The notes below the pieces were generated by a model that ran no database searches, was not told the DNA's origin, and was given only the letters and a program-made list of their open reading frames with translations. A DNA stretch of 64,000 bases from Halorussus vallis (GTDB taxonomy: Archaea > Halobacteriota > Halobacteria > Halobacteriales > Haladaptataceae), in NCBI RefSeq assembly GCF_024138165.1, contig NZ_CP100000.1:744001-808000 (forward strand), in the 5' to 3' direction. The position numbers and the translations under genes are program-made. Below are positions 1 through 64,000 of the stretch, piece after piece; the first letter of the stretch is position 1, and each line of letters begins with the position of its first letter.

Positions 1-1098
1 AACGGAGAGCCGATAACCATCGACCGCGAGGGCGACGACGTCGCGCTCCAGCCGTACACCAGCGGGACAACCGGCGAGCCAAAGGGCGTGCTCCTCACCC
101 ACGGGAACCTCCGGGCGCAGGCGTTCTCTGGGTTCGAACTGGTCGACGTCGACCCCGGCGAGGACCGGAGCCTGGCGGTCCTACCGCTGTACCACATCAC
201 CGGCTTCGTCCACTCGACGTGGCAGACGCTGGTCCGGGGCGGAACCGTCCACCTTCGCGACCCCGCCGGATGGGACGCCGAGGACGCCATGCGGACCATC
301 GAGGAGGTGGGAATCACGGGGTTCATCGGCGTCGCGGCGATGTACGTCGACCTGGTCAACCACGAGGCGTTCGGCGAGTACGACCTGTCGAGTCTGCGCG
401 AAACCGGACAGGGCGGCGCGAAGATGCCCGTCGCGGTCCAGCGCGAGTTCGAGTCGGTCGCCGGCGTCGACACCTGGGAGGGTTACGGCCTCACCGAGAC
501 GACCGCGGCGACCCACACCGGCGCGGGGTCGACGTTCGGCCACCGACTCGGGACCATCGGCCAGCCACTCCGGATGACCGACGCGAAAATCGTCGACGAA
601 CGCGGCGACGAGGTCCCGCCGGGCGAGGAGGGCGAACTGCTCGTCAGAGGACCGCAGGTGATGAAGGGGTACCACGACCTGCCCGAGGCGAATGACGCGG
701 CGTTCACCGACGAGGGGTACTTCCGGACCGGCGACGTCGCGCGCCGCGACGCGGAGAACTACTACGAGATAATCGACCGGAAGAAGCACATGATAAACAC
801 GGCGGGGTACAACGTCTACCCCAGCGAAGTCGAGGAGTTGCTGTTCGAACACGAGGGCGTCGCCGACGCCGCCGTGGTCGGCATCCCCGACGACCGGCGG
901 GGTGAGACCGTCAAGGCGTTCGTAGTCCCTGCGCCGGACGCCGCCCCGACCGCCGAGGAGATACGGCAGTTCTGCCTGGAGAACCTCGCGGAGTACAAAC
1001 ACCCCCGCGAGGTCGAGTTCGTCGAGGAACTCCCCCGGACGGCGAGCGGCAAGGTCCGGAAGTTCAAACTGGTCGAGGACGAGGAGTCCCGACAGTGA
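1..1098 (+). CDS. Acyl-CoA synthetase (AMP-forming), 5' truncated by window edge
   Basis: The visible 365 residues are the C-terminal part of an ANL-superfamily ligase, which activates a carboxylic acid to its CoA thioester through an acyl-AMP. The frame is open from base 1, so the gene begins outside the window. Motif A3 (YTSGTTGEPKG) lies at 55-87, A5 is GYGLTETTA, A7 is TGDVARRD, A8 is DRKKHMINTAGYNVYP, and the A10 lysine is in RTASGKVRK at the end. The stop codon overlaps the GTG start of the HAD gene, so the two are probably co-transcribed. The C-terminal half is closely similar to the ligase at 29951-31528, so the two look like paralogs. The substrate cannot be read directly; the neighbours suggest a hydroxylated or medium-chain acid. 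Confidence 0.93.
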   Translation, partial: NGEPITIDREGDDVALQPYTSGTTGEPKGVLLTHGNLRAQAFSGFELVDVDPGEDRSLAVLPLYHITGFVHSTWQTLVRGGTVHLRDPAGWDAEDAMRTIEEVGITGFIGVAAMYVDLVNHEAFGEYDLSSLRETGQGGAKMPVAVQREFESVAGVDTWEGYGLTETTAATHTGAGSTFGHRLGTIGQPLRMTDAKIVDERGDEVPPGEEGELLVRGPQVMKGYHDLPEANDAAFTDEGYFRTGDVARRDAENYYEIIDRKKHMINTAGYNVYPSEVEELLFEHEGVADAAVVGIPDDRRGETVKAFVVPAPDAAPTAEEIRQFCLENLAEYKHPREVEFVEELPRTASGKVRKFKLVEDEESRQ

Positions 1099-1829
1099 CG
1101 GGCGCCGACCCGCACTGGCGGGCGGTGTTCTGGGACATCGGCGGCGTCATCCTGAACGCCGACTCGGTCCGGCGCGCCCACCGGGAGTTCGTCCGGCGCG
1201 TCGTGGAGGAGCACGCACCCGAGACGCCGGTAGCGGACGCGCTCGAAACGTGGCGCGCCGCGGTCGGCGACTACTTCCGCGAGCGCGAGGGCACCGAGTT
1301 CCGGGACGCCCGGATGGCGTACCACCGCGCGGTCGCCGAAGTCGTCGGCGCGGAGATTGTCGAGTCGGAGTGGCGACCCCTCTTCGAGGCGGTGTCCGCC
1401 GAGACGCTCGAACCGAACCCCGGCGCGGTCGAAACCGTCGAGCGACTCGCCGAAACCGACCTTCACGTGGGCGTCGTCAGCGACGTCGACGCCGCGGAGG
1501 GCCGCCGAATTCTGGAGACGTTCGGCATCGACTCGGCGTTCGACTCGATCACGACCTCCGAGGAGGTCGGCCGGACGAAACCCGACCCGGCGATGTTCGA
1601 GGCCGCCCTGTCGGCCGCCGGCGTGCCGGCGGCCGACGCCGTCATGATCGGCGACCGGTACGAACACGACGTGGAAGGGGCGGCCGCGCTGGGACTGACC
1701 ACCGTCGCCTACGGCGCCGACGACGGCCCGGCGGTCGACTACGCCGTCGACGACCTGCGGGAGATTCTCTCGATTCTCGGCGTCGAAGACGCCGTAGACG
1801 ATAACCGTGCCGACGGCGCGGGTGGCTGA
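1095..1829 (+). CDS. HAD-superfamily phosphatase-like hydrolase
   Basis: A 244-residue HAD-fold protein. Motif I is FWDIGGVIL near residue 12, motif II is VVSDVD near 125, the motif III lysine is in RTKPDP and motif IV is GDRYEHDVEG near 181. Motif I reads DxG rather than the usual DxD. That variant is also typical of the HAD domain at the N-terminus of ACAD10, so classical phosphatase activity may be weak or changed. The GTG start at 1095 overlaps the TGA of the upstream ligase, which fixes both the start and the operon. Together with the dehydrogenase at 3294-4502 and the kinase at 4717-5787 it supplies the domain set of ACAD10 as separate genes. Its role in that pathway is inference. Confidence 0.85.
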   Translation: MTGADPHWRAVFWDIGGVILNADSVRRAHREFVRRVVEEHAPETPVADALETWRAAVGDYFREREGTEFRDARMAYHRAVAEVVGAEIVESEWRPLFEAVSAETLEPNPGAVETVERLAETDLHVGVVSDVDAAEGRRILETFGIDSAFDSITTSEEVGRTKPDPAMFEAALSAAGVPAADAVMIGDRYEHDVEGAAALGLTTVAYGADDGPAVDYAVDDLREILSILGVEDAVDDNRADGAGG

Positions 1830-2062
1830 GTCAGCGCGACGACCGCGATTCTCGTTTCCGCAGTTTCCATCCGGCGCAGACCGCAGGCCACCGGCACGCC
1901 GGTCGAGCGAGGGGCCGCCATCTTTAATGAACAGTGCACGGCGGTTGGTATCGGGGAACGTACAATGGGGGACACGCTACTGTTCCGAACCGCGGAGTGT
2001 GCACCGAACCGCAACGGTGGGGCGAAACTCGCCTCGAACCGCGAGGGAAGAGGGACGGAACG

Positions 2063-3232
2063 ATGAGGGCGCTCTGCTGGCACGGCGAGGGCGACGTCCG
2101 GGTCGACGAGGTGCCCGACCCCGAGATCGTCAACCCGCACGACGCGATAATCGAGGTCACCGCCACCGCCATCTGCGGGTCGGACCTCCACCTCTACGAC
2201 GGCTACATGCCGACGATGCGGGAGGGCGACGTGCTGGGCCACGAACCGATGGGCGAGGTGGTCGAGGTCGGCGACGCCGTCGACAACCTCCAGGTGGGCG
2301 ACCGCGTTGTCGTCCCCTTCCCGATCTCCTGCGGGTCGTGCTGGTTCTGCGAGGAAGACATGTACTCGCTCTGTGATAACTCGAACCCGAACGCCGAGAT
2401 GGCCCGCGAGGTGATGGGCCAGTCGCCCGCCGGAATCTTCGGCTACTCCCACATGCTGGGCGGCTACGCCGGCGGACAGGCAGAGTACCTCCGGGTGCCG
2501 TACGCCGACATCGGCCCGATAAAGGTCGACTCCGACCTGCCCGACGAGCAGGTGCTGTTCCTCTCGGACATCTTCCCGACGGGGTACATGGCGGCCGAGA
2601 ACGCCGAGATAGAGGACGGCGACACGGTCGCGGTCTGGGGGTGCGGCCCGGTCGGCCAGTTCGCCATCCAGAGCGCCTGGATGCTCGGCGCGGGCCGGGT
2701 CGTCGCCGTCGACCGGGTGCCCGAGCGCCTCCAGATGGCCCGCGAACACGGCGACGCCGAAACCATCGACTTCGAGGAGGAGGACGTCTACGACCGGCTG
2801 ATGTCGATGACCGGCGGTCGCGGCCCGGACCGCTGTATCGACGCGGTCGGGACGGAGGCCCACGGCGCGGGGCTGATGGGGTTCGCCGACCAGGTGAAAC
2901 AGAAGGCGAAACTGGAGGCCGACCGACCCCACGTGCTCCGGCAGGCGATTCGGTGCTGTCGGAAGGGCGGGACGCTCTCGATTCCCGGCGTCTACATCGG
3001 GCACGCGGACAACTTCCCGGCCGGCCCGATGATGAACAAGGCGCTGACGGTGAAGACGGGCCAGACGCACGTCCAGCGCTACCTCGACCCGCTGCTGGAG
3101 CGCATCGAGGACGGCGACATCGACCCCTCGTTCGTCATCACCCACGACGTGCCCCTGGAGCGCGGCCCGGAGATGTACGAGACGTTCCGGGACAAGGAGG
3201 ACGGGTGCATCAAGGCGGTGTTGACGCCCTGA
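2063..3232 (+). CDS. Zinc-dependent alcohol dehydrogenase (MDR family)
   Basis: A 389-residue medium-chain dehydrogenase/reductase of the glutathione-independent formaldehyde dehydrogenase-like type. It shows the catalytic zinc region [12 protein letters not shown] followed by GHEPMGE, a complete four-cysteine structural zinc site ([15 protein letters not shown]), and a Rossmann motif GCGPVGQFA near residue 193. ATG 2063 is chosen because the protein then starts in the standard way ([12 protein letters not shown]); the frame is open further upstream but that part shows no homology-like features. It converges on the acyl-CoA dehydrogenase, with a perfect hairpin at 3240-3272 between them. It could oxidise a hydroxy-acid or alcohol intermediate of the neighbouring pathway. 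The substrate is unknown. Confidence 0.88.
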
Positions 3233-3239
3233 GAGCGGA

Positions 3240-3272
3240 TTCGGCGAGTCGACCGTCGGTCGACTCGCCGAA
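3240..3272. terminator. Perfect hairpin between convergent genes
   Basis: Arms of 15 bases (3240-3254 and 3258-3272) with a GTC loop form a perfect inverted repeat. It lies between the stop of the zinc dehydrogenase (3232) and the stop of the convergent acyl-CoA dehydrogenase (3294). This is the position expected for a bidirectional terminator or 3'-end processing element. No T-run follows on either strand, so termination is inferred from position and symmetry only. Confidence 0.6.
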
Positions 3273-3293
3273 CTCGAACTCACGACGCCAGCG

Positions 3294-4502
3294 TCAGTAG
3301 CGCGTCAGGTGCTCGACTTCGCTCTCGTCGACGTCCTCGAACGCGTTCCGGGCGATGACGCGCTTGTGAACCTCGTCGGCGCCGTCGATGATGCGGAACT
3401 GTCGGACGTTCTCGTAGAAGTCGGCCAGCGGCAGGTCCTTGCCGATGCCGTTGCCGCCGCAGAGCTGGATTGACGCGTCGATGGCGTCCTGGACGACGTT
3501 CGCCGCGAACGTCTTCGACATCGCCACCTCGATGCGGGCCTCCTCGCCCGCGGCGATTTGGCGCGCGGCGTGGCGGACCATCGTCCGGACGGCGTGGAGT
3601 CTGGTCTCGGCCTCAGCTACCTCGAACCGCAGGGCCTGCTTCTCGGCCAGCGGACCGTCGAAGGCGGTCCGCTGGCTGGCGTACGCCTTCGCGATTTCGA
3701 GCGCGCGCTCGGCCATCCCCGAAAAGCGCATGCAGTGGGTGAGCCTGGCCGGACCGAGGCGCTGTTGGGCGATGGCGAACCCGGCGTTCTCCTCGCCGAG
3801 CAGGTTCTCCTCGGGCACCCGGACGTCGTCGTAGCGAATCTCGGCGTGGCCGGTTCCGGTGACGCCGCCGCCGAGGTGCGGGATGTCCCGGACGACTTCG
3901 ACGCCCGGCGTGTCGGCAGGCACGAGGATGATGGAACAGCCCTCGTACGGATGGGCGTCCTGGTCGGTCCGGGCCATTACCAGCAGGACGTCGGCCTCGC
4001 TCCCCTGGGTGGTCCACCACTTGTGGCCGTTTATGACCCACTCGTCGCCGTCCTTCTCGGCGGTCGTGCGTATCATCTTCGGGTCCGACCCCGCGCCCGG
4101 GTTGGGTTCGGTCATCGAGAACCCCGACCGGATGTCGCCGGCCGCGAGCGGGCGGAGCCACCGCTCCTTCTGGTCGTCGGTGCCGACCAGTTCGAGCGTG
4201 TGCATGTTGCCCTCGTCGGGCGCGTCGACCCGGATGGCCGTCGCGCCGAGGAGGCTCCGGCCAGCCTCCTCGAACACCGGCAATACGTTCCGGAAGTCCA
4301 TCCCCATCCCGCCGTACTCCTCGGGTATCTGGGGCGCGTAGATGTCGTAATCGCGCGCGCGGTCCCGCAGTTCGTCGACCGTCTCCCGGTCGACCGTCGG
4401 ACCGCCCAGGTGTTCGCGTTCGACCGGAATCACTTCCTCCTCGACGAAACTCCGCACCCGGTCGGCGACCTCCCTCGCGCGCTCTGAGTCGTCGTACTCC
4501 AT
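3294..4502 (-). CDS. Acyl-CoA dehydrogenase, ACAD10/ACAD11/LvaC-like
   Basis: A 402-residue flavoprotein of the acyl-CoA dehydrogenase fold. N-terminal helices carry EEYGGMGMDF, the FAD-binding strand region has GFSMTEPNPGAGSDP and KWWTTQGSEAD, and the C-terminal domain has RLGPARLTHCMR and CGGNGIGKDLPLADFY. Where ordinary enzymes have YEGT with the catalytic glutamate, this one has IIDGADEVHK, that is Asp in a DGxDEVH motif. That motif and the RLGPxRxxHCMR block are shared with ACAD10/11, which handle 4-phosphoacyl-CoA. The start at 4502 (MEYDDSE) is preferred over an upstream alternative at 4523. The divergent kinase gene at 4717 strengthens the comparison. The paralog at 25468-26607 keeps the canonical Glu. 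Confidence 0.9.
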   Translation of the reverse strand: MEYDDSERAREVADRVRSFVEEEVIPVEREHLGGPTVDRETVDELRDRARDYDIYAPQIPEEYGGMGMDFRNVLPVFEEAGRSLLGATAIRVDAPDEGNMHTLELVGTDDQKERWLRPLAAGDIRSGFSMTEPNPGAGSDPKMIRTTAEKDGDEWVINGHKWWTTQGSEADVLLVMARTDQDAHPYEGCSIILVPADTPGVEVVRDIPHLGGGVTGTGHAEIRYDDVRVPEENLLGEENAGFAIAQQRLGPARLTHCMRFSGMAERALEIAKAYASQRTAFDGPLAEKQALRFEVAEAETRLHAVRTMVRHAARQIAAGEEARIEVAMSKTFAANVVQDAIDASIQLCGGNGIGKDLPLADFYENVRQFRIIDGADEVHKRVIARNAFEDVDESEVEHLTRY

Positions 4503-4716
4503 ACCCAACAGTCCATGCACCACTGTAAAAGTATTTCTCCGATTATTTTATCCTCGTAAGTACTATATCGGCGTTGGCCGTACAATCGATACGAACGGGC
4601 GCGGTGCGGCCGCGACGCCGTCGCGTCGCGGCCGCCAACGCCGACCGCCGGCCACTGACCGCCGACCGCCGACAGAACGACGCCGACCGACACCGACATC
4701 GGAACCCGATGAGACA

Positions 4717-5787
4717 ATGACCGAGGACGAACTCACCTACTACGACCGACTCGTCGACGAGGACGCACTCCGGGACTACCTGGCCCAGCACCTGGGCGAA
4801 CCGCAGGAGTTCGCGGTGGCCCACCACCAGGAGGGTCACTCGAACGAGACGCTGTTCGTCGACTGGGACGACCGCGGACTGGTCGTTCGGCGGCCGCCGC
4901 CGGGGACCACCGCCGAGACGGCCCACGACGTGCTCCGCGAGTACCGGGTGATGGACGCGCTCCAGGACACCGACGTGCCGGTCCCGACGACCGTACTGGC
5001 CTGCGAGGACTACTCGGTCATCGGGAGCGACTTCTATGTGATGGAGCGAGTCGAGGGCGACGTGCTCCGCGAGCGCGAACCCGAGCGATTCGCCGACGAG
5101 GCCCACCGCCGGCGAATCGGCGAGGAACTGGTCGACACGCTCGCCGAGATTCACGCGCTCGACTACGAGGTAGTCGGACTCGGCGAGTTCGGCCGACCCG
5201 CGGGATACACCGAGCGCCAGGTCGACCGCTGGACCCAGCAGCTCCAGTGGGCGTTCGACCGGACCGCCGAGGAGCGAACCGTGCCGGTGTTAGAGGAGGT
5301 CGGCGAGTGGCTGGTCGCCGAGTGCCCCGACGACCATCCGCACACGCTGGTCCACGGCGACTACAAACTCGACAACGTGATGTTCGGGCCGGGGACCCCG
5401 CCGAAACTGGTCGGGGTGTTCGACTGGGAGATGGCGACGCTCGGCGACCCGCTGGCCGACCTCGGCTGGATGCTCTCGTACTGGCGCGACCCCGACGACC
5501 CCGAACCCGCGACGCCCGAACTGACGGCGACGTTCATGGAGGCGGAGGGGTATCCGAGCAGGCGGGACCTGGTCGACCGGTACGAGGAGGCCACCGGCTT
5601 CGAGTACGACGACGACCGGTTCTACCGGACCCTGGCGGTGTACAAACTCGCCGCGCTCGGCGAGATGTTCTACCGGCGCTACCTGGAGGGCAACAGCGAC
5701 GACCCCCTCTACCCGAAGATGGAGGAGCGAGTCCCCGCCCTCGGCGAGCGCGCCAAGCGCATCATCGACGGCGAGGAACCGCTGTAG
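4717..5787 (+). CDS. APH-family kinase (ACAD10/LvaA-type phosphotransferase)
   Basis: A 356-residue aminoglycoside-phosphotransferase-fold kinase. The catalytic loop is LVHGDYKLDN near residue 212 (HGDxxxDN), followed by the metal-binding FDWEMATLGDPLADLGW. In human ACAD10/11 and in LvaA of the Pseudomonas levulinate operon, this family phosphorylates the 4-hydroxyl of a hydroxyacyl-CoA. The DWExxTLGDPLAD signature is characteristic of that branch rather than of antibiotic kinases. It is divergent from the atypical acyl-CoA dehydrogenase at 3294-4502 and shares a 214-base promoter region with it. A role in antibiotic resistance is unlikely in this setting. Confidence 0.88.
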   Translation: MTEDELTYYDRLVDEDALRDYLAQHLGEPQEFAVAHHQEGHSNETLFVDWDDRGLVVRRPPPGTTAETAHDVLREYRVMDALQDTDVPVPTTVLACEDYSVIGSDFYVMERVEGDVLREREPERFADEAHRRRIGEELVDTLAEIHALDYEVVGLGEFGRPAGYTERQVDRWTQQLQWAFDRTAEERTVPVLEEVGEWLVAECPDDHPHTLVHGDYKLDNVMFGPGTPPKLVGVFDWEMATLGDPLADLGWMLSYWRDPDDPEPATPELTATFMEAEGYPSRRDLVDRYEEATGFEYDDDRFYRTLAVYKLAALGEMFYRRYLEGNSDDPLYPKMEERVPALGERAKRIIDGEEPL

Positions 5788-6283
5788 GAAAGGGTGCGCA
5801 CCGGCAACTTCTGGAACGAGGCGAACGAGGCTCAACCGAGTGGTGCGCGCTGGCGCGGCCCTGCGGTCACGCGAGCGAACGCGAGGCGGCTTCGCCGCCT
5901 CGGAATAGCGAACGGCGGAGCCGTGAGCGAAGCGAGGGTGACCTCGGAAGACGCGGGTTGTCTTCCGGCGGTTTGGGGCCGTGCCAATGCGTGCGAGGGA
6001 TGACTGAACGAACGCCGAAGGCGTGAGTGAGGGAGTCGGCTGGGGAGTCGTGTGGCGTGCGGTGGCGGTGCGGTACTCATAGTCATCGTGTGAGTAGCGG
6101 TCTGCAGTCTGGTTGCTGTGGCAGTCGCGGTCACGGTTGCTGTTGCGGTCGGGTGTTCGCTGCAACAGTTGCGTAGTCAGAGTGCAGTCGGCATTCGTAT
6201 TCTACGCCGCGAAGGTGAATAACCGCTACCGGACCCGCGACCGTCGCCGAACGGGCACCACCGAATTCACGCCTTCTAACCGT
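5788..6283. other. Noncoding spacer with a small hairpin
   Basis: A 496-base gap between the kinase and the convergent solute-binding protein. No frame here looks coding. It contains a perfect hairpin at 5883-5901 (8-base arms, TTC loop) inside a GC-rich stretch, then a low-complexity G/T-rich part at 6030-6170 with a repeated GGTTGCTGT. It sits at the 3' ends of both neighbours, so it may hold their terminators. I see no RNA gene. Confidence 0.5.
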
Positions 6284-7747
6284 CTAGGCGCTCTGTTCGA
6301 TGGCCTGCAACTGGGATTTGAGTTGCGTCATCGCCCGCTTCGGGTTGCCGCCCCGCTGGAACGCGCCGTTGACCTGCTGGGCGATCTTCGAGGATTCCTG
6401 GGGCCAGACCGCCGTGACCGGCCGAGGAATCGCGTTCTCGCCCGCGATTCTGAGCTGTTCGACGTACCGGCCCATGATGGGCACCTGCTTGGCCCGCTCG
6501 GTGGTCAACAGCGGCGGTTCCGGCGGGATGTTGCCGATGACCTCGAACAGCCGGTACTTGAACTCGGTGCTCATCATCGCCTTCAGCACCTCGGCGGCGG
6601 CCTCCTTGTTCTCGGAGTTGGGGTTGATGGCGTTGTGCCACCCGCCCAGCGCCGCCACCGGCCCGCCCGTCATCGGGTACTTGGTCTGTTTCTCGGTCTT
6701 GGCGTACGGAATCGGCATCACGCCCAGGTCCTTGCCGAGGTTGTCCTGCGAACCGCTGGTGTTGATAGCGTAGGGCCAGTTGCGGTGCATCACGGCGTTG
6801 CCCGCCGTGAACGGCTTGCGCGAGGGCTCCTCGGTCCACTGCATCACCGCGGGCGGTGCGATGTTGCCCTGATAGCCGTTCAGGGTATGGTTGGCCTGGG
6901 AACCGTGGATGAACGTCCGGACCATCCTGATGGCGTCGACGACCGGTTTCTCGTCGACGGTGACGGGACGCTTACCGATGGGTCCGAAGAGGTTCTTCCG
7001 GGGGTTGCCGAAGTAGGCACCGCCCCAGCTGGTCATGAACTCGTTGAAGTCACAGCACGACAGCCCCTCGTAGGCGCTCCCCTGGAAGGAGAAGCCGTAC
7101 TGGACGTCACTGTTGTTCATCGCCTCCTTGGTCACCTGCGAGAACCGCTTCCAGGTCATCGACTGGGTCGCCCACTTCTGGAAGTCCGACTGGCCGTACC
7201 CGGCCTGTCGCAGGTGGCGCTTGTTGTACTGCATCGTCGGGAAGTCCGGGAACATCGGAAGCGCGTAGAGGTCGCCGTTCGGCCCCTTTGCGGTCGAGAC
7301 GCTCGCGCCGAAGTACTCCTTCTCGATGCGGTTAATCCGCGACTGCGGGAACGCTCCGAGCTGGCTCAGGTTGGTCAACTGGTCGCGGACGATGAACGGA
7401 ATCGTCCACCCGCTGTCGACGTAGAGGATGTCGGGTTTCTTCCGGTTGGCCGACAGCCACTGCTGGTACTGCGCCCGGCGATTGCCCGTGACGTTCGGCC
7501 CCGCCAGCACCTTCACCTCGATGTCCTTCGACAGGCCGTTCTTGTAGAGGACCGGCTGTAACTGCTCGGTCCAAGTCGACCCCTGCAGGTCCGCGTCGGC
7601 CGCCCACTGAAGCGTGGTCGTGCCGCCCTGCTGGACTTCGCCCACGGCCCCGTCTTCGACGTACCCGCTGAGTCCCGCCGCGGCCCCCGATGCACCCACC
7701 GCTTTGACGAACCGGCGTCTGGAGACGCCGCCCCCATTGTATGTCAT
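6284..7747 (-). CDS. Extracellular solute-binding protein, family 1 (sugar-type ABC)
   Basis: A 487-residue secreted binding protein. The N-terminus has a twin-arginine signal (VSRRRFVKAVGASGAAAGLSG), so it is exported folded through Tat. The mature part resembles carbohydrate-type family 1 binding proteins (GDLYALPMFPDFPTMQYNK, a clear ligand-lobe segment, and a late KAMMSTEFKYRLFEVIGNIP). Start 7747 is chosen because the signal peptide follows directly; the open frame to 7852 adds unlikely sequence. No permease or ATPase for it is encoded nearby, so it is an orphan in this window. Its ligand is unknown. The presence of an adjacent Cys-Cys pair (GLSCCDF) is unusual for this family but may be incidental. 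Confidence 0.87.
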   Translation of the reverse strand: MTYNGGGVSRRRFVKAVGASGAAAGLSGYVEDGAVGEVQQGGTTTLQWAADADLQGSTWTEQLQPVLYKNGLSKDIEVKVLAGPNVTGNRRAQYQQWLSANRKKPDILYVDSGWTIPFIVRDQLTNLSQLGAFPQSRINRIEKEYFGASVSTAKGPNGDLYALPMFPDFPTMQYNKRHLRQAGYGQSDFQKWATQSMTWKRFSQVTKEAMNNSDVQYGFSFQGSAYEGLSCCDFNEFMTSWGGAYFGNPRKNLFGPIGKRPVTVDEKPVVDAIRMVRTFIHGSQANHTLNGYQGNIAPPAVMQWTEEPSRKPFTAGNAVMHRNWPYAINTSGSQDNLGKDLGVMPIPYAKTEKQTKYPMTGGPVAALGGWHNAINPNSENKEAAAEVLKAMMSTEFKYRLFEVIGNIPPEPPLLTTERAKQVPIMGRYVEQLRIAGENAIPRPVTAVWPQESSKIAQQVNGAFQRGGNPKRAMTQLKSQLQAIEQSA

Positions 7748-7943
7748 TATCTGCCAAACCTCCGGAAGAACAACGGTAAACCCCCGTAAATCAGCTTCGC
7801 CAATCGTACTCGAAGCGACAGGAACCCGACCGGACGGCGTCGGTGCGAACACGGTCGGACGCGCTTGGGCGAAGACGGCCGGACATCTTCGGAGCGAAGA
7901 CGACCGGACGCGAATCCGACCTCGCGCTGGCGCGTGCCGAACG

Positions 7944-7949
7944 CTTTAG
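7944..7949 (+). promoter_or_regulatory. TATA-like box for the SDR gene
   Basis: CTTTAG, centred about 28 bases ahead of the ATG at 7974, the usual haloarchaeal spacing for a leaderless transcript. No ribosome-binding sequence lies between. Confidence 0.45.
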
Positions 7950-7973
7950 CCCCGCACGCCCGTTTGCGAAGCC

Positions 7974-8744
7974 ATGACCGACCTCGAGGCGTTCGACCTC
8001 TCTGGAACCGTCGCGGTCGTCACCGGCGGCACTCGCGGTATCGGCCGCGCCATCGCCGCAGGGTTCGCCGACGCCGGGGCCGACGTGGTGCCGACCTCAC
8101 GAACCGAGGAGTCCGTCGAGGAAGCCGTCGCCGACGTCCGCGACCGCGGGGCGTCGTCGCTCGTCCACCCGACCGACGTGACCGACGAAGCGTCGATACG
8201 CGACTTGTTCGACCGCGTCGACGACGAACTCGGCGGCGTCGACTGCGTGGTGAACAACGCGGGCGTCAACCCCGACGCGGCGCTGGGACCGCCCGAAGAC
8301 GTCGACCCGGTGGCGTTCGACTTAACCGTCGACGTGAACCTCCGCGGGGCGTTCACCTGCGCCCGGACGGCGGCCGAGTCGCTCGCCGAGCGCGGCGGGA
8401 GCGTCATCAACGTCGCCAGCGTCGGCGGCGTCGTGGGCCTGCCCCGCCAGCACCCCTACGTCGCCTCGAAGCACGGCCTCGTCGGCCTCACCAAGAGCGT
8501 GGCGCTCGACTGGGCGCCGGACGTGCGAATCAACGCGCTCGCGCCGGGGTACGTGAAGACTGACCTCACCGAGGAACTGCAGGCGAACGAACGACTCCGG
8601 GAGTCCATCGTCGACCGGACGCCGCTCGCGCGGTTCGCCGACCCCGAGGAGATAGCCGGCCCGGCCGTCTTCCTGGCCAGCGACGCCGCCTCGTTCGTCA
8701 CCGGCGAGTGCCTCGCGGTCGACGGCGGGTGGACCGCGCGGTGA
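7974..8744 (+). CDS. Short-chain dehydrogenase/reductase (FabG-like)
   Basis: A 256-residue SDR. It has the NAD(P)-binding motif TGGTRGIGRAIA near residue 17, the NNAGVN motif near 92, catalytic Ser in NVASVGG and the YxxxK pair in HPYVASKHGLVG near 156. The C-terminal LASDAASFVTGECLAVDGG is typical of 3-oxoacyl reductases. It probably interconverts a keto and a hydroxy group on an acyl chain. In the lva pathway a reductase of this family makes 4-hydroxyacyl-CoA from levulinyl-CoA, so a link to the 1-5787 module is possible, though it stands as its own transcript here. Confidence 0.9.
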   Translation: MTDLEAFDLSGTVAVVTGGTRGIGRAIAAGFADAGADVVPTSRTEESVEEAVADVRDRGASSLVHPTDVTDEASIRDLFDRVDDELGGVDCVVNNAGVNPDAALGPPEDVDPVAFDLTVDVNLRGAFTCARTAAESLAERGGSVINVASVGGVVGLPRQHPYVASKHGLVGLTKSVALDWAPDVRINALAPGYVKTDLTEELQANERLRESIVDRTPLARFADPEEIAGPAVFLASDAASFVTGECLAVDGGWTAR

Positions 8745-8799
8745 CGAATCGATTCCGGAATACTTGTTTCGCTGAGATGTGGTGGTCGTAACGATCGCC

Positions 8800-9459
8800 A
8801 TGCCCTCCGGCCCGGACTCGACCGACGGAACGACGCGGAGACGGCTTCTTGCGGGACTCGGAGCCGGAGTCGCCGCGACCATCGGCGGCTGTTCGGGCCG
8901 AATCCCCGGAACTGGGCCGGCCCACATCGAAGCGGAAACGTTCGCCGAGAGCGGCGAACTTCGGTGGGAGTACCCACCGCGGGACGACGCCGACGGAATC
9001 GGCTACGCCGCCGTGGAGTTCGACCGAGTGCTGTCCGAGAGCGCGGAACCCGGGTCGCTCCGGTTCACCCTGAACTCGACCGTCGGCGGACTCGCCGCCA
9101 GCGAACCGTACCGGGGCTACGAGGCCGACTGGTTCCGCTTTCGCGTCGGGCCGCCGGCCGAGTACGCCACACGACACACCGTCCGGATGTGGGTGCGACC
9201 GCCGACGTGGCCGGGGGTCCGACTGCGGTACGACCGACGAGGGGGCCGGTCTGACCTCGTCGTTACCGCGCCAGACGTCCACACTGATGGGACCATCACG
9301 TTCCCACTCGTCCTGGATTCGGGGGGAGAGACGCCCCCTGACAGAGTCCACTGCGCGTTCACCGTCCAGGCGTCGCGGCCCGGCGCGTTGGGAAAGACGG
9401 TTCGGGTCAGCGATAGCGGCACTCTGGACCTCGGGTCCGTCGTCGACCGCTCGACGTAA
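8800..9459 (+). CDS. Tat-exported lipoprotein of unknown function
   Basis: A 219-residue protein that I do not recognise by family. The N-terminus has RRRLLAGLGAGVAATIGGC, a twin-arginine signal ending in a lipobox cysteine, so it is most likely a membrane-anchored lipoprotein facing outward. The remainder is acidic and rich in Thr, Pro and aromatic residues without obvious catalytic motifs. ATG 8800 is preferred over a GTG at 8779 because it places the signal close to the start. It stands alone between the SDR and a ligase. Confidence 0.72.
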   Translation: MPSGPDSTDGTTRRRLLAGLGAGVAATIGGCSGRIPGTGPAHIEAETFAESGELRWEYPPRDDADGIGYAAVEFDRVLSESAEPGSLRFTLNSTVGGLAASEPYRGYEADWFRFRVGPPAEYATRHTVRMWVRPPTWPGVRLRYDRRGGRSDLVVTAPDVHTDGTITFPLVLDSGGETPPDRVHCAFTVQASRPGALGKTVRVSDSGTLDLGSVVDRST

Positions 9460-9633
9460 TCGCCCGACGGGGCGCGCCGGAGATTCGCAGGTGGGCCGAA
9501 CGCTGAGCGCGCACGGCGACCCGACGAGCTCGCCCGTCGGGTGGCCCGAGAATCCCATGACAAGTGCCATCAACCAACACCATTTATCCGCTCACCCGTG
9601 GTAACGCAGTTCTACCACAGGAGACGCCCGATT

Positions 9634-11328
9634 ATGCCATGGCGCATCACGCTGGCCGACACCTACGACCGGGCCCGCGAGGAGTTCTCATGGGACCGGA
9701 TACCCGACGACTACAACATCGCCCGCGACCTGTTGCGCAAACACGAGGACCCCGACGGACCCGCGCTCTATCAGGCCTACCTCGACGGAACCCGGGAAAC
9801 CTACACGTTCGCCGACCTCGACGACCGCACGGACGCGTTCGCCCGCGGGCTGGCGGCCCGCGGCGTCGAGCGTGGCGACCGGGTCGCGGTCGTGGTCCCG
9901 CAGAAACCCGCCAATCCCATCACGCACCTCGCGTGCTGGAAACTCGGCGCGGTGTCGCTGCCGCTGTCGGTCCTGTTCGGCCGCGACGCGCTCCGGTATC
10001 GCCTGGAGGACTCGGGGGCGACCGCCGTCGTCGCCGACGAGTCGGTGCTGGACGCCGTGCGGGCGGTCGCCGACGACTGCCCGGACCTCGAACACGTCGT
10101 CTCAGTCGACGCCGAAGATGCCACCGACGGCGACGATACCGCCGCCGACGCCGACGACCTGCAGGCCAACGTCGAACCCTTCGAGGCGGTCTACGAGGAG
10201 GGGTCGACGGCGTTCGAAATCGCCGAAACCGACGCCGACGCGCCCGCGATAATCATGTACACCAGCGGGAGCACCGGCCCGCCGAAGGGCGTGCTCCACG
10301 GCCACGGCGTCTGGCTAGGCCACTGCCCGGCGTTCTACGCCTACTTCGAACTCGACGTCGACGCCTCGACGTTCTGGACGCCCGCCGACTGGGCCTGGAT
10401 CGGCGCGCTCGGCGACCTCGTCTTCCCGGCGTGGCACTACGGCCGGCCCGTGGTCGGCTACCCGATGGGCGGTTTCGACGCCGAGACGGCCTACGAACTC
10501 CTCGAGGAGTTCGAGGTCACCGACGCGTTCCTCCCGCCCACTGCCATCCGGATGATGATGGACGTCGAGGCACCGACCGAGAACTACGACCTCGACCTGA
10601 AGGCCGTCTGTTCGGGCGGCGAACCGCTCACGCCCGAGATACTCGACTGGGCCGACGAGGAACTGTCCGGCGTGGCCGTCAACGAACTCTACGGCCAGAC
10701 CGAGGCGAACCTGCTGGTCGCCAACTGCCGGCGGTGGTTCGAGGCGCAGGCGGGGAGCATGGGGAAGCCGATTCCGGGCCACGAGGTCGCCGTCCTCGAC
10801 GCCGAGACGGGCGAGCGCCAACCCGAGGGAGAGGTCGGCACGATAGCCGTCCGGCGCGAGGGCGACCCGGTCGTCTTCGAGGAGTACTGGAACCAACCGG
10901 AGAAGACAGCGAGCGTGACCGTGCAGGGGCCAGACGACGCGGCGTGGCACCTGACCGGCGACCTGGGCTACCGGGACGCGGAGGGCTACTTCTGGTTCAA
11001 GGCCCGCGACGACGACGTCATCATCACCGCAGGCTACCGCGTCGGACCCGGCGAGGTCGAGAGCGCCATTCTCGAACACTCGGAGGTCGAACAGGTCGGC
11101 GTCGTCGGTATCCCCGACGAGACGCGCGGCGAGATAATCAAGGCGTTCGTCCAACCGGTTCGAGGCGTCGCGGGCGACGACGCACTGCGGGAGGAGATCC
11201 GGACGCTCGTCCGCGACGAACTCGCCAAGCACGAGTACCCCCGCGAAATCGAGTTCCTCGACGAACTCCCCCAGACCACGACCGGCAAGATCCAGCGACG
11301 GAAGCTTCGGGACCGCGAGAGCAGGTAA
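9634..11328 (+). CDS. Acyl-CoA synthetase (AMP-forming), medium-chain type
   Basis: A 564-residue ANL ligase resembling acetyl- or medium-chain acyl-CoA synthetases. The start MPWRITLADTYDRA and the CWKLGAVSLPLSVLFG segment fit that group. A3 is YTSGSTGPPKG near residue 206, A5 is NELYGQTEANL, A7 is TGDLGYRD, A8 is ARDDDVIITAGYRVGPGE, and the A10 lysine lies in QTTTGKIQRR. ATG 9634 is preceded by a GGAG-like ribosome-binding sequence near 9620. It is transcribed alone. It is one of four ligases of this superfamily in the window and is clearly distinct from the other three. Confidence 0.92.
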   Translation: MPWRITLADTYDRAREEFSWDRIPDDYNIARDLLRKHEDPDGPALYQAYLDGTRETYTFADLDDRTDAFARGLAARGVERGDRVAVVVPQKPANPITHLACWKLGAVSLPLSVLFGRDALRYRLEDSGATAVVADESVLDAVRAVADDCPDLEHVVSVDAEDATDGDDTAADADDLQANVEPFEAVYEEGSTAFEIAETDADAPAIIMYTSGSTGPPKGVLHGHGVWLGHCPAFYAYFELDVDASTFWTPADWAWIGALGDLVFPAWHYGRPVVGYPMGGFDAETAYELLEEFEVTDAFLPPTAIRMMMDVEAPTENYDLDLKAVCSGGEPLTPEILDWADEELSGVAVNELYGQTEANLLVANCRRWFEAQAGSMGKPIPGHEVAVLDAETGERQPEGEVGTIAVRREGDPVVFEEYWNQPEKTASVTVQGPDDAAWHLTGDLGYRDAEGYFWFKARDDDVIITAGYRVGPGEVESAILEHSEVEQVGVVGIPDETRGEIIKAFVQPVRGVAGDDALREEIRTLVRDELAKHEYPREIEFLDELPQTTTGKIQRRKLRDRESR

Positions 11329-11383
11329 CCCCGGTCGTTCGCTCGCGTCGGAACCCGCGGGCGTGAGGCCTTATCGAAAGAAG

Positions 11384-11390
11384 TTATATA
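11384..11390 (+). promoter_or_regulatory. TATA box of the ABC-2 permease gene
   Basis: TTATATA, centred 26 bases before ATG 11413 in an AT-rich island of otherwise GC-rich DNA. The spacing implies a leaderless transcript and supports 11413 as start over the upstream TTG at 11392. Confidence 0.65.
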
Positions 11391-11412
11391 CTTGATAGAT
11401 TATCGTCCGTTC

Positions 11413-12252
11413 ATGGGTTTCGCTGCAGTCGTCCGAAAGGAGTTCCTCGATTCCGTCCGGTCGTACTCGTTGTTCGGACTCGCGCTCCTGTTCGCGCTCT
11501 TCGCCGCCGGTCTCGCCGCGATGGAGTTCGTTCCGGTAGGATACCGGGACAGTCACGTCGACACGAGTACGTTAGCGCTGTTGAACAGCATGCGACAGCC
11601 CACCGTCTTCTTCGTCCCGTGGATCGGGCTCGGGATGGGGTACAACGCGATAGCGGGCGACCACGAGAGCGGCCGCCTCCGACTCCTGCTCGGACTGCCG
11701 AACTCGAGAGCGGCCGTCGTGGTCGGGAAGTTCGTCGGACGAACCGCGGTGGTCGCGGTTTCGATACTCGCCGGCTACGCCGTCGCGGGAATCGTCGCGC
11801 TCGCCACGTTCGACTCGTTCGATTTCGTTATCTTCGGGGCGTTCACGGCGCTGACGGTGCTGTACGGAGCGGTGTACGTCGGCATCGCCGTCGGCTTTTC
11901 GGCGTGGCTGAAAACGAGGGAGTGGGCGCTCGTCGGTGCAACGTCGCTGTACGCGCTCTTCTTGCTGGGCTGGGACGTCGTGTTGTTGGTCCTCCAGTTG
12001 GCGATATTCGGCCGGGAGGTACCGGAGGCCGGACTGCCGGACTGGTTCCCCTTTCTCGGACTGCTCAACCCCTCGACGGCGTTCATGCACGCCGCGAGGG
12101 CCGTCATCCCGGCGTACCGCGAGATAACGTTCTACCCCGAAGCAGACGCGTTCTACCTCCAGGACTGGGTCGGGTTCGCGGTGCTCGCCCTCTGGTGTCT
12201 CGGAGCGCTCGGTCTCGGCTACCGCCGCTTCAGGGGCGCGGACCTAAACTGA
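11413..12252 (+). CDS. ABC-2 type transporter permease (NosY/GldF-like), no ATPase partner nearby
   Basis: A 279-residue integral membrane protein with about six hydrophobic segments. After the cytoplasmic start MGFAAVVRKEFLDSVRS comes the first membrane helix, then the conserved cytoplasmic block DHESGRLRLLLGLPNSRAAVVVGK, which is typical of the NosY/GldF permease group. This family works with a CcmA-type ATPase, yet none is encoded within several kilobases. The ATPases downstream (12303, 13019) are LivF and LivG types on the other strand. It is probably an export component using an ATPase encoded elsewhere. Confidence 0.82.
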   Translation: MGFAAVVRKEFLDSVRSYSLFGLALLFALFAAGLAAMEFVPVGYRDSHVDTSTLALLNSMRQPTVFFVPWIGLGMGYNAIAGDHESGRLRLLLGLPNSRAAVVVGKFVGRTAVVAVSILAGYAVAGIVALATFDSFDFVIFGAFTALTVLYGAVYVGIAVGFSAWLKTREWALVGATSLYALFLLGWDVVLLVLQLAIFGREVPEAGLPDWFPFLGLLNPSTAFMHAARAVIPAYREITFYPEADAFYLQDWVGFAVLALWCLGALGLGYRRFRGADLN

Positions 12253-12302
12253 GTTCGCAGCGCCCGGCCGCGCTCCGCGAGAGGCGATACCGCCGGAGCC
12301 GC

Positions 12303-13019
12303 TCAGTCGGACTCGGCGACCGACACCGAGAGGTACTCCTCCAGCAGGTCGTCGCGCTGGCGGAGTTCGGGGACGCTCCCCTCCCAGACGTTCGACCCCT
12401 TCTCGATGATGTACGCTCGCTCGGCGAGGTCCAGCGCGAACTGGACGTTCTGCTCGGTCAGCAGGACGGTCACGTCCTCCTGGACGACGTCGGCGAGCAC
12501 CCGCCGGAGGTCCTCGACGATGACCGGGGCGAGGCCCTCGGTCGGTTCGTCGAGCAGCAGGAGGTCGGGGTTCTGGACCAGCGCCCGACCGACCGCGAGC
12601 ATCTGCTGTTCGCCTCCCGAGAGGTCCCGGCCCCTGCTGTCGCGGAGGTCGTCGAGCGTCGGGAATATCTCGTACATCTCCTCGACCGGCCGAGGGTCGA
12701 CGGCGGTTTCGGCGGCGACCTGGAGGTTCTCCCGGACCGTCAGCGTCGGGAATATCCGGCGGTCCTCCGGGACGAGTTTGACGCCCAGTCGACTGATCTC
12801 GTCGACCGGCGAGTCGGCGATGTCGGTTCCCCGGTAGACGATGCGGCCCTCGCGGCGCGGGACGGTGCCGACGATGCTCCGGAGCGTCGTGGTCTTGCCC
12901 GCGCCGTTGCGCCCGAGCAGGACCACCACCTCGTTCTCCGCGACGTCGAGCGCGAGGTCGAACAGGACGTGGCTGTTGCCGTAGTAGACGTTCACGTCTT
13001 CGAGTTCCAGGAGCGCCAT
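12303..13019 (-). CDS. HAAT-family ABC transporter ATPase, LivF type (system 1)
   Basis: A 238-residue ATPase of the branched-chain amino acid transporter family. Walker A is GRNGAGKTT near residue 34, the signature is LSGGEQQ, Walker B is LLLLDEPTEGLAP, and a switch His region (LTEQN) follows. Its ATG at 13019 overlaps the TGA of the LivG gene, so the ATPases are translationally coupled. It is last in the leftward LivH-LivG-LivF transcript; the binding protein and LivM partner are on the divergent transcript. The cargo is unknown; the attached CoA ligase at 17606 suggests a carboxylic acid rather than an amino acid. Confidence 0.9.
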   Translation of the reverse strand: MALLELEDVNVYYGNSHVLFDLALDVAENEVVVLLGRNGAGKTTTLRSIVGTVPRREGRIVYRGTDIADSPVDEISRLGVKLVPEDRRIFPTLTVRENLQVAAETAVDPRPVEEMYEIFPTLDDLRDSRGRDLSGGEQQMLAVGRALVQNPDLLLLDEPTEGLAPVIVEDLRRVLADVVQEDVTVLLTEQNVQFALDLAERAYIIEKGSNVWEGSVPELRQRDDLLEEYLSVSVAESD

Positions 13020-13894
13020 CACTTCTCACCTCCGAGGTAGGCCTCGCGGACGCGCTCGTCGGCCATCACCTCGTCGGGGGTACCGTCGGCGATGAGCCGA
13101 CCGTTGTCGAACACCAGGATGCGGTCGGAGATGCCGAGGACGACCTCCATGTCGTGCTCGGTGACGACGAACGTGGTGTCGGTGTTCTCGTTCAGGTCGT
13201 CGACGAGGTCGACCATCCGGCGGGTTTCGGTCGCGTTCATCCCCGCGGTGGGTTCGTCGAGCAGGACCACCGACGGGTCGGTGCCCAGCGCCAGCGCGAT
13301 CTCGACCTTCCGGACGTCGCCATGCGAGAGGTTCGCACAGCGGGTGTCGGCCACCTCCGTCAGGTTCGTCAGTTCGAGCACGCGGTAGGCCTCCTCGTTG
13401 AGTTCGTCGTCGCCGGCGGCGATGGAAGTCACGTCGAGGGTCCGACCCTCCCGGCTGATGCGGGCGATTCGGACGTTCTCCAGCACCGTCAGCCGCTGGA
13501 AGACGTTGTTTATCTGGAACGCTCGCGCGAGGCCGAGCCGATTTATCTCGAACGATTCCAGCCCCGTCACGTCCACCAGGTCGTCGCCGACGGAGTCGCC
13601 CGCACCGTTCGTCGCGCCGGTTTCGGTGGCGGTCCCCCCGTCGGTCGCCCGTCGGCCGTCGGTCGCGCGCCCGCCGTCGGCCACCGACTCCGACCGCCGA
13701 GGGCGGACGAAGATGCGCCCGTCCGTGGGTTCGAGTTGGCCGGCGAGCAGGTTGTAGAACGTCGTCTTGCCCGCACCGTTGGGGCCGATGATGCTGGTGA
13801 TGTCGGCGTCGTCTATCGCCACGCTCACGCCGTCGACGGCGACGAGCGCGCCGAACTTCCGGGTGAGGTTCTCGGTCCGGAGCACGGTCCCCAT
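13019..13894 (-). CDS. HAAT-family ABC transporter ATPase, LivG type (system 1), with low-complexity insert
   Basis: A 291-residue ATPase. Walker A is GPNGAGKTT near residue 36, the signature is LSHGDVRK and Walker B is VVLLDEPTAGMN. Between strand regions after Walker A there is an insert of about 35 residues rich in Gly, Thr, Asp and Arg (roughly residues 65-100). The insert is encoded by near-repetitive GC-rich DNA (about 13600-13690) and is absent from typical LivG proteins; it probably forms a flexible surface loop. ATG 13894 lies just past the LivH stop at 13896 and is preferred over GTG 13903. It pairs with LivF at 12303. Confidence 0.9.
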   Translation of the reverse strand: MGTVLRTENLTRKFGALVAVDGVSVAIDDADITSIIGPNGAGKTTFYNLLAGQLEPTDGRIFVRPRRSESVADGGRATDGRRATDGGTATETGATNGAGDSVGDDLVDVTGLESFEINRLGLARAFQINNVFQRLTVLENVRIARISREGRTLDVTSIAAGDDELNEEAYRVLELTNLTEVADTRCANLSHGDVRKVEIALALGTDPSVVLLDEPTAGMNATETRRMVDLVDDLNENTDTTFVVTEHDMEVVLGISDRILVFDNGRLIADGTPDEVMADERVREAYLGGEK

Positions 13895-13895
13895 C

Positions 13896-14813
13896 TCAGG
13901 CACCCCCTTCGGTCGCGAACAGCCCCTGGGGTTTCAGGACGAGCACGGCTATCATCGCCAGGAACGGGAGCAACTGGCCCGCGCCCGAGATGACGATGCT
14001 CCCCACGGCGATGAGCAGTCCGATGACGTACGCGCCGACGAACGCGCCCTTGAACGACCCGAGGCCGCCGATTACGACGACGACGAACGCGTTGATGATG
14101 ACCTGGTTGCCCATCGCGGGACTGACCGCGCCGACGGGTGCGGCGAGCGCACCGCCGAGGCCGGCCAGGACCGCTCCGGCGAAGAAGACGCCGGTGTACA
14201 GCCGCGAGACGTCGATGCCGAGCAGGCGGGCCATGTCGCGGTCGCTGGAGGTCGCCCGGACCAGACGGCCGACGTTGGTGAGTCTGAGGACCGCGAACAG
14301 CGCGCCGAGCACGGCCACCGACATCAGGATCAGGAACACGCGGTACGTCGGGGCCGAGAGCGACTCCGTGAATCGGACGGTCCCCCGGAGCGCCGCCGGC
14401 GGCGAGATGACGTACTGTCCGGTTCCGAAGGTGATTCGCGTGAGGTCGGTGAGTATCAGCACGAACGCGAACGTCAGGAGCAGTTGGTCGAGCACCTCCT
14501 CTTGCCGACCGTAGAGCCTGCGGATGAACCCCATCTCGACGATAGCCCCGACGACCCCCACGACGACCAGCGCGGCCAGCACTCCCGGCCAGAACCCCAG
14601 TTGCGGAATGGCGACGCCGAATATCTCGAGGCCGTTGACCAGCGTCACGGCGACGTACGCTCCGATCATGTACAGCGCGCCGTGGGCGAAGTTGAGCACG
14701 TCGAGCACGCCGAAGATGAGGCTCAGTCCGATTGCGACGAGGAACAACTGGGCCCCGATGCTGAGGCCAGTGACAACCTGATCGGCGACCAGGCCAATGT
14801 CAACCATACCCAT
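13896..14813 (-). CDS. HAAT-family ABC transporter permease, LivH type (system 1)
   Basis: A 305-residue membrane protein with about eight hydrophobic helices. The N-terminal segment LIFGVLDVLNFAHGALYM is the LivH signature. The cytoplasmic loop ATSSDRDMARLLGID corresponds to the ATPase-contacting region. It is first in the leftward transcript and is followed directly by LivG. A TATA-like TTTAAT near 14831-14837 lies roughly 20-25 bases before the start, so the transcript is probably leaderless. Start could be 14813 or 14807. Confidence 0.9.
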   Translation of the reverse strand: MGMVDIGLVADQVVTGLSIGAQLFLVAIGLSLIFGVLDVLNFAHGALYMIGAYVAVTLVNGLEIFGVAIPQLGFWPGVLAALVVVGVVGAIVEMGFIRRLYGRQEEVLDQLLLTFAFVLILTDLTRITFGTGQYVISPPAALRGTVRFTESLSAPTYRVFLILMSVAVLGALFAVLRLTNVGRLVRATSSDRDMARLLGIDVSRLYTGVFFAGAVLAGLGGALAAPVGAVSPAMGNQVIINAFVVVVIGGLGSFKGAFVGAYVIGLLIAVGSIVISGAGQLLPFLAMIAVLVLKPQGLFATEGGA

Positions 14814-15024
14814 ACCTCAGTAACATCACGATTAAACGTTTCGCCGGGTACGACGGCTCTGTGTGGTGATACGACCGCCGAATCATTAATTTATGCGAGA
14901 TTTTGTATGAGTATCCCTCAAGAAGTAAAAGTAGTCGGAAATACTGATAGAATAGAGAACGGTTCCGCCGCGTACTCAGGCGAAGGTATATGTTAGCACC
15001 TATCATTGAAGTTTCGTGGGGTTC
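14814..15024. promoter_or_regulatory. Divergent promoter region of HAAT system 1
   Basis: A 211-base AT-rich spacer between LivH (leftward) and the binding protein (rightward). It carries a TATA-like TTTAAT for LivH near 14831 and GGTATATG near 14985 for the binding-protein gene. ATTAATTTATGCG near 14883 is a further AT-rich element. This one region must drive both halves of the transporter, so it is the natural place for a common operator. Confidence 0.55.
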
Positions 15025-16374
15025 ATGACAACCGACAACAGTCCCCGCGGTGGGGGAGAGGGGGAAACCGAATCGACGAGATGGAATCGACGGACGTTCC
15101 TGGGAACGGCCGGCGCGGCCGGCGTAGCAGGACTGACCGGTCCCGTGGGGAGCGTCTCGGCGCAGAACGGGCCGATCAAGATCGGCGCGGTGTACCTGCT
15201 GTCGGGGCTGGGACAGTCGCTCGGCGCGGCCTCCGTCGCCGCCGCGAGGCTCACGGTGAAGAAGATAAACGAAGCCGGGGGCATCATGGGGCGCAACGTC
15301 CAACTCGTCGTCCGCGACCACGAGAACAGCGCCTCGACCGCGAACCAGCACTTCAGGGACCTGGTCCAGCGCCAGGGGGTTGCGGCGATGATCGGTCTGA
15401 CCTCCTCGGGCGTGACGCTCTCGACCGCGCCGACGGTCGCCGCGCTGGGCGTGCCGCTCACGCTGACCGACATCGGGACGCCGTTCATCACCGAACACGA
15501 CGAACAGAAGTACGGCGACAACGCCCAGGGGACGAAGGTCCACTTCCGGACAAACGCGAACACGGCGGTCAACACCTACGCGATGGCCAAGTACGCCAAC
15601 GAGAACCTGGACGTCACGCGCGTGGCCAACCTCGGACCGGACTACGCCTACGGCCAGCAGTGCTGGGAGTACTTCAAGGCGTTCTCGAACGCGATGGGCG
15701 CCAACTACGAGTACGTCGCCAGCCAGTTCCCGGAGGTCGGGGCCAGCAACATGACGCCCCAGATAAACACCGTGGCCAACGCCAACCCCGAACTGGTGTT
15801 CACCTCGTTCTGGGGCGGCGACGCGGTGACGTTCGTCCAGCAGGCGACCCAGCAGGGTCTGTTCGAACAGGCCACCGACGTCTTCGACACGCTCGGGGCC
15901 GACCCGACGGTGTTCCAGGCGCTCGGCAACACGATGCCCGAGGGCGTCAACTACTCCTCGTGGTACTGGCACTCGACCTACGACAACCAGAACAACCGCA
16001 ACTTCCTGAACGCCTGGAACCAGGAGTACGCCAACACCGACACCATCGGCATCCCGTCGTTCACCGGGCCGAGCGCGTGGTCGGCCCTCTGGATGTACAA
16101 GCGAGCCATGGAGAACGCCGGCAGCACCAACCCCGACGACATCATCTCGCAGTTGGAGGGGATGCAGTACCAGAACGACCCGCGGGGGCCGATCACGATC
16201 CAGGCCGACTCCCACCAGGCCAACGCACCGACGATAATCGGGACCACCAGCAAGAAGGACGACGTCCCGTACAACGGCGTGGGCCTCCAGCCCTCGCAGT
16301 CCATCAGTGCCGACCGCAAGACGCTCACCGACCTGCTGAGCCAGGCGAACACCAACCTCCCGCCGGGCATCTGA
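15025..16374 (+). CDS. HAAT-family substrate-binding protein (system 1), Tat-exported
   Basis: A 449-residue periplasmic-binding-fold protein of the branched-chain amino acid receptor type. It has a Tat signal (NRRTFLGTAGAAGVAGLTG) with a likely cleavage after VSA (residues about 35-47). The mature part begins IKIGAVYLLSGLGQSLG and contains INEAGGIMGRNVQLVV, the usual type I receptor opening. There is no lipobox cysteine, unlike the binding protein of system 2. It is followed by LivM and a CoA ligase in the same direction. The ligand may be an aliphatic or aromatic acid or amide; sequence alone does not decide. Confidence 0.92.
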   Translation: MTTDNSPRGGGEGETESTRWNRRTFLGTAGAAGVAGLTGPVGSVSAQNGPIKIGAVYLLSGLGQSLGAASVAAARLTVKKINEAGGIMGRNVQLVVRDHENSASTANQHFRDLVQRQGVAAMIGLTSSGVTLSTAPTVAALGVPLTLTDIGTPFITEHDEQKYGDNAQGTKVHFRTNANTAVNTYAMAKYANENLDVTRVANLGPDYAYGQQCWEYFKAFSNAMGANYEYVASQFPEVGASNMTPQINTVANANPELVFTSFWGGDAVTFVQQATQQGLFEQATDVFDTLGADPTVFQALGNTMPEGVNYSSWYWHSTYDNQNNRNFLNAWNQEYANTDTIGIPSFTGPSAWSALWMYKRAMENAGSTNPDDIISQLEGMQYQNDPRGPITIQADSHQANAPTIIGTTSKKDDVPYNGVGLQPSQSISADRKTLTDLLSQANTNLPPGI

Positions 16375-16435
16375 GCGGGCGGTCGGCCCTCGACAGTTCC
16401 AGACACCATCGAATTTCAAGTTCCAGACGACTCAC

Positions 16436-17599
16436 ATGAGCTACACAGACACCGTACGCGACCGCTTTCGAAACGCCGACCTCGGGGTCGCAGTGGCGGG
16501 CATCGTCGTCGCCGCCGTGTTGGTGAGCGCGCCGCTGATTCTTGGACCGGTCGAGACGTCGCTGCTCATCACCATGTTACTCATCGCCATCTTCGGCACG
16601 GCGTTCAACCTGCTGTACGGCTACACGGGACTGCTCTCGTTCGGCCACGCGATGTTCCTCGCGGTGGCGGCATACACCACCGCGAAGGTGTTCAACGTCG
16701 TCGGCCCCCTGCTCGGCGTCTCCGAACTGTTCGGCGGGGCCAGCGTGCTGGTGACGTTCGGCCTCGCGGTGCTGTTCGGGGTGGCGTTTGCGACGCTGTT
16801 GGCGGTCTTCGTCGGCTACCTCAGCGTCCAACTTGAAGAGATATACTTCGCGATGATCACGCTGTCGTTCAGCATGGCGGTGTACGTCGTGTTGCTCCAG
16901 GACATCACGGGACAACTCGTCGAACTGCTCGGCCTGGGCGAGACGGCCACCGAACTGCTCGCCACGAACGGCGACGACGGCCTCATCATCTCCTTCCAGG
17001 CGATGGGCGAGGTCGACCTGTTCGGGTGGACGTTCACCTTCATGAACATCAACGACTACCTCGCGTTCTACTTCGTGGTCCTGGGGGCGTTCGTCGGGTC
17101 GATGTACGCGCTCTGGCGCATCGTCCGGTCGCCGTTCGGCCGGGTCTGCCTCGCGATACGGGAGAACCCCGAGCGCGCCCGGTCGCTGGGAATCGACGTC
17201 ACGCGCCACTCGTGGGCGACGTTCGTCGTCAGCGCGGCGTTCACCGGCCTCGTCGGTACGATGTGGGCGCCGCTCCAGAGCAGCGTCGTCCCGGGCATCG
17301 GCCACTGGACGTTCTCGGCCACGCCCGTCCTGGTGACGGTCATCGGCGGGCCGTACTCGTTCCTCGGGCCGACGGTCGGCTCGTTCGTCTACGAGTACCT
17401 CCGGTTCACCATCGACCAGTACCCGGCGCTGGCCGCCCGGTGGCAACTCGTCTTCGGCGTCATCCTGCTGGCGGTCGTGATGTTCTTCGAGAACGGCGTC
17501 ACCGGCGGCATCGAGAACCTCTGGGCCCGGCTACGCGGTGGGCTTGGCTCCGGCGACACCGTGGCCGGCGACGGTCGGGGAGACCGGGAGCAGGGGTGA
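16436..17599 (+). CDS. HAAT-family ABC transporter permease, LivM type (system 1)
   Basis: A 387-residue membrane permease with about nine or ten hydrophobic segments. The block LLYGYTGLLSFGHAMFLAV is the LivM hallmark, and the cytoplasmic loop AIRENPERARSLGIDVTRH contacts the ATPase. It follows the binding protein by 61 bases and precedes the ligase at 17606 by 6 bases. That arrangement couples transport and CoA activation in one transcript. The LivH, LivG and LivF partners are on the divergent transcript. Confidence 0.91.
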   Translation: MSYTDTVRDRFRNADLGVAVAGIVVAAVLVSAPLILGPVETSLLITMLLIAIFGTAFNLLYGYTGLLSFGHAMFLAVAAYTTAKVFNVVGPLLGVSELFGGASVLVTFGLAVLFGVAFATLLAVFVGYLSVQLEEIYFAMITLSFSMAVYVVLLQDITGQLVELLGLGETATELLATNGDDGLIISFQAMGEVDLFGWTFTFMNINDYLAFYFVVLGAFVGSMYALWRIVRSPFGRVCLAIRENPERARSLGIDVTRHSWATFVVSAAFTGLVGTMWAPLQSSVVPGIGHWTFSATPVLVTVIGGPYSFLGPTVGSFVYEYLRFTIDQYPALAARWQLVFGVILLAVVMFFENGVTGGIENLWARLRGGLGSGDTVAGDGRGDREQG

Positions 17600-17605
17600 G
17601 CGGGC

Positions 17606-19228
17606 GTGCCGACCGAGATGACGATTCGGCCGTTCTTCTGGCGGGCCACGAAGCTGTTTCCCGAGACGGAGGTAGTCGCCCGGACCCGCGACGGAATCCA
17701 CCGCTACACCTACGCGGAATTCGGTCAGCGCACACGAGCGCTCGCGAGCGCGCTGGCCGAGATGGGCGTCGGGGAGGGCGACCGGGTGGGGACGTTCGGC
17801 TGGAACCACCACCGTCACTTCGAAGCGTACTACGCCGCGCCGCTCGCGGGCGCGCAACTCCACACCGTCAACGTCCTGCTCGGCGACGACCACGTCGAGT
17901 ACATCGTCGAGGACGCCGACGACGACGTGTTGCTCGTCGACCCCGGCGAGCCGTTCGAGACGATAGCACGCCTCTGGGACCGCCTGGAGAGCGTCGAGAC
18001 GGTGGTCGTGATGGGGACCAAAGCCGACGTTCCGGACACCGACCTTCCCGTCCACGCCTACGAGGACCTCGTCGCCGCCGGGTCGCCCGACTTCGAGTTG
18101 CCCGACCTCTCGGGCGACCAGCCGGCGGGGATGTGCTACACGTCGGGGACGACCGGGAAGCCGAAGGGCGTCGAGTACACCCACGAGATGATATACGCCC
18201 ACGCGCTGATGGTGATGACCCCCGCCGCCCTCGGCATCGAGGAGCGCGACGTGGTGTTGCCGGTCGTCCCGATGTTCCACGTCAACTCCTGGGAGTTCCC
18301 CTACGCGGCGACGATGGCGGGCGCGAAGCAGGTCTACCCCAGTCCATCGCCCGACGCGGCCGACCTCGTCGAACTCATCGAGGCGGAGGGCGTGACGCTG
18401 ACCGCGGGCGTGCCGACGGTGTGGATAGATATGCTCGACTACCTCGACGACCACGACGCCGACATCTCCTCGCTCGAACGCATCGTGGTCGGCGGCAGCG
18501 CCGCGCCCAAGGGCGTGATGGCCCGCTACGAGGACGAGTACGACGTGACCATCGACCACGCGTGGGGGATGACCGAGACGATGAGCATCGGCAGCGTCGC
18601 CCGGCCGAAGGCCCGGATGGCCGACTGGGACCGCGAGGACCGCTTCGAGATGCGGGCGAAACAGGGCCTGCTCTCGCCGGGGATGGAGATGAAACTCGTG
18701 AACGACGACGGTGAGGAAGTCCCCTGGGACGGGAGTGCAGTGGGCGAACTCTACGTCCGCGGCCCGACGGTCGTGAGCGAGTACTACAACCGGCCCGAGG
18801 CCAACGAGGAGGACTTCGAGGAAGGGTGGCTCAAGACCGGCGACATCGCGTCCGTCGACGAACACGGCTACATCGAGGTGGTCGACCGCGCGAAGGACGT
18901 GGTCAAGAGCGGCGGCGAGTGGATATCCACCATCGAACTCGAGAACGAACTGATGGCCCACGACGACGTTGTCGAGGCGGCGGTCATCGCGGTCCCCCAC
19001 GAGCGCTGGCGGGAGCGGCCCCTGGCCTGCGCGGTGGTGCGCGACGGCGCCGACGTGACCGCCGAGGACCTCCGGGCGTTCCTCGAAGGCGAGCACCCCG
19101 ACTGGTGGCTCCCCGACGACGTGGTCTTCGTCGAGGAGGTGCCGAAGACCGCCACCGGGAAGTTCGACAAGAAGGTGCTACGCGACCGGTTCGACGACCC
19201 CGACCTGCGGTTCACGCCCGGGGAGTGA
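17606..19228 (+). CDS. Acyl-CoA synthetase (AMP-forming), fatty-acid type, linked to HAAT system 1
   Basis: A 540-residue ANL ligase. A3 is YTSGTTGKPKG near residue 178, followed by PMFHVNSWEFPY, which is typical of medium- and long-chain fatty acid ligases. A5 is HAWGMTETMS, A7 is TGDIASVD, A8 is DRAKDVVKSGGEWIST, and the A10 lysine is in KTATGKFDKK. The start is either GTG 17606, 6 bases after the LivM stop, or ATG 17618. The gene sits directly in the transporter transcript, so it probably activates the imported compound. The last codons form one arm of a perfect hairpin (19215-19256). Confidence 0.92.
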   Translation: MPTEMTIRPFFWRATKLFPETEVVARTRDGIHRYTYAEFGQRTRALASALAEMGVGEGDRVGTFGWNHHRHFEAYYAAPLAGAQLHTVNVLLGDDHVEYIVEDADDDVLLVDPGEPFETIARLWDRLESVETVVVMGTKADVPDTDLPVHAYEDLVAAGSPDFELPDLSGDQPAGMCYTSGTTGKPKGVEYTHEMIYAHALMVMTPAALGIEERDVVLPVVPMFHVNSWEFPYAATMAGAKQVYPSPSPDAADLVELIEAEGVTLTAGVPTVWIDMLDYLDDHDADISSLERIVVGGSAAPKGVMARYEDEYDVTIDHAWGMTETMSIGSVARPKARMADWDREDRFEMRAKQGLLSPGMEMKLVNDDGEEVPWDGSAVGELYVRGPTVVSEYYNRPEANEEDFEEGWLKTGDIASVDEHGYIEVVDRAKDVVKSGGEWISTIELENELMAHDDVVEAAVIAVPHERWRERPLACAVVRDGADVTAEDLRAFLEGEHPDWWLPDDVVFVEEVPKTATGKFDKKVLRDRFDDPDLRFTPGE

Positions 19229-19256
19229 CCCGACTCGTCGGGTCACTCCCCGGGCG
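19215..19256 (+). terminator. Perfect hairpin overlapping the ligase stop codon
   Basis: Arms of 19 bases (19215-19233 and 19238-19256) with a CTCG loop are perfectly complementary. The left arm includes the last four codons and the TGA of the ligase gene. No T-run follows. The position at the end of the transporter-ligase transcript suggests a terminator or RNA-stabilising 3' end. Confidence 0.6.
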
Positions 19257-19513
19257 TCGTGCTCGTATCGTCTCGGTCATGCCGTCGCGACGTATCGTCG
19301 CAACCCCGAACTGCGCGTTCGGTTCGCGAATTCCACTTCGACACTGAGCGACCGCTCGCCACTGCGAACTTGCGATTGAACGCCAGTATCGCTAACAATG
19401 ATTTCTTCATTCGGTACTACAACCACCGTTGTTTCCGATACTTCCGAAAGACCTTACAGTCGTAATTCTCACTCGGTGGAGTTAAGGTGGCATGTCACGA
19501 ATCGGAGTACCGT

Positions 19514-21475
19514 ATGACGGTAGATAGCATCCGACGCGTCGCGGTCCTCGGCGCGGGCAACATGGGCCACGGAATCGCAGAGGTCGTCGCGATGGCCGGC
19601 TACGACGTCACGATGCGCGACATCGAGGAGGACCTGGTCGAGGACGGCTACGAGAGCATCCGGTGGAGTCTGGAGAAGTTAGCCGAGAAGGGCCGCCTCG
19701 ACGAACCGGTCGACGAGATACTCGCGCGAATCGAGACGACGACCGACCTCCGGTCGGCGGTCGCCGACGCCGACCTCGTCGTCGAGGCCGCGCCCGAGCA
19801 GATGGAACTCAAGAAGGACATCTTCGCCGACCTCGACGAGTTCGCACCCGACGGCGCGATACTCGCATCGAACACATCTAGCCTGAGCATCACCGAGATG
19901 GCGAGCGCGACCGACCGCCCCGAGGACGTGGTCGGGATGCACTTCTTCAACCCGCCGGTGAAGATGGACCTCGTCGAGGTCATCTACGGCGAGGAGACGA
20001 GCGACGAGACGGCCGAAACCGCCTACGAGTTCGTGGAGTCAGTCGGCAAGACGCCCATCTACGTCCGGAAGGACGTCCGGGGCTTCGTCGTCAACACGGT
20101 GCTCGGACCGTTCACCGACGAACCCGCGTGGATGGTCTCGAATGGCGAGGCCGCGGTTCGCGAGGCCGACGCCGCGATGGTCCACCGGCGGGGCTACCCC
20201 ATGGGCCCGTTCGAACTTTCCGACCTGACCGGCATCGACGTGGGCTACCACGTCCGGAACGAGGCCGGGCGGCCGATTCCGCCCATCACCGAGGAGAAGG
20301 TCGAGAACGACGAGCTCGGCCGGAAGACCGGGAAGGGGTTCTACGACCACGAAAACGGAGCGGGCGTCGACTACGAACCCGGCGACGGCGAGGACTTCGA
20401 CACCCTGCGCGTCGAGGCCCGGATGGTGAACGAGGCCGCCCGCCTCGTCGGCGACGACGTGGCGACGCCCGACGAGATAGACACCGGGGTCAAACTCGGG
20501 CTTGGTTTCCCCGAAGGCATCTGCCGACGCGCCGACAAGCTCGGCCTCGACACGGTCCTCGACAAGCTCCGGACCCTCCACGAGGAAACTGGCGACGACC
20601 GATTCGCGCCCGACGACTACCTGATCGAACTCGTCGAATCGGGGAAGACCGGCGAGGACGCGGGCGCGGGCTTCCACGACTACGGCGGGGACGGCGACGG
20701 TCCGGGCGGCTACCGTCTGCTGAACTACGACCTCACCGACGACGGTCTGCTCGAGATCGAACTCGACCGCCCCGAGCGGATGAACGCCCTCTCGGCCGAC
20801 CTGCTCGGGGAGATAGACGACCTGCTCTCGTCGGTCGACGTCGAGGAGGTTCGGTGCGTGACCTTCGAGGGTGCGGGCGACCGGGCGTTCAGCGCGGGCG
20901 CCGACATCGGCGGCTTCGCCGACCTCGACCCCACCGACGCGATGGACGTCACGCCCGCGTTCGAGACGGTCAACGACTTCGAGCGGCCGGTGATCGCGAA
21001 GGTCGACGGCTACTGTCTGGGCGCCGGCCTGGAACTCGCGCTCGCCTGCGACCTCCGCATCGCCACGGAGGACAGCGAGTTCGGGTCGCCCGAAATCGGC
21101 CTGGGGCTCATCCCCGGCGGCGGCGGCACCCAACGCCTGCTCCGGTTGCTCGGCGAGACGCGCGCGAAGGAACTCGTCTTCCGGGGCAACCGCATCGGCG
21201 CCGAGCGCGCCGAGGAGTGGGGCCTGGTCAACCGCGCGGTCCCCGAAGCGGAGTTGGACGACGTCGTCTCGGCGTTCGTCGAGGACATCGTCGAGGGACC
21301 GCCGCTCGGCCTCAAAGTCGCCAAGAAGGTGATGAACGAGGGGGCCGACGCGAGCCTCGACGCGGCGCTCGCGCTGGAGAGCCAGGGCTTCGGCCTGCTG
21401 ATGGGCACCGAGGACGTGCGCGAGGGCACCGCGGCGTTCCGCGACGACCGGGACCCCGAGTTCCGGGGCGAGTGA
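19514..21475 (+). CDS. 3-hydroxyacyl-CoA dehydrogenase / enoyl-CoA hydratase fusion
   Basis: A 653-residue bifunctional beta-oxidation enzyme. Residues 1-185 form the NAD-binding 3-hydroxyacyl-CoA dehydrogenase domain (VLGAGNMGHGIAEVVAMAGY; HFFNPPVKMDLVEV), and residues about 185-390 its two C-terminal dehydrogenase domains. Residues about 400-653 are a crotonase domain (ERMNALSADL; GAGDRAFSAGADIGGFA; IGLGLIPGGGGTQRL with the catalytic Glu region). The dehydrogenase-first order is opposite to bacterial FadB but common in archaea. ATG 19514 starts the Rossmann domain sensibly. It leads a three-gene run with a thioesterase and a MaoC dehydratase. Confidence 0.94.
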   Translation: MTVDSIRRVAVLGAGNMGHGIAEVVAMAGYDVTMRDIEEDLVEDGYESIRWSLEKLAEKGRLDEPVDEILARIETTTDLRSAVADADLVVEAAPEQMELKKDIFADLDEFAPDGAILASNTSSLSITEMASATDRPEDVVGMHFFNPPVKMDLVEVIYGEETSDETAETAYEFVESVGKTPIYVRKDVRGFVVNTVLGPFTDEPAWMVSNGEAAVREADAAMVHRRGYPMGPFELSDLTGIDVGYHVRNEAGRPIPPITEEKVENDELGRKTGKGFYDHENGAGVDYEPGDGEDFDTLRVEARMVNEAARLVGDDVATPDEIDTGVKLGLGFPEGICRRADKLGLDTVLDKLRTLHEETGDDRFAPDDYLIELVESGKTGEDAGAGFHDYGGDGDGPGGYRLLNYDLTDDGLLEIELDRPERMNALSADLLGEIDDLLSSVDVEEVRCVTFEGAGDRAFSAGADIGGFADLDPTDAMDVTPAFETVNDFERPVIAKVDGYCLGAGLELALACDLRIATEDSEFGSPEIGLGLIPGGGGTQRLLRLLGETRAKELVFRGNRIGAERAEEWGLVNRAVPEAELDDVVSAFVEDIVEGPPLGLKVAKKVMNEGADASLDAALALESQGFGLLMGTEDVREGTAAFRDDRDPEFRGE

Positions 21476-21477
21476 AG

Positions 21478-21951
21478 ATGGGCGAGGAACTGTCCACGGC
21501 CCAGGTCGAGGAACTCTCGGCGTTCGTCGACCGACACGGCTACCTCTCGTGGCTCGGACTCGGCGTCGAGGACGTCGAGCGCGGCCGGGTGGCGATGTCG
21601 GTCCCCTACGACGAGAAACTCCTCAACCCCGACCCGGGCGGCACCCCCGTCGTCCACGGCGGAATCGCCGCCACGCTGGTCGACACCGCCAGCGGGTTCG
21701 CCCTCCGGACGACGTTCGACGACCCCGCCGACGCCCGCCTGACGACCACCGACCTCGACGTCTCGTACCTCCGGCCGGCGACCGGCGACCTGTTCGTGGA
21801 GGCGACGGTCGTCCGGGCCGGCGGGTCGATGGGCGTCACCAGGGTCACCGTCGAGAGCGAGCGCGGAGCGGGCGACGGCCGGGGGAGCGAACGAACCGAG
21901 GTCGCGGTTGGGAGCGCGAGCTATCGGCTCTTCCGGGAGGAGTCGCAGTGA
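21478..21951 (+). CDS. PaaI-family hotdog thioesterase
   Basis: A 157-residue hotdog-fold protein whose central helix carries VVHGGIAATLVDTASGFAL, the PaaI-type acyl-CoA thioesterase signature (HGG). Its ATG is 2 bases after the stop of the beta-oxidation fusion, and its TGA overlaps the GTG start of the MaoC gene, so it is the middle gene of an operon. It probably hydrolyses a stalled or aberrant acyl-CoA and so frees CoA. The substrate is unknown. Confidence 0.85.
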   Translation: MGEELSTAQVEELSAFVDRHGYLSWLGLGVEDVERGRVAMSVPYDEKLLNPDPGGTPVVHGGIAATLVDTASGFALRTTFDDPADARLTTTDLDVSYLRPATGDLFVEATVVRAGGSMGVTRVTVESERGAGDGRGSERTEVAVGSASYRLFREESQ

Positions 21952-22385
21952 GCCTCTCGTTCAACGAACTCGAAGTCGGCCACGAAGTCACCACGCCGTC
22001 GCGAACCGTCACCGAGGCCGACGTGGTCAACTTCGCCGGCGTCAGCGGCGACTTCAACCCCCTGCACACCAGCGAGACGGTGGCGGCCGAGTCCGACTTC
22101 GGGGAACGCATCGCCCACGGCGCGCTGGTGTTCTCGGTGATGACGGGGCTGGCCCGCCGGTCTACCAACCGGCGGGCCGACGTGGTGGCGTTCTACGGGG
22201 TCGACCGCCTCCGGTTCGTCGCGCCGGTCCGACTCGGAGACACCGTCCAGGTCGAACTGGAGGTCGTAGAGAAGGAGCCCCGGGACCACCCGACCGCTAG
22301 CGGAGTCGTGAGGTACGACGCCGACGTGCTGAATCAGCGCGACGAGACGGTGCTGTCGTGCGAGTTGCTGTCGCTGGTGAAGTAG
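21948..22385 (+). CDS. MaoC-family dehydratase (R-specific enoyl-CoA hydratase-like)
   Basis: A 145-residue hotdog protein. It shows DFNPLHTSETVAAESDFGERIAHGALVFS, which carries the Asp/His pair of R-specific enoyl-CoA hydratases (D..NPLH). It likely adds water across an enoyl-CoA in the R sense, alongside the S-specific crotonase domain upstream. The GTG start at 21948 is set by the 4-base overlap with the thioesterase stop. It is the last gene of the three-gene operon. Confidence 0.87.
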   Translation: MSLSFNELEVGHEVTTPSRTVTEADVVNFAGVSGDFNPLHTSETVAAESDFGERIAHGALVFSVMTGLARRSTNRRADVVAFYGVDRLRFVAPVRLGDTVQVELEVVEKEPRDHPTASGVVRYDADVLNQRDETVLSCELLSLVK

Positions 22386-22466
22386 GTCCCTGCCGCGTTC
22401 TTCTCCGCGAGGCGGTCGGTCGCGCGGTCCGTCGCCGTTTCATGTAAAACGCGCAAGTAGTCAGCG

Positions 22467-22474
22467 CTATATAC
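22467..22474 (+). promoter_or_regulatory. TATA box of the SPFH gene
   Basis: CTATATAC, about 29 bases before ATG 22500, in a short AT-rich spacer after the MaoC gene. The spacing fits a leaderless transcript and marks a new transcription unit. Confidence 0.6.
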
Positions 22475-22499
22475 ACCTGGTTCGCATCTCGGAACGAAC

Positions 22500-23429
22500 A
22501 TGAGCAGTGACCCTCCAATCGACACCGGCGGACTCGCTCAGTCCGCCACGGTAATCGGCCTCGTATTGCTTCTTCTCGTCTCGCTGGTCGGCGGGATGAT
22601 GGCGTTCGAGGGCGTGAACGAAGGGAAGGTGAAGGTCGTGAAGAACCAGGGCGCGGTCACGGGCGACGTCCTCGAACCTGGCTGGCACTTCATCACACCC
22701 ATCATCGAGGGGACGGTCAGCGTCCCGACGCGACCCCAGACCTACACCATGAGCCACCAGAGCGGCGAGGGAGACAACGCGAACCAGGACGACTCGGTTC
22801 GCGTGCTCACGCAGGACGGACTACACGTCGACGTCGACGTGACCGTCCGCTACCGGGTCACGCCTCGCGATGCGCCACGGTTCCACGAGGAGTACCGGGA
22901 CCTCCCGACCGCGGAGTCGCGCCTCATCCGCCCGACGGTTCGGTCGGTGCTGCGCACCGAGGGCGGTAACATCGACGTGACCGACATCTACACCGGCGAG
23001 GGACAGACCCGCCTCAAACTCGCCGTCGAAGGTGCGCTCAAGAACGAAACCGAGGGTAGCGGCATCGTCATCGAGAGCGTCCAGATTCGGAACGTCCGAC
23101 TCCCCAGCGAGTACGCGAAGTCCATCGAGCAGAAGAAGGTCAAACAGCAGAAGATCGAGGAGGCGGAGTACGAGATTCAGGTCGCGAAGAAGAACAAGGA
23201 GCGCAGGGTCATCGAGGCCGAGGCCGAAGCCGAACAGATTCGCATCAAGGGCGAGGCGCTCCGCCGGAACCCCGAAGTGCTCGACCTCCGCTACATCGAG
23301 GCGCTCCGGGAGAACGAGAACACCATCTACGTCCCGGCGGAGGGCGGCGTCACCCTCACGCGAGACGTGACCGACGACGCCACGCCCACGAACCGGAACG
23401 CCTCGTCCGGAAACGAGAGCGAGAACTGA
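22500..23429 (+). CDS. SPFH/Band 7 (prohibitin-like) membrane protein
   Basis: A 309-residue protein of the SPFH superfamily. A single N-terminal membrane helix (about residues 16-36) is followed by the PHB domain (EGKVKVVKNQGAVTGDVLEPGWHFITP to about 200). A charged coiled coil of alternating Lys/Glu/Gln then runs from about 200 to 250. It probably forms membrane-bound ring oligomers that organise proteins or protease complexes. It is upstream of a small CxxC membrane protein in the same direction. Function in archaea is not established. Confidence 0.88.
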   Translation: MSSDPPIDTGGLAQSATVIGLVLLLLVSLVGGMMAFEGVNEGKVKVVKNQGAVTGDVLEPGWHFITPIIEGTVSVPTRPQTYTMSHQSGEGDNANQDDSVRVLTQDGLHVDVDVTVRYRVTPRDAPRFHEEYRDLPTAESRLIRPTVRSVLRTEGGNIDVTDIYTGEGQTRLKLAVEGALKNETEGSGIVIESVQIRNVRLPSEYAKSIEQKKVKQQKIEEAEYEIQVAKKNKERRVIEAEAEAEQIRIKGEALRRNPEVLDLRYIEALRENENTIYVPAEGGVTLTRDVTDDATPTNRNASSGNESEN

Positions 23430-23454
23430 CGTTCGAACCACCGGGAGTTTCGAG

Positions 23455-23883
23455 ATGCGACGATACGTTCGGGTCGCGACGGCTATCGCCGCCGCGTTCG
23501 TGCTACTGGTTGCAATGGCGCGTGCATCGGGTTTTCTCCTGCTACCGCTCGTACTCGCGCTGGTTCTCGGTCTCGGATACGTGGCCGTCCGGAGTGCGAC
23601 CGGTACGCCGTCCCCCTATCCGCGAATCGCGTCGGGCGTGTTCGAGCGAAGCGACGCCGAGGCGATTCGGCTCTCCGAGACGGACGTCTGCGAATCCTGC
23701 GCCGATTGGGAGGGAACGGGCGAGCGCCGCGTCACGCATCGGGAGTTCGTGTTCCTCGGCGTCCCCCTCGTTCGCCTGTCCACGACGCGAACCGTCCGCT
23801 GTGAAGTGTGCGCCGACCCGGTCGCCGCGTTGGAATGCCGAGAGCGGGACGCGGTCGACCGCGAACTCGAACGCGGCCGATGA
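23455..23883 (+). CDS. Small membrane protein with two CxxC pairs
   Basis: A 142-residue protein of no family I recognise. Two hydrophobic segments lie in the first 45 residues (about 7-25 and 26-45), and the remainder is cytoplasmic or external with two CxxC pairs (CESCADW near 79 and CEVCADP near 120), suggesting a zinc ribbon. It follows the SPFH gene by 25 bases, which suggests co-transcription. Zinc binding and a functional link to SPFH are inference. Confidence 0.65.
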   Translation: MRRYVRVATAIAAAFVLLVAMARASGFLLLPLVLALVLGLGYVAVRSATGTPSPYPRIASGVFERSDAEAIRLSETDVCESCADWEGTGERRVTHREFVFLGVPLVRLSTTRTVRCEVCADPVAALECRERDAVDRELERGR

Positions 23884-23979
23884 CGCTCCGACGTGGGCGT
23901 TCTCGGGCGTCGCCGAGACGGCCGGTTCCACCGGATGGAGTTGACCGGAATCCGGTGCCGGGGGTCCCTCCGCCGGCCC

Positions 23980-24507
23980 CTACTCGTGGTAGTGTTCGTT
24001 CAACTCGTCGAAGATCTCGGGGTCGGTGCCGAACTTGAGCACGTTGTGGATGACCGAGTTTCGGATGTTGGCGATGACGCCGCCGTGTTCCTTGTAGCAC
24101 TCGTGAATCCACCGCGACTCGGAGGCCCGGTCGGGGAACATCATCACCGTCTTCCACTGGTACTCGCCGTCCGAGAGGAAGTAAAAGAGGGTGTGGGGGT
24201 CGTCGCGGATGTACTCCATCGCGTCGCGCCACCCCTCCGCGAAGTTCTCGGCGTTGAACTTGAACTCGAAGAGGCCGAAGATGTAGTACTCCTCGTTGGG
24301 GATGATCGCCTCGCGGAAGACGCCCTCGTTGCGCATCTCGCGGATGGACTCGCTCACGGTGACGTGCGAGACGTCGATGCCGTACTCCTCGGAGAGAATC
24401 GTCGTGAGCTGTCGCGACGACAACTGGGGGTCTCGGGTCAACTCCCGGAGGATGGCGATATCCCGGTCCTTGAAGTCCCAGTCGGGCGACTTGCTCGTGT
24501 CGGTCAT
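23980..24507 (-). CDS. Winged-helix transcriptional regulator, Lrp/AsnC-like
   Basis: A 175-residue DNA-binding protein. The N-terminal helix-turn-helix (DWDFKDRDIAILRELTRDP with LSSRQLTTILSE and a recognition helix VSHVTVSESIREM) matches Lrp-type domains. The C-terminal part (FGLFEFKFNAENF, then KTVMMFPDRAS) resembles a small-ligand domain. A TATA-like GATAAA (24528-24537 on this strand) lies about 25 bases ahead of the start. It is adjacent to the hydrolase and acyl-CoA dehydrogenase genes and may regulate acid catabolism in this island. The ligand is unknown. Confidence 0.8.
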   Translation of the reverse strand: MTDTSKSPDWDFKDRDIAILRELTRDPQLSSRQLTTILSEEYGIDVSHVTVSESIREMRNEGVFREAIIPNEEYYIFGLFEFKFNAENFAEGWRDAMEYIRDDPHTLFYFLSDGEYQWKTVMMFPDRASESRWIHECYKEHGGVIANIRNSVIHNVLKFGTDPEIFDELNEHYHE

Positions 24508-24613
24508 ACCGTTCCTTTCCGCGACGCGTTTATCAGGATTCCCCTTCGCCGGGGAACCGGTTCGATTCGGCCCGGAATCGACGTTCGGCCCGGTCGGGGC
24601 GATTCACTTTGAC

Positions 24614-25465
24614 TCACTTTGACAGGAACGACCGGAGCGCCTCGCGGTAGGCGTCGGGTCGGTCCTCGACGACCCAGTGGTACGCTTCGTCGAGCACCGA
24701 GAGCTCCGCGTCCTGCAGGTCGTCGGCGAGTCGCTCGGCGTACGAGACTGGCTGGAGCACGTCGTCGCCGGCCCACAGCAGGAGCGTCTCGGCCGTGATC
24801 GCCCCGTAGTCGATTTCGGTCGTGTGGTTGGTGTTGGTCGCCACGGCGTTGCGCGAGAGGGAGGTCCGACCCTCCTCGGACCGCCACGGCGCCTTCATCC
24901 CCTCGACGAACTCCTCGTGGCCCTCGTCGTCGTAGAGGCCGTCGGCGAACGCGAAGTCGAGTTTCGCGTCGAGTTCCTCGTCGCTCAGGTCCTCGACGGT
25001 TCCCGGAACGCCGAGTCCGTTGATGAACTCGACCGGCCAGGAGTCGTAGCAGACGGCGTTCGAGAGCACGAGTCGCTCGACCGAATCGGGTCGGTTAGCG
25101 GCGTACCGCAGGGCGACCCCGCCGCCGATGTCGTGGGCGACGAGTGAGACAGCGTCGATTCCGAGGCGGTCGAGCAGGTCGTCGAGCATCGCCTCCTGGG
25201 CGCGTATCGACCGGTCGAAGCCGTCGTGCATCGCCGAGTTGCCGTAGCCCAGCAGGTCGGGCGCGAGCACGCGTCGGTCCTCGGCGACGGCGGGCGCGAC
25301 GTCGCGCCAGAGGAACGACCACGTCGGAATCCCGTGGAGGAAGACGACCGGCGGGTCGCCTCCGCTCGATTCGCCGTCCTGAAAGTACGCCACGTCCAGT
25401 TCGTGACCGTCGACGGAGACGGTCGTCGTCTCCTGGTCGTCGGTCCACGTCTCGTGGTCGGGCAT
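24614..25465 (-). CDS. Alpha/beta hydrolase with predicted Asp nucleophile (epoxide hydrolase/haloalkane dehalogenase type)
   Basis: A 283-residue alpha/beta hydrolase. The oxyanion motif is FLHGIPTWSFLWR near residue 43, the nucleophile elbow is LVAHDIGGG near 106, so the nucleophile is Asp rather than Ser, and the catalytic His lies in DEAYHWVVED near 262. Asp nucleophiles in this fold are found in epoxide hydrolases and haloalkane dehalogenases. Its start is just past the stop of the acyl-CoA dehydrogenase at 25468, so they form one leftward operon. The substrate is unknown. Confidence 0.85.
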   Translation of the reverse strand: MPDHETWTDDQETTTVSVDGHELDVAYFQDGESSGGDPPVVFLHGIPTWSFLWRDVAPAVAEDRRVLAPDLLGYGNSAMHDGFDRSIRAQEAMLDDLLDRLGIDAVSLVAHDIGGGVALRYAANRPDSVERLVLSNAVCYDSWPVEFINGLGVPGTVEDLSDEELDAKLDFAFADGLYDDEGHEEFVEGMKAPWRSEEGRTSLSRNAVATNTNHTTEIDYGAITAETLLLWAGDDVLQPVSYAERLADDLQDAELSVLDEAYHWVVEDRPDAYREALRSFLSK

Positions 25466-25467
25466 CG

Positions 25468-26607
25468 TCAGAGGAGGTCGTCGGCAACGATGTTCTTCTG
25501 TATCTCGCTGGTCCCCTCGTAGATCTTCGTGATGCGGGCGTCGCGGTAGTAGCGCTCGACGGGGTGGTCGGTGACGTAGCCCGCGCCGCCGTGGACCTGG
25601 ATGGCCTCGTCGGCCACGTCGACGGCGTGCTCGCTGGCGAACAGCTTCGCCATGCTCGCGAACCGGGTGGCCAACCGGTCGTCACCGTCCTCGACGTACG
25701 ACGCCGCGCGGTAGGTGAGCGACCTGGCGGCCTCGACGTTGGTGGCCATCTCGGCCAACTTGTGCTGGATGGCCTGGAACTCGCTTATCTTCTGGCCGAA
25801 CTGCTCGCGCTCCTGGGCGTAGTCGAGCGCCGCGTCGAGCGCCGCGGAGGCCGCGCCGACGGCCTGGGCGGCGACGCTGGCCCGCCCGCTGGCGAAGAAG
25901 TCCATCAGCTGGTAGAACCCCTTGTCGACCTCGCCGATGACGTTCTCCTCGGGGACCCGAACGCCGTCGAGGACGACCTCCGCGAGGTCCGAGGCCCGGA
26001 TGCCGAGCTTGTTGTCTATCTTCTCGGTCCGGAAGCCGTCAAGGTCGGTCGGGACGAGGAACGCGGTGATGCCCCGGTGGCCCTCGCCCGGGGAGGTCTT
26101 GGTCATCACGACCGCCACGTCGGCGACGGTCCCGTTCGTGATCCACATCTTGTTGCCGTCGATGACGTACTCGTCGCCGTCCTTTTCGGCCCGCGTCTCG
26201 ATTCCCGCGACGTTCGAGCCGTGGGCCGGTTCGGAGATGCAGCTACAGCACGCCGAGTCGCCCGACGCGATGCGGGTGAGCCACTCGTCTTTCATCCACT
26301 CGTCGCCGTACTTCCGTATCATGCTCGAGCCGAACCCGCGACTCCCGATGGCGCTCCCGATGCCGGGGTCGGCCCGCCAGAGTTCCTCGGTGACGATGAT
26401 CGACGAGAGGGTGTCCATCCCCGCCCCGCCGTACTCGTGAGGGACGTTGGGCGCGACGAAGTCGAGTTCGGCCGCCTTCTCCACGAGGTCGGCGGGGTAC
26501 TCGCCCGTCTCGTCGTGTTCCCTCGCCACGGGGCGGATCTCCTCCTCGCCGAACTTCCGGACCGCCTGGCGGATTGCCCGCTGTTCGTCTGACAGTTGGA
26601 ATGCCAT
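25468..26607 (-). CDS. Acyl-CoA dehydrogenase, canonical type
   Basis: A 379-residue FAD-dependent dehydrogenase that introduces the 2,3 double bond in acyl-CoA and passes electrons to ETF. Signature 1 is [13 protein letters not shown], signature 2 lies in [11 protein letters not shown], and the catalytic base is the Glu in [10 protein letters not shown] near the C-terminus. That Glu makes it a standard enzyme, unlike the paralog at 3294-4502. It is the first gene of a leftward pair with the alpha/beta hydrolase, and is divergent from the zinc dehydrogenase at 26670. Confidence 0.93.
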
Positions 26608-26669
26608 ACGGACTCATAGCCTTCCAATGAAAAATATTTTTGGGGCAGGGGAAATACTGTTAAACAACC
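26608..26669. promoter_or_regulatory. Compact divergent promoter region
   Basis: A 62-base spacer between the acyl-CoA dehydrogenase (leftward) and zinc dehydrogenase (rightward). It contains the AT-rich run AAAAATATTTTT at 26629-26640, which is nearly self-complementary and about 25-30 bases from both starts. One TATA element may therefore serve both directions. Confidence 0.5.
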
Positions 26670-27731
26670 ATGCGCGCCGCAGTCCTGGAGGAGTACGGGG
26701 AACCGCTACGGATAGAGGACGTCGACAGGCCCGAACCGGCCGCGGACGGCGTCGTCGTCGAAACCGAGGCCTGCGGCATCTGTCGGAGCGACTGGCACGC
26801 CTGGCAGGGCGACTGGGACTGGATCGGCGCCAAGCCGCCGAAGGGCCAGATTCTGGGCCACGAACCCGCGGGAACCGTCGTGGCCGTCGGCGAGGACGTG
26901 ACTCGCCTGGAAGAAGGCGACAGCGTCGCGGTCCCGTTCAACCTCAGCGACGGCACCTGCCCGGAGTGTCGGACCGGCCACTCGAACGTCTGCGAGAACC
27001 TGCTCCCGCTCGGGTTCGCAGAGGCCGCGCCCGGCGCGTTCGCCGAGCAGGTTCACGTCCCGGCCGCCGACCAGAACGCCGTCGCGCTCCCCGACGGCGT
27101 CTCGCCGGTCGCGATGGCGGGGTTGGGCTGTCGGTTCGTGACCGCCTTCCACGGCCTGGTCCACCGCGCCGACGTCGACGCCGGCGACTGGGTGGCGGTC
27201 CACGGCTGCGGCGGGGTCGGCCTCTCTGCGGTCCACATCGCCGACGCGCTCGGCGCGAACGTCGTCGCGGTCGACCTCGCCGACGAGAAACTGGCGAAGG
27301 CCGAGGAACTCGGCGCGGCCGCGACCGTCAACGCCGCCGAGACGGAGAACGTCCCCCGAGCGGTCAAGGGAATCACCGACGGCGGCGCGCACGTCAGCGT
27401 CGATGCGCTCGGCATCGCCGAAACCTGCCGGAACTCCGTGACCAGCCTCCGGCGGCGGGGCCAACACGTCCAGATCGGCCTCACGACGAAGGAGGAACGC
27501 GGGAGCGTCGAACTCCCGACCGACGCGATGGTGATGCAGGAGGTGGACTTCCTCGGCTCGTTCGGGATGCAACCGCCCCGGTACGACGAGATATTCCGGA
27601 TGGTCGAGAAGGGCGCGCTCGACCCCAGTGCGGTCGTCTCCGAGACGGTGACCCTCGACGACGTGCCCGAGAAGCTCGCCGCGATGAGCGACTACGAGAC
27701 GATGGGCATCCCGGTCGTCGACGAGTTCTAG
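26670..27731 (+). CDS. Zinc-dependent alcohol dehydrogenase (MDR family)
   Basis: A 353-residue medium-chain dehydrogenase. The catalytic zinc region is CGICRSDWHAW and GHEPAGTVV; the Rossmann motif is GCGGVGLSAVHIA near residue 188. The structural zinc loop reads DGTCPECRTGHSNVC, in which the first of the usual four cysteines is Asp, so zinc may be held by three Cys and one Asp. It is divergent from the acyl-CoA dehydrogenase and probably oxidises an alcohol made or used in this catabolic region. It is not a close copy of the dehydrogenase at 2063-3232. Confidence 0.9.
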   Translation: MRAAVLEEYGEPLRIEDVDRPEPAADGVVVETEACGICRSDWHAWQGDWDWIGAKPPKGQILGHEPAGTVVAVGEDVTRLEEGDSVAVPFNLSDGTCPECRTGHSNVCENLLPLGFAEAAPGAFAEQVHVPAADQNAVALPDGVSPVAMAGLGCRFVTAFHGLVHRADVDAGDWVAVHGCGGVGLSAVHIADALGANVVAVDLADEKLAKAEELGAAATVNAAETENVPRAVKGITDGGAHVSVDALGIAETCRNSVTSLRRRGQHVQIGLTTKEERGSVELPTDAMVMQEVDFLGSFGMQPPRYDEIFRMVEKGALDPSAVVSETVTLDDVPEKLAAMSDYETMGIPVVDEF

Positions 27732-27818
27732 CGGAACGCACAATTCGCCGCGCGTTGTGACAGAAATCCGCTCCGTCTCGGGGACGAATCTCCGTCACAG
27801 CGTATCGTGGTCGCGTTC

Positions 27819-28475
27819 TTAGCAGTCCGGCGGCTCGACGGGGTTCGACGGTGGTTCACCGGCGGGCACGCCGAGGAAGATTATGTACGCCATCGCCGGC
27901 TGGGTGTCGCTCGCGTTCTCGACGATGTCGGCGTGCTTCCCGGTAGCGACGACCGCCTCTCCTGCCGTGTAGGTGCGGGTGACGCACCGATCCCCGAAGG
28001 TAACGTCGATTTCACCTTCGACGACGACGGCGATGGCCGGTCCCCTGTCGACGTGCCAGCCGCTCGTCCCTCCGGGCTCGAGGCGTGCTCTGACGAGCAC
28101 CACGGTCGACGCATCAGGGACGAATGCCAGTTCCGCGGCACCGTCCCGGTAGGCGACGCCGTACGCCGCAGCCACGTCGTCGGGGAAGGTCGCGTGGGGT
28201 GCGACCACTTCGGTCTCGAAGCCCTCCGCCTGGTTTACCTCGGTTTCGAAACGCTTCGCCCGGTCGACCCGCTCTCCGTCGTCCTCGGTATCGTCGGCAA
28301 TCGCCGTGTTACTGCCCACCGAGAGCGCAGCGCCAGCACCGAGCGCTTTCAGCAGCGGACGTCGTCCTATTCCAAGCCGGTCGTCGGTCGTGCGGTCGGC
28401 TTGTTCGAGGTGCTCCGTTAGTTCCCAGTTCCAGTCTTGCCCTTCCCCCGCATCTTCGTTCTTTGGTGTTGCCAT
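27819..28475 (-). CDS. Cupin-domain protein with a Tat-like N-terminus
   Basis: A 218-residue protein. Residues about 35-60 hold GIGRRPLLKALGAGAALS, resembling a twin-arginine signal but starting after an unusually long N-region of about 37 residues. The C-terminal half is a cupin barrel (GGTSGWHVDRGPAIAVVVEGEIDVTFG), with His in the first cupin motif. It may be an exported sensor or a small metal enzyme. Start 28475 avoids the unlikely longer form beginning at 28544. It is isolated, and its function is unknown. Confidence 0.7.
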   Translation of the reverse strand: MATPKNEDAGEGQDWNWELTEHLEQADRTTDDRLGIGRRPLLKALGAGAALSVGSNTAIADDTEDDGERVDRAKRFETEVNQAEGFETEVVAPHATFPDDVAAAYGVAYRDGAAELAFVPDASTVVLVRARLEPGGTSGWHVDRGPAIAVVVEGEIDVTFGDRCVTRTYTAGEAVVATGKHADIVENASDTQPAMAYIIFLGVPAGEPPSNPVEPPDC

Positions 28476-28725
28476 GGGTTCTTCCCACCCGTTCTCCTCC
28501 CGGAGAACCGTTATCGGCCTCAGAAACCCCTCCGGTGGTTTCAAGAGCCGTGATAGCTACCATTACGAGCGGTAAGTAACTACCTGGCGACGGTCGAGTA
28601 ACAAGTGGTTGTTGTGCAGACGGTGCAAGATGGTCAGCTGTTGCAAGCCGCCGAATACGTCTCTCGGTGCTGTTCCACGAGCGAACGCGAACAACGAAAA
28701 CGGACTACTATCTGCCGTTAGACGG

Positions 28726-29139
28726 TCACTCACCCCGGAACCGCCGCCTGACGCGCTCGGCGAACATCTCGCGCTCGACGGCCGCGTGGCGCATCCGCCC
28801 GGTCGCGGCGGTGCCGTAGTCGTCCTCGACCGTCGCCGACGAGACGAGTTGGCCCTTCTCGGCGTCTATCTCCTCGACGGTTATCGAGACGGTCACTTCC
28901 TCGCCCGCGGGCGTGGGCGCGCGGTGGTCGCACTCGATGCGGACGCCCACGATGCGGTGGCCCTCAGGGAGTCGAGGCACCACGCCGTCGTAGACGGTCT
29001 GCTCCATGTAACCGACGATTTCGGGGGTGGCGGCGATCTCGATACCGTCGGCGACCTCCTGGGGTTCTATCTCGCCGACCTCCCATGTGGCCTCGTGTTC
29101 GAACCCCGGCGCTATCGCCGAGAGCGGGTCGTCGCTCAC
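28726..29139 (-). CDS. FlK-like hotdog thioesterase
   Basis: A 137-residue hotdog-fold protein in the fluoroacetyl-CoA thioesterase (FlK) style (IAATPEIVGYMEQTVYDGVVP; GVRIECDHRAPTPAGEEVTV). The GTG start at 29139 is one base after the stop of the hydratase at 29141. It is the last gene of the leftward HAAT system 2 operon. It probably releases CoA from an intermediate of the imported acid. The catalytic residues of FlK cannot be assigned with certainty by eye. Confidence 0.8.
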   Translation of the reverse strand: MSDDPLSAIAPGFEHEATWEVGEIEPQEVADGIEIAATPEIVGYMEQTVYDGVVPRLPEGHRIVGVRIECDHRAPTPAGEEVTVSITVEEIDAEKGQLVSSATVEDDYGTAATGRMRHAAVEREMFAERVRRRFRGE

Positions 29140-29140
29140 G

Positions 29141-29938
29141 TCACCGCCCCTCGAACTCGGGTCGGCGGTCCTCGAGGAACGCCCGGACGCCCTCGGCGTG
29201 GTCGTCGGTTTCGAAGACGATGCCCTGGGCGGTCGCCTCGTCGGACATCGCGCGCTCGACGGACTTGTCGAACCCCTCGCCGAGCAGCCGCTTGGCGTGC
29301 CGGAGCGCGACCGTGGGGCCGGACGCGATGCGCGTGATCAGTTCGTCGGCCCGGTCGTCGAATTCGTCGGCGGGGTAGACGTGGTTCACCAGGCCGAGGT
29401 CGAGCGCCCGGTCGGCCTCGACCAGTTCGCCGGTGAACACCAGTTCCTTGGCGACGTTCTCGCCGACGATGCGCGGGAGCAGGTAGGACGTGCCGGCGTC
29501 GACGCTGAGGCCGACCTGCCGGAACCCGAAGCCGACGGCGGCGTCGTCGCTCGCGAGTTGGAGGTCGCAGGCGATGGCGAGGTTCGCCCCCGCGCCGAAC
29601 GCTACGCCGTCGACCTTGGCGACGGTCGGCAACGGGAACGTCGCCAGTCGGGCAATCGTCTCGCTCGTGGTCCGTTCGAGGCGCAACACCTGTTCGTCGA
29701 GCGGTTCGTCGGATTCGAAGCGCTCGCGCATCGCGTCGACGTCACCGCCCGCCGAGAAGGCCTCGCCCGCGCCCTCGACGACGACGCACCGGGCGTCGTC
29801 GGTTTCGGCGATTTCGTCGAGCGCGTCGCGGACGCCGGCCGAGACTTCCTCCGAGAGGGCGTTGCGCCGGCCGGGGCGGTTCAGCGTTATCGTGGCGACC
29901 CCGTCGTCGATTTCGAGCGTCGTGGGTTGGTCTGACAT
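29141..29938 (-). CDS. Enoyl-CoA hydratase/isomerase (crotonase family)
   Basis: A 265-residue crotonase-fold protein. It has GRRNALSEEVSAGV near residue 22, an oxyanion-hole segment GAGEAFSAGGDVDAM near 63, and DGVAFGAGANLAIACDLQLAS near 108. It hydrates enoyl-CoA to 3-hydroxyacyl-CoA. The usual second catalytic Glu region (after GLSVDAG) reads less canonically, so isomerase activity cannot be ruled out. It lies between the ligase at 29951 and the thioesterase, all leftward. Confidence 0.88.
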   Translation of the reverse strand: MSDQPTTLEIDDGVATITLNRPGRRNALSEEVSAGVRDALDEIAETDDARCVVVEGAGEAFSAGGDVDAMRERFESDEPLDEQVLRLERTTSETIARLATFPLPTVAKVDGVAFGAGANLAIACDLQLASDDAAVGFGFRQVGLSVDAGTSYLLPRIVGENVAKELVFTGELVEADRALDLGLVNHVYPADEFDDRADELITRIASGPTVALRHAKRLLGEGFDKSVERAMSDEATAQGIVFETDDHAEGVRAFLEDRRPEFEGR

Positions 29939-29950
29939 CGTGTCCGTTGC

Positions 29951-31528
29951 TCACTCGGCGGCTTTCTTCGACTCTCGGTCGCGGAGTTCGAACTTCTGGA
30001 CCTTGCCGGTCGTGGTCCGGGGGAGTTCCTCGACGAACTCGACCTCGCGGGGGTGTTTGTACTCCGCGAGGTTGTCCAGGCAGAATTGTTTGAGTTCGTC
30101 GGGCGTCACGTCGACGCCCGGCGCGGGCACCACGAACGCCTTGACGGTCTCGCCCCGTCGGTCGTCGGGGATGCCGACCACGGCGACGTCGGCGACGCCC
30201 TCGTGTTCGAACAGCAACTCCTCGACCTCGCGGGGGTAGACGTTGTACCCCGCCGTGTTGATCATGTGCTTCTGGCGGTCGACCACGTAGAAGAAGTCGT
30301 CCTCGTCCCAGTAGCCGATGTCGCCGGTGTGGAACCACCGTGTGCCGTCGACCTCCGTGAACGCGTCCTCGTTCGCCTCGGGCAGGTTGTAGTACCCTTT
30401 CATCACGTTCGGGCCGGCGACGACGAGTTCGCCGGTTATCTCGTCGAGGTCGAACTCGTCCTCGTCTACGGGACCCTCTTCGACGCGGGGGCGCTCGTTG
30501 AACTCGCGGTCGACGATCTTCGACTGGACGCCCGGAAGCGGTTTGCCGATGGAGCCGACCCGCCGGCCTTGATTGGGGCTGTTGAAGTGGGTCACCGGGC
30601 TGGTTTCGGTGAGTCCGTAGCCCTCGTACACCTCCACGTCGTACAGTTCCTCGAACCGCCGGAGCACCTCGATGGGGATGCCCGACCCGCCGACGCCCGC
30701 CAGTCGGAGCGACGAGAGGTCGAACTCCTCGGCGTTCGGCTGGTTGATGACGTCGTTGTACATCGCCGGCACGCCGTGCATTAGCGTGAGCCGTTCGTCC
30801 TCGATGAGCGAGACGGCCTGCTGGGCGTCCCACGACGGTAGCGGGTAGTACGCCCCGCCGTTGAACAGCGTCGCGTTCATCACGACGGTCATCCCGTAGA
30901 TGTGGAACAGCGGGAGCACGCCGAGTTGTCGGTCGTCGGTCCGGATGCCCTCCGGTACGAGCCCCGCCGCCGTGTCGGCGTTCGACGCGAGGTTCCGGTG
31001 GGTCAACTGGACGCCCTTCGGTTCGCCGGTCGTCCCGCTGGTGTAGGGCTGGACCGCGACGTCGTCGTCGTCCCTGTCGACGATGTCGGGTTGGCCGTCG
31101 CCGAGGAACTCCTCGAAGTCGGTGCCGGCGTCGGTTTCCTCGCCGACCGTGACGACGTGGTCGACGTCGGTGTCGTCTTTGACCTCCTCGACGAACGGGA
31201 CGAGGTCCGACAGCGTGACGACCGCCTTCGCGCCGCTGTCGGCCAGCAGGTGGCTGATCTCTCGGGCCTTGTACTGGGGGTTCATCGGCACCACGATGCC
31301 GCCGGCCCGGAGCGTCCCGTGGAACGCGGTCACGAACTGTGGGACGTTCGGGAGGTAGACGGCGACCCGGTCGCCGGCGCCGACGTCGCGGTCGGCCAAC
31401 CCGGCGGCGAACTGGCCCGTTCGCGCCCAGAACTGCTCGTAGGTGAGGTCCCGGCCCTCGTAGGAGACCGCCGTCTCCCCGGGGTGTTCCTGCGCGACCG
31501 ACGCGACGTTCGTGACAAGGTTTGCCAT
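29951..31528 (-). CDS. Acyl-CoA synthetase (AMP-forming), linked to HAAT system 2
   Basis: A 525-residue fatty-acid-type ANL ligase. A3 is YTSGTTGEPKG near residue 160, A5 is EGYGLTETSPVTHF, A7 is TGDIGYWD, A8 is DRQKHMINTAGYNVYP, and A10 is RTTTGKVQKF. Start 31528 (MANLVTNV) is the natural start; the longer frame to 31582 is rejected. It follows the LivF gene of system 2 by about 130 bases in the same direction. Its C-terminal half is very similar to the ligase at 1-1098. Confidence 0.93.
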   Translation of the reverse strand: MANLVTNVASVAQEHPGETAVSYEGRDLTYEQFWARTGQFAAGLADRDVGAGDRVAVYLPNVPQFVTAFHGTLRAGGIVVPMNPQYKAREISHLLADSGAKAVVTLSDLVPFVEEVKDDTDVDHVVTVGEETDAGTDFEEFLGDGQPDIVDRDDDDVAVQPYTSGTTGEPKGVQLTHRNLASNADTAAGLVPEGIRTDDRQLGVLPLFHIYGMTVVMNATLFNGGAYYPLPSWDAQQAVSLIEDERLTLMHGVPAMYNDVINQPNAEEFDLSSLRLAGVGGSGIPIEVLRRFEELYDVEVYEGYGLTETSPVTHFNSPNQGRRVGSIGKPLPGVQSKIVDREFNERPRVEEGPVDEDEFDLDEITGELVVAGPNVMKGYYNLPEANEDAFTEVDGTRWFHTGDIGYWDEDDFFYVVDRQKHMINTAGYNVYPREVEELLFEHEGVADVAVVGIPDDRRGETVKAFVVPAPGVDVTPDELKQFCLDNLAEYKHPREVEFVEELPRTTTGKVQKFELRDRESKKAAE

Positions 31529-31659
31529 GTACCGTAGGTATCGTATCTCATACCCTAAAGGATTTCCCCCGGAGGGAACCAATCTTGTCTCCCCGGCCGA
31601 GTTGTTCTAACAGTACTAGAACTACATCAGTAAATCTTTACGGTGGAAAAGAACGGGGG

Positions 31660-32493
31660 TTACCCGCCGAGGTAGGCGTCGCGGATGTACTCGTCGCCCC
31701 GGAGCGTCTCCGGCGGTCCTTCGCGCTCGAACCGGCCGTTCTCCAGCAGGTAGATGCGGTCGGCGTGGTCCATCGCGAAGGTGACGTTCTGTTCGCAGAG
31801 CACCACCGTCACGCCCGCGTCCCGAATCTGTTCGATGCCGTCGCTGATATCGTCGAGGATGACCGGAGCGAGGCCGAGCGTCGGTTCGTCGAGCAACAGC
31901 AGGTCGGGGTCGCTCATCAGCGCCCGGCCGATGGCGAGCATCTGCTGTTCGCCCCCGCTCATCGTCCGGGCGTTCTGGTCCGACCGGTCTTCGAGGACCG
32001 GGAAGAGGTCGTAGACGAACTCCAGTCGCTCTCGCTTGTCGGCGCGGTGGCGGTACGCGCCCAGGTCGAGGTTGTCGGCCACGGTCATGTAGCCGAACAG
32101 GTCCCGCGTCTCGGTGCAGTGAATCAACCCCCGTGAGACGAGTTCGCTCGGGCCCGCGCTCGAAGCTTCCGCGCCGCGGTAGGTGACGCTCCCCTCGTAG
32201 GGCAGGTGGCCCGAGACGGCGTCGGCGAGCGTCGACTTGCCCGCGCCGTTGGGGCCGATGACCGAGACTATCTCGCCCGCCTCGACGTGGAAGTCGAGTC
32301 CGCGGAGCGCGGCGACCTCGCCGTAGGAAACTCGGAGGCCCTCGGCGCGCAAGACCGCTTCCGAGGGGTCGGTTCGTCCGCCCGAGTCGGCGGCGCGCGC
32401 CGCCGACTCGGGCGTTTCGGGTTCCGCCTCAGTCTCGGCGTCGTCGACTCGTCCGTCGGCGTCGCCGCCGTGGGGTCCGGAGTCGGCGCTCAC
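31660..32493 (-). CDS. HAAT-family ABC transporter ATPase, LivF type (system 2), with acidic N-terminal extension
   Basis: A 277-residue ATPase. An acidic low-complexity extension of about 43 residues precedes the ATPase core. Walker A is GPNGAGKST near residue 78, the signature is MSGGEQQ, and Walker B is LLLLDEPTLGLAP. The extension encloses a perfect 36-base palindrome at 32379-32414. Its GTG start overlaps the stop of the LivG gene by 4 bases. It is the last transporter component; the CoA ligase follows downstream. Confidence 0.91.
   Translation of the reverse strand: MSADSGPHGGDADGRVDDAETEAEPETPESAARAADSGGRTDPSEAVLRAEGLRVSYGEVAALRGLDFHVEAGEIVSVIGPNGAGKSTLADAVSGHLPYEGSVTYRGAEASSAGPSELVSRGLIHCTETRDLFGYMTVADNLDLGAYRHRADKRERLEFVYDLFPVLEDRSDQNARTMSGGEQQMLAIGRALMSDPDLLLLDEPTLGLAPVILDDISDGIEQIRDAGVTVVLCEQNVTFAMDHADRIYLLENGRFEREGPPETLRGDEYIRDAYLGG
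32379..32414. repeat. Perfect 36-base palindrome inside the LivF gene
   Basis: Two 18-base arms (32379-32396 and 32397-32414) are perfectly complementary with no spacer. The palindrome is read in frame as roughly residues 28-38 of the acidic N-terminal extension of LivF (Pro, Glu, Ser, Ala, Arg, Asp and Gly). Its position in a non-conserved extension suggests a tolerated insertion or a local expansion. Confidence 0.7.
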
Positions 32494-33308
32494 AGCGAAT
32501 CGCCTCCCAGATACGCCTCCTGGACGCGGGGGTTCCGCTTTATCTCCTCGGGGCGACCCTCGGCGATCTTCGACCCGAACTGGATGACCAGCGCCCGGTC
32601 GATGAGCGAGAGCAGGCCGCGCATGTTGTGGTCGACGACGACGAGCGTGATGCCGTCGTCCCGGAGCGACTCCAGCAGTTCGGATATCTCGCCGACCTCC
32701 TGGTTCGAGAGGCCGGCGAACGGTTCGTCGACCAACAGTAGGTCGGGGCCGGTCGCGAGCGCCCGGCCGAGTTCGAGTCGGAGCAGGCCTGCGTGGGGCA
32801 GTTCGTCGGGGAACTGGTTCAGTCGGTCGCCCAGGCCGACCCGCTCGCAGATGCGGGTCGCGCGCTGTCGGGTTTCGCCGCGCAGGCCCGACAGCGACAG
32901 GATGCGGTCGGGAATCAGCGCGAGCGCGACGTTCTGGACGATGGTCCGGTCCTCTAGCGGCCGGAACGACTGGAAGGTACGGGCCATCCCGCGCCCGACC
33001 ATCTCGTAGGCGGGTTCGCCGGTGACGTCCTCGCCGCGGTACCAGACCGTGCCCTCGGTGGGCGGGTAGGTGCCGGTGACGCAGTTGAACGTCGTCGACT
33101 TGCCCGCGCCGTTCGGCCCGATGAACCCCAGTATCTCGCCCTCCTCGACCGCGAACGAGAGGTCGTCGACCGCGGTCAGGCCGCCGAACCGCTTGGTCAG
33201 GCCGTCGAGGACGAGGAGGCCGTCGTCCGGCCCGTACGTCGCCGACTCGGAGTCGGGGGCGGTCTTCGGCTCGGTTCGGGCGTCGTCGGCGTCGGTTTCA
33301 GCGCTCAT
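32490..33308 (-). CDS. HAAT-family ABC transporter ATPase, LivG type (system 2)
   Basis: A 272-residue ATPase. Walker A is GPNGAGKST near residue 62, and Walker B is LLLVDEPFAGLSN near 196. The signature motif region reads ELPHAGLLRLELGRAL, which departs from the usual LSxGxQR core (LivG often has LPYGxQR). A short acidic N-terminus of about 28 residues precedes the core. It overlaps LivF by 4 bases and the LivM gene at 33298 by 11 bases, so translation is coupled. Confidence 0.9.
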   Translation of the reverse strand: MSAETDADDARTEPKTAPDSESATYGPDDGLLVLDGLTKRFGGLTAVDDLSFAVEEGEILGFIGPNGAGKSTTFNCVTGTYPPTEGTVWYRGEDVTGEPAYEMVGRGMARTFQSFRPLEDRTIVQNVALALIPDRILSLSGLRGETRQRATRICERVGLGDRLNQFPDELPHAGLLRLELGRALATGPDLLLVDEPFAGLSNQEVGEISELLESLRDDGITLVVVDHNMRGLLSLIDRALVIQFGSKIAEGRPEEIKRNPRVQEAYLGGDSL

Positions 33309-34500
33309 GGTCGTCCTCCTGAGGGGTCGGTCGGTCGCCTTCCTGCGGGTTCAGTCGGTCGCGTAAGGCCTCGTCGTAGCTGTCGAGCGTTCGTTCCAGC
33401 GGCGTTCGCAGGTCCTCGACCCGCTCGCCGCCGTCTGGAACCGCCCGGTCGGCGCCCGGTTCGCCGCGGCGCATCGCCCGCCGACCGTTCCGTATCGCCC
33501 AGCGGACGACGCCGCCCGGCAGGAAGAACAGCAGCGCGAGCGTGACCAGCGAGAACAACAGCAGGTCGAGTTCCGACACCGGCACGCCGACGACCGGCAC
33601 GGTCCAGGTGAGTCCGCCGAGGTAGTCCCGGAGCATGTAGAACACCAGGCCGCCGACCGCCGGGCCGACGATGGTCCCCATGCCGCCCAGCACTGCGGCG
33701 ATGATGACCTCGATGCTGACGGTCAGCACGAGCAGTTGGCTCGGCTGGGGACTCCCGACCGACGGGGTGTGGACGAACATCGCGCCGGCGAGGCCGCCGA
33801 CGGCGGCGCTCAGCACGAACGCGAATATCTTGAACTTCGCCGGGTTGAGTCCGGCCGCCGCCACCGCGTCCTCGTCCTCGCGGATGGCGGTGAACACCGC
33901 GCCGGCGTCCGACCGCGTGACCGCGAGCAACAGCACCAGCACGAACACGAACAGCCCGAACGCCAGGTAGTAGTTGGCCGTGATGGCCGTCTCGAAGCTC
34001 TCGAACGTGAGCAGCGCCTCGGGGCTCGACAGGCCGAGTTCGCCGCCGAAGATGTCGCTGAACACGATGAATATCTGGAGCAGGATGAGCGGCGCGACCA
34101 GCGTGATGAGCGAGAGGTACGGCCCCTCGAGCCTGAGCGCCGGCACGCCGACGACGATGCCCGCGACGGCCGCGAGCACCGTCCCGGCCAGTATCGCCGC
34201 GGCCGGTGGGACGCCCCAGCCGAGGTTGAGCAGCGCCGACGAGTAGCCTCCGACCGCGAAGAACAGCGCGTGGCCGAAGCTTATCTGGCCGGTGTAGCCC
34301 GAGACGGCGTCCCAACTCATCGCGAACACCGCGAAGTAGAGCGCGCCGGTGAGCTTCAGCGCCATCAGCGGGCCGACTCCCAGCGGGAGCAGACCGATGG
34401 CGACCAACCCGAGGAGGCCGAGTTTGTGCCGGAGCGCCAGCGACGTCGGATCGAGCAGGTCGCGGTAGGTCGACCGTTCGGTGGTCACGTCCTCGGACAT
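33298..34500 (-). CDS. HAAT-family ABC transporter permease, LivM type (system 2)
   Basis: A 400-residue permease with about nine or ten hydrophobic helices and the LivM hallmark VSGYTGQISFGHALFFAVG near residue 66. The cytoplasmic loop AIREDEDAVAAAGLNPAKF contacts the ATPase. The charged C-terminal tail of about 55 residues, rich in Arg, Glu and Asp, is longer than usual. It lies between LivH and LivG in the leftward operon. Confidence 0.92.
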   Translation of the reverse strand: MSEDVTTERSTYRDLLDPTSLALRHKLGLLGLVAIGLLPLGVGPLMALKLTGALYFAVFAMSWDAVSGYTGQISFGHALFFAVGGYSSALLNLGWGVPPAAAILAGTVLAAVAGIVVGVPALRLEGPYLSLITLVAPLILLQIFIVFSDIFGGELGLSSPEALLTFESFETAITANYYLAFGLFVFVLVLLLAVTRSDAGAVFTAIREDEDAVAAAGLNPAKFKIFAFVLSAAVGGLAGAMFVHTPSVGSPQPSQLLVLTVSIEVIIAAVLGGMGTIVGPAVGGLVFYMLRDYLGGLTWTVPVVGVPVSELDLLLFSLVTLALLFFLPGGVVRWAIRNGRRAMRRGEPGADRAVPDGGERVEDLRTPLERTLDSYDEALRDRLNPQEGDRPTPQEDDHER

Positions 34501-34503
34501 GGG

Positions 34504-35370
34504 TCAGGCCTCCGCGAGTTCGCGGCCGAACAGTCCCTCGGGCTTGACCAGTAGCACGACGACCAGGACGACCAGCGACGCCAGTCCGCTCAGGCTCGAA
34601 TCGACGTACGAAACCACGAACACTTCGAGGAAGCCGATGAGGTACGCGCCGAGCACGCTCCCGCGGATGGAGCCGATGCCCCCGAGCACGACGATGGAGA
34701 ACGAGAGGACGAGCGGCCCCCGGCCCATCGTGTAGCTCGCGGTCCGGAACGACCCGAGGAAGACGCCGGCCACGCCCGCGAGCGCGCCCGCGAGCAACCA
34801 CGTGTAGAGGTACATCCGGTCGCTCTCGATGCCGACGAGCGCCGCTCCCTTCGCACTCATGCTGGTTGCGAGGATGGCCTTGCCGGTCTGGGTGTAGTTG
34901 ACCGCGACGATGAGGGCACCGATGAGCAACCACGAGAGCGCGAACGTCAGCGCCTGGTTCGTCTGGACGGTGATGCCCGCCGCCGACAGTTGGCCGGGCA
35001 ACAGCGACGGAATCGCCTTCGGTTGGGTGCCGAAGACCACGACGAACACCTGCTCGACGGCGATGGACGTCACCAGCGTCAGTATCATCACCATTATCGG
35101 TTCGTCCTGCACCCAGCGAATCATCCCGAGGTAGAGCACCGCGCTGAACAGGCCGGCGACGACGAGCGCGGCAAGCGTTCCGGTCCAGATTCCCAGCCCC
35201 AACGCGGCCGTGGCGTAGTACGCCGTGAACGCGCCGATGGTGAGCGTCGCGCCGTGGGCGAGGTTCAACACGCCGCCGACGCCGAATATCAGCGTGAATC
35301 CGATGGCGACGAGCGCGTACAGCGCGCTTATCATGACGGCGTTGACGGCCGTCGTGAGTACGTTGACCAT
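34504..35370 (-). CDS. HAAT-family ABC transporter permease, LivH type (system 2)
   Basis: A 288-residue permease with about eight hydrophobic helices and the LivH signature LIFGVGGVLNLAHGATLT near residue 28. The loop ATSMSAKGAALVGIESDR corresponds to the ATPase contact. Its stop is 4 bases before the LivM start and it follows the binding protein by 18 bases. It resembles but does not closely copy the LivH of system 1. Confidence 0.92.
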   Translation of the reverse strand: MVNVLTTAVNAVMISALYALVAIGFTLIFGVGGVLNLAHGATLTIGAFTAYYATAALGLGIWTGTLAALVVAGLFSAVLYLGMIRWVQDEPIMVMILTLVTSIAVEQVFVVVFGTQPKAIPSLLPGQLSAAGITVQTNQALTFALSWLLIGALIVAVNYTQTGKAILATSMSAKGAALVGIESDRMYLYTWLLAGALAGVAGVFLGSFRTASYTMGRGPLVLSFSIVVLGGIGSIRGSVLGAYLIGFLEVFVVSYVDSSLSGLASLVVLVVVLLVKPEGLFGRELAEA

Positions 35371-35388
35371 GTGTCGAAGGTAGGGAGT

Positions 35389-36756
35389 TCAGTTAATCCA
35401 CGGCGGCGCCTGGTACTTGGTCGACGCGAGGTTCTCGGGCCAGATGACCTCCTGGCTGCCCGACCCGCCGGTTTCGCGCCACTGGAGCCAGACCGGCCAC
35501 GCGTACTTCTTGCCGTACTTCACGTCGTGGGGGTACTCGTGGTCCTTCCCGTAGTACTCCAGCGACGAGGTCGTGGTCCCCGTGTAGGACATGTTCTCCA
35601 GTTTCGGGATGACTTTGCCCGCCTCCTTGCTCTTGGCCTGCTTGACCGCCTCGGCGTACATCTTCACAGCGTCGAAGGTGATGTAGCCGGTGTAGACGGG
35701 GTACTTGCCGTTGGCCTTCTGGTAGGCGTTGGCGTACGGCACCGTCTTCTTGGTTATCTTGCTGGTCGGCGTCGCGGAGTTCTGAGTCACCGCGTACCGG
35801 CAGGCGCCGTTGACCGCCTTGTAGTACGAAGGCAGTTGCATCGGCACGTGGATGCCGCCGAACTCGAACGGTCGTTTCTGCTTGTGCCACTGGACCACCG
35901 CCGAGGTTCCGGTGTGGGCCATCACGACGTAGGCCGCGTCGACGCCCGCGTTCGCGACCTGGTCGTAGATGGGCGAGAAGTTCTGCGTGCCGCCGGCGTA
36001 GCGCTTGTTTATCGGCACGTCGATGCCCGCCTGGCTCAGCGACCCGGTGAGCGCCTTCGAGATGGGTTCGGTCCACTTGTAGTCCTCCGCGAGGATGGCG
36101 ACCGACTTCCAACCCATCGACTCGAAGTTGGCCTTCGCGAAGTCGACCATGTTCTGGCCCAGGTAGTGGGAGTTGACGGGACCGACCCGGAAGTAGTACT
36201 TGAACCGGTCGTAGTTCTGTGCGACCTTCCGGGTTGCCTCCGGCGTCGCCGCGCCGGTACTCATGTGGAGCGTCTGCTGCTGGGCGATGGACGACATCAG
36301 GTTCATCTGGACCTCGCTCGTGAACACCCCGGTCGTCAGGTCGACCTGCTCGCCGACGGTCAGTTCCTGGTACTTGCGCTTGCCGGTGGCCGGGTCCTCC
36401 TTGGTGTCCTTGACCGAAACCTCGACGTTCGCGCCGAGGACGCCCCCGTCGTCGTTGAGCTGTTTGGCCGCCAACTTCGCCGAGTTGGCGATGGACGCGC
36501 CGATGGGGTTGTTCCCGGGTTCGGGCGCGAGGACTCCAATCTTCAGCGGCCCGCCCTGGAGCTTCTTCGAACTGCTCGACTGCGACCCGCCCATACAGCC
36601 CGCCACCGACGTTCCCGCGACGCCCGCGCCCGCGAACCGCAGGAACCGGCGCCGGTCGATTCCCGCCGCCACTCGATTTTTAGCATTGTTGTCTATTCTC
36701 CCGCCATTCCTTTCACCCGACCGTTTGTCGCCCGCTCGGTTATCATCGTTAACCAT
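35389..36756 (-). CDS. HAAT-family substrate-binding lipoprotein (system 2), Tat-exported
   Basis: A 455-residue receptor of the branched-chain amino acid type. The N-region is unusually long, about 36 residues, before the Tat motif DRRRFLRFAGAGVAGTSVAGC, which ends in a lipobox Cys. The mature lipoprotein begins LKIGVLAPEPGNNPIGASIA and contains DDGGVLGANVEVSV. It is the first gene of the leftward operon that ends with the thioesterase at 28726. A palindrome at 36786-36799 covers its likely TATA region (ATTTATG on this strand). Confidence 0.92.
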   Translation of the reverse strand: MVNDDNRAGDKRSGERNGGRIDNNAKNRVAAGIDRRRFLRFAGAGVAGTSVAGCMGGSQSSSSKKLQGGPLKIGVLAPEPGNNPIGASIANSAKLAAKQLNDDGGVLGANVEVSVKDTKEDPATGKRKYQELTVGEQVDLTTGVFTSEVQMNLMSSIAQQQTLHMSTGAATPEATRKVAQNYDRFKYYFRVGPVNSHYLGQNMVDFAKANFESMGWKSVAILAEDYKWTEPISKALTGSLSQAGIDVPINKRYAGGTQNFSPIYDQVANAGVDAAYVVMAHTGTSAVVQWHKQKRPFEFGGIHVPMQLPSYYKAVNGACRYAVTQNSATPTSKITKKTVPYANAYQKANGKYPVYTGYITFDAVKMYAEAVKQAKSKEAGKVIPKLENMSYTGTTTSSLEYYGKDHEYPHDVKYGKKYAWPVWLQWRETGGSGSQEVIWPENLASTKYQAPPWIN

Positions 36757-39374
<2,618 letters not shown>

Positions 39375-39435
39375 TCTCGACGCTTTCTCTCTCGGTCTTC
39401 GTCTCCCTTTCTTCTGTCTTCGTCTCGCTTCGCTC
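39375..39435 (+). terminator. Pyrimidine-rich tract after katG
   Basis: The 60 bases after the katG stop are almost entirely C and T on the plus strand, with repeated TCTTCGTCTC-like units. Similar U- and C-rich tracts follow the amidase gene at 46374. Archaeal terminators are typically U-rich, so this is a likely transcript end; no stable hairpin is evident. Confidence 0.5.
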
Positions 39436-39520
39436 TCGTCGTCGTGAAATGGTTCGCTACATGAAACAGCCCCGGACGGACGGGTAGCTACTGGCGTCCC
39501 CCGGCCGCCCGTCGAGTCGT

Positions 39521-40345
39521 TCAGGGCGTCAGTTCCGACGGGAAGACCGACCGCTTCTCCCGAGCGCCGAGCGGTCTGGCTTCCGCGCGGTACCGTTCGA
39601 AGACCGAGAGGGCCCACTCGCGCGCTTCGGGGGCGTCGGTGTCGACGACGGCTTCGAGCATCCCCGTCTCGGCGTCGTGACAGCAGATGTCGATTCGGTC
39701 GTCGAAGATGCCGAGGCCGCACCGCTTCCCGTCGGGTAAGTCGTCGTGCAGGAGGACGGTGCAGTTCTCGCAGGCCGCCGCTTCGGCTACCCTCTCGGGG
39801 TTCCAGGCGACCGTCGCCTCGAAGACCTCCGGCGAGAAGACGTACTCGTACTCCATCCCGTCGACGATGGCTAGGCAGACGGCTTCGTTGTTACTCGACT
39901 TGAAGACGGTCGTCCCGAATCCCCGCATCGTCTCGGTCTCCTCGATGAGTTCGGTGACGCGTTCGACGGGCCGGTACGGGTAGTCGGGTCCGGGGTACGA
40001 GACGACCGCGTCGGCGAACAAGTCCGCGGAGAACCCCTCCATCTCACGGGGAAGCCACCGCCAGACGTCCCTGAGTTTCCGTTCGGTCGCCATCGCGTCG
40101 CGGAGGGCGAAGAACCGCTCGGCGACGAACTCGCCCAGTCGCGTCAGTTCGTACGTCGGACCGACCCTGACGACCCACCGACGCTCCTGGAAGTCCGAGA
40201 GGATTCGACCCATCGTCGGCGAAGAAGCGCCGGTCGCGGTTCGCAGTTCGTGTCGGTCGCGCGGGCGGCCGGCCAGCGCACCGAGCACCCCCACCCGGTG
40301 GTCCGAGCGGGCGAGAAACTCGATCTCCTCGACTGGAGAACTCAT
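39521..40345 (-). CDS. Transcriptional regulator with FilR1-type middle domain
   Basis: A 274-residue regulator common in haloarchaea. The N-terminal winged helix (EEIEFLARSDHRVGVLGALAG; ELRTATGASSPTMGRILSD) is followed by a larger ligand-like domain (VVSYPGPDYPYRPVERV; CLAIVDGMEYEYVF), matching the FilR1 middle domain. Two Cys in AAACENCTVLLHDD and CCHD near the end could bind metal. It is divergent from the methyltransferase at 40505, with 159 bases between, and may regulate it. The ligand is unknown. Confidence 0.78.
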   Translation of the reverse strand: MSSPVEEIEFLARSDHRVGVLGALAGRPRDRHELRTATGASSPTMGRILSDFQERRWVVRVGPTYELTRLGEFVAERFFALRDAMATERKLRDVWRWLPREMEGFSADLFADAVVSYPGPDYPYRPVERVTELIEETETMRGFGTTVFKSSNNEAVCLAIVDGMEYEYVFSPEVFEATVAWNPERVAEAAACENCTVLLHDDLPDGKRCGLGIFDDRIDICCHDAETGMLEAVVDTDAPEAREWALSVFERYRAEARPLGAREKRSVFPSELTP

Positions 40346-40485
40346 GCTAGATGTACTCTCGCACCGACCTAAACCGTTCGGTGAGCACCGCCGTCGAACT
40401 CCCGGCGAGGACGGCGTTCGAGACGGAGAGCGGGGAGGGTTTCACGGCGTGAAAACTTTCGCGAGGTAGCTAAATCACCTTCCGC

Positions 40486-40504
40486 GGCGTCCCGTCGGGA
40501 CGCC
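40486..40504 (+). promoter_or_regulatory. Perfect hairpin/operator directly before a start codon
   Basis: GGCGTCCC (40486-40493), GTC, GGGACGCC (40497-40504): a perfect 8-base inverted repeat ending one base before the ATG at 40505. A TATA-like CTAAAT lies near 40470. It could be an operator for the divergent regulator or a translation-controlling hairpin if the transcript has a leader. Confidence 0.5.
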
Positions 40505-41332
40505 ATGAGTGACCGAGAGCGGCCGACGACCGGGTGGCAACTCGACCGGAACGCCCCGGCAGCCTACGAAGCGTATCTGGTGCCGCGACTGTTCGCGCCG
40601 CGGGCCGAGCGACTCGTCGACCGAGTCGGCGTACGCGACGGAGATACCGTGCTGGACGCGGGCTGTGGCACCGGCATCGTGGCGCGACTGGCGGCATCCA
40701 GGGCGAGCGAAGGAGGCGCCGTGGTCGGACTCGACGTGAACGAGGGGATGCTCGACGTCGCTCGGGAGGCCGACGACGAGGACCGACCGCCCATCGAGTG
40801 GCGCCGGGGAGACGCGACCGACCTCCCGTTTCCGGACGGGAGCTTCGACGTCGTCCTCTGCCAACAGGCCCTGCAGTTCTTTCCGGACCCCGTCGCCGCA
40901 CTTCGGGAGATGCGTCGCGTACTGACCCCGGAGGGGCGCGTCGGAATCGACGTCTGGCGACCGGTCGAGTTCAACCCCGGCTACGTCGAACTGGCCGACG
41001 TCCTGTCACGCTCCGTCGGCGACGACGCCGAGGAGACGGTACGCTCCCCGTTCCCCGCGTGGAACGGGGACGACCTTCGACGCCTCGCCCGCGAAGCCGG
41101 ATTCGACGGGTCGTCGGTCGTCATCGAAATCGTCTCCGTGCGCTACCCTTCGGCCGAGGAGTTCGTTCGTCAGGAGGTCGCCAGTTCGCCGCTGTCGGAG
41201 TCGTTCGAGGACGTCGGACGGGACGACCGGGCGGCTCTCGTCGGCGAACTGGAGGCGGCGCTCCGGGAGTACACCGACGACGAGGGAGTCGTCTTTCCGA
41301 TGGAGTCGCACGTGCTCGTCGCACGTCGCTAG
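40505..41332 (+). CDS. Class I SAM-dependent methyltransferase
   Basis: A 275-residue Rossmann-like methyltransferase. Motif I is VLDAGCGTGIVARLAA near residue 42, the acidic motif II is GLDVNEGML near 79, motif post-I region is GDATDLPFPDGSFDVVLC near 100, and REMRRVLTPEGRVGIDVW follows. It belongs to the ubiE/UbiG-like group, so the acceptor could be a small molecule. It is divergent from the FilR1-type regulator, which may control it. A different methyltransferase, apparently frameshifted, lies just downstream on the other strand. Confidence 0.88.
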   Translation: MSDRERPTTGWQLDRNAPAAYEAYLVPRLFAPRAERLVDRVGVRDGDTVLDAGCGTGIVARLAASRASEGGAVVGLDVNEGMLDVAREADDEDRPPIEWRRGDATDLPFPDGSFDVVLCQQALQFFPDPVAALREMRRVLTPEGRVGIDVWRPVEFNPGYVELADVLSRSVGDDAEETVRSPFPAWNGDDLRRLAREAGFDGSSVVIEIVSVRYPSAEEFVRQEVASSPLSESFEDVGRDDRAALVGELEAALREYTDDEGVVFPMESHVLVARR

Positions 41333-41447
41333 CGGCGACCGGGTCCGTCGTCGACCGGGAGGCCGAGGGGTTTCTCGGCGGAGCGGACACGTGTCTCCTC
41401 TTCTGCCCGCTCCGGGCGCACGATGTCTCGATGCGATTCTCGAGGCA

Positions 41448-42126
41448 CTACGTCCGATTTCCGCTCGCCTTGCGCGCCACGGCGACGTAGTTCGTTCCCA
41501 GCGCGAAGGTTTCGACGACCGTGACGTCCTCGAACGAGTCTCGTAGCCGTTCGAGGACGTCCTCCTCGGAGTTCCAGTTTCCGACCACCCGATAGAAACG
41601 ACGGACGAGCGGGTTGAGTACCCGACCGGGACCCGACGGGACCAGCCGAATCTCGTACACGGCGAATCTCGCGTCCGGTTCGAGCGCGTCGTGGACGTTC
41701 TCGACGACCGCGCGAACGTCCGGCGTGGCGCTCACCGCGGTCGTCGCCAGCGCCCCGTCGAACCGGTCGGCGTCGAGTGCCAGGCGGGTCGCGTCGGCGC
41801 GAACGATTTCGACGTTCTTCCAGCCGTGCGCTTCGATTCGCTCGTTCGCTCGCGCTACCATGCCGGCACTGTAATCGACGCCGAGAACGCATCCCTCGGG
41901 GCCGACCGCCTCTCGGAGCAGTTCGAAATTCGTCCCCGGCCCGCAACCGATATCGACGACGGCGTCGCCCAGTTCGAGGCCCAGCCGAGAGACGGCTTCT
42001 CTCCGGTGCTCGAGGGTGTCCTGCTCGTAGAAGTCCCAGAGCGACTCGCGCGCTCCAGAAGTCCCACTTTCGCCGACCGCGCTCTAACTGCGTCCGGCGC
42101 TCCGACGAATCGGTCGTTTCGTTCAT
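41448..42126 (-). pseudogene. Class I SAM methyltransferase, apparent +1 frameshift near its N-terminus
   Basis: Two frames together make one methyltransferase. The N-terminal piece from ATG 42126 reads MNETTDSSERRTQ up to KWDFWS, then loses sense. The next frame reads LWDFYEQDTLEHRREAV, motif I VVDIGCGPGTNFELLREAVG, then LGVDYSAGMVARAN to the stop at 41448. The second frame has no ATG before Met in GMVARAN and a TAG upstream, so an intact start exists only in the first frame. The crossover falls near 42040-42065, where one base too many is present. It may be a real pseudogene, a sequencing error, or less likely programmed frameshifting. Confidence 0.7.
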
Positions 42127-42506
42127 ACGATACGCGTGTCTGCTCCCTCCTCTATCGATGCGTTCTCCAACGGCTTATGCGTAAGGCGGTATCGAACTCC
42201 AGAACCGTCGCTGTTGTGCGGACGAAATGTGCGCCCGGAACACTAACCTCCAGCGTCATCCCGAGGCGGCGTGCCGCGTCGGCTGGCAAACCCTCGTGCC
42301 GGGCGGGCTGATTAGGGGTAGCCGACCCACTGATGTCGCGTACCCGGGTTCTCCGCGCGGTCATCGCTCCCGTGTGGGAGTACTCGGGCGGGGACTTGAG
42401 GTACGCACCGCTTACTAGACGACCCCCGGGGATAAGGGTTGCCCGAACGCGTACCTAAGTCGTTAGGCATCGTCCTTTTTGTACCGGAGTGCACCTATTC
42501 GAGCGT
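42127..42506. other. Candidate structured RNA or leader region
   Basis: A 380-base gap with no convincing gene but marked secondary structure. GCGTACC occurs at 42338-42344 and again within 42449-42456, and both can pair with GGTACGC at 42400-42406, giving two mutually exclusive stems (the right one is 8 bases with A/T ends). A perfect CTCCC-GTGT-GGGAG hairpin lies at 42367-42380. A TTTTT run (42476-42480) ends the region about 30 bases before ATG 42507, where it might be a terminator or the TATA element of the next gene. It does not match tRNA, RNase P or SRP RNA features that I can recall. Confidence 0.45.
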
Positions 42507-42878
42507 ATGATGGATGCTGACTCCACCGGCGTTCCCCGGAGCCGCCTCGGAGACGAACGGACCATCTCTCCCCGTCTCGACGAGGCCCTCGAACTCCTCT
42601 CGAACCGTCGGCGACGGTACGCGCTCTACCACCTCCGGCGGCGGGACGAGGCGGTTTCGCTCGCCGAACTCGCGGCGCGCATCGCCGAGTGGGAGGAAGG
42701 GGCGACCGACGAGGCGCGCGTCCGCGCCGACCTCTATCACAGCCACCTCCCTCGACTGGCCGACGCCGGCGTCGTCGCCTTCGACCCCGAGATGGAGATC
42801 GTAGAACTGACCTCGCGGGAACAGTCTCCGCTGTCGAAGTACCTCGACCTCGCCGCCGACGAGGAGAACGTCGCCTGA
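42507..42878 (+). CDS. Small winged-helix protein (DUF7344-like)
   Basis: A 123-residue protein. After a short variable start, residues about 25-110 form a helix-turn-helix-like domain with LDEALELLSNRRRRYALYHLRRRD, then DLYHSHLPRLADAGVVAFD. This is the usual layout of the haloarchaeal DUF7344 family, thought to be DNA-binding. ATG 42507 (or 42510) is chosen over GTG 42489, which would overlap the promoter-like T-run. It stands downstream of the structured region at 42127-42506. Confidence 0.78.
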   Translation: MMDADSTGVPRSRLGDERTISPRLDEALELLSNRRRRYALYHLRRRDEAVSLAELAARIAEWEEGATDEARVRADLYHSHLPRLADAGVVAFDPEMEIVELTSREQSPLSKYLDLAADEENVA

Positions 42879-43097
42879 GAGCGCCGCCGACGTCACGGCA
42901 CCACGGCACGCCGCCGACTCGCCGACCTCCGGGCGTCCTCGGCCGACCGTTCGGCATTCGTCGCCCTCCCTTCTGCAGAGCGCCTACCCCTGCCGTCCTT
43001 CGCCGACGCTCTCGGCCGCGGTGGAGAGAAATCGGCGACCAAACCGGGCCTGCACGTCCGGCGGAACGGGGACCGAGCGAAGTCGGAATCCGAGATG

Positions 43098-43104
43098 CAT
43101 ATAC
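43098..43104 (+). promoter_or_regulatory. TATA box of the DNA glycosylase gene
   Basis: CATATAC, centred about 31 bases before ATG 43132, within GC-rich DNA. It supports the start at 43132 over the upstream open frame to 43021 and implies a nearly leaderless transcript. Confidence 0.6.
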
Positions 43105-43131
43105 CCCTCGCAACCCTGTTGTCCGTACCGA

Positions 43132-43725
43132 ATGCACGACGAGGCCCTCGCTGTACTTCGCCAAGACGACGTGATGGCACGGCTCATCGACGAACACGAC
43201 CCTTACGTCGAACAGGACTGGTCGGAGTACGAACGACTCTGTATCTCGATCATCAACCAACAGCTCTCGACCGCGTCGGCGGCGGCCGTCAGAGGCCGCG
43301 TGTTCGAACATCTGAACCACGAGGTCACTCCCGACGCTGTGCTGGAAGCGGACGAGGAGGAGCTCCGCGACGCCGGCCTGTCCGGGATGAAGATCAAGTA
43401 CATGCGGAACGCCGCGGAGGCCTTTCGGGAGTCTGACTTCTCGAGGGAGGGGTTGGCCGGCCACTCGAACGAGGAGGTCGTCGAGGAACTGACCGCCGTC
43501 AAGGGTATCGGGGAGTGGACCGCGCAGATGTACCTGCTGTTCGTGTTGGAGCGGGAGGACATCCTTCCCCTCGGAGACCTCGCCGTTCGCCGGGGTATCG
43601 AGGAGCTATACGGAAACGGTGCCGAGATGACGCGCGCCGAAATGCGGGAAATCGCAGAGCGGTGGCGACCGTATCGGTCTATCGCCACGCGGTACATCTG
43701 GGCCGATTACGAGTCCAGTAAGTGA
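43132..43725 (+). CDS. DNA-3-methyladenine glycosylase II-like (HhH-GPD)
   Basis: A 197-residue base-excision-repair glycosylase. After the helical N-terminus (LCISIINQQLSTASAAAV), the helix-hairpin-helix is VKGIGEWTAQMYLLF near residue 122. The catalytic Asp follows in LPLGDLAVRRG near 145. Lack of the four Cys of endonuclease III argues against a 4Fe-4S enzyme, so alkylbase removal (AlkA type) is most likely. ATG 43132 gives a sensible start and matches the TATA box at 43098. Confidence 0.88.
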   Translation: MHDEALAVLRQDDVMARLIDEHDPYVEQDWSEYERLCISIINQQLSTASAAAVRGRVFEHLNHEVTPDAVLEADEEELRDAGLSGMKIKYMRNAAEAFRESDFSREGLAGHSNEEVVEELTAVKGIGEWTAQMYLLFVLEREDILPLGDLAVRRGIEELYGNGAEMTRAEMREIAERWRPYRSIATRYIWADYESSK

Positions 43726-43818
43726 CGGCCCGTCGGTCCGACGGCCGCTGGCCTCCGGCCACGACTGCGGCATCCGGTCGCGAGTTGCTGACGCAGTAAG
43801 TGACGCGGGAGTACCGAC

Positions 43819-45177
43819 CTACTCCTCGACGTTCTCCTCCTCTTCCTCCTCGGTTTCCTCCTCCTGGTCGACGCGCTTCTGGACGTTGACCTGGTAGTGT
43901 TTGAGGATGTCCCGGCCCAGCAGGACGGGGTAGTCCATGTGGCCGCGGTCCTCGACGCTCGCGGTCACGGTGTGGCGGTTGCCGCCGACGCCGATGACCA
44001 CGTCGACGACCGGCCGGGACCGACTCGACTTGCTGGACCCCGATTTGACACGGGCGATGCTCTTGATGGGACCCGCGCCGATCTTCGCCGCGAGTTTGGT
44101 GTCGATGCTCGTCCGGGTCGCGCCGGTGTCGGACTTGGCGGTGATGGTTTCGGAACCGCTGGTACCGCTGACGATGACCTCCTCGGTGTAGCCGATGACG
44201 ACCGGTTCGGTCGGCGCGGTGTCCTCCGGAATCGGCTTGCACGCGGGTACCGAGTCGTCCAGCGAGACGGCGAGGTCCTCGACCTTCGCTTCGTCGACCG
44301 AGCCGCCGGCGCGTTCGATGGCTAACTGGGCGATGTACGGGGCGGCGCTCCGTTCCGTCGCCTTGAACAGCCCCTTGAACCCGGCCGTCGGGTTGACTTC
44401 GAGGACGTACCAGCCGTCGTGGCCCTCGATGAGGTCGACGCCGGCGTAGTCGAGGCCGATGGTTTCGGCCGCGTCGCGTGCGATGTCCGCCACCTCGCGG
44501 GGCATCGAGTCGGTGGCGTCCTCGACGTCGCCGCCCAGCGCGACGTTGGTCCGCCAGTCGTTGTCCGGCGCGTAGCGGTTCATCGCGCCGACGATGCGGT
44601 CGCCGACGACGTACACCCGGAGGTCGCGGTGGCGGCCCTCGTCGCGGTCGATGAGTTCCTGCAGGAACGCCTGGCGGTCGCCCACCCGGGGGTTGACCAG
44701 TTCGTCGGGACCGACCTTCCACGTACCGCCGCCGTGGGTGCCGATGGCGGTCTTGTAGACGGCCTCCTCGCCGAAGTCGTCGCGGCCCCGGTTCAGCTTG
44801 GAGTTCGACAGCGCCATCAGCGCGTCCGGGACCGGCAGGCCCGCCTCCGCGAGCGTGGTCGCGGCCGCGAACTTGTGGATGGCGGTCATCACCGAACTCG
44901 GCTCGTTCAACACCGGCAGTACGCCGTCGTATATCTTCGCGAGGCCGAGCGTCTCCGAGGGCTGTTCGGTGTTCGACAGCAGCAGTCGGTTCGCGACCAG
45001 GTCGACGTCGGGTTCTAACGTGACCTGACCGTCTTTGAGCCGGACCGCCGTGTTCTCCTCCCGAAGCCAGAACGGTTCGTGGCCCAGGTCCTCGATGGCG
45101 TTGAGGATGGCCTTCGTCTCCTTGCTGTTATGTAGACTGAGTACACCGATGCGCGCGGACGAACCCTCGCTGCTCAT
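43819..45177 (-). CDS. RimK-type ATP-grasp ligase fused to a RimB-like retropepsin-fold domain
   Basis: A 452-residue protein. Residues about 1-295 are an ATP-grasp ligase (TTLAEAGLPVPDALMA; AVYKTAIGTHGGGTW; DLIEGHDGWYVLEVNPTAGFKG), the family that adds glutamate to carboxyl ends. Residues about 310-440 are a RimB-like ATP-dependent zinc-protease domain with a retropepsin-like motif (KSDTGATRTSIDT) and DYPVLLGRDIL. The C-terminal tail is nearly all Glu. The true start is 45177; the longer frame is a shadow. It is divergent from the amidase at 45319. Together they suggest ligase and hydrolase acting on the same amide bond. Confidence 0.88.
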   Translation of the reverse strand: MSSEGSSARIGVLSLHNSKETKAILNAIEDLGHEPFWLREENTAVRLKDGQVTLEPDVDLVANRLLLSNTEQPSETLGLAKIYDGVLPVLNEPSSVMTAIHKFAAATTLAEAGLPVPDALMALSNSKLNRGRDDFGEEAVYKTAIGTHGGGTWKVGPDELVNPRVGDRQAFLQELIDRDEGRHRDLRVYVVGDRIVGAMNRYAPDNDWRTNVALGGDVEDATDSMPREVADIARDAAETIGLDYAGVDLIEGHDGWYVLEVNPTAGFKGLFKATERSAAPYIAQLAIERAGGSVDEAKVEDLAVSLDDSVPACKPIPEDTAPTEPVVIGYTEEVIVSGTSGSETITAKSDTGATRTSIDTKLAAKIGAGPIKSIARVKSGSSKSSRSRPVVDVVIGVGGNRHTVTASVEDRGHMDYPVLLGRDILKHYQVNVQKRVDQEEETEEEEEENVEE

Positions 45178-45203
45178 GACGTCCGTACATTCGTCGGCGT
45201 ACC

Positions 45204-45209
45204 TTAAAA
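45204..45209 (-). promoter_or_regulatory. TATA box of the ATP-grasp gene
   Basis: TTTTAA on the minus strand, centred about 30 bases before the ATG at 45177. This fits a leaderless or nearly leaderless transcript. Confidence 0.55.
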
Positions 45210-45290
45210 ATGGGAACGCCGAGAGCCGAGGGCACCTTCGGCTCTGCGTCCGACACAGAGACGACCGTGGGATGGGGTGTTGCACGAATT

Positions 45291-45296
45291 TATATA
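45291..45296 (+). promoter_or_regulatory. TATA box of the aspartoacylase-family gene
   Basis: TATATA (in TTTATATA, 45289-45296) about 26 bases before ATG 45319. It supports 45319 as start over the upstream open frame from 45277. Confidence 0.65.
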
Positions 45297-45318
45297 CCCC
45301 GATACCCGAGTGGGTGAC

Positions 45319-46374
45319 ATGGCCGGGTCTGACGAGGCGTTCACGTACAACGGCGGCATCGTCGAGCCGGGCGAAACCCAGAACATTCGCTACGGAATCA
45401 GCGAGACGTATCTCGGCGACCCCGTCCGCATCCCCGTCACCATCGTCAACGGCGCCGAGCCCGGACCGACGGTGTTCCTCACGGCGGCGGCCCACGGCGA
45501 CGAACTCAACGGCATCGAGGTCGTCCGCGAGGTCGCCCACGAGTGGAACCACGACGAACTCCGTGGCACGCTGGTCTGTATGCCCGTGCTCAACGTCCCC
45601 GGATTCCTCGCCCAGGAGCGCTACCTCCCAATCTACGACCGGGACCTGAACCGGTCGTTCCCCGGGAGGCAGGGCTCTACCAGCGCCAAGCGGATGGCCC
45701 ACCGCATCTTCCGGAACTTCATCGCGCCCTGCGACCTCGGACTCGACTTCCACACGTCCACGCGCGGGCGCACGAACATGCTACACGTGCGGGCCGACAT
45801 GACCGACCCCGACGTGGCCCGCCTCGCCAAGGCGTTCGGCTCGCACGTCGTCATCTCCTCGGAGGGACCGTCGGGGACGCTGCGCCGCGAGGCCAGCGAC
45901 TACGGCGTCCCGACCATCACCATCGAGATGGGCGAGGCCCACCGGTTCCAGCGCGAGTTCATCAACCGCGGGCTCGAAGGCGTCGAGAGCGTCCTCGCCG
46001 AATACGGCGTCCACCGCACGAACGCCGTCAAGTGGCCGGGCTGGCGGACCATCATCGACGAGGCGAAGGAGAAGACCTGGCTCCGGGCCGACGTCGGCGG
46101 ACTGGTCGAGATGCACCACGACCGGGGGTCGCTCGTCTACGAGGGTGACACCATCTGCACCATCACGAACCCGTTCAAGACCGACAGCGACAGCGTGGAG
46201 GCGCCGTTCACCGGACTACTGGTCGGCGTGCTGGAGAATCCGGTCGTCTACCCCGGCAACCCGCTCTGTCACATGGTCGAACTGACCGCCGACACCCGCC
46301 GGGCGCTCAAGCGCGAGCGCGCCCACGCCGACGAACCGAACGGCGATGTCGCCCCGCCGCCCGAGAGTCGGTAA
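45319..46374 (+). CDS. Succinylglutamate desuccinylase/aspartoacylase-family amidase
   Basis: A 351-residue zinc carboxypeptidase-fold protein of the AspA/AstE family. The zinc-binding HxxE motif is AAHGDELNGIE near residue 55, with DRDLNRSFPG near 108 and GLDFHTSTRGR near 140 carrying the next zinc His. EMGEAHRFQ near 205 holds the catalytic Glu. A C-terminal beta-rich lid follows (about 255-340). Members hydrolyse N-acyl amino acids or amide bonds. It is divergent from the RimK/RimB fusion with about 140 bases between, and they are likely functional partners. The start is fixed by the TATA box at 45291. Confidence 0.9.
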   Translation: MAGSDEAFTYNGGIVEPGETQNIRYGISETYLGDPVRIPVTIVNGAEPGPTVFLTAAAHGDELNGIEVVREVAHEWNHDELRGTLVCMPVLNVPGFLAQERYLPIYDRDLNRSFPGRQGSTSAKRMAHRIFRNFIAPCDLGLDFHTSTRGRTNMLHVRADMTDPDVARLAKAFGSHVVISSEGPSGTLRREASDYGVPTITIEMGEAHRFQREFINRGLEGVESVLAEYGVHRTNAVKWPGWRTIIDEAKEKTWLRADVGGLVEMHHDRGSLVYEGDTICTITNPFKTDSDSVEAPFTGLLVGVLENPVVYPGNPLCHMVELTADTRRALKRERAHADEPNGDVAPPPESR

Positions 46375-46612
46375 CGGGACGTCTCCGCCGAACTTCGACT
46401 CTCGTCGTGTCCCCGTGCCTCTCCCGTCGTCTCTCCTTTCACTTCCTTTCGTTTTTCTGCCATCGAAATCGCGATGTTCACCGCAACGCTCACCGCGACG
46501 TTACACGTTCGACCCCGCGCTCGTCTGGGGGAAACGGTTTCGGCCCGACGGTCGCTCGAAATGAGGTAGAAACTTCTATTTGCCCACAGTCCAACCTCCC
46601 GAACGGACAAGT
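46375..46612. other. Terminator tract and sdh promoter region
   Basis: A 238-base spacer. The first half (about 46390-46462) is a C/T-rich tract on the plus strand, much like the one after katG, and probably ends the amidase transcript. The right part, around 46570, has AACTTCTATTTG, a weak TATA-like element about 40 bases before the sdhC start. No gene is evident. Confidence 0.5.
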
Positions 46613-47005
46613 ATGAGTCAATCGTATAATCGAGGCCTCATCGAGGATTTCGGCCGGTGGCGGGAGTTCACGGCCGGGATGTGGGCCTGGATATTCCACA
46701 AGTTCACCGGGTGGGTACTCATCGGCTACCTCTTTACTCACATCGCCGTACTGAGTACCGCTTTCGCCGGTAGTAACGCTTACACGGACACGATCCGGGG
46801 TCTGGAGAGCCTCGCCGTCGTCCGCGTCATGGAGATCGGTCTGCTCGCGGTCGCCGTCTTCCACATCCTGAACGGCGTGCGCCTGCTGTTCGTGGACCTC
46901 GGTCTCGGCCTCGAATCGCAGGACAAGAGCTTCTACGCCTCGCTGGTCGTGACGGCGGTCATCGTGCTGGCGAGCGTCCCGACGTTCTTAGAGGGGGCGT
47001 TCTGA
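46613..47005 (+). CDS. sdhC: Succinate dehydrogenase cytochrome b subunit SdhC
   Basis: A 130-residue membrane anchor with three hydrophobic helices (about 28-48, 70-90 and 103-125). The [19 protein letters not shown] segment and [14 protein letters not shown] carry the His residues expected to bind haem b and form the quinone pocket. ATG 46613 ([10 protein letters not shown]) is chosen over the longer frame from 46580. It is the first gene of sdhCDBA, the usual haloarchaeal order, with 1 base to sdhD. Confidence 0.92.
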
Positions 47006-47006
47006 G

Positions 47007-47372
47007 ATGGCCGAACGCTACTCCTCGTTCCGGAGCGGGAGCGCCTCGTGGCTACTCCAGCGCGTGACGGCGGCGTTTCTCGTCGTCGTGCTGGCGTTCC
47101 ACTTCTTCCTGCTCCACTTCGTCCACCACGCCTCGGAGGTAACGTTCGCCGGGACGACCGCGCGCATGGAGCAGTGGGGCTACCTGCTCACGATGGTGCT
47201 GTTCCTGCTGACCGCGACGTTCCACGGCGTCAACGGCGTCTACGCCGCGCTGTTGAACCAGGGGCTGACCGGTACCGCGAAGACTGCGGTGAAGGGCGTA
47301 CTGGCGATCGCGGGCCTCGCGCTCGCCGCCCAAGGCGTCTACCTCGCGCTGTTCCTGTCCGGAGTGATGTAA
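47007..47372 (+). CDS. sdhD: Succinate dehydrogenase membrane anchor SdhD
   Basis: A 121-residue three-helix membrane anchor that completes the quinone site with SdhC. The first helix has LQRVTAAFLVVVLAFHFFLLHFVHH, rich in His near the membrane face; TATFHGVNGVYAALL resembles the paired haem-ligand region of SdhC. It begins one base after the sdhC stop and ends 4 bases before sdhB. Confidence 0.9.
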   Translation: MAERYSSFRSGSASWLLQRVTAAFLVVVLAFHFFLLHFVHHASEVTFAGTTARMEQWGYLLTMVLFLLTATFHGVNGVYAALLNQGLTGTAKTAVKGVLAIAGLALAAQGVYLALFLSGVM

Positions 47373-47376
47373 CAAC

Positions 47377-48267
47377 ATGAGTACGCAAACGCAAGAAGAA
47401 CGCGGCAAGACCGAAAGCGCAGAGCACGAGGCCGAAACCTCGGTCGAACAGGAGGACGCGTCGCACGGCGCGCAGCGTCGCGCCGACCGCGACGCCGAGC
47501 GCCGCCAGTCGGTGTCCGGCGCGCCCGCCCGACCGGAGGGCGAGACGATTCAGCTGAAGGTGTTCCGCTACGACCCCGAGGTCGAGGGGAAGATGGAACC
47601 GCGCTTCGACGACTTCTACGTCCCCAAGCGCAAGGGGATGACCGTCCTCGACGCGCTCATCTACGCCCGCGACCACTACGACACCACGCTGACGTTCCGC
47701 CACTCGTGCCGGCAGGCGGTCTGCGGTTCCGACGCGCTGTTCATCAACGGCCGCCAACGACTCGGCTGCCAGACCCAGATGTCGGACCTCGAAGCGCCGG
47801 TGCGCGTCGAACCGCTCCCCCACCAGGACGTCGTCAAGGACCTGGTGGTCGACATGGAGCACTTCTACGACCAGATGCACTCGGTCGAGCCGTTCTTCCA
47901 GCCCGACGACGCACCGCCGGGCGAACTCGACGAGTACCGCCAGACCCGCGAGAACCGCGAGAAGATCAAGATGTCCACGCGCTGTATCTGGTGCGGCGCG
48001 TGCATGTCCTCGTGTAACATCGCGGCCGGCGACAACCAGTACCTCGGGCCAGCGGCCATCAACAAGGCCTACCGCTTCGCGATGGACGAGCGCGAGGGCG
48101 ACACCAAGAAGGAGCACCGACTCAACGTGATGGACCAGGAACACGGCGTCTGGCGGTGCCAGACCCAGTTCTCCTGCACCAACGTCTGTCCGAAGGACAT
48201 CCCGCTGACCGAGCACATCCAGGAGCTCAAGCGGGAAGCGGTCAAGCAAAACCTGAAATTTTGGTGA
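47377..48267 (+). CDS. sdhB: Succinate dehydrogenase iron-sulfur subunit SdhB
   Basis: A 296-residue electron-transfer subunit. The 2Fe-2S domain has HSCRQAVCGSDALFING and GCQTQ; the Asp in CGSD is the ligand position also seen in E. coli SdhB. The C-terminal domain has CIWCGACMSSC, then CQTQFSCTNVCPKDI, for the 4Fe-4S and 3Fe-4S clusters. An acidic extension of about 50 residues precedes the conserved part, a feature of haloarchaeal proteins. It follows sdhD by 4 bases and precedes sdhA by 4 bases. Confidence 0.95.
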   Translation: MSTQTQEERGKTESAEHEAETSVEQEDASHGAQRRADRDAERRQSVSGAPARPEGETIQLKVFRYDPEVEGKMEPRFDDFYVPKRKGMTVLDALIYARDHYDTTLTFRHSCRQAVCGSDALFINGRQRLGCQTQMSDLEAPVRVEPLPHQDVVKDLVVDMEHFYDQMHSVEPFFQPDDAPPGELDEYRQTRENREKIKMSTRCIWCGACMSSCNIAAGDNQYLGPAAINKAYRFAMDEREGDTKKEHRLNVMDQEHGVWRCQTQFSCTNVCPKDIPLTEHIQELKREAVKQNLKFW

Positions 48268-48271
48268 GAAC

Positions 48272-50110
48272 ATGCACGAACACGACGTTCTGGTAATCGG
48301 CGGCGGCGGCGCCGGCCTCCGGGCGGCCATCGCGGCCCACGAGGAGGGCGCCGACGTGGCCATCGTGACGAAACTCCACCCGGTGCGAAGTCACACGGGC
48401 GCGGCCGAGGGCGGCATCAACGCGGCGCTTCGCGACGGCGACGACTGGGAACTGCACGCCTACGACACGATGAAGGGGTCGGACTACCTCGGCGACGCCC
48501 CGGCCATCGAGACGCTGGCACAGGACAGCCCCGAGGAAACCGTCCAACTCGAGCACTGGGGGATGCCCTTCTCCCGCGAGGACGACGGTCGGGTGTCCCA
48601 GCGACCGTTCGGCGGCCTCTCGTTCCCCCGCACCACCTACGCGGGCGCCGAAACCGGCCACCACCTGCTGCACACGATGTACGAGCAGGTCGTCAAGCGC
48701 GGCATCCAGGTGTACGACGAGTGGTACGTCACCCGCCTCGCCGTGACGAACGAGGACGACCCCGACGACCGGCAGTGTCACGGCATCGTCGCCTACGACA
48801 TCAAGACCGGCCAGATAGAGGGCTTCAAGGCGCGAAACGGCGTCATCCTCGCGACCGGCGGCCTCGGCCAGGTGTACGACCACACCACCAACGCGGTCGC
48901 CAACACCGGCGACGGCGCGGCGATGGCCTACCGCGCGGGCGTCCCGCTGGAGGACATGGAGTTCATCCAGTTCCACCCGACCACGCTTCCCTCGACCGGC
49001 GTCCTCATCTCCGAGGGCGTCCGCGGCGAGGGCGGCATCCTCTACAACGAGCAGGGCGAGCGGTTCATGTTCGAGTACGGCTACGCGAACAACGCCGGCG
49101 AACTCGCCTCCCGCGACGTGGTTTCGCGGGCCGAGCTCACCGAGATCAACGCGGGCCGCGGCGTCGACGACGAGTACGTCTACCTCGACATGCGCCACCT
49201 CGGCGAGGAGCGCATCACCGACCGCCTGGAGAACATCCTCCACCTCGCGCGCGACTTCGAGGGCGTCAACGGACTCGAAGAGCCGATGCCGGTCAAGCCC
49301 GGCCAGCACTACGCCATGGGCGGCGTCGAGGTCGACGAACACGGCCAGACCTGCATCGACGGCCTCTACGCCGCCGGCGAGTGCGCCTGCGTGTCGGTCC
49401 ACGGCTCGAACCGCCTCGGCGGCAACGCGTTGCCCGAACTCATCGTCTTCGGCGCCCGCGCGGGCCGCCACGCCGCCGGCACCGACCTCGGCGAACCGCA
49501 GATTCAGACCGGCGGCTCGGCCGACACCGAGGCCGAGGAGGACCTCGAGACACCCGTCGAACCCGGCGCGGTCCGGACGAGCGACGAGGACGCCGTTGCC
49601 GACGGCGGCGCCGCCGTGACCACGCCCGACGAGACGGTCAGGAGCGCGGTCGAAGCCGAGCGCACCCGCGTCGAGGGACTGCTGGAGAAGGACACCGGCA
49701 TCCAGCAGGCCGAACTCCGCGCGCGCCTCCAGAAGTCGATGACCGAGAACGTCAACGTCTTCCGGAACGAGGACGGCCTCAAACAGGCGCTTCGCGACAT
49801 TCGCGAAGTGCGCGAGTCGCTCCAGGACGTCTACGTCAACGACCCCTCGCGGACGTTCAACACCGACCTCATCCACACCATCGAGATGCGCAACCTCGTC
49901 GACCTCGCGGAGGCCATCACGCTCGGCGCGCTGGCCCGCGACGAGTTCCGCGGCGCCCACTGGCGCCAGGAACACCAGGAGCGCAAGGACGACGAGTGGC
50001 TCAAGCACACGATGCTGTCGTGGAACGACGGCACGCCGGAGCTCTACTACAAGCCGGTCATCCTCGAAGGCGAGGACGGCGAGTACGAGCCGAAAGAGCG
50101 CAGTTACTGA
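48272..50110 (+). CDS. sdhA: Succinate dehydrogenase flavoprotein SdhA
   Basis: A 612-residue catalytic subunit that oxidises succinate to fumarate with covalently bound FAD. The FAD motif is VIGGGGAGLRAAIAAHEEG near residue 8 and the flavin-linking His lies in VRSHTGAAEGGINA near 45. Active-site segments include HPTTLPSTGVLI, and HGSNRLGGNALPELIVFG near 383. An acidic linker of about 45 residues (roughly 408-455) lies before the C-terminal helical domain and is less conserved. A T-run follows the stop at 50118. It is the last gene of the operon. Confidence 0.97.
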   Translation: MHEHDVLVIGGGGAGLRAAIAAHEEGADVAIVTKLHPVRSHTGAAEGGINAALRDGDDWELHAYDTMKGSDYLGDAPAIETLAQDSPEETVQLEHWGMPFSREDDGRVSQRPFGGLSFPRTTYAGAETGHHLLHTMYEQVVKRGIQVYDEWYVTRLAVTNEDDPDDRQCHGIVAYDIKTGQIEGFKARNGVILATGGLGQVYDHTTNAVANTGDGAAMAYRAGVPLEDMEFIQFHPTTLPSTGVLISEGVRGEGGILYNEQGERFMFEYGYANNAGELASRDVVSRAELTEINAGRGVDDEYVYLDMRHLGEERITDRLENILHLARDFEGVNGLEEPMPVKPGQHYAMGGVEVDEHGQTCIDGLYAAGECACVSVHGSNRLGGNALPELIVFGARAGRHAAGTDLGEPQIQTGGSADTEAEEDLETPVEPGAVRTSDEDAVADGGAAVTTPDETVRSAVEAERTRVEGLLEKDTGIQQAELRARLQKSMTENVNVFRNEDGLKQALRDIREVRESLQDVYVNDPSRTFNTDLIHTIEMRNLVDLAEAITLGALARDEFRGAHWRQEHQERKDDEWLKHTMLSWNDGTPELYYKPVILEGEDGEYEPKERSY

Positions 50111-50128
50111 ACCCACCTTTTTTCTTCG
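50111..50128 (+). terminator. T-run terminator of the sdh operon
   Basis: TTTTTT at 50118-50123, eight bases after the sdhA stop, followed by CTTCG. Archaeal transcription ends at such oligo-T stretches. It falls exactly at the end of the four-gene operon. Confidence 0.6.
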
Positions 50129-50563
50129 TCGGGTAGCCGTGAGCGCCTGCGGCGCTCCGGCTACCACTCCTCGAAAAAAGCTGGACCAAAAAAGGACACG
50201 CGCCCGAGGCGAGTCGCGTCGCGACTCGCCTCGGGCGCATCTTCTAATCGCCGGTACGACTACCGCCTCTGATTCTCGTGCGGGCGCGAAGCGCCCTGCT
50301 GACCGCCACCGCACCGCGACCGCAAAGCCACACGCCTCCCCAGCCGATTCGCTCGTTCGCTGACGCTCACTTGCTCATCCACCGTCGGAGCTTTGCTCCA
50401 ACGAGCCTTCGGTCGCCGACGCTCCCGAAGACCTCACGCAACGTCGGCGCGACCCAACACCGCCGGGTCGCGCCAGCGCGCGCCTCGGAGTCGCAGAGCG
50501 TTCGCCAGGGCGGTCCACCGAATCGCTACATATTTCCCTCGTTCGCCGTTTTCACAGTGTGGT
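50129..50563. other. Noncoding spacer with a 19-base-arm perfect inverted repeat
   Basis: A 435-base spacer without a credible gene. It has a 7-base hairpin (GAGCGCC-TGC-GGCGCTC, about 50140-50156) and then a perfect inverted repeat with 19-base arms around one base (50200-50238). ACATATTT near 50528 may be the TATA box of the amidohydrolase gene at 50564. The rest is mixed GC-rich sequence with nothing recognisable. Confidence 0.5.
50200..50238. repeat. Perfect inverted repeat, 19-base arms
   Basis: Positions 50200-50218 and 50220-50238 are exactly complementary around a single T at 50219. It lies about 90 bases after the sdhA stop codon and beyond the T-run. It could be a second terminator, a processing site, or a cruciform-forming element. 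Confidence 0.65.
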
Positions 50564-51856
50564 ATGATACTCGAAGGGACCGTCATCCCCGACGCGCACA
50601 CCGTCGTGGAGGACGGAGCCGTCGCGGTCGAAGGCGACCGCATCGTCGCGGTGGGCGAACGCGAGGAGGTCGTCGAGCAGTATCCCGACATGGAACGCAA
50701 GTCCTACGACGTTCTCGCGCCGGGAATCGTCGGGGGTCACGTCCACTCCGTCCAGTCGCTCGGCCGGGGCATCGCCGACGACACCGAACTCCTGGATTGG
50801 CTGTTCGACCACGTCCTCCCGATGGAGGCGTCGTTCGACGCCGCCGAGATGCGGACCGCTGCCGAACTGGGTTACGCCGAGTGCATCGAGTCGGGCGTCA
50901 CCACGGTCGTCGACCACCTCTCGGTCCACCACGCCGACCAGGCGTTCGAGGCGGCGACCGAGATGGGAATCCGCGGTCGCATCGGGAAAGTCCTGATGGA
51001 CAAGGACTCCCCCGAGGGATTGGAAGAGGACACGCAAGCCGCCCTCGACGAGAGCGAGCGACTCGTCCGAAAGTACCACGGCGCGGGCGACGGCCGCATC
51101 CGGTACGCGCTGACGCCCCGCTTCGCGGTGAGTTGCACCGAGGAGTGCCTGCGCGGCGTTCGCGAACTCGCCGACGAGTACGATGGCGTCCGCATCCACA
51201 CCCACGCCAGCGAGAACCGCGACGAGATCCGAACCGTCGAGGCCGAGACGGGGATGCGCAACATCCACTGGCTTGACGAGGTCGGCCTCACCGGCGAGGA
51301 CGTGGTGCTGGCACACTGCGTCTGGACCGACGAGACGGAGCGCGAGGTGCTGGCCGAAACCGGCACCCACGTCACCTACTGCCCCTCCTCGAACATGAAA
51401 CTCGCCTCGGGCGTCGCCCCGATCCTCGACTACCTCGACCGGGGCATCAACGTCGCGCTCGGCAACGACGGCCCGCCCTGTAACAACACCCTCGACCCCT
51501 TCACCGAGATGCGCCAGGCCAGCCTCCTCCAGAAGGTCGAGCACCTCGACCCGACGACGATTCCGGCCGAGACGGTGTTCGAGATGGCGACCGAGAACGG
51601 CGCTCGGGCCGCCGGCTTCGAGGAGGTCGGCCGCCTCGCGCCGGGGTGGAAGGCAGACGTCGTGGGACTGACCACCGACCTAACCCGGGCGACGCCGCTC
51701 CACGACGTGCTCTCGCACCTGGTGTTCGCCGCCCACGCCGACGACGTCCGGTTCACGATGGTCGACGGTGAAATCCTCTACGAGGACGGCGAGCACGTCC
51801 GTGCCGACGTCGAGGGAATCCGCCGCCGCGCCCGGGAGTACGAGGCGCCGGCGTGA
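50564..51856 (+). CDS. Amidohydrolase (5'-deoxyadenosine/cytosine/triazine deaminase-like)
   Basis: A 430-residue metal-dependent deaminase-type amidohydrolase. The first metal motif is GGHVHSVQSLGRG near residue 55 (HxH), the next is IHTHASEN near 206, then VVLAHCVW near 245, and the last Asp is in LGNDGPPCNNTLD near 302. This arrangement is that of the AtzA/TrzN/SAH-deaminase group. The C-terminal beta-sandwich (KADVVGL; MVDGEILYEDG) is typical. The likely role is nucleoside or aminohydrolase salvage; the substrate cannot be named. ATG 50564 follows a TATA-like ACATATTT near 50528. Confidence 0.9.
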   Translation: MILEGTVIPDAHTVVEDGAVAVEGDRIVAVGEREEVVEQYPDMERKSYDVLAPGIVGGHVHSVQSLGRGIADDTELLDWLFDHVLPMEASFDAAEMRTAAELGYAECIESGVTTVVDHLSVHHADQAFEAATEMGIRGRIGKVLMDKDSPEGLEEDTQAALDESERLVRKYHGAGDGRIRYALTPRFAVSCTEECLRGVRELADEYDGVRIHTHASENRDEIRTVEAETGMRNIHWLDEVGLTGEDVVLAHCVWTDETEREVLAETGTHVTYCPSSNMKLASGVAPILDYLDRGINVALGNDGPPCNNTLDPFTEMRQASLLQKVEHLDPTTIPAETVFEMATENGARAAGFEEVGRLAPGWKADVVGLTTDLTRATPLHDVLSHLVFAAHADDVRFTMVDGEILYEDGEHVRADVEGIRRRAREYEAPA

Positions 51857-51877
51857 GTTCGGTCGAGGAGAAGTCGG

Positions 51878-52078
51878 CTACCCGGTCAGACCGAGCATCG
51901 AGAGCACGTCGACGCTGACTCCGAGCGCCTCGACGGCCCGGTAGCCGAGGTAGATGCCGACGATGCCCATCACGCCGGGCAACTTCGGCGGGGCCGGGAT
52001 GGGAATCTGGAGGAAGTGGAACAGCCCGCCGATGAGGAACCCGCTCAGGAGTGCGAAGATGGTGAGGGTCGCGTTCAT
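51878..52078 (-). CDS. XapX-domain small membrane protein
   Basis: A 66-residue protein with two hydrophobic segments (about 5-20 and 37-52) and the central signature IPIPAPPKLPGVMGIVGIYLGYR, shared by the XapX family. XapX proteins are small membrane proteins of unknown function. Start 52078 is chosen over the 34-residue longer frame because TTTTAC about 26 bases ahead (52101-52108 on this strand) fits a leaderless promoter, and the extension is Arg-rich and unlikely. Confidence 0.8.
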   Translation of the reverse strand: MNATLTIFALLSGFLIGGLFHFLQIPIPAPPKLPGVMGIVGIYLGYRAVEALGVSVDVLSMLGLTG

Positions 52079-52421
52079 CGGGACAACGTGGTGGCCCGGA
52101 CCGTAAAAGCCATTTGCTCTCCGGCGATTCACCCCCAGACGACGGGGCCGGCGACGGAATCGCGTCGAGCGCGAGCTCATATTTAAACCTTTCTACGATT
52201 CGGGTCGGTTTCCCGCCGGAAGACGGAGTTTAGAACGTCGATAAGGTGAGTTTCGCGGGCGTGCGAGACGGTCGGAGGGTCGGTCGCGTTCGCACGCTCG
52301 CCGTCGTCCGGTCTGCGCTTCGAAGGAAATCACGGAGGTGTCCGGGCGGCCGCGTCGTCGGCCCGCTGTCGAGCGAGGGCCGTACGTCACTCGGCGCCAC
52401 GGGGCGGGGTCGGTGGCGGTC
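52079..52421. other. Noncoding GC-rich spacer
   Basis: No gene is evident in these 343 bases. ATATTTAAACC around 52181-52192 looks like a promoter element but does not match a coding start within reach on either strand. At 52391-52400 begins the first copy of TCGGCGCCAC, which recurs at 52439-52448 in the hairpin-rich part. Confidence 0.5.
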
Positions 52422-52612
52422 GAGAAGCGGAACTTCTCTCGGCGCCACCGAGGGGAGTTCGGTGGGGTTCGCGGACCGGATAGTCCGCTTACTACCGAGA
52501 GAGGGCCGACGGGCACTGCCCGTCGGCCCTCTCTCGGCGTTCGGGGAGCTTCGCTCCCCTCACCGCCACCGAGCGAATCTCGGCGAGGTTCGCGGACCAG
52601 ATGGTCCGCTCA
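52422..52612. repeat. Cluster of five hairpins with internal direct repeats
   Basis: Five inverted repeats lie in 190 bases: 52422-52438 (6-base arms), 52471-52488 (6), 52495-52537 (perfect 20-base arms around ACT), 52543-52559 (7) and 52592-52609 (7). A 24-base unit at 52466-52489 recurs at 52587-52610 with 22 identical positions; the two differences fall in the loop side of the hairpin. The last copy overlaps the stop of the small gene at 52610. No coding frame covers the cluster. Confidence 0.65.
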
Positions 52613-52796
52613 CCGCCACTGCGAGAGGGTGTGGGACTCGTCGTACGGCATGGCGATCCACGCCTGGTCGTTCGACACGTCGGCGATGACCGTCGTCCGG
52701 TCACCCTGCGTGTCGTCGACCGCCAGCATCACTTCGCCTTCTTCGAGCGGTTCGTCGATGTCGTCAGTGGGAATAGTCCAACTCAGAGCTGATCAC
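52610..52796 (-). pseudogene. DUF7556-like small protein with apparent frameshift
   Basis: The main frame, read leftward to the TGA at 52610, encodes DIDEPLEEGEVMLAVDDTQG and ends DVSNDQAWIAMPYDESHTLSQWR (the last part matches small haloarchaeal DUF7556 proteins, which end in a Trp-Arg). That frame is open to 52792 but has no good start before an internal GTG (52732). A GTG at 52796 in the neighbouring frame reads MISSELDYSH and stops at 52764. Removing one base near 52765 would join the two into a single 63-codon-scale protein. It may be a degraded gene or carry a sequencing error. Confidence 0.55.
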
Positions 52797-52930
52797 CGTC
52801 GTTTCCGATACGCTAGGTTTCTGCGTGGTCGGTGCTTGCCACGGGAGGGCCTTTAGTATAGACCACCTTCCCGACCGTAACACTGTGTTACGAACGGTAA
52901 GACCGCGTGAAACGGTCCGGAACGGTGGCC

Positions 52931-55171
52931 TTAGGCAGTGCGTCGAGCCACCAGAGCGGCCGCGAGGAGCGCCACGACGGCCGTCGCGGGCGTGAAGCCC
53001 GGGATGGACCCCTCACCGCCGTCGGAACCGCCGCTGGTTCCGTTCTGTCCGTCCTGCTGGCCGACCTTCACCGACAGTTCCTTCGTCACCGTCGCGCCGT
53101 GTTCGTCGGCGACGACGACCGTCACCGTCTTGGTGCCGGCGGTGGCGAAACTGTGCTCGACCGACTCGCCCGTGACCTCGCCGTCACCGAACTTCCACGT
53201 CACGGTGGTGTCGCCGACCGTATCGGAGACGTCGGCGCTGAAGGTCGCCGCCTTCCCGACTTCGACGGTGCTGGGACCGTCGAGGCTGACGCTCGGCTTG
53301 TCGTTGACCACGACCGACGCCGTGGCGCTGTCGTTCAGCCCCACCGCGTCCGTGACCGTGAGGTTCACGGCGTGCTCGCCGAGTTCGTCGAACGAAACCG
53401 TCGCGGAGGCGCCGGTGTAGGTTTCGCCGGCGACGGTCCACCGGTAGGACTCGATCGTCCCGTTCTCGGCGTTGGAGCCGTCGGCCGAGAGTTCGAGCGA
53501 CTCGCCGACCAGTACGGATTCGTTCGCGTCGATGCTCGCGCTGGGCGCGTCGACGCTCGTCACCGCGAGCGTGCCGGTACCACGAGCCTTCGCCGACAGG
53601 ATGGCGGTGCCGTTCGACTCCGAGACGACCGTCGTCTTCAGGAACTTCCACCCGCCGTCGGTCCGGTGGGCGACCTTCACGTCCGAGAGTTCGGCGACTC
53701 CGTCGGTCGGGACCGCGAACTCGACCGCCGCGGTGCCCGTCGCCGACTCGGGGCCGGTGACCGTCACGGCGTACAGCGCCTCGCCGGGCGGCGAGAGCGC
53801 CGAGAGGTTCGTCTGCTCCGAAACCGCGAGCACGCCAGAGGCGTTCGCGTTCGCGAGCGTGACCGACCGGACGGGCGACCCCGACAGCATCACGGTCGAA
53901 CCCGAGGCGTTGGGCGCGGCGTCCTCGATGGCCGCGACCGCGGGACCGCCGAGTCGGACGAGCCAGCCGTCGCGGTTCTCGCCGAAACTCGTGGTGTCGC
54001 CGACCGCGAGGTAGCCGCCGCCGTGGCCCTCGACCGCGGGCCAGAACTTGTCCCACGCCTTGTTACCGAAGGTCCGGGACCACTGCTTCTTCCCGTCGGC
54101 GTCGGTGCGGAGTATCCAGCCGTCGGCGCCGTTCTGACTCAGCTTGTTCATCGCGCCCGTGAAGACGTAGCCGCCGTCGGCGTCGCGGGTCACGCCGTAG
54201 AAGGCGTCGTCGCGCGCGGTGCCGTAGGTGCGGGACCACTCGCGCTCGCCATCGGCGTTCACCTTGAGCAGCCAGCCGTCCTGGCCCTGGTCGCCCTCGC
54301 TGGCCGAGCGGCCCGCGAGCAGGAAGCCGCCGTTCGCGCCCGCGGCGGCGTCGTGGACCTTGTCGAGTTTCGCGCCGCCGTAGTCCTTCTGCCACTCGAC
54401 CTCGCCCGACCGGCTGAGTTCCATCACCCAGGCGTCGGCGGGGTCGGTGCCGGACCCGCCCTCGATGGTGCCGGTCAACAGCAGTTTGCCGCCGTCGGTG
54501 GCGAAGATGGAGTTGACGTACTCGTCGGTGCCCGACCGGAGCGTGTCGTACTCCTCGCTCCAGACCTGACGGCCCTTCGCGTCGAGTTCCATCACCCACG
54601 CCTCGGCGGTGTCGCGCTTCTGGTAGCCGGCGGTGAAGATGGCGTCGCCCGACTGCGCGAGCGACCAGACGGCGTCGGGGCCGCTCTCGCCGTAGGTGCG
54701 CTCCCACTGGACCGCGCCCTTCTCGTCGATCTTGAGGACCCAGCCGTCCCACGCTTCGCCGGAGTCGGCGGAGAGGCCGGCCAGGAGGTAGCCGTCGTCG
54801 ACTTTCACCACGTCGAACACCCGGTCGACGCCGGGACCGCCGTAGGTGCGCTCCCAGGACGTCCGACCGGTCCGGTCGACCATGGCGACGTAGCCGTCGT
54901 GGGCCTCCGCGCCGTCGGTACTGTTCGACCAGCCGACGACGAGGTAACCGCCGTCGACCGCGACGGCGTCGGTGAACTTGTCGTCGCCCGACCCGCCGAC
55001 GGTCCGGTTCCACCGCTCGGGCAGTTCGGGTGCGTTCTGTGCGGCCGTGTTCGCCGTGTCGGACGCCGCGACCGGCGTCGTGGTAGTCGCGCCCGCGGCG
55101 GCGACCGTCCCGGACAGCGGTGCCGCGACGACCATCACCAGGAGCGCGACGCTCAGCATCGCTTCTCTCAT
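52931..55171 (-). CDS. Secreted PKD-domain protein with PGF-CTERM anchor
   Basis: A 746-residue surface protein. A Sec-type signal (MREAMLSVALLVMVVAAPLS) is followed by a Ser/Thr/Ala stretch, then residues about 45-360 with repeated GxxxDxxxxV and DGWxxKxDxxGxxxWxRTYG units, a beta-propeller-like repeat. Two PKD-like domains follow (about 520-680; YRWTVAGETYT and VTWKFGDGEVTG). A Gly/Ser linker then leads to the C-terminal PGF-CTERM tail IPGFTPATAVVALLAAALVARR, the archaeosortase A signal, which replaces the helix by a lipid. Start 55171 gives the signal peptide; the much longer frame is a shadow. Confidence 0.9.
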   Translation of the reverse strand: MREAMLSVALLVMVVAAPLSGTVAAAGATTTTPVAASDTANTAAQNAPELPERWNRTVGGSGDDKFTDAVAVDGGYLVVGWSNSTDGAEAHDGYVAMVDRTGRTSWERTYGGPGVDRVFDVVKVDDGYLLAGLSADSGEAWDGWVLKIDEKGAVQWERTYGESGPDAVWSLAQSGDAIFTAGYQKRDTAEAWVMELDAKGRQVWSEEYDTLRSGTDEYVNSIFATDGGKLLLTGTIEGGSGTDPADAWVMELSRSGEVEWQKDYGGAKLDKVHDAAAGANGGFLLAGRSASEGDQGQDGWLLKVNADGEREWSRTYGTARDDAFYGVTRDADGGYVFTGAMNKLSQNGADGWILRTDADGKKQWSRTFGNKAWDKFWPAVEGHGGGYLAVGDTTSFGENRDGWLVRLGGPAVAAIEDAAPNASGSTVMLSGSPVRSVTLANANASGVLAVSEQTNLSALSPPGEALYAVTVTGPESATGTAAVEFAVPTDGVAELSDVKVAHRTDGGWKFLKTTVVSESNGTAILSAKARGTGTLAVTSVDAPSASIDANESVLVGESLELSADGSNAENGTIESYRWTVAGETYTGASATVSFDELGEHAVNLTVTDAVGLNDSATASVVVNDKPSVSLDGPSTVEVGKAATFSADVSDTVGDTTVTWKFGDGEVTGESVEHSFATAGTKTVTVVVADEHGATVTKELSVKVGQQDGQNGTSGGSDGGEGSIPGFTPATAVVALLAAALVARRTA

Positions 55172-55576
55172 AGACAGTTCCCCCGCTCGCGATTCGTCGT
55201 TAGTTTCGGTGAGTGCATGGTATTCCGTCGTTGCTCGATGGTATTCCGGCGTTGTTTCACTCGTTCCCCCCGGCTTAGGCTGCCGGAGCGAACGTTGTTC
55301 CAGATATATCCTATTTTTAGTCTTTGTTATTCGGCGTCTGACGCGACCGTAGGCGGTGTCTGAAAGCCGCCTCGGCGCGCGGAACCGGGAAACGTCGTCG
55401 ACGTCTCGCGCTCCGGACGTGTCGGGCACGTCGTCGGGTTCCCCGCCGGTAGGAGCGCCGTATCCGCCGACAGACGGCGGGTAACAAAGTGGTGATACGA
55501 CGACGGTTCGGGCAATGCATCGCCCATGTGTCGCCCGACGGTACCGTGAGCGAGTCGCCTGCGGAACTACCGAACC
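55172..55576. promoter_or_regulatory. Divergent region with a 21-base-spaced direct repeat
   Basis: A 405-base spacer between the PGF-CTERM gene (leftward) and the DUF1616 gene (rightward). ATGGTATTCCGTCGTTG at 55217-55233 recurs with one change at 55238-55254, exactly two helical turns apart. An AT-rich part near 55302-55332 (ATATATCCTATTTTTAG) may be a promoter. These are candidate operators; no small gene is convincing. Confidence 0.5.
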
Positions 55577-56590
55577 ATGAGTCACGGAACTGCCGACGAG
55601 ACGCTGTGGGACCGACTGGCCCACCCGGCGATTCCGCTCGACCTGCTGTTCGTCGTCGGATACGTGGTCCTCGCGGCCGCGCTCGTCTTCCAGCCCGGCG
55701 TGTACGCCACGCCGCTGGCGGTCGCCCTCGGCCTGCCGCTGCTGCTGTTCGCGCCGGGGTACGCGCTCGTCTCGTTCCTGTTCCCCGGCGCGACGCCCGA
55801 CGACGACTTCGCGGGCGGTCGCTCGCTGACCGACGTGCGCGAGCGCGGCCTCACCGGCACCGAGCGCCTCGCGCTCGGGTTCGGCGTCAGCCTCGCGCTC
55901 CTCCCGCCGATCGGCGTCGCGCTCGCGCTCGCGTGGACCATCAAACCCGTGAGCATCCTCGCGGCGGTCGGCGGGTTGACCGTCGTCGCCGCAATCGGCG
56001 GGGCGGTTCGGCGACTCCGCCGGCCGACCGACCGCCGGTTCGCGGTCCCGGTCCAGGGGTGGCTGAAGCGGGCCCGCGGCGGCCTCAGCGGGAGCGCGGC
56101 CGACGTGGTCCTGAACGTCGCCCTCGCGGCCGGCGTCGTCGTCGCCATCGCAGCGGTCGGGTACGCGGTCGCGGTCCCCGGACCGGGCCAGCAGTACACC
56201 GACGTGGCGCTGCTGACCCAGAACCAGACCGGGGAGTTCGTCGCCGAGGACTACCCCCAGGATTTCACCCGCGGCCAGAGCAAACCCATCGTCCTCAGCC
56301 TCCAGAACCACGAGAGCGAGCGGACCTCCTACTCGGTGGTGGTCGAACTCCAGCGGGTTCGGAAGACCGACAGCGGGGCCGCGAAAGTGGTCCAGGAGCG
56401 CCGACTCGCCCGGTTCACCCCGACCGTCGAGGCCGGGCAGACGTGGCGGACGCGCCACGACGTGACGCCCACGATGACCGGCCGGAACCTCCGGCTGAAC
56501 TACCTGGTCTACAAGGGTGACCCGCCGAAGAACCCGACGTCGAGCAACGCCTACGAGCACGTCCACGTCTGGGTGAACGTCTCGGCGTGA
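55577..56590 (+). CDS. DUF1616 membrane protein
   Basis: A 337-residue protein of the DUF1616 family. The N-terminal half has about five hydrophobic helices (first near residues 20-40; LLLFAPGYALVSFLFPG is the family signature). A soluble C-terminal domain follows from about 215 (VALLTQNQTGEFVAEDYP; LRLNYLVYKGDPP), probably outside. Family members occur in archaeal and bacterial polysaccharide or surface-protein loci, but the function is unknown. It is followed by the YdjM-type gene and the beta-helix gene in the same direction. Confidence 0.88.
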   Translation: MSHGTADETLWDRLAHPAIPLDLLFVVGYVVLAAALVFQPGVYATPLAVALGLPLLLFAPGYALVSFLFPGATPDDDFAGGRSLTDVRERGLTGTERLALGFGVSLALLPPIGVALALAWTIKPVSILAAVGGLTVVAAIGGAVRRLRRPTDRRFAVPVQGWLKRARGGLSGSAADVVLNVALAAGVVVAIAAVGYAVAVPGPGQQYTDVALLTQNQTGEFVAEDYPQDFTRGQSKPIVLSLQNHESERTSYSVVVELQRVRKTDSGAAKVVQERRLARFTPTVEAGQTWRTRHDVTPTMTGRNLRLNYLVYKGDPPKNPTSSNAYEHVHVWVNVSA

Positions 56591-56672
56591 CCCGGTCACG
56601 CCGACGGAGTAACTGGACGTCCGTTTTCGCGAGAGCCGAACTACTCATGACGGAGGGACGCTAACTGCGACC

Positions 56673-57260
56673 ATGTGGCCGTGGGAACACCTCGCCGTCG
56701 GGTATCTCGCGTACTCGGCGTTCACGCACTTGCGCGGCAAGGGAGCGCCGAGCGCGCCGGCCGTCGTCGCGCTGGCCGTCGGAACCCAGTTCCCCGACCT
56801 GGTGGACAAGCCGCTCGCGTGGACGTTCGGCGTCCTGCCGAGCGGCCACTCGCTGGCCCACTCGCTGTTCGTCGCCGTCCCGCTCGCGCTACTGGCGATA
56901 CAAGTCGGGTGGGTGACCGACCGGAAGGCCGTCGGCGGGGCGTTCGCGTTCGGCTACCTCTCGCACCTGCCGGCCGACGTCTACTATCCCCTGCTCGTCG
57001 GGGGTGAGGCCAACTACGACTTCCTGTTCTGGCCCCTGATTCCGGCGCCTCAGACGGAGGCCAGCATCGGCTTCGCCGAGATGTTCCGGACGCTGTTCGG
57101 GCGCTACCTGACCGAGCTGTTCCACGCACAGCTCACCCCGTACCTCGCGGTCGAACTCGGGTTGATGCTGGCGGTGTTGCTGCTCTGGGTCTACGACGGC
57201 ATCCCGCCGCTCGGCGCGCTGCTCGGGTGGAGTCGGGCTCCCACGGAGGAGACGTCGTAG
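56673..57260 (+). CDS. YdjM/DUF457-family membrane metal-dependent hydrolase
   Basis: A 195-residue integral membrane protein of the YdjM type. Conserved metal-site-like residues lie in WEHLAVGYLAYS near the start, GTQFPDLVDKPL near 38, SGHSLAHSLFVAV near 57 and YLSHLPADVYYP near 95. About four hydrophobic segments are visible. The family may include a phosphatase-like activity, but no member has a settled role. It is 82 bases after DUF1616 and about 100 before the beta-helix gene. Confidence 0.85.
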   Translation: MWPWEHLAVGYLAYSAFTHLRGKGAPSAPAVVALAVGTQFPDLVDKPLAWTFGVLPSGHSLAHSLFVAVPLALLAIQVGWVTDRKAVGGAFAFGYLSHLPADVYYPLLVGGEANYDFLFWPLIPAPQTEASIGFAEMFRTLFGRYLTELFHAQLTPYLAVELGLMLAVLLLWVYDGIPPLGALLGWSRAPTEETS

Positions 57261-57359
57261 CCCGAGCGGCCGCGGTGCGGTCGCTCGCGCCCGAGAAGCC
57301 TCGGCCTAGGGCGTGCCAGGCTACCCATAACAATAGTCGGATGAGACGCACTTCTACCC

Positions 57360-58799
57360 GTGCCGAGCGACGAGAGGTCGTCCACGAGGCGCGGCTACCT
57401 TCGGGTGGCGGGAACGGCCGCGCTCGCAGCGCTCGCGGGATGTGGAGCGTTCGATCGCAACGACGAAACAGCACCCGGAGAAACCGCGGGGGAAACCACC
57501 GATACGACCACGACCGGAGACGGAGCATCGGGCGAGACTACCGAGACGACCACTTCCGAGAGTCCGGAAACCACCGCCGGCCCGCCCACCGACGGGTACG
57601 GAACCGTCGTGAACGTCGCGAAGGCGGGCGCCGACGACTCCGGGAAGAAACCGGTCAACCCCGTCCTCAACGAACACCTCGGCGACGACACCCTGCTGTA
57701 CTTCCCGCCCGGTCGGTACCGCCTGACCGAGTGGGAGGTCGTCGACTACCGGAACCTGAGCATCGTCGGTGAGGACGCCACGCTCGTCCCGCCGCCCGAC
57801 GAGCGCAACTACTGGCTGATGTTCGACGAACTCCGGGACTTCCGGCTCGAGGGGTTCGAGTTCGACTGCCGCGCCCCGAACGTCGCGCCGATCACCTACC
57901 TCACGGTGACCGGCGGGTCGAACGTCGTCCGCGACGTCGCCATCCGCGGCCACCGCAAGCGCTCGCCGAACGGCTTCGAGATCGCAGTGGCGAACCCGAA
58001 GGCCGACCTGCTGTTCGACCGGGTCCGCCTGCCCGACGGCTCGAACCGCGGAGTCGCCATCTACACGTTTCCCAAGAGCGTCGGGCGGCTCACGTTCCTG
58101 AACTGCCACGTCGAGCACTGGAAGGAGGGGCTGTACGCCTCGCCGCACTCCGGCCCGCTCGCGGTCGAGGGCGGCTACTACGCGAACAACGGCATCGACC
58201 AGATTCGGGTCGGCGGCGGGCCGAACGGCGCGGTCGTCCGGGGCGCGACCGTCAGGGTCGACGAACCGAAGCGACCGAAGTTCAAGCCGAACATGCGCGG
58301 CATCTGGCAGGAGGAGGGCGCGCACCTCCGCGTCGAAGGGTGCGTGCTGGCGTTCACCGACCTCACCGGCACCTACAGTTCGGGGGCCGTCGTCGTCGGA
58401 CGCCAGGGCGGGGCGGCCGACATCAGAAACACCCGCATCCGGACCGACGTCGACACCCACGCGATCCACGTCCGGCGGCCCGTCACGTCCGCGAAAGGCC
58501 AGGTGATGCCGAGCATGGACCGACTTCCGAAGAGCCGGAAGGTCACCTGCGAGAACGTCGAAATCGTCGGCGACGCGGTGCACGGGGCGGCGATTCGGGT
58601 CGACCAGCGCGACGACGTCGACTTCCGGAACGTCTGCGTCCAACAGCCAGAGGGCGAACGCGACGGCGCGCTGGTCCAGCACACCGACGGCGTCTCGATT
58701 CGCGACTCGACCATCGCGGTTGCGGGGAAGGCCATCCGGACGACCGACGCGAAGGTGTCGACGAAGAACCTGCGGACGAAAGGCAACTGCCGGCTGTAG
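57360..58799 (+). CDS. Right-handed parallel beta-helix lipoprotein, Tat-exported
   Basis: A 479-residue secreted protein. The N-terminus has RRGYLRVAGTAALAALAGC, a twin-arginine signal with a lipobox Cys. A Thr/Glu/Gly-rich linker of about 50 residues follows (roughly 30-80). The rest is a right-handed beta-helix-type fold (NVVRDVAIRGHRK; LTFLNCHVEHWKEGLYAS; VVVGRQGGAADIRNT), as in polysaccharide lyases and epimerases, though no catalytic motif is obvious. GTG 57360 is the likely start; AACAATAG near 57330 is a possible TATA element. A carbohydrate is the probable substrate. Confidence 0.85.
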   Translation: MPSDERSSTRRGYLRVAGTAALAALAGCGAFDRNDETAPGETAGETTDTTTTGDGASGETTETTTSESPETTAGPPTDGYGTVVNVAKAGADDSGKKPVNPVLNEHLGDDTLLYFPPGRYRLTEWEVVDYRNLSIVGEDATLVPPPDERNYWLMFDELRDFRLEGFEFDCRAPNVAPITYLTVTGGSNVVRDVAIRGHRKRSPNGFEIAVANPKADLLFDRVRLPDGSNRGVAIYTFPKSVGRLTFLNCHVEHWKEGLYASPHSGPLAVEGGYYANNGIDQIRVGGGPNGAVVRGATVRVDEPKRPKFKPNMRGIWQEEGAHLRVEGCVLAFTDLTGTYSSGAVVVGRQGGAADIRNTRIRTDVDTHAIHVRRPVTSAKGQVMPSMDRLPKSRKVTCENVEIVGDAVHGAAIRVDQRDDVDFRNVCVQQPEGERDGALVQHTDGVSIRDSTIAVAGKAIRTTDAKVSTKNLRTKGNCRL

Positions 58800-58841
58800 C
58801 CGCGAGAAGGGTCGCCGCTCGTTCTCGCTCGGTTCGGCGGT

Positions 58842-60503
58842 TCAGATGTAGCCGAGGTCGCTGAGACGCTCCTCGACGGCGCTGTCGTCGCCGGACTCGA
58901 CCGACTCGGTCCCGAACGGAACCTCGCCGTAGTCTGCCCGCGAGACGGACACGGAGTCGGCGAGCAGTTCCTCTGGGACGGCCCCGGTCATCCGGGCGGG
59001 CACGTCGAAGCCGGAGGCCGCCATCGTCGCGGGCGCCACGTCGGTCAGCGACAGGCGGTCGAGCGCCCTGGCCTCGTCGGCGAAGTCGGGTCCCGAGGCG
59101 AGGAACACCCCGTCCCGCTTGTGGTCGTGGTCCGACAGCGGCGCGAACGCGGTGCCGACGAGGCTCGGACTGACGACGTGGTTCATGTCCTTCGGCATGT
59201 AGAGCACGTCGCAGGCCCGGTCGGTGTACGGACCGCCGTACACCTCCTCGCGCCTGCGGACCCACTCGAACACCGGGTCACCGTCGGGCGTCCGGAGCGA
59301 CGAGAGCACGTCGATGATCTCCTCGCGCACCACCTCGTACTCCGACTCGGGAACCACGCCCGCGGGTTCGCGGCCCGCGAGGTTCACTCGGACCCCGAGT
59401 TCGGCGGTCCGGCAGAAGCACTTCGAGTTGCGCCAGTCGACGCCCTCGCTGGCCGCCGAGAGCGCGTCGTCCGGCAGGACGGTGGTGATGAAGTCGTCGA
59501 CGCCGACCCGCTGGGCCAGCGCGTAGGCGTCGCCCGGCGAGACGCCGACGCGGCCGAGCGCGGCCGTGGCCGCGGAAACCGCCCGCCCGGTCACCGAGGG
59601 ACCGCCCGCGCTCGAATCGGCGGCTCCGCCGTCGGCGTCGTTCTCGCCGGTGAGCGCCGACTTCCGACTCGCGAGACTGGGTCGGTCGGAGTCGGTCGTG
59701 GTTTCGAGCAGTCCGGCCTGCCGGAGCACCTCGTTGAGATAGACGGTGTAGCCCTCAACCGGTCCGATGCCGTGGTCCGAGCAGACGACGACGTTGGCGT
59801 CGCCCGCGACGCCGAGGATGCGGCCGAGCGCCTCGTCGGCGCGCTCGTACACCCGCCGGAATATCGCCGGGTCGTCGAAGTTGTGGAACACCGCGTCGGT
59901 CTTCTGGAACTGGACGAACGCGACGCGCCAGTCGTACTCCGAGAGGAGGTACTCGGCGGCGCGACCCCGCAGTTCGACCAGGTCGAGGTAGCCCGCCAGT
60001 TTCTCGTCCTTGTCGTCGCTCGTTTCGCCGCGCGAGTAGATGGTGTATGGCTCGCCCAGCGCGTCGGCGAGTTCCTCGCGGACGTCCTCGGGATAGCTCG
60101 CATCGTCCTCCTTCGCGAGGTAGCCCGGCACGAGGACGCCGGCCAGCGGTTCGGCGGGGTGGGTGACCGGGACGTTCAACACGACCGCGGGTTCGCCGCG
60201 GGCGGCGAGGTAGTTCCAGATGGCCGGCGCGCGCACGCGGTTGCGCGTGACCAGTTCGTCCTCGTCCGGGTAGTCGGACTCGTGGTGGAAGAACCCGTAG
60301 ACGCCGTGGTGGCTCGGGTCGGTGCCGGTGTACGTCGAGGGCCACGCGCTCCCCGTCCACGGCGGAAACGTCGAGCGCAGCGGCGCTTCGACCCCGCTTT
60401 CGCGGAGCGACGAGAAGTTCGGAAGCGATTCCTCGAAGCGGTCGAGATATTCGAAGTCGAGCGCGTCGAAACCGACGACGACGGTGGCGTTTGCGTTCGT
60501 CAT
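58842..60503 (-). CDS. Alkaline-phosphatase-superfamily phosphodiesterase (copy A)
   Basis: A 553-residue enzyme of the type I phosphodiesterase/nucleotide pyrophosphatase group. The metal Asp and nucleophile region are VVGFDALDFEYLD and LRSTFPPWTGSAWPSTYTGTDPSHHG (Thr/Ser nucleophile near residue 46). The later site is VVCSDHGIG (SDHG, near 239). It probably cleaves a phospho- or sulfo-ester on a lipid-linked or surface glycan. It is closely related to copy B at 61842-63473: both carry REPAGVVPES and REEIIDxLS segments at comparable positions. No signal peptide is seen. Confidence 0.9.
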   Translation of the reverse strand: MTNANATVVVGFDALDFEYLDRFEESLPNFSSLRESGVEAPLRSTFPPWTGSAWPSTYTGTDPSHHGVYGFFHHESDYPDEDELVTRNRVRAPAIWNYLAARGEPAVVLNVPVTHPAEPLAGVLVPGYLAKEDDASYPEDVREELADALGEPYTIYSRGETSDDKDEKLAGYLDLVELRGRAAEYLLSEYDWRVAFVQFQKTDAVFHNFDDPAIFRRVYERADEALGRILGVAGDANVVVCSDHGIGPVEGYTVYLNEVLRQAGLLETTTDSDRPSLASRKSALTGENDADGGAADSSAGGPSVTGRAVSAATAALGRVGVSPGDAYALAQRVGVDDFITTVLPDDALSAASEGVDWRNSKCFCRTAELGVRVNLAGREPAGVVPESEYEVVREEIIDVLSSLRTPDGDPVFEWVRRREEVYGGPYTDRACDVLYMPKDMNHVVSPSLVGTAFAPLSDHDHKRDGVFLASGPDFADEARALDRLSLTDVAPATMAASGFDVPARMTGAVPEELLADSVSVSRADYGEVPFGTESVESGDDSAVEERLSDLGYI

Positions 60504-60822
60504 GTGTCCCTGGAGAGAGTGGTAAAGCCGGCGGCGCCGGCCGTTTTCGGTATCTCGAGTTCGACTCGTCCGGGCATTGTTCTCTGGTGCCTAGGCGAGC
60601 AACAGCGTCGGATTAACGACCGAAAACGGCGGAAACAGTGTAGAAAGTTGGAAAGAGCGACATCCGGGCCGAAGCCGGTGCAAACGGGGGTTCGGGGCCG
60701 GAGGACGCTGTGGAAAGCGAGCGAAGACGTGAGACGACCGGGGTACGAGCAGAAACGAGAAGGAGTCGACGGAGACGAACGTGGAGGCAGGAAGAGCGAC
60801 CGGGGTCGGTGACTGCGGGCGG
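60504..60822. other. Noncoding spacer, pyrimidine-rich on the minus strand
   Basis: A 319-base gap between the FemAB gene (ending 60823) and copy A of the phosphatase. The part at 60700-60815 is purine-rich on the plus strand, so the leftward RNA is C/U-rich, like the tracts after katG and the amidase; it probably ends the FemAB transcript. A GCCGGC repeat with a GGC spacer lies near 60528-60542. No gene is seen. Confidence 0.5.
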
Positions 60823-61842
60823 TCAGCGGAGCTTCTTGTAGACGCTCGAAAGGGCGTTGGTCATCCGGGTGCCCTTCTCGAGGCTGTAGTAGCTCTCGAG
60901 TTCGGGGCCGAACTTCGCCTTGTAGCCGCAGAGGCGGCGCTCGTTCGCGCCGACGAGGTCGTACTTCTCGACGCCGCGGTCCATCGCGTCGGTCATTATC
61001 TCCCAGTCGACCAGGTCGTTGACCGGCAGGTCGCGGTCGTGTTTCGCGCCGCCCTGCCACCGGTAGACGGTGTCGTCGAACTCCAGGGCGACCATCCCGC
61101 CCGCGAACTCGCCGTCTATCTCGCAGGCGTAGGGCCGGACCGTCCCCTCGGGCAGGCGCTCGTAGAGGTCGGCGACGAACTGCGGGGTGACCCCGTAGCT
61201 CTCGTCCTGCTCGTCGTGGCGGGACTTCACCTGGGAGATGATGGCCTCGATTTCGCGGCGGCCGCCCTCGTAGATGCGGTAGTCGCACTCGGTCCGGATG
61301 TTGCCGCGGGCGTCGCTGGAGAAGGACATCAGCACCTCCTCCTCGTCGCGGGTCAGGTCGACCGCGTAGGTGTGGCGGACGTCGACGTCGAAGTCGTTCC
61401 AGTCGAACGGTCGGACGTCCTCGAACGCGCCGTCGGGCCGTATCTGGGTGTACTTCGGCGCTATCTGGCGGTCGATCCAGTCGAGACAGCCCTCGACGAA
61501 CCGCCAGCCGCGGCGCTCGGCCTTCCGACGCTTGAGCTTCTGGTGGTTGACCAGCGCGGGGCCGAGGTACGACACCCAGAGGCCGGGTGCGGGCGAGAAC
61601 GCCATCGTCATCCCGCCCTTGCGCTTCTCGAACACCGGGAAGACGCCGACCGGCTCCTGGCCCTTGTACCCGATCAGCGGGTGGAGGTCGGCGTCTGCGT
61701 GGGCCGCTTGCACCTCCAGCGATTCGAGGTAGTGAAAGACGTTCGTCTGTGGAGATTTCTCGACGAGGTCGTTCCAGCGTTCGAGGTCGTCTCCGTCAGC
61801 GCGTGCGATACTCAATCCCTTCTTCTCTATCGTGACACTCAT
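60823..61842 (-). CDS. FemAB/GNAT-fold aminoacyl or acyl transferase
   Basis: A 339-residue protein of the FemAB-like peptidyltransferase superfamily. The first GNAT-like half has NVFHYLESLEVQ and PVGVFPVFEKRKGGMTMAFSP; the second has MVALEFDDTVYRWQGGAKHDRDLPVNDLVDW and YDLVGANERRLCGYKAKFGPEL, typical of FemAB C-terminal regions. Such enzymes attach amino acids or acyl groups to a glycan or lipid precursor. Its start overlaps the stop of phosphatase copy B (TAATG), so they are translationally coupled. Confidence 0.87.
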   Translation of the reverse strand: MSVTIEKKGLSIARADGDDLERWNDLVEKSPQTNVFHYLESLEVQAAHADADLHPLIGYKGQEPVGVFPVFEKRKGGMTMAFSPAPGLWVSYLGPALVNHQKLKRRKAERRGWRFVEGCLDWIDRQIAPKYTQIRPDGAFEDVRPFDWNDFDVDVRHTYAVDLTRDEEEVLMSFSSDARGNIRTECDYRIYEGGRREIEAIISQVKSRHDEQDESYGVTPQFVADLYERLPEGTVRPYACEIDGEFAGGMVALEFDDTVYRWQGGAKHDRDLPVNDLVDWEIMTDAMDRGVEKYDLVGANERRLCGYKAKFGPELESYYSLEKGTRMTNALSSVYKKLR

Positions 61843-63473
61843 TATTCGAGGTACCCGAGGTCGGCCAGTCTCGCTTCGACGTCGCCGTCGTCCGTTGCTA
61901 CCTGTGCGCCCCCGTCGAACGCGGGGTAGGCGCGCCGCCCGACCGGTTCGACCGCCGGGAGCACCACCCCGTCCATCCGGTCGCCCGCGGGGAGTCCGAA
62001 CGTCGCCAGCACCGTGGGCGCCACGTCGAAGAGGTGCGCGCCCGAGAGGTCGGACCGGTCGTCGACGTTCCGCCCCGTGACGGCGACGATGCCGTCGCGC
62101 TTGTGGTTGTAGGGCTCGCTCGGCGGACCGAACTCCCCGTCGCCGACCCGGGTCGAGAGGAACTCGTCGAAGTCGGCGGGAATCGTCACCACGTCGGGGG
62201 CCTCGTCGACGTAGGGACCCGAGAATATCTCCTCGCGGCGGGCGACCCGTTCGAACACCGGTCGGCCGTCGGGCGTCTCGACCCCCGAGAGCGCGTCGAT
62301 GATCTCCTCGCGCACCGCCTCGTACTGCGACTCGGGGACCACGCCCGCGGGTTCGCGGCCTTCGAGGTTCACCCGAACCCCGAGTTCGATACGGTCGCGC
62401 ATGTAGGCGGCCGACGCCGGGAAGTCGACCTGCTCGGTCGCCGCCCGGATGGCGTCGGTGGGCACCCGCTCGGCCACCGCGTCGGCGAGTCCCACGGCGT
62501 CGAGCGCCCGATAGATGCGCTGGCTGGTCAGTCCGAACTTCGCCGCGGTGGCCAGCCCCCGCTGGAGCGGGGTCGGGTCGGTTTCGACGGCCTCGGTTTC
62601 GCCGTCCTGGAGTCGGTTGTTCGCGATGGTCGACCACGTCGGCATCCCCTCGCCGCCGCGCTTGGTTTCGACCAACCCGCGCTCGCGGAGGTGTTCGTTG
62701 ACCCGAAACTCGTGGCCGTCGTACTCGCCCATGCCGTGGTCGCTGGCGACGACGACGGTGTCCGGGTCGCACCGCCGGAGTATCTTGCCTAGCTGTTCGT
62801 CGACCGCCTCGTACACCGCCCGGGCCTTCTCGTCGTCGCCCGGGAACTCGTGGAAGACGGTGTCGGTCTGCTGGAACTGGACGAACCCGAAGTCGGGGTC
62901 GTAACGGTCGGAGAGATAGCGGAACGCTTCGCCCCGCATCCGAACGAGACGGCGATACCACTCGGTCTTCTCGCGTTCGCCGGTCGCTTCGCGGGGTGCG
63001 TACACGCGGTAATCGCCGATTTTCTCCCGGATTTCGGCGAGTAATCCGCGTGGATGACACGCCGGGTCCTCCGGAGCGGTGTATCCCGGCACTATCGCGC
63101 CGTCTATCTCGCGCGGCGGATGTGTCACCGGCGCGTTCACGACGACGCTCGAATGGCCGTGGTAATCGAGGATTTCCCAGAGGGTCTGTTCCCGGACGTG
63201 GCTCGCGTTCACCACGTCCCAGTCGTAGCCGTCGAACGTGAGGAAACCGAATACGCCGTGCTTGCCGGGGTTGACCCCGGTGTACAGCGACGGCCACGCG
63301 CTCGGCGTCCACGGCGGAATCTGGGACTCCAACGGTCCGCTCGCCCCCTGGTCGAACAGAGAGCGCAAGTGGGGCGTCGCACCCGCCTCGAACAGGGGTT
63401 CGAGGACCGACCGGCAACCGGCGTCCAGACCGACCAACAACGTCCGCATATCCGTCTGCGCGCGGTCTGCCAT
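61842..63473 (-). CDS. Alkaline-phosphatase-superfamily phosphodiesterase (copy B)
   Basis: A 543-residue enzyme of the same family as copy A. The metal-site region is LLVGLDAGCRSVLEP, the nucleophile region SQIPPWTPSAWPSLYTGVNPGKHG, and the later site VVASDHGMGEYDGHE. It likely cleaves phosphodiesters on glycans or lipids. It leads the leftward operon, and its stop codon overlaps the FemAB start. The near-identical C-terminal segments with copy A point to a tandem duplication with the FemAB gene between. Confidence 0.9.
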   Translation of the reverse strand: MADRAQTDMRTLLVGLDAGCRSVLEPLFEAGATPHLRSLFDQGASGPLESQIPPWTPSAWPSLYTGVNPGKHGVFGFLTFDGYDWDVVNASHVREQTLWEILDYHGHSSVVVNAPVTHPPREIDGAIVPGYTAPEDPACHPRGLLAEIREKIGDYRVYAPREATGEREKTEWYRRLVRMRGEAFRYLSDRYDPDFGFVQFQQTDTVFHEFPGDDEKARAVYEAVDEQLGKILRRCDPDTVVVASDHGMGEYDGHEFRVNEHLRERGLVETKRGGEGMPTWSTIANNRLQDGETEAVETDPTPLQRGLATAAKFGLTSQRIYRALDAVGLADAVAERVPTDAIRAATEQVDFPASAAYMRDRIELGVRVNLEGREPAGVVPESQYEAVREEIIDALSGVETPDGRPVFERVARREEIFSGPYVDEAPDVVTIPADFDEFLSTRVGDGEFGPPSEPYNHKRDGIVAVTGRNVDDRSDLSGAHLFDVAPTVLATFGLPAGDRMDGVVLPAVEPVGRRAYPAFDGGAQVATDDGDVEARLADLGYLE

Positions 63474-63676
63474 GTACCTCTACACACCTTACGTTCGTCC
63501 TTTGTTATGGGCAGTCTGTCGGCAGGAAAACAGCTCTTATCCCGGTATGCTCCCGTTACTGGCGGCCTAACACGGGGTGGGTCGGCGGGCAGGGCGGCCC
63601 TGCTCTCGTCCCAGTTCGTTCGGGAGCGTTTCACCGCCGAGGCGGTGACTGCGGCCATAGGACTTAAATCAGTAAT

Positions 63677-63733
63677 GTCGCATTGAACGTAAATCGGTAT
63701 CTTTTTTAATGGGTAGGCTCGCATTGAAGCGTA
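63677..63733 (+). promoter_or_regulatory. Promoter with a repeated 14-base element
   Basis: TCGCATTGAACGTA at 63678-63691 recurs with one extra base at 63719-63733, right before ATG 63735. TTTTTAAT (63703-63710) lies about 28 bases ahead of the ATG and is the likely TATA box. CTTAAATC near 63663 precedes the first copy in the same way, so the promoter may be duplicated or the repeats may be operators. Confidence 0.5.
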
Positions 63734-63734
63734 C

Positions 63735-64000
63735 ATGGCACGCGACGAAATGGCACGCGATTCCGACTCCGACAAACTGCTCGACCGACGATCGTACTTG
63801 AAGATGGCCGGCGCGGCCGCCGCCTCGGTCACCGCAGCGGGCGTCACCGCCGACGGCGCGAAGGCGGCGTCCTACGACACCATCAAGGTCCCCGCAGGAA
63901 GCCGCCGCACCATCAAGGTGGGCCCCGGCGAGACGTTCGAGAACAAGCTCATCGACATCACCGCCGACGGCGCGCACGTCAAGCTTCTCACCCAGGGGAG
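63735..64000 (+). CDS. Tat-exported protein (probable beta-helix), 3' truncated by window edge
   Basis: The first 88 residues of a secreted protein. It has a double-Arg motif (DRRSYLKMAGAAAASVTAAGV) near residues 18-38 and a likely cleavage after KAA near 46. The mature part begins SYDTIKVPAGSRRTIKV and GPGETFENKLIDITADG, of the kind that starts haloarchaeal parallel beta-helix proteins; that assignment is tentative because the gene runs off the window. It is divergent from phosphatase copy B. Confidence 0.7.
   Translation, partial: MARDEMARDSDSDKLLDRRSYLKMAGAAAASVTAAGVTADGAKAASYDTIKVPAGSRRTIKVGPGETFENKLIDITADGAHVKLLTQG

Follow-up and report, generated by a model that had tools for sequence, protein, structure and literature searches.

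We found that two divergent genes of the haloarchaeon Halorussus vallis, one encoding a RimK-family ATP-grasp ligase fused to a RimB/RloA-type retropepsin and the other a zinc amidase of the AspA/AstE family, probably constitute one three-step module that makes, cuts and hydrolyses chains of alpha-linked glutamate; we put the probability of this reading at roughly 55%. It draws, at the level of sequence, on the domains of the two proteins, their invariant catalytic residues, their co-occurrence and co-loss in haloarchaea, an equivalent operon that crosses domains of life, and a conserved C-terminal tail. The genes lie in a stretch of 64,000 nucleotides, hereafter the window, whose relevant features are as follows.

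43132..43725, plus strand: flanking DNA glycosylase-like gene (identity assigned by eye), recurring beside the fusion across haloarchaea
43819..45177, minus strand: RimKB fusion gene (ATG at 45177, stop at 43819, 452 aa), RimK-family ATP-grasp ligase plus RimB/RloA-type retropepsin
45203..45210, minus strand: TATA-like box of the fusion gene, TTTTTAAG, read from the sequence
45289..45296, plus strand: TATA-like box of the amidase gene, TTTATATA, and most relatives have a similar one at -27 to -30
45319..46374, plus strand: AspA/AstE-family zinc amidase gene (ATG at 45319, 351 aa; PF24827)
46679..50110, plus strand: flanking sdhCDBA (succinate dehydrogenase operon), directly downstream of the amidase and still present in genomes without the pair

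The divergent arrangement described in an earlier note on this DNA was confirmed, with 141 bp from start to start; the GTG at 45277 given in the list of open reading frames lies upstream of the likely amidase start at ATG 45319. A TATA-like box precedes each ATG by about 26-30 nt and is well conserved among relatives for the amidase and more weakly for the fusion. This spacing fits leaderless transcripts at both genes, and the promoters are predicted to be leaderless, as the same note had proposed.

The fusion protein carries two catalytic domains and an acidic tail.

44311..45150, minus strand: ATP-grasp ligase domain, residues 10-289 (TIGR00768; Foldseek matches to LysX/ArgX and RimK)
43867..44214, minus strand: retropepsin-like domain, residues 322-437 (PF05618; profile-profile match to operon RimB)
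44119..44130, minus strand: retropepsin active-site motif D350-T-G-A353, invariant in 26/26 haloarchaeal sequences
43822..43866, minus strand: acidic tail ending in Glu-Glu (EEEEEENVEE), examined for conservation of its last residues among relatives

The ligase belongs to the RimK family by its Pfam RimK match at residues 102-279 (E 4.9e-22, 78.9 bits, cut-off 21) and by the whole-protein score against TIGR00768, which lies just above the curated cut-off (145.7 vs 143.4 bits); several relatives score just under it. Residues D248, E260 and N262 are invariant in the haloarchaeal alignment. The score against the S6 glutamate ligase equivalog NF007764 was 63.3 bits, with a cut-off of 331. In the tree, the haloarchaeal ligases form a clade of their own (support 100/100), outside a separate clade (99/99) that unites E. 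coli RimK with the RimKs of bacterial and methanogen operons, and they are joined to LysX with weak support (87/45). LysX/ArgX was also the best Foldseek match. The AU test rejected none of the placements nearest RimK, LysX or MptN (p 0.50-0.53), and we therefore dropped the idea that the haloarchaeal ligase was recruited independently. Because the NF007764 score is far below its cut-off and the ligase falls outside the S6-RimK clade, glutamate is not certain to be the donor, and LysX-like or MptN-like donors are possible on the sequence evidence. PF01250, the family of bS6, is absent from the window genome; S6, the known bacterial target of RimK, thus cannot be the target here, the ligase not being an S6-RimK equivalog either. 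Haloarchaea also encode a third RimK-family paralogue (contig C1, 2952782-2953393, in the window genome), which reached no equivalog cut-off; the best score of the window genome's copy was 110 bits, to TIGR00768.

The retropepsin domain matches PF05618, the RimB/RloA family, at residues 371-436 (E 3.2e-9, 37.3 bits, cut-off 27). Alignment of profiles by hhalign to the operon RimBs described below extended over the whole domain (93.4% probability, E 2.4e-7, 114 columns), whereas BLASTP of the domain against Salinivibrio RimB found nothing. None of 26 fusion proteins matched the RimB equivalog NF052261 at E 0.01, and the operon RimBs of Salinivibrio and Methanosarcinaceae, at 127-135 bits, are also under its cut-off of 200. 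AlphaFold gave no usable model of this part (pLDDT about 30-45), so the homology of the domain rests on profiles. A separate archaeal group of retropepsins with weaker PF05618 matches (profile 25-138) occurs in Methanosarcinaceae and a related family; neither rimK nor an amidase gene was found near six such loci.

The amidase matches AstE_AspA_cat (PF24827) with E 1.5e-49 and 168.6 bits (cut-off 25); a search with PF04952, which models a different, short part of the amidase family, gave no match. Its putative catalytic residues, whose roles are assigned by analogy to AspA, are the following.

45493..45504, plus strand: zinc-ligand motif H59-G-D-E62, invariant in 27 haloarchaeal and 10 cross-domain sequences
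45751-45753, plus strand: third zinc ligand H145, invariant
45925-45927, plus strand: catalytic Glu E203, invariant

N111 and R112 are invariant as well. The equivalog cut-offs of DoeB (97.8 vs 402.7) and AstE (23.9 vs 305.7) were both missed by far. The nearest solved relatives are DoeB-type deacetylases, and the Foldseek matches of the predicted model included DoeB-type enzymes, the cyanophycin dipeptide hydrolase CphZ and carboxypeptidases. In the amidase tree the haloarchaeal and the operon enzymes make up two separate clades, both set apart from bacterial DoeB; on the operon side there are also long-branched haloarchaeal DoeB-like sequences and Legionella, with exact relations that are unsure. 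On a plasmid of Natrinema versiforme an amidase paralogue adjoins two cation:proton antiporters and TrkA-domain genes.

We looked for both genes in 242 haloarchaeal genomes, counting presence at E below 1e-100. A full-length homologue of the fusion was present in 221 genomes and an orthologue of the amidase in 224: 221 genomes had both genes, 18 neither, three the amidase only, and none the fusion only (Fisher 2e-24, a value that overstates independence since the genomes are related, losses within genera being the better measure). In at least six genera, some members have lost both genes and the rest retain both. All three amidase-only genomes contain decayed fragments of the fusion gene, which suggests that the ligase was lost first and recently, with the amidase to follow. 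The absence of any genome with the ligase and without the amidase is what would be expected if the amidase clears the products of ligase and protease. The earlier note had named lack of conservation of the pair as a ground for rejecting its proposal; the pair is conserved, and this objection fails.

The glycosylase-like gene, the fusion, the amidase and sdhCDBA form a block of conserved order, so adjacency by itself is weak evidence, and a single deletion could explain some of the joint losses. Three observations argue against this being the whole story. In one haloarchaeal family, GNAT and flippase-like genes are inserted between fusion and amidase; one genome of this family (G052) has lost fusion and amidase alike but retains the intervening GNAT and flippase genes, so that two deletions, not one, were needed. 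At least seven genomes keep both genes unlinked. Finally, the divergent pair also occurs on a Halolamina plasmid, well away from the sdh locus. A pair on a Haladaptatus plasmid was not counted as a second relocated copy, as its amidase belongs to the DoeB-like haloarchaeal type. The plasmid of Haladaptatus pallidirubidus encodes a diverged second fusion (58% identity) near a DoeB-like amidase and a gene of the glutamate-cysteine ligase family.

Outside haloarchaea, the closest amidases are mostly encoded in rimB-rimK-amidase operons, in Vibrionaceae, Marinobacter, Rhodobacterales, one cyanobacterium and Methanosarcinaceae; the best bacterial matches (37% identity over 91%) directly adjoin rimK. 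The three genes abut in the order rimB-rimK-amidase in Salinivibrio, Phaeobacter and the cyanobacterium Acaryochloris, and two Vibrio plasmids have the order rimK-amidase-rimB. Among 83 bacterial and archaeal loci centred on the amidase, rimK was near in 54 and rimB in 48, with rimK not near in 29; as these loci were chosen by amidase similarity and many are close relatives (Marinobacter above all), the fractions are not population estimates. In Methanosarcinaceae all 10 loci with a strong RimB are rimB-rimK-amidase operons. Operons of this family are of the bacterial type and their RimK falls inside the canonical RimK clade, which suggests that they were acquired from bacteria. The haloarchaeal set may have one origin with the operons or may have been assembled separately. 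At two loci second RimB-like genes adjoin complete rimB-rimK-amidase operons. Of the 54 loci with rimK, 21 have a mechanosensitive-channel gene nearby, vs one of the 29 without it; MscS-type channels and MgtE/CorA/ZntB (magnesium or CorA-type) transporters recur beside the bacterial operons, a hint of an ion or osmotic function.

The earlier note had suggested that the Glu-rich C-terminus of the ligase may itself be a target, and this idea gained support. The fusion ends in Glu-Glu in 29 of 36 relatives vs 2 of 459 other predicted genes from the same regions, and in a final Glu in 35 of 36 vs 57 of 459. In a wider set of 63 fusions the final residue is Glu in 90%, and about three quarters end in Glu-Glu. 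The last two tail positions are 83% Glu, the remaining tail 27%, while Asp falls from 17% in the remaining tail to 0.8% at these two positions. With Glu enriched and Asp nearly gone at the very end, general acidity is not the explanation. S6, the known acceptor of RimK, likewise has a C-terminal Glu in the two species for which it is shown (PMC11957791). We infer, as the simplest interpretation of these patterns, that the fusion's own C-terminus would act as the acceptor of its ligase. In the same work RimB cuts glutamate runs at least 5-6 residues long and, both in vitro and in vivo, stimulates RimK in its synthesis of poly-alpha-glutamate (PMC11957791). At least five consecutive Glu are encoded in 23 of the 63 tails, so in most cases the tail as encoded would need to be lengthened before it could serve as a substrate.

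From these data we infer glutamate as the substrate, a polymer, self-acceptance and an order of steps. The ATP-grasp domain would first add glutamates singly, with ATP, to a C-terminal glutamate acceptor, the likeliest acceptor or primer being the fusion's own conserved Glu-Glu tail. The fused retropepsin would then make internal cuts in glutamate runs; it may also stimulate the ligase, in the way that RimB acts on RimK, and such stimulation gives a reason for a fusion. The zinc amidase would finally take the last, free-carboxylate amino acid off the short pieces and return glutamate, much as CphZ, acting after CphB, hydrolyses the dipeptides left from cyanophycin (pathway in PMC12661447). The general proposal of the earlier note, a ligase that adds and two hydrolases that remove amino acids, thus gains from the co-occurrence, the co-loss and the operons of distant bacteria and methanogens, the activities themselves being predicted. 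For the amidase, the last step of chain breakdown is a more economical role than the trimming of a protein tail. Against the three-step module we counted the NF007764 score, the position of the ligase clade, the missing RimB equivalog match, the small acylated amino acid on which DoeB, the amidase's closest relative of solved structure, acts, the syntenic block, and the 29 of 83 loci where rimK is not near.

The alternative that survives best, albeit as an unlikely one, is the model of the earlier note, in which the ligase adds glutamate to the C-terminus of at least one other protein of the cell and both hydrolases shorten that tail, with no free polymer, comparable to the tubulin TTLL ligases and CCP carboxypeptidases. 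The AspA/AstE enzymes share the carboxypeptidase fold, in line with the carboxypeptidases among the structural matches, and in Pseudomonas RimK glutamylates S6 and RimB trims it (PMC11957791). However, bS6 is missing from the window genome, our analysis brought up no candidate target protein, and RpsF of P. fluorescens was not glutamylated by the Desulfotalea RimBK hybrid (PMC11957791).

It is more doubtful still that the fusion works as in a LysX/ArgX-like carrier pathway, attaching an amino acid other than glutamate to its own C-terminal glutamate as a built-in carrier from which the amidase releases a small-molecule product. The Foldseek match and the tree placement noted above point this way, and carriers of the LysW type also present a C-terminal Glu. 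The support for LysX is weak, however, with the grouping with RimK not rejected (p 0.50); such a pathway would leave the retropepsin without a function, the neighbourhood of the haloarchaeal pair shows no recurring biosynthetic genes, and in the corresponding bacterial trios RimK is of the S6 type. Least probable of all is that the two genes are unrelated neighbours, the amidase acting on free N-acyl amino acids in the manner of DoeB or AstE and the pair persisting through the conserved block beside sdhCDBA: the block is real and the nearest solved relatives are DoeB-type, but sdhB is kept in all 19 checked genomes without the fusion or the pair, both genes were lost around retained ones in G052 and both retained when unlinked, unrelated bacteria and methanogens show the same link, and the DoeB and AstE scores are far too low.

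Returning to the make-cut-hydrolyse module, we suggest, speculatively and against the odds as they stand, that a dedicated poly-alpha-glutamate cycle, primed in haloarchaea by the C-terminus of the ligase, operates in haloarchaea, in some methanogens and in many marine bacteria and provides an adjustable intracellular polyanion for ion and osmotic balance, with the aspartoacylase-family enzyme as the missing recycling step; the link to ion or osmotic balance would follow from the neighbouring genes in bacteria. If true, this would be a second prokaryotic amino-acid polymer cycle with a cyanophycin-like layout, overlooked under the annotation 'succinylglutamate desuccinylase'.

RimK without S6 is an open puzzle, with genomes lacking rpsF and a hybrid of unassigned substrate (PMC11957791). 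Our finding supplies a nearly universal haloarchaeal case of a RimK-family ligase without S6, in hosts that are amenable to genetics. It also extends the RimK/RimB system, in bacteria and archaea alike, by a third conserved enzyme, and it names a specific candidate acceptor, the enzyme's own Glu-Glu tail. The amidase is probably a newly recognised third partner, as it goes unnamed in the RimK/RimB papers examined. In the literature examined we found no paper linking RimK to an aspartoacylase-family enzyme or succinylglutamate desuccinylase; a genomic survey of amidoligases (Iyer et al. 2009, Mol BioSyst) may have noted the RimK-amidase gene neighbourhood.

Compared with known systems, the amidase shares its fold and zinc-site residues with DoeB, AstE and aspartoacylase and differs from them in scoring below each curated cut-off and in its gene context. 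The CphA/CphB/CphZ system of cyanophycin has the same plan, with an ATP-grasp polymerase, a polymer-cutting peptidase and a dipeptide hydrolase of the AspA/AstE fold; its polymer, however, consists of Asp and Arg, its ligase is related only distantly, and CphB is not a retropepsin. RloA-RloB-RloC of P. aeruginosa likewise encodes a polyglutamate-cutting retropepsin with an ATP-grasp protein and is linked to hypoosmotic stress, but the protease is secreted, the partner is a transglutaminase-like membrane protein, and there is no amidase (PMC12239564). RimK-RimB (RimABK) of Pseudomonas also combines a RimK-superfamily ATP-grasp ligase with a retropepsin that cuts glutamate runs (PMC11957791, PMC7343187), whereas the haloarchaeal set is fused, belongs to an archaeon without bS6, has a diverged ligase and includes the amidase as a third conserved partner. 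A RimB-RimK hybrid with both domains in one polypeptide is already known from bacteria, the only organisms covered by that survey (Desulfotalea, Rhodobacterales and Flavobacteriales; PMC11957791); there RimB is N-terminal, while the haloarchaeal fusion has the opposite order, with a C-terminal retropepsin followed by the acidic Glu-Glu tail. The rimB-rimK-amidase operons unite the same three activities, with amidases of one family (33-37% identity), but as separate genes and with a RimK of the canonical S6 type.
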